A stretch of 12,385 nucleotides of DNA from contig CAMWMO010000003.1 of NCBI GenBank assembly GCA_947175305.1, positions 1-12,385 on the forward strand, in the 5' to 3' direction. Numbering within the stretch: position 1 is the first letter of the stretch; every line of letters starts with the position of its first letter. Under the pieces are notes generated by a model. That model made no database searches. It saw only the letters and a program-made list of their open reading frames with translations, and was not told the DNA's origin. The position numbers were made by a program, and so were the translations under genes. The stretch comes from an uncultured Lachnospiraceae bacterium. Lineage in GTDB: Bacteria > Bacillota > Clostridia > Lachnospirales > Lachnospiraceae. Shown here piece by piece: positions 1-12,385 of the stretch.

Positions 1-129
1 TCCCAACATAGCCTGCTCCACAGAGGCGGCAGCGGAACTCCTGCTCAGATCAAAATGGATCACCATCCCCGGCAGGATCGTGAGATCCCTGAGCGTTACT
101 GCCGGAAGTGTATCCCTCAACTCTTCCAT
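1..129 (-). CDS. lon: Lon ATP-dependent protease, N-terminal fragment (cut by window edge)
   Basis: Lon is a cytoplasmic AAA+ serine protease that degrades misfolded and regulatory proteins. Only the first 43 codons are present and the frame stays open to base 1. The translation begins MEELRDTLPAVTLRDL and continues through a PGMVIHFD segment, which matches the start of the Lon N-terminal substrate-recognition domain (typically LPxxxLRxxxxxPGMxxxxxV). The ATG at 127-129 is preceded by AAAGGGATGA as a modest ribosome binding site, and an in-frame TAA lies just upstream. A nearer upstream ATG is in another frame. The gene lies 93 nt downstream of clpX on the same strand, and clpX-lon adjacency is common in clostridia. 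The catalytic and AAA+ domains are outside the window, so intactness cannot be judged. Confidence 0.88.
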   Translation of the reverse strand, partial: MEELRDTLPAVTLRDLTILPGMVIHFDLSRSSAAASVEQAMLG

Positions 130-161
130 AATAAAATCATCCCTTTACCCGAACTTGCCAG

Positions 162-190
162 AAACGCCGCCAAGGGTTCTGGCGACGTTT
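162..190. other. Hairpin between clpX and lon
   Basis: An inverted repeat has outer arms AAACG/CGTTT, inner arms CGCCA/TGGCG, one C/A mismatch between them and a 7-nt loop. It fills the clpX-lon spacer. Neither strand has a U-tract directly after it, so it is not a convincing intrinsic terminator. It could be an RNA processing or stability element, or could partly attenuate read-through into lon. Confidence 0.4.
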
Positions 191-222
191 AACAGTTTAA
201 GTGATCGAACCTGCCCGATCGA

Positions 223-1482
223 TTATTTTGCCTGTAACAATCTGTCTCTGTATCTCACAAGCGGTTTTTCCTCTCCGTTCACCGCTTTTTTGGTCAGAAT
301 ACACTCTGCAATGTTGTCATCCGACGGAATCTCATACATGACGTCCATCATGACCTTCTCTACAATCGAGCGCAGTCCTCTCGCCCCGGTTTTTCTCTCA
401 TGGGCAAGCTTGGCAATCTCTACCACCGCGTCCTCCTCCACCGAGAGCTTCACCTCGTCAAAGGCAAAGAGCTTTTTATACTGCTTGATGAGCGCATTTT
501 TCGGCTCCTTCAGGATACGGACCAACGCCTCCTGATCCAGACCGTCCAGCGCTACCGTCACCGGCACACGCCCGATAAACTCCGGGATCAGCCCGAACTT
601 CATGAGATCCTGAGGCGTCACTTCCTTTAAGATTGCGCCGATCTCCTTACCGCTTTTCTCTGCCACCTGAGCGTTAAAACCGATGGAATGTCGATCCAGC
701 CGCTCCTCCACGATCTTCTCCAGACCGTCAAACGCTCCGCCGCAGATAAAGAGAATATTGGATGTGTCGATCTGTAAAAGCTCCTGATGGGGATGCTTCC
801 TGCCTCCCTGCGGCGGTACACTTGCCACAGTACCCTCGATGATCTTTAAGAGCGCCTGCTGCACGCCCTCTCCGGAAACATCTCTGGTAATGGAAACATT
901 TTCCCCTTTCTTCGTGATCTTATCGACCTCATCGATATAGATGATGCCGTACTGTGCCCGGTCAATGTCATAATCTGCCGCCTGGATCAGCTTTAACAGA
1001 ATGTTCTCCACATCCTCGCCCACATAGCCTGCCTCCGTCAGCGTCGTTGCGTCCGCTATGGCAAAGGGAACATTGATGATCTTGGCTAACGTCTGTGCCA
1101 GATAGGTCTTACCGGAACCGGTGGGGCCTACCATAATGATATTGCTCTTCTGCAGCTCCACCTCATCCTCATCGTCCTTGGGCGCCATCACCCTCTTGTA
1201 GTGATTGTAGACGGACACTGCCATGACCTTCTTGGCTTCTTCCTGCCCAATCACATATTCGTCGAGGAAATTTTTGATCTCCACCGGCTTGAGAAGATTG
1301 ATCTCCATCTCCTCAATTTCCGGCTCCTCCTCGTACTCCTCCTCTATGATGTCCGCGCAGATATCCACGCACTCATCACAGATGTAGACGCCGCCTGGGC
1401 CAGCGATCATCTTCTTGACCTGATCCTGCGTCTTATTGCAAAAAGAACATCTCACTTTTTCCTCAGAAATCTTTCCTGCCAT
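223..1482 (-). CDS. clpX: ClpX, ATP-binding unfoldase subunit of Clp protease
   Basis: ClpX is the hexameric AAA+ unfoldase that recognises tagged substrates and threads them into ClpP in the cytoplasm. The 419-residue protein has the usual ClpX length and layout. The N-terminal zinc-binding domain carries Cys12, Cys15, Cys35 and Cys38. The AAA+ module has Walker A GPTGSGKT at 119-126, the GYVG pore loop at 152-155, Walker B with Asp184-Glu185, an RKH loop at 228-230, the IGF loop that docks on ClpP at 267-269, an arginine finger in EFIGR near 305 and sensor 2 GARGLR at 366-371. All key residues are intact. The ATG has an AGGAAAGG ribosome binding site. It follows clpP by 32 nt, so the two are probably co-transcribed from the tig promoter. 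Confidence 0.98.
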
Positions 1483-1514
1483 TTTAAAACCTTTCCTGCA
1501 TCTAAATAAGATTC

Positions 1515-2117
1515 CTATGACTGCCCTTCTGTGCTGGCATGACTGGTTATAATGCGGTCAATCAGTCCATAGGCGAGCGCTTCCTCCGCGCTCTTCCAAT
1601 TATCTCTCTCCGTGTCAGCCATGATCACTTCAAAATCCTGGCCTGTATTCTGTGCCATGATTCTGGCCATCTTTTCCTTCGTCGCCAGAATATGCTTCGC
1701 CGTGATCTCGATCTCGGTAGCCTGACCCTGTGCGCCGCCTGCCGGCTGATGGATCATGATCTCTGCATTGGGCAGAGCCATTCTCTTGCCTTTGGTACCG
1801 CCCGCAAGAAGGAATGCACCCATGCTGGCCGCCATACCGATACATACCGTGGATACGTCACATTTAATAAACTGCATGGTATCATAAATCGCCATACCGG
1901 CCGTGATCACACCGCCGGGGCTGTTGATGTAGAGATTGATATCCTTCTCAGGATCCTCCGACTCCAAAAAGAGGAGCTGCGCCACGATCACGCTGGCGCT
2001 GGCATCATTTACCTCTTCCCCGAGGAAAATGATCCTCTCCTTCAATAATCTTGAATAAATATCGTAAGAACGTTCCCCTTTGGACGTTTGTTCAATGACA
2101 TAAGGGATTAAAGCCAT
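1515..2117 (-). CDS. clpP: ClpP, proteolytic subunit of Clp protease
   Basis: ClpP is the tetradecameric serine peptidase chamber that degrades substrates delivered by ClpX or ClpC. The 200-residue length is typical. The catalytic triad is visible as Ser98 in GMAASMGA, His123 in MIHQPAGG and Asp172 in DTERDNW. The processing-type N-terminus [10 protein letters not shown] leads into the mature sequence. The ATG is preceded by GGAGG at six bases, a strong ribosome binding site. The gene sits 25 nt after tig and 32 nt before clpX, forming the common tig-clpP-clpX cluster. No CtsR- or CIRCE-type operator is evident near it, so the main promoter is probably the one upstream of tig. Confidence 0.98.
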
Positions 2118-2142
2118 GTTACACCTCCATCACAACCTTTGA

Positions 2143-3480
2143 TTATTCCTTGTCTTCTTTTTCTTCCTTAGTTGCCTTCTTTGCCCTTGTTGCCCTGCCT
2201 TCCTTGGCATTCTCCGCAATGAACTCCGCTGCCTTTCTCACTGCCAGATCCTGCAGGATATTCTTCTTCTCCCGTTCTCCCATCAGATCCCTGACCTTGT
2301 CGATCTCCATCTGATAAACCTCGGCCATGGTCTTTAATTCTTCCTCGTAGTCCTCCTCGGTGGCCTCGATATTCTCCGCCTTTGCCACTGCCTCCAGCAC
2401 GAGTCTGGTGCGGATCCGCTCCTCCGCCTGAGGTTTCACCTGCTCTGTCATCTGCTGATAGTTTGTGCCGGTAAACTGGAAGTACTGCTCCATGGAAAGG
2501 CCCTGCATAGTGATACGCTGTGCGAACTCATCCACCATCTGCTTCTGCTGCGTCTGTAACATAGCCTCGGGGATCTCCATCTCAGAATCCTCCACCACAG
2601 CCTTTAAAGCAGCCTCCTCCTTGGCATTCTTAGCGTCCTTTATCTTTTTCTCTTCCAGATTTTTCTTTATATCCTCACGGTACTCTGCCAGCGTATCAAA
2701 CTCAGAGATATCGCTTGCAAACTCATCATTCAGCTCCGGAAGCTCTTTCTCCTTGATCTCTTTGACCGTGCACTTGAAGACAGCTTCCTTACCCTGCAGA
2801 TGCTCCGCCTGATAGTCCTCGGGGAAGGTAACCTTCACCTCAACCTCTTTGCTCACCTCTGCACCTACCAGCTGTTCCTCGAAACCGGGGATAAAAGCGC
2901 CCGATCCGATGGTAAGAGGGTAATTTTCTCCCTTACCGCCCTCAAAAGCCTCGCCGTCCACAAAGCCCTCAAAATCCAGTACGGTCATATCGCCGTCCTT
3001 TACCGGACGGTCATCCACTGTGATAGTTCTCGCGTTATTCTCACGCTCTCTGTTAAGCGCCTCGTCGATCTCCTCATCCGTCACAGCTGTGTCGATCTTA
3101 TCAACCTTCACACCCTTATATTTGCCCAGCTTCACCTCCGGCTTCAGCGCTACCGTCGCCGTAAAGATAAAAGGCTTGCCTGACTCGATCTGTACCACCT
3201 CGATCTGGGGAGAAGATACGATCTCCTCCTCGCAGGCATCCAGCGCCTCATCGTATGCATCGGGAATCAAAAGATTTGCCGCTTCCTCATAAAACACCTC
3301 TTTGCCGTACATTCTCTCCACCATCTGGCGGGGCACCTTGCCCTTCCGAAAGCCCGGCACACTGATCCGGCTCTTCTGCTTCTGATATGCTTTCTCGACC
3401 GCCTTCTCAAATGCCTCCGCATCCGCCTCGATCGTCAGCTTCGCCATGTTCTTCTCTAATTTCTCCACCTGTAAACTCAT
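2143..3480 (-). CDS. tig: Trigger factor, ribosome-associated chaperone and prolyl isomerase
   Basis: Trigger factor binds ribosomal protein L23 at the exit tunnel and assists folding of nascent chains. The 445-residue protein shows the N-terminal ribosome-binding domain with the signature GFRKGKVP at 43-50, an FKBP-type peptidyl-prolyl isomerase domain at roughly 155-245 (DGDMTVLDFEG, IPGFEEQLVG and FPEDY are recognisable), and a long, charged, helical C-terminal chaperone domain. It ends in a Lys/Glu-rich tail (about 424-445) that is more extended than in E. coli. AAGGAGG about ten bases before the ATG supports the start. It is the first gene of the tig-clpP-clpX(-lon) group, with a promoter about 90 nt upstream and a terminator-like hairpin isolating it from the accessory operon. 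Confidence 0.97.
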   Translation of the reverse strand: MSLQVEKLEKNMAKLTIEADAEAFEKAVEKAYQKQKSRISVPGFRKGKVPRQMVERMYGKEVFYEEAANLLIPDAYDEALDACEEEIVSSPQIEVVQIESGKPFIFTATVALKPEVKLGKYKGVKVDKIDTAVTDEEIDEALNRERENNARTITVDDRPVKDGDMTVLDFEGFVDGEAFEGGKGENYPLTIGSGAFIPGFEEQLVGAEVSKEVEVKVTFPEDYQAEHLQGKEAVFKCTVKEIKEKELPELNDEFASDISEFDTLAEYREDIKKNLEEKKIKDAKNAKEEAALKAVVEDSEMEIPEAMLQTQQKQMVDEFAQRITMQGLSMEQYFQFTGTNYQQMTEQVKPQAEERIRTRLVLEAVAKAENIEATEEDYEEELKTMAEVYQMEIDKVRDLMGEREKKNILQDLAVRKAAEFIAENAKEGRATRAKKATKEEKEDKE

Positions 3481-3568
3481 GCTATGGGTTCCTCCTTCAA
3501 TTCCTGTGCAGACTGCCTGTTCCTTTATCGTGAAACTCTTTCGAGCTTCCAGCTGCAGTCACCAAGAC

Positions 3569-3574
3569 ATTATA
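3569..3574 (-). promoter_or_regulatory. Extended -10 promoter element upstream of tig
   Basis: On the minus strand the sequence reads TGTTATAAT, a perfect TATAAT preceded by TG at the extended -10 position. No good -35 lies 16-18 nt upstream; the best match there is CTAGCA, 3 of 6 bases. Initiation would fall near 3562, giving a leader of about 80 nt before tig. This fits a sigma-A extended -10 promoter driving tig, clpP and clpX. Confidence 0.6.
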
Positions 3575-3668
3575 ACATAAGCCGCCTCAAAATGCTAGAC
3601 ACAAAATACTTGAGTTTTCGCAGTTTTATCCATGCCCCAGCACATCCACAATCCGGTTAAAAATTTTT

Positions 3669-3688
3669 GGGAGACCACAGGGTCTCCC
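3669..3688 (-). terminator. Intrinsic terminator-like hairpin between exporter operon and tig
   Basis: A perfect 8-bp stem (GGGAGACC with GGTCTCCC) encloses a 4-nt loop. On the minus strand it is followed by AAAAATTTTT, so the U-run begins five bases after the stem. An A-run lies upstream on the same strand. Its position, about 90 nt after the exporter stop and about 95 nt before the tig promoter, is right for ending the accessory operon. The delayed U-tract makes efficiency uncertain. Confidence 0.6.
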
Positions 3689-3723
3689 ATCTCATTCTGC
3701 ATTTTTAGTTTTCCATCTTTTTT

Positions 3724-3792
3724 TCAAAATAATCTCTCTGCAATCACATCTGTGCCCTTTTTCGCGGCGGCCATTTCAGGGGCAGCTATCAT
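3724..3792 (-). CDS. Possible 22-codon ORF overlapping the end of the exporter gene
   Basis: A 22-codon frame starts at an ATG inside the last codons of the exporter gene, preceded by GAGG about four bases upstream. It ends in MAAAKKGTDVIAERLF followed by TGA. Its codons (GCC GCC GCG, GGC) are GC-richer than those of the exporter and closer to the clp genes. I do not recognise it. It may be the surviving 3' end of an older chromosomal gene truncated when the accessory operon arrived, a coupled small peptide, or chance. It is listed because it marks the compositional boundary, not because translation is established. Confidence 0.2.
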   Translation of the reverse strand: MIAAPEMAAAKKGTDVIAERLF

Positions 3793-5413
3793 TCAGCCTC
3801 ACTACTTTGTTCACCTCAGACAGCACCGCTTGTCTATGGGCAATCACAATTACCGTCTTATCTCTGAGTCTTGTATTCAGTAAAGCATTAATTTGTTGCT
3901 CTGAATCGGTATCTGAACTAGAAGTAACCTCATCAAACAGTACAATCGGCCGGTCATGGATTAAAGCTCTTGCCAGCGCAATCTTCTGTTTCTGTCCTCC
4001 GGAAAGCATCATTCCATTTGTCCCCACAGAATAATCCAGTGAAACTTCCTTAATAAATTCCAACAATCCGCTGTCCCGACACGCATCAAAAATCTGCTCA
4101 TCATCTATCTGTCGGTATAAACAAATATTATTGCGAATCGTATCGTGAAAAAGATAAATGTCCTGACTCACCACCGAAATTAGGTCTCTGTATTCTGACA
4201 ACGGCATATTAGATATGTCTTTTCCGTCCAGTAAAATCTGCCCCCGATTAGGCGTATACATTCTAAGCAGCAGATCAATCACCGTGCTTTTCCCGGAACC
4301 GTTTTTCCCAATCAATGCCGTCTTACTCCCCCTCGGAATTAGAAAACTAATATTTTCTAAAACAGGCTTACCTTCCTCATAGGCAAAAGACACCTGCCGG
4401 AATTCTATATCTCCAGGCTGTGGCACGCTCCTATATTCTGCGCCCCTGTCCTCTTCCGCCTCATCCATAAATTCATAGTACCGCTTAGCCGAAGGAATGA
4501 CTCCGGACATATAATAACCAATATTTAAGATTGCGGAAATAGGTCTTGTCACATAAGCGCTATATGTAATAAAAGCAAAAACACTTCCGATAGACAAACT
4601 CAGATCAAACACCATATCAGCACCAATAATATAAATCATTGTCGTCAGAAACTGTACCAGAACGACATCCGCCATACTATTCCACTGCATGAGCATATTC
4701 ATTTCCTTTTGACTGCTGATTACCCTATTTTGTCTGTCTTCAAACTCTTTTTGCTTATCCTCGAAGATGCCAAAAAGTTTAACTTCTCTAACTCCCCCTA
4801 TTGTATCGCCAAACCAACCGGCATATGCTTGTCTGTCGCTGATATAAATATCCATTGCTTTTTTACGTCGCTTTGCAAAATGCCTTACGGCTACATATTT
4901 TACCGGAATAAAGGCAAGCACCAGAATCGTCATGCGCCAATCTATAATAAATAGACCAATTATTCCACCCATTATGCCAAAAATCTGTGTTATTACAAAA
5001 AAAGTACTGTCATCTGCTATGGAAGCCATATTATCTATATCTGTTTGTATATTGTTCATAATTTCCGAATAATTATGAACAGAGAAATATTCAGCTTTCA
5101 TCCGCATCAGATGTAAATATGACTCTTCCGACAATTTATATTGCAACTTCGTTGCAATTTCTATCCTCTTTTTTTCTTTCAGCAATTCAATACACGAACA
5201 GAGAAGAAATAAAAAGAAAGAACATAGAACCGTGGTGATTAATAGTTTCTTATCCCCACCTATAAATCCATCGTCCATAATTCTTCTGTTTAACAGCGGG
5301 ATATATAAATTTAATGCTGTAGAAATCAGCAAACATCCAATAATAACTATTATTGTTTTCCTATAATCTTTTAACAAGGCAAACATTTTTCTGATCACTT
5401 CTTTGGTACTCAT
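3776..5413 (-). CDS. ABC exporter, fused transmembrane and ATPase domains (type I)
   Basis: This half-transporter would dimerise in the membrane to export a substrate; in this context a modified peptide is plausible but not shown. From the ATG at 5413 it is 545 residues. Six hydrophobic segments lie at about 20-40, 58-76, 137-155, 158-176, 247-267 and 275-297. The nucleotide-binding domain has Walker A GKNGSGKST at 369-377, a Q-loop at Gln417, signature LSGGQ at 470-474, Walker B ending Asp494-Glu495 and H-loop His526. There is no N-terminal C39 peptidase domain, so it does not itself cleave a leader. An upstream in-frame TTG at 5455 is possible, but AAAGGA at 5425-5430 favours 5413. It ends only 19 residues after the H-loop, shorter than usual for the family. 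It is last in the operon, 29 nt after the response regulator gene. Confidence 0.9.
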   Translation of the reverse strand: MSTKEVIRKMFALLKDYRKTIIVIIGCLLISTALNLYIPLLNRRIMDDGFIGGDKKLLITTVLCSFFLFLLCSCIELLKEKKRIEIATKLQYKLSEESYLHLMRMKAEYFSVHNYSEIMNNIQTDIDNMASIADDSTFFVITQIFGIMGGIIGLFIIDWRMTILVLAFIPVKYVAVRHFAKRRKKAMDIYISDRQAYAGWFGDTIGGVREVKLFGIFEDKQKEFEDRQNRVISSQKEMNMLMQWNSMADVVLVQFLTTMIYIIGADMVFDLSLSIGSVFAFITYSAYVTRPISAILNIGYYMSGVIPSAKRYYEFMDEAEEDRGAEYRSVPQPGDIEFRQVSFAYEEGKPVLENISFLIPRGSKTALIGKNGSGKSTVIDLLLRMYTPNRGQILLDGKDISNMPLSEYRDLISVVSQDIYLFHDTIRNNICLYRQIDDEQIFDACRDSGLLEFIKEVSLDYSVGTNGMMLSGGQKQKIALARALIHDRPIVLFDEVTSSSDTDSEQQINALLNTRLRDKTVIVIAHRQAVLSEVNKVVRLNDSCP

Positions 5414-5442
5414 AGCAGGATGTGTCCTTTCTATAACCCATT

Positions 5443-5808
5443 TTATTCCCGACAAGCATACTCTAACACTTTATCCTTTACCTGCTCTATTTTGATCTTA
5501 TCCAGACAAAATGTAGCACCTCGTTGTACTGCTTCACTCTCCCAATCATCCATTTCATGGCAGGACATAACAAGAAACGGTATTTGCAGTTCAGACACTT
5601 TTACTGCATCCAGCAATTCCAACGCAGATCCGTCCTGCAAATCCAAATCGGAACAAATAAGGAGATACCTCTCCTTATCAATTTTTTCTTTTGCCTCTGT
5701 CAAGGAAGCCGCTGTATCTGTATCATAACCACGATGCTGAAGAAGTTTTTGTAAACTGTAAGCATAGTCTATACAATCGTCAACAATCAGTATTTTCTTC
5801 ATGCTCAT
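5443..5808 (-). CDS. Stand-alone receiver-domain response regulator
   Basis: This 121-residue protein is a single CheY-like receiver domain with no DNA-binding or enzymatic output domain. The acidic pair Asp10-Asp11, the phospho-acceptor Asp54 (in CSDLDLQDG), Ser82 and the conserved Lys104 are all present, so phosphorylation is likely possible. No histidine kinase is encoded in the window, so its partner must be elsewhere. A longer frame extends to 5883, but the start at 5808 (MSMKKILIVDD) is chosen because GGAG lies eight bases upstream and avoids overlap with the preceding ATPase gene. It sits between an ABC ATPase gene and an ABC exporter gene in the same operon, which suggests control of transport or of the modification pathway by protein contact. 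That role is inference. Confidence 0.85.
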   Translation of the reverse strand: MSMKKILIVDDCIDYAYSLQKLLQHRGYDTDTAASLTEAKEKIDKERYLLICSDLDLQDGSALELLDAVKVSELQIPFLVMSCHEMDDWESEAVQRGATFCLDKIKIEQVKDKVLEYACRE

Positions 5809-5834
5809 TACTAATTCTCCGTCATGCAACCGAA

Positions 5835-6512
5835 TCATCTGGTAGCAATTTTCCCATCTTTCACCGTAATCACACGGCTGCATCCTTTGGTTAAAGCCAT
5901 ATTGTGAGTAACAAAAAAGATGGTTTTCCCCATATGCTCAGAAAAATACTGTAGCAGTCCCACCACTATCTGTGTATTTTTACTGTCCAGATTTCCTGTC
6001 GGTTCATCCGCCAGAATGATATCCGGCTCGGAAAGGAGCGCCCTCAAAATCGCCGCTCTCTGCTGCTCTCCACCGGACAGCTGCATGGGAAAGGCATTCT
6101 TTTTTTCTTCCAACTTAAGCATCGCCAAAAATTTATCGATCAGATCTTCCTTGATCTCCTTCTTTTTTAGTTGGAAAGGCAGAATGATATTTTCATACAC
6201 CGTCAACTCATTGATTAAATTATAGTCTTGAAAAATAAAACCAACATTCTTACGTCGGTACAACGTCCGCTGCTTGTCATCATATTCGGAGATCACATTT
6301 CCGGCTACCGTGATTGTCCCGCTGCTTACACTGTCCATTCCTCCAAGCAGATTAAGGAGCGTAGTCTTGCCGCTTCCGGAATCCCCCACAACGCCCACAA
6401 ATTCTCCCTTCTTGATAGAAAGGCTGACACCATTAAGAACCGGAATCTTTCCCGAACTGCTCTCGTAAACTTTACTCACGTCCTTCACTTCTACTACAAT
6501 ATCATTTTTCAT
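5835..6512 (-). CDS. ABC transporter ATPase, MacB/LolD-like
   Basis: This 225-residue ATPase would power the FtsX-type permease encoded immediately before it. It has Walker A GDSGSGKT, a Q-loop in FIFQDYNLI, the signature LSGGEQQRA, Walker B IILADEPTGNLD and an H-loop in FFVTHN. The ADEPTGNLD wording and short length are typical of the MacB/LolD/FtsE-like branch that pairs with FtsX-fold permeases and acts by mechanotransmission rather than classic channel transport. The ATG follows the permease stop by 20 nt, with AAAGGA upstream. In peptide-antibiotic clusters such pairs often give self-protection or move lipid-anchored or peptide substrates; the substrate here is unknown. Confidence 0.95.
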   Translation of the reverse strand: MKNDIVVEVKDVSKVYESSSGKIPVLNGVSLSIKKGEFVGVVGDSGSGKTTLLNLLGGMDSVSSGTITVAGNVISEYDDKQRTLYRRKNVGFIFQDYNLINELTVYENIILPFQLKKKEIKEDLIDKFLAMLKLEEKKNAFPMQLSGGEQQRAAILRALLSEPDIILADEPTGNLDSKNTQIVVGLLQYFSEHMGKTIFFVTHNMALTKGCSRVITVKDGKIATR

Positions 6513-6532
6513 TTTTGTTTTCCTTTCTCATA

Positions 6533-9007
6533 CTATTCTCTACAGGAGCGTATCCTGTCTAAGAATTTCTGTTTCCGATCCATCATCCGATACGCTGTGA
6601 TTGGCACAAGAATCGCCGCTGCACAGCCCAACACAGCAAAGAGAAGATCAATCCGCAAATAAAAATGATAGGTGATATACGGTTCCTGTAGAACCATACA
6701 GATCAGCGCATAAACGCCAAAAGCCGCCAATATACAGCCGGATACAAATCCGCCCGCCATATAAAGCATCCCCTCCTTCGACAGATTCCTCTCGATCTCA
6801 CCCTGCTCGATTCCCATACTTTCCAGCACTGCCAGTTCCCGGCTTCTGCTGTAAACACTCTGCGCCATACAGTTGACAAAATTTAATACGCCCATAGAGA
6901 GTAGGATCAAGCTCAGCCCAAAACCAGCCAGCTTCAACCCGTTTATGTATCTATCCGTTTCGCCAGCCACCGTCTTCGCCGAGCGGTAGCCAAGACCGTT
7001 TCCCAGTTCTCCCAGATTTTCCGCAAGCATATCATCCCATACCTCATGGTAATCTTCCGCTACATCAAAGGCATACAGATAGTAGTCATCTCGCTTTTCC
7101 TTCTCACGCCACTCTTCTCTGGGAAGATAGCAGCTACCTGACCACCATGCCCCTGATGGGAATGCCAGGGACATTGGTAATTCCTCAACAACTGCCATTA
7201 CTGTGTAGATGTTCTCCACTCCACTTTCAAAGGGAATCGTCACTTGATCCCCAGGATTGTAAATTGACACCTTTTCCTCATTATTATCACTGTAAATCGG
7301 GCCCATCAACACATAGTTTCCTGTGTGGAACTTTTCCAAGTCGATCGTCCCTCTGATAGGTTCGAGCTTTTGTAAGAACATATCATCGATTCCATAAACA
7401 TTCGTCCACATCTCAGTTGACGTATCATAGGGGTTTTCTCCAAAAACATCCACTAAGACTTCCCATACCTCATCCGAAGGCAAAAGTGCGATATGGGATT
7501 TGCTTCCTCCGCCTTCCGTCTTTATACCAGGAAGCTTCTGATATGCAGCAATCTCTTCTTTTGTAGTCCGTTCATAAAATCGTGTATTCACATTTGCACC
7601 CGAAATCAGAGCCTCTTTTGCCAGAATATAGTCCGCATTCAGTTCATGATTCACATAATCCTCCGTGTCAAACCCCGCTGTTATCGCATAAAAGACATTG
7701 GCAAGAAGAATGCTTACGGCTAAGGAAATCCATACTTTTACAGCTTTCCTTTTATCGCACTTAAACTGCCTTATGGCGATCTTTTTCAGGCAGTCTCCGT
7801 CATCTGCGACTTTCACTTGTTTTAATCCCCCAATATATCTTTTCATCTCTAGGGGGGAGGCGCTCTTCGCAATCCGTATAGCCTTTCTTTCACTTACCAA
7901 TACAGTTACGTACGAAAAAACGAAGGCCCAAACAAAAATAAGGATATTTCTACTTCGTTCTATCTGCACAGTCGCGAAGCCGCTCAGAATGCCCGGCAAA
8001 ACGGCTCCAGAAAAAATATACCCCGCAAGCAACGCTGGAATCACACCCGCCAAAAACAGGAGCCGATTCTGCCTGCGAATAAGTCGTTTGATTTCACGTT
8101 TATTGATACCATTGGTGGACAGCTTGCCATAATATCTGGCGTCTCTAGACACGGAAATCTGGAATATATTGGAAATAAACAGATATCCAAGCCACATAAC
8201 CAGAATAACCATTGCAAATATCGTCGCCCACATGTCCATGCCCAGACTCTGAGACAGAGAGAAGTCGTTTAAGACAATCTGCCCCTCCTCCATATCAATG
8301 TCTTCTTCCATAACTAGCAATGAAGCCTCTTTTCTTACATTTAAATGGGAAGAAAACATCACACCCGCCAGCCTGTCGGCATACCCTTTCGGATTGATTC
8401 CGCTCTGTTCTAACCGCCCGCATGCTTCTCGGTAAAAATCGTCCGACACAACTATCTCATGATCCAACTGCAGTGATGATCTTTTATAAACCCCTGTCAC
8501 CGTAAACGTATCCGTATAAGTAAGCTGCTCATCCTGAGGATAGAAATACGTTATTTCTATCGACATCCCTTCACTGTATGTTAGCCCACGCTCTCGCAGA
8601 TACTGGTCGGAAACTACGATTTCATGAATCTTCTCCGGCATCCGTCCTTCTACCGGGAAAACTTTCATCCACTGCGCCATCTGATCCTCGTGATTAAAAA
8701 AATCGATATAACCTACCCCGGAAGGCTCCAATGTCCTCCCACAGAAAATTCCTCTGCTCACCTCCGCTGCTCGCGGATTCACACAAATACGATCATACTC
8801 TTCCTGCGTCACATGAATTGTCGCATCCACCAGCATGGGCGCTGACCTTCGCATCATCTCCTCTGCTGCATCCTTGATAGAAAATAACGCAGAAAACACC
8901 ATCACAAACAGCGCCGTCGTAAAAAACACCGCTGCAATCACGCAGAAACTCTTCCCTTTTTCCCGCAGTATTCTTCTGACTGGTATCCTATTCAATACAT
9001 AGTTCAA
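6533..9007 (-). CDS. Large FtsX/MacB-type ABC permease with two FtsX modules
   Basis: This 824-residue membrane protein is the permease partner of the following ATPase. Hydrophobic segments lie near 22-44, 262-284, 314-342, 355-372, 426-444, 690-714, 748-773 and 787-806. This gives two repeats of one helix, a large extracytoplasmic domain (about 45-260 and 445-690) and three helices, the usual duplicated FtsX layout. The segment RSRELAVLESMGIEQGEI at about 721-738 is the conserved cytoplasmic FtsX motif that contacts the ATPase. The start is TTG at 9005-9007, backed by GGGGAGGGG eight bases upstream; the next in-frame Met is at residue 36, inside the first helix. Its DNA is visibly GC-richer than the flanking genes (36 of 60 bases G+C at 6961-7020), suggesting a different origin within the operon. 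Confidence 0.92.
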   Translation of the reverse strand: MNYVLNRIPVRRILREKGKSFCVIAAVFFTTALFVMVFSALFSIKDAAEEMMRRSAPMLVDATIHVTQEEYDRICVNPRAAEVSRGIFCGRTLEPSGVGYIDFFNHEDQMAQWMKVFPVEGRMPEKIHEIVVSDQYLRERGLTYSEGMSIEITYFYPQDEQLTYTDTFTVTGVYKRSSLQLDHEIVVSDDFYREACGRLEQSGINPKGYADRLAGVMFSSHLNVRKEASLLVMEEDIDMEEGQIVLNDFSLSQSLGMDMWATIFAMVILVMWLGYLFISNIFQISVSRDARYYGKLSTNGINKREIKRLIRRQNRLLFLAGVIPALLAGYIFSGAVLPGILSGFATVQIERSRNILIFVWAFVFSYVTVLVSERKAIRIAKSASPLEMKRYIGGLKQVKVADDGDCLKKIAIRQFKCDKRKAVKVWISLAVSILLANVFYAITAGFDTEDYVNHELNADYILAKEALISGANVNTRFYERTTKEEIAAYQKLPGIKTEGGGSKSHIALLPSDEVWEVLVDVFGENPYDTSTEMWTNVYGIDDMFLQKLEPIRGTIDLEKFHTGNYVLMGPIYSDNNEEKVSIYNPGDQVTIPFESGVENIYTVMAVVEELPMSLAFPSGAWWSGSCYLPREEWREKEKRDDYYLYAFDVAEDYHEVWDDMLAENLGELGNGLGYRSAKTVAGETDRYINGLKLAGFGLSLILLSMGVLNFVNCMAQSVYSRSRELAVLESMGIEQGEIERNLSKEGMLYMAGGFVSGCILAAFGVYALICMVLQEPYITYHFYLRIDLLFAVLGCAAAILVPITAYRMMDRKQKFLDRIRSCRE

Positions 9008-9013
9008 CGTATG

Positions 9014-9022
9014 CCCCTCCCC
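9014..9022 (-). promoter_or_regulatory. Strong ribosome binding site supporting the TTG start of the permease gene
   Basis: On the minus strand GGGGAGGGG lies seven bases before TTG. No in-frame ATG exists until residue 36, which is within the first membrane helix, so this site decides the start. Confidence 0.75.
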
Positions 9023-9024
9023 TT

Positions 9025-10031
9025 TTATGGTATATAGTTATAGATTCTGTATTTTATATTCTCCACCATACATTGAATATCTGATGGTGTATGAAAATCA
9101 CCAGTATTATTCATATTAATGTATTTACAGCGCACTCCCTCGCAGTACATCTTATAAGTGCATTCACGGCATTCTCCGCAACCATCGTGCTCATATAGTT
9201 TTCGCAACTCCGCCTCATCTATATGGATATCTGCGACATTCCCAAGCAGAAACGATTTATTACCTGCCACCATCTCACACGGATACACATCTCCGTTTTC
9301 CATGATATTAAAGGTAGTAATTCCCCCTGAGCATTGCCCTTTTTTCTTCATCTCCAATCGGTCAATCATGGCAATCTGTATGTTTTTTCCATAATATTTT
9401 TCCTTGATCTTAATCAACTCGTTTTCCAGAATCTGAAACCTTTCTTCCGTCCATTCAGGATCTTCTAGAGCAACAGCCGGAACAATACAACGAAATCCCT
9501 GCATGACCAGATTGTCTACACCGCTTGCCAAATCCCCTACGTTGTTAGCCGTCACTGTCATTCTGATTCTCAGTTTACTTTTGTCTAATCCCGATTGTTC
9601 AATATTCTGCATTACTTTCTGATACGAACCATGTCCGTTAGGAAAAACTCTGTTTAAATCATGAGCTTCCCTGCATCCGTCTATGCTGACTGACAACTCA
9701 GTAAGATGATTCATCAGATATTCGGCTTTTTCCTTATTTAGAAGCAGACCATTTGTCGTCAAAAGAAAAAAAGCCTTCTATCCCGAAAAATTTGTTCCAA
9801 ACGCTCCACATATTCCTTGATCCTATTATATTCCAACAGAGGTTCTCCTCCATGAAAACTAATGAGAATGTCTTTTTCTTTATATCGGTCTGCTTTTCCC
9901 TTAATAAAAGCAACCATTGTCTCTATATCCATAACCTTCTCATCCGCAATTCTATCTACATTATTTTTCTCATAACAGTAATTGCAGGCAAGGTTACATT
10001 TGTTTGTCATCCAAATCGTAAAAGAAGGCAT
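9025..10031 (-). CDS. Radical SAM/SPASM peptide-modifying enzyme, frame-shifted at 9765-9771
   Basis: This gene encodes an iron-sulfur radical SAM enzyme in two frames. The first part (90 codons, 10031-9759) has the cluster motif Cys12-x3-Cys16-x2-Cys19 and HGGEPL at 60-65, then stops at TGA. The second part continues from CTT at 9765 with TTNG, SVSIDG and a SPASM-type C-terminus with cysteines at merged positions 234, 252, 285, 288, 291, 297, 302 and 321. A single -1 shift at the heptamer TTTTTTC (9765-9771) gives one 335-residue protein of normal family layout. Neither half alone would be an active enzyme by family knowledge. The ATG abuts the TAG of the preceding radical SAM gene, so translation is coupled. 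There is no N-terminal recognition domain. It may be an intact programmed-frameshift gene, a phase-variable gene, a pseudogene or a sequencing artefact. Confidence 0.85.
9765..9771 (-). other. U UUU UUC slippery heptamer at the frame junction
   Basis: The zero frame of the first part reads AGG CTT TTT TTC TTT TGA. The last T of CTT plus TTT TTC form X XXY YYZ in the exact register needed for -1 slippage, after which the ribosome would read CTT TTG ACG ACA (LLTT) and continue. The zero-frame stop comes two codons after the site. AGAAGG lies only about one base upstream, too close for a typical stimulatory Shine-Dalgarno, and I see no obvious downstream stem-loop. The same seven-T run is also a likely place for replication slippage or sequencing error. 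Confidence 0.5.
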
Positions 10032-11237
10032 CTAATCACCCCATATCACTTCTTCCAGAAGTTTTTTCCGCTCATCGCAAAATTTCATCTTCGAATTTTC
10101 ATTATCAAAAAACATAAAATAATCAATAATACATCCCCAGCAGAAACTTTTCACCTTACACTTCGCACAGGACTCTATCTTTTCTGACAGGGTATCCTCG
10201 AATTTACAATATCCGCTACAGGCCAGTCTCCCATCTATAAGTAACTGTAAGTCCTTCGTTTCTAATTCATTTAGATGCTTTAGCGAAAACTCAGGATTAA
10301 CAGCCGCAACGGGACAGGGATATATTTTCCCGTCATATTGAACGTATAACGATTTAACTGCAGCATCACATGTACCTATTATCGGCATTTTTTTTCTGAT
10401 TTCCGGCACATCCTCTATCGACATCTTATGAGAATTATCATGCCCGCTCTCTAATATGTTTTCATTTTCCTTTCCACGTCCTATCGAAAAAAAGGAACGA
10501 ATCATCGGTTTCACACCCAAATTTTCACACATCTTTTTAAAAGCATCCTGCTCTTTTCTATTTATGTCTGTAACTACAAAGGATATGGAAATATCGGTCA
10601 ATCCCTTCTCTTTCAGCATACCAACCACTTCTATCGCATGTTCAAATACGCCTTCACCCCGTATGCAGTTACAAGTCTCCGGAGTTGCTGCATCTAAACT
10701 AATAGAAACATTGTTAAAATTTCTTACAATTCTATCTATGTTATCACGATTCACCAGTGTCACATTACTCATCAAGCCTTTAGACCCGTTAAAATGTTCT
10801 CCAAGATAATCTGCAATATCCCAAAAATCAGGATGAATCAGCGGTTCTCCTCCGGTAAGAGTGATGCTGCCAATGTTTCTGTTTGCATCAATAATTTCTT
10901 TGATATCCTTAGACGAGAGTTGATCTGTCTCTTCCGGCCCTGCTGAAAAGCCGCAATGTAAACACCGTAAATTACATCTATTTGTAATAGCAATCAATAA
11001 TGATTTCAATTTATCTTTTTCATTTTTTTCAATATCATCTTTAACCAAAATACCGATACGGTACAGCGTTTCAATCTTTTTTGCATACTTCTCATCAATA
11101 GTATCTGTATGTAATACCCTACACAAATCGTTATATTCCTGCTCGCTTATCCGAACCCATTTACCATTTCGTTGATTTCCGAGAACCACTTTATTTTTGT
11201 TTTTCATAATAATTGAATTTGTTGACAATTGATACAT
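10032..11237 (-). CDS. Radical SAM/SPASM maturase with N-terminal RRE-like region
   Basis: This 401-residue protein is a radical SAM enzyme likely to modify a peptide. Residues 1-68 (beta-rich, with VVLGNQRNGKWVRIS then helices and LYRIGILV) resemble a PqqD-like RiPP recognition element, which would bind the leader of a precursor. The radical SAM core has Cys88-x3-Cys92-x2-Cys95, TGGEPL at 128-133 and VSISLDAA near 177-184. The C-terminal SPASM-type region carries Cys290, 308, 340, 344, 357, 360, 366, 369 and 387, enough for auxiliary iron-sulfur clusters. GGAGG at 11243-11247 is five bases before the ATG at 11237; an ATG at 11249 overlaps that site and has no good site of its own. It follows the protease gene at once and touches the next radical SAM gene. 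The family members it resembles form thioether or carbon-carbon links, but the reaction here is unknown. Confidence 0.9.
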   Translation of the reverse strand: MYQLSTNSIIMKNKNKVVLGNQRNGKWVRISEQEYNDLCRVLHTDTIDEKYAKKIETLYRIGILVKDDIEKNEKDKLKSLLIAITNRCNLRCLHCGFSAGPEETDQLSSKDIKEIIDANRNIGSITLTGGEPLIHPDFWDIADYLGEHFNGSKGLMSNVTLVNRDNIDRIVRNFNNVSISLDAATPETCNCIRGEGVFEHAIEVVGMLKEKGLTDISISFVVTDINRKEQDAFKKMCENLGVKPMIRSFFSIGRGKENENILESGHDNSHKMSIEDVPEIRKKMPIIGTCDAAVKSLYVQYDGKIYPCPVAAVNPEFSLKHLNELETKDLQLLIDGRLACSGYCKFEDTLSEKIESCAKCKVKSFCWGCIIDYFMFFDNENSKMKFCDERKKLLEEVIWGD

Positions 11238-11242
11238 TGTTA

Positions 11243-11247
11243 CCTCC
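11243..11247 (-). promoter_or_regulatory. Ribosome binding site choosing the 11237 start
   Basis: GGAGG on the minus strand precedes the ATG at 11235-11237 by five bases. The alternative in-frame ATG at 11247-11249 shares a base with this site, so the shorter protein beginning MYQLSTNS is favoured by four residues. Confidence 0.65.
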
Positions 11248-11252
11248 ATTCT

Positions 11253-12218
11253 TTAGTACCCCGTGAATTTCAAAAAGCTATTCTGATTCCTGAAATACTC
11301 CATAAAAATCTCTGCATCCTCTTCTATTACTATTATGTTTTTTGCAATAAGTTCTCTCAATATTTTTTGCACCTGATTAGCTGTCAATAATAAGCCATTC
11401 GCAAACCAATCCCTCTCCTCTGCCCATTTTTTTGCCGATATTCCGGTCACACATTCCACACACTGCATCAGTTCACGTTGATCAATTAATTTTGAATAAT
11501 TAACTTTACCTGTCCCCGTAGACGGTACATCTATTCCTCCTCTTAGTAAATCTGTTTTCTCCCACATACTTTTACTTGCATGTTTATTTACTTTATTTAT
11601 TTCGAGTCTTTGATGTTTTATATCTTCTGCATTAATCACGATTGCTGTAAATAATGCCGTCGCCTTACTGTTTCCTCCAAAAAATTCATACTCATTTTCA
11701 TACCAGGGTACCAATATTGGTTCAATGTCGCACACTGCTTTACTTCCCCGATACCAATATATTGTACCATCAAAAAAACTGCTTCCCACAACCGTCACCA
11801 CATTGCCAAAGCTATCAAATAATGTTTCCTTACCGCTGTTAGCGGAAGCAGAAACTAAGATAATCCCCAATTCATTCAATTGATGACATAATTTCCTAAG
11901 CAATTCTGAATCCGATAACGAAACGCTTAAACTCATATTAATAATATCTACCCGCATATCCATCATATAAGTCAACGCCTCTACGATCTGCCGCTCCGTT
12001 GCCCTCAACTCTCTATGAAAAATTTTTGCCGACACAAATTCTAATTCCAACTTTGTCATTCTCTCTATAATACTTGCGCACATAGATCCATGACCGTTTA
12101 TATCGGCATTTCTATACGCATCATCTTCTATTCTGCAAAAATTTTCCTGCGTTACTTTTCCTTTTATCACGCACTGATTGATTCCACTATCAATCATTCC
12201 CACTCTAATTTTTCTCAT
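11253..12218 (-). CDS. Subtilisin-like (S8) serine protease, cytoplasmic, with unusual nucleophile motif
   Basis: This 321-residue protein has the S8 order of catalytic residues: Asp10 in GMIDSGIN, His43 in NGHGS, the oxyanion Asn127 in SASANSG and Ser184 in GGNSKATA. There is no signal peptide, no prodomain and no membrane segment, so it probably acts inside the cell. The nucleophile motif GNSKATA departs from the usual GTSMAxP, and the core is short. About 120 residues after the serine form a C-terminal region I do not recognise, with a helical LTANQVQKILRELI stretch near 277-290 that could be a small helical or winged domain. As the first gene before two radical SAM genes it is a candidate leader peptidase for a RiPP. 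The ATG at 12218 has only a weak GTGGA upstream. Confidence 0.85.
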   Translation of the reverse strand: MRKIRVGMIDSGINQCVIKGKVTQENFCRIEDDAYRNADINGHGSMCASIIERMTKLELEFVSAKIFHRELRATERQIVEALTYMMDMRVDIINMSLSVSLSDSELLRKLCHQLNELGIILVSASANSGKETLFDSFGNVVTVVGSSFFDGTIYWYRGSKAVCDIEPILVPWYENEYEFFGGNSKATALFTAIVINAEDIKHQRLEINKVNKHASKSMWEKTDLLRGGIDVPSTGTGKVNYSKLIDQRELMQCVECVTGISAKKWAEERDWFANGLLLTANQVQKILRELIAKNIIVIEEDAEIFMEYFRNQNSFLKFTGY

Positions 12219-12239
12219 TTTATTTATAATCCACGCATC

Positions 12240-12309
12240 TTACATGGACAAATGCCTGTATGTTTTGAAATCTATTCTTCCGATTTCTTAACAGGCATTA
12301 TCCATGTAA
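12240..12309 (-). promoter_or_regulatory. Long imperfect hairpin in the operon leader
   Basis: Outer arms of 20 and 19 nt (12240-12259 and 12291-12309) pair almost completely through TTACATGGA/TCCATGTAA and ATGCCTGT/ACAGGCAT, with a small asymmetric bulge. A further GAAATC/GATTTC pair (12267-12272 and 12282-12287) closes the apical loop. No U-tract follows on either strand, so it is not a simple terminator. It ends 21 nt before the protease start codon and would form nearly the whole 5' leader. It may affect mRNA stability, protein or RNA binding, or start-site access, or be an operator as DNA. Confidence 0.65.
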
Positions 12310-12317
12310 AATATATT

Positions 12318-12345
12318 CTTATAAAACAAGACACCTGACTACCAA
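12318..12345 (-). promoter_or_regulatory. Candidate promoter of the accessory operon
   Basis: On the minus strand TTGGTA (12340-12345, 4 of 6 matches to the -35 consensus) and TATAAG (12318-12323, 5 of 6 to the -10) are 16 nt apart. Initiation would fall near 12311, just before the long hairpin. Surrounding DNA is AT-rich, so chance matches are possible, and transcription could instead arrive from genes beyond the right edge. Confidence 0.4.
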
Positions 12346-12385
12346 ACCTGTTAATTTTGCTTTACTATTTGTTCTGGTTATACTT

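Follow-up and report, generated by a model that had tools for sequence, protein, structure and literature searches.

The window, i.e. the whole stretch of 12,385 nucleotides analysed here, carries a seven-gene operon on its minus strand (12218-3776), which in this Lachnospirales-type genome precedes tig-clpP-clpX. From the S8 side onward, its genes, all on the minus strand, encode an S8 subtilisin-like protease (11253..12218), two radical SAM proteins, rSAM1 (10032..11249) and rSAM2 (10031-9025 overall), an FtsX-type ABC permease (6533..9007; 824 aa, two PF02687 stretches), an FtsE/LolD/DarD-type ATPase (5835..6512; 225 aa), a stand-alone response-regulator receiver domain without output domain (5443..5883; 146 aa in the longest frame) and an MsbA-type ABC exporter without peptidase domain (3776..5455; 559 aa). 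The first four intergenic gaps are 3, 0, 17 and 20 nt; further on, the genes overlap if each is given its longest reading frame. A start of the receiver protein nearer 5808 is plausible. Peptide-maturing enzymes, a protease and an exporter are thus grouped in one operon, as is typical of RiPP gene content. The preliminary description of this DNA had proposed a one-strand operon of seven genes, an FtsX-type ABC pair with a receiver protein and an exporter devoid of its own peptidase. These proposals hold, as family matches identify the ABC pair and the receiver, and those of the exporter are to ABC membrane and ATPase domains, with no peptidase family among them. The operon was nevertheless only partly confirmed as first drawn, since rSAM2 is not a single reading frame and the segment 12219-12312 holds a long hairpin (12237-12312) rather than an operon gene.

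rSAM1, a radical SAM/SPASM protein of 405 aa, or 401 if translation starts at the second ATG, scores below every NCBIfam cut-off shown; its top score, to the mycofactocin maturase, is far below the cut-off, as are all others. Among solved structures, it is closest to the peptide maturases CteB and SkfB. The family profile of rSAM1 aligns with CteB (5wgg) from profile position 18, and the rSAM1 model superposes on CteB over residues 7-401. The claim that rSAM1 has an RRE-like N-terminus gains from both comparisons, which include that region, and from its order of strands and helices, but not from Pfam, PF05402 being unmatched in the window protein. We regard a recognition-type (RRE, PqqD-like) domain on rSAM1 as supported but not proven.

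rSAM2 is split in the window. Its first piece (9759..10031) contains the CxxxCxxC motif, its second (9025..9762) seven conserved Cys residues of the SPASM region, and both are PapB-like. The frame changes inside a T-rich run (9757..9773), through either an assembly error or a true frameshift; such runs are a common place for assembly errors. All ten conserved Cys residues are kept across the two pieces, and the gene is uninterrupted in 15/15 aligned relatives (one further rSAM ORF of L017, at 156-1532, was excluded from the alignment). The best NCBIfam match of rSAM2 is the PapB ranthipeptide maturase (NF047865), at 55.1 and 120.8 bits for the window's pieces and 195.8, 211.5, 196.9, 218.8 and 228.8 bits for five intact relatives, all below the cut-off of 340. 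The L018 homologue scores 142.7 bits against the QhpD model, and CteB (5wgg) is the best solved relative of the L015 homologue by sequence. In one genome (L126), rSAM1 and rSAM2 are fused into a single 753-aa protein.

The S8 protein, of 321 aa, has the Asp/His/Ser triad (D10, H43, S184) and the domain match (PF00082, 43.6 bits, cut-off 21.8) of its family, with N127 at the oxyanion position. The triad is invariant in 16/16 aligned S8 copies and N127 is present in 15 of them. Because the protein opens directly with its catalytic domain, DSG being residues 10-12, it has no room for a signal peptide, which upholds its earlier description as an intracellular protease. Its closest curated model is QhpE (NF049966), at 88.6 bits for a cut-off of 165; among related S8 proteins, those of L122 and L128 score 101.2 and 90.6 bits, and that of L015 is unmatched at E 1e-25. 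A search of the PDB returned weak subtilisins only. Residues 232-321 (11256..11525, minus strand) form a putative carrier-protein-like domain, reminiscent of acyl carrier proteins. By eye, the serine of the DSL motif is absent, its site in the alignment being occupied by Tyr, Phe, Ala or other residues, so this domain lacks the phosphopantetheinylated Ser. The structural model of this part is of low confidence, and Foldseek alone would show no carrier fold.

The surroundings of the radical SAM genes, a check proposed in the preliminary description, are recurrent: the gene set is found at 18 distinct loci of rSAM1 relatives. All of them (18/18) encode an S8 protease together with a whole MsbA-type exporter or just the ATPase half of one, and 17/18 a PapB-like rSAM2, including the fusion, while FtsX/FtsE-type pairs accompany most. 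L161 and L163, which are the same loci as L017 and L018, were not counted, nor were L021, L022, L023, L024 and L026, weaker rSAM1 relatives without this rSAM2 type. L021 and L022 have no rSAM2, no S8 protease and no CxxDC ORF; counting them gives 17/20 for rSAM2 and 18/20 for S8. Distances of the rSAM1, rSAM2 and S8 proteins are correlated over 16 taxa (rho 0.37, 0.53 and 0.41, with 2, 0 and 2 of 2000 permutations doing as well), L095, L126 and L127 being left out. FtsE served as a loose control of co-inheritance, as the best FtsE-like ORF per locus was taken and might be an exporter ATPase at loci that lack an FtsE gene. A contig from a viral collection, L095, carries an operon almost identical to that of L016, and the two are therefore not independent. 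No related locus was found in phages at E 1e-20. The family has members in Lachnospiraceae, on Peptostreptococcaceae plasmids and in Paenibacillus, and the nearest locus with DNA, L015, shares 40% identity in rSAM1.

A small Cys- and Asp-rich ORF of 42-82 aa with a CxxDC motif is present at 17/17 loci with both rSAM1 and rSAM2. At the one locus without rSAM2 (L127), the small ORF is present and CxxDC is absent; the motif and rSAM2 are thus associated in the sequences, with L127 as the single negative locus on which a link between them would rest. Under strict filters, CxxDC occurs in 15 of 42 small ORFs from 16 family loci, four of which (L020, L122, L125 and L127) then yield none, and in 0/318 from 90 control loci, whose composition is not fully matched because they differ in taxa as well as in rSAM family. 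We prefer this comparison because an unfiltered scan gave unrelated CxxDC or CxxNC ORFs, mostly without ribosome-binding site. A profile of eight peptides that excluded the L122 peptide recovers it (E 2.8e-9) as the sole match in its genome, and misses the more distant L017 peptide. In the relatives, a D-V-x-x-Q box usually precedes the CxxDC-containing core; with the pattern used, L015 has no such box, and it has no hairpin after the precursor gene. The precursors contain C-X2-D motifs and, in Blautia-type peptides, also C-X3-D. L016 has up to eight tandem-type copies of the small ORF. Public contigs frequently carry Blautia-type precursors (P0195 is listed with 1000 contigs), whose products may therefore matter in gut communities.

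A conserved small ORF is thus not missing from the relatives, and the radical SAM proteins have their best relatives among peptide maturases, PapB for rSAM2 and, of the solved ones, CteB/SkfB for rSAM1, rather than among non-peptide enzymes. Both outcomes favour the preliminary description, which had named their opposites as counter-evidence. That description did not include the broken rSAM2 frame, the likeness of the protease to QhpE, its carrier-like domain or the precursor motif. It is conceivable that the operon belongs to a described radical SAM peptide class, namely PapB ranthipeptides, CcpM, CXXX-repeat, SCIFF or StsB/AlbA sactipeptides, as the best NCBIfam matches are to those models and one precursor reaches 15.9 bits to TIGR04118. 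However, every such score is under its curated cut-off (35 for TIGR04118), none of ten precursors reaches a cut-off in NCBIfam or Pfam, and to our knowledge none of these classes combines two radical SAM genes with a QhpE-like S8 protease. We consider such membership improbable. Even less probable is the maturation of a protein, as in the quinohemoprotein amine dehydrogenase system, whereby a cross-linked subunit of a cell-retained enzyme would be made and no peptide secreted. The proximity of the S8 protein to QhpE, the QhpD match of the L018 rSAM2 and the exporter common to the operon and to qhp point that way. Nevertheless, the small size of the ORFs and their multiple copies in L016 do not, no amine dehydrogenase subunit was found among the proteins scanned, a subset of those encoded at the loci, and FtsX/FtsE-type pairs fit peptide self-protection better.

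The precursor gene is not visible in the window, as had been stated at the outset, because the contig stops at 12385. The scan of the window for small ORFs with CxxDC or CxxNC found none, two precursor profiles, one of them the eight-peptide profile, found no precursor in its own genome (66% complete), and a search with the contig-end DNA returned neither a precursor nor an overlapping contig. The gene probably lies just past the contig end. A long RNA hairpin (12237..12312, minus strand) lies just upstream of the S8 gene; the segment 12219-12385 folds at -43.5 kcal/mol (z -5.6), which none of 200 shuffles equals. A hairpin follows the precursor gene at 9/14 related loci examined, L016, L019, L020 and L095 being left out. 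The 73 nt between hairpin and contig end hold two possible gene tails, too short to judge.

As rSAM2 is frame-disrupted here, the window's copy may be dead, a decaying remnant of a RiPP family that has also lost its precursor and makes no product. The empty profile searches would agree with such decay, as would the rarity of the operon, which occurs in 1/77 genus genomes searched. With rSAM1 at E 1e-30, the hits in this set and in a set of relatives (1/98) were confined to the window's own genome. Yet all remaining genes are open over their full length, the S8 triad and the rSAM2 Cys residues are kept, the break sits at a frequent site of assembly errors, and the contig of an incomplete genome stops where the precursor is expected. 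We therefore consider decay rather unlikely.

The reading that we favour, and hold to be highly probable, is that the window contains the larger part of a RiPP operon whose family is unnamed in NCBIfam and Pfam and works like the Qhp system. The recurrent gene set, the conserved small ORF and the likeness to peptide maturases support the initial proposal of RiPP biosynthesis. In such a pathway, the leader of a short, acidic, Cys-rich precursor would be bound by the RRE-like domain of rSAM1. The PapB-like rSAM2, without recognition domain of its own, would install Cys-to-Asp thioether(s) at CxxDC or CX3D, a ranthipeptide-type linkage suggested by analogy with PapB, and rSAM1 would perform a second modification elsewhere in the core. 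We infer that the cytoplasmic QhpE-like subtilase then cuts off the leader, possibly docking through its carrier-like domain, and that the MsbA-type exporter secretes the product, possibly a bacteriocin or a signal. FtsX/FtsE would most likely provide self-protection of the producer or efflux, and the receiver protein regulation. It is tempting to go further and speculate on a new RiPP class, in which two differently tasked radical SAM enzymes, once fused, share one leader-recognition domain and form two linkages, one of them a Cys-Asp thioether at CxxDC, before a subtilase acts whose carrier-like docking domain lacks the prosthetic-group serine; this is a tentative proposal, somewhat less likely to be right than wrong. 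The family offers a testable precursor-enzyme pairing in a radical SAM peptide family without curated name, and a natural two-enzyme system for dissecting how two radical SAM maturases share a substrate.

The absence of a recognised named class, noted at the outset, holds within NCBIfam, Pfam and the literature searched, in which we found no description of the family as a named class, nor the strings CDPDDC, FDVEVQ and CDPSDC, nor ranthipeptide together with Blautia and radical SAM; a prior mention in the radical SAM RiPP atlas of Clark and Seyedsayamdost is possible. Among known systems, the sactipeptide maturases StsB, AlbA and SkfB provide some of the best sequence and fold matches of rSAM1, yet far below cut-offs. 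The SCIFF maturase CteB, RRE-bearing in its alignment with rSAM1, is the best solved relative of both rSAM1 (by family profile) and the L015 rSAM2, but it acts on another precursor and the scores are well below the SCIFF maturase cut-off. In a congener (G037, L153), the same chromosomal site upstream of tig harbours a CcpM cluster (TIGR04068/TIGR04066/TIGR04069-like). Its exporter is 75% identical to that of the window and its carrier-related protein is stand-alone; in contrast to the window, its single radical SAM protein belongs to a different family (538.3 bits, cut-off 500), and no S8 protease was found among the ORFs scanned. The freyrasin-type PapA/PapB system, whose maturase joins Cys to Asp in CX3D and tolerates CXnD with n = 0-6 (PMC9413430), resembles the family in its best rSAM2 match and in the C-X2-D and Blautia-type C-X3-D motifs of the precursors. 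The rSAM2 relatives reach only 196-229 bits of the 340 needed, however, and are accompanied by another radical SAM protein as well as an S8 protease. The closest parallel is the Qhp system (QhpC/QhpD/QhpE/QhpF), in which QhpD forms Cys-Asp/Glu thioethers, the leader is cleaved off in the cytoplasm by QhpE and QhpF is an efflux ABC transporter (PMC7876137). A thioether-forming radical SAM enzyme (presumed here), a QhpE-type subtilase and an efflux ABC transporter would likewise share one operon in the window family. The latter differs in having two radical SAM proteins, in an S8 protease that extends beyond the 219-position QhpE model by its carrier-like domain and scores below the cut-off throughout, and in small peptide ORFs in its relatives where Qhp has an enzyme subunit. 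If our reading is correct, the Qhp logic of radical cross-linking, cytoplasmic subtilase and ABC exporter applies not just to an enzyme subunit but also to small peptides that are secreted.

The seven genes between 12218 and 3776, all on the minus strand, form a closely spaced set as judged from reading frames and family matches. In order, they encode an S8 subtilisin-like protease resembling QhpE, a radical SAM/SPASM protein with an RRE-like N-terminal domain (rSAM1), a PapB-like second radical SAM protein (rSAM2), an FtsX-type permease, an FtsE-type ATPase, a receiver-only protein and an MsbA-type exporter, with spacings of 3, 0, 17 and 20 nt followed by overlaps. After the exporter gene come, on the same strand, genes assigned from their sequences as tig, clpP and clpX. 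The preliminary description of a RiPP-type operon stands, for a family that has no name in NCBIfam or Pfam as searched, with a single correction: rSAM2 is split by a frame change. Its two pieces, at 10031-9759 with the CxxxCxxC motif and at 9762-9025 with the SPASM region, meet where the frame switches inside a T-rich run (9773-9757). The frame is unbroken in all 15 aligned related copies, one of them within a fusion, and the two pieces together retain all ten Cys residues conserved among the aligned relatives.

Relatives were sought with rSAM1, for which the best 120 of 651 matches were listed. An alignment of 27 sequences including the query (83 to 29% identity) served to scan genome and viral collections, and plasmids and phages were searched by tblastn. 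At an E value of 1e-30, rSAM1 was found in one of 98 near-relative genomes, one of 77 genomes of the genus, and 7/397 and 7/396 genomes in two samples of the family, with three hits common to both samples. Removal of duplicates left 18 distinct loci (L015-L020, L095, L122-L130, L162, L164). An S8 homologue is present in all 18, that of L123 being detected only through comparison with other S8 copies, that of L020 lying about 7.5 kb away and that of L127 being short (212 aa). Exporter genes of the MsbA type are likewise present in all 18, in L016, L020, L095 and L162 as the ATPase half adjoining a second ORF. rSAM2 occurs in 17 of the 18 and is lacking in L127; when the weaker full-length rSAM1 relatives L021 and L022 are counted, the figures become 17/20 for rSAM2 and 18/20 for S8. 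In L126 (8087-10348), rSAM1 and rSAM2 share a single 753-aa frame, directly followed by a small ORF with CxxDC. Two rSAM1 copies lie beside one rSAM2 at L017 (10001-12447), L019 (6593-10137), L128 and L130.

The precursor was not visible in the window, and consistent absence of a conserved small ORF from homologous operons had been named as a refuting result. All 17 rSAM2 loci have small ORFs (42-82 aa, one or more per locus) that contain C-x-x-D-C; L127 has, in a similar location, a 50-aa ORF with two Cys residues and no CxxDC. Among 25 tabulated peptides, 24 have CxxDC and 21 a D-V-x-x-Q-like box, which is absent in L015, L017, L019 and L128. As a control, a strict filter kept only small ORFs of 30-99 aa that have a ribosome-binding site and lie outside larger ORFs. 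At 16 family loci, 42 ORFs passed and 15 of them contain CxxDC; at 90 radical SAM loci outside the family, 318 passed and none does. Twelve of the 16 family loci scored, the misses being L020, L122, L125 and L127. A profile of eight peptides built without that of L122 retrieved the L122 peptide as the sole match in a 5.4-Mb genome (E 2.8e-9). The same profile missed the more distant L017 peptide and gave no match in the window's own genome, a 66% complete assembly of 467 contigs. None of ten tested precursors reaches any NCBIfam or Pfam cut-off. Blautia-type loci have several precursor genes, eight in L016, whose products carry C-D-P-x-D, i.e. C-X3-D, at the first Cys. A first precursor profile gave 249 matches among public proteins at E up to 10, and the Blautia type predominates in the 21 examined among the 120 listed. 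L095, from a viral collection, also has many CxxDC precursor genes, in an operon that hardly differs from the one in the Blautia genome (L016).

As for the window itself, a hairpin of very high stability (12237-12312, z -5.6) lies just upstream of the S8 gene, between its start and the contig end at 12385. When hairpins are counted only if z is at most -2.5 relative to mononucleotide shuffles, one lies 3' of the precursor gene in nine of 14 related loci examined and is missing in five, including the closest, L015 of Lachnotalea glycerini. The S8 record of one relative (P0246) is extended at its N terminus, and we infer that the added residues agree with translation of this hairpin DNA. Because of this extension, the hairpin position and the hairpins after the relatives' precursors, we predict that the window precursor ends in the final 73 nt of the contig or just past them.

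When 16 taxa are compared pair by pair, the distances of rSAM1, rSAM2 and S8 are correlated with one another (rho 0.37, 0.53 and 0.41, equalled or exceeded in 2, 0 and 2 of 2000 permutations), whereas those of the FtsE-like ATPase, chosen by best hit, show no clear correlation (rho -0.03, 0.22 and 0.18; 1157, 158 and 289 of 2000 permutations as high). For this reason, rSAM1, rSAM2, S8 and the precursor seem to make up the core, with FtsX/FtsE as an apparently exchangeable accessory pair. FtsX/FtsE-type genes differ among loci.

In congeners G018 and G022, whose Tig proteins are 97 and 93% identical to that of the window, the match to the window ends at 3598, and the operon is absent at this site in both as well as in G025 and G034. 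In a further congener, G037, this site upstream of tig is occupied by a radical SAM peptide cluster of the CcpM type (L153, 2326-10593; TIGR04068 above cut-off), with a stand-alone carrier-related protein and an exporter 75% identical to that of the window. It therefore seems that peptide clusters are swapped at this site. The gene set is also found on three plasmids. On those of Paraclostridium sordellii, the operon lies beside agr-type quorum-sensing genes, hinting at quorum control; the neighbours on two (L128, 3193-5992; L130, 1510-4328) are genes for a LytTR regulator, a histidine kinase, AgrB and a cyclic-lactone autoinducer.

On the precedents of PapB and the Qhp system, the N-terminal domain of rSAM1 would recognize the leader, rSAM2 would make a thioether at CxxDC and rSAM1 a second modification, S8 would then cleave the peptide before its export, and FtsX/FtsE would provide self-protection. 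Against this scheme, the window copy has a broken rSAM2 frame and a missing precursor, and the association of rSAM2 with CxxDC can fail at a single locus only. PapB is reported to make a Cys-to-Asp link in CX3D, with CXnD tolerated for n from 0 to 6 (PMC9413430). The Qhp system includes QhpD, which introduces Cys-Asp/Glu thioethers, QhpE, which acts in the cytoplasm to cut off the leader in a single-turnover reaction, and the efflux ABC transporter QhpF (PMC7876137).
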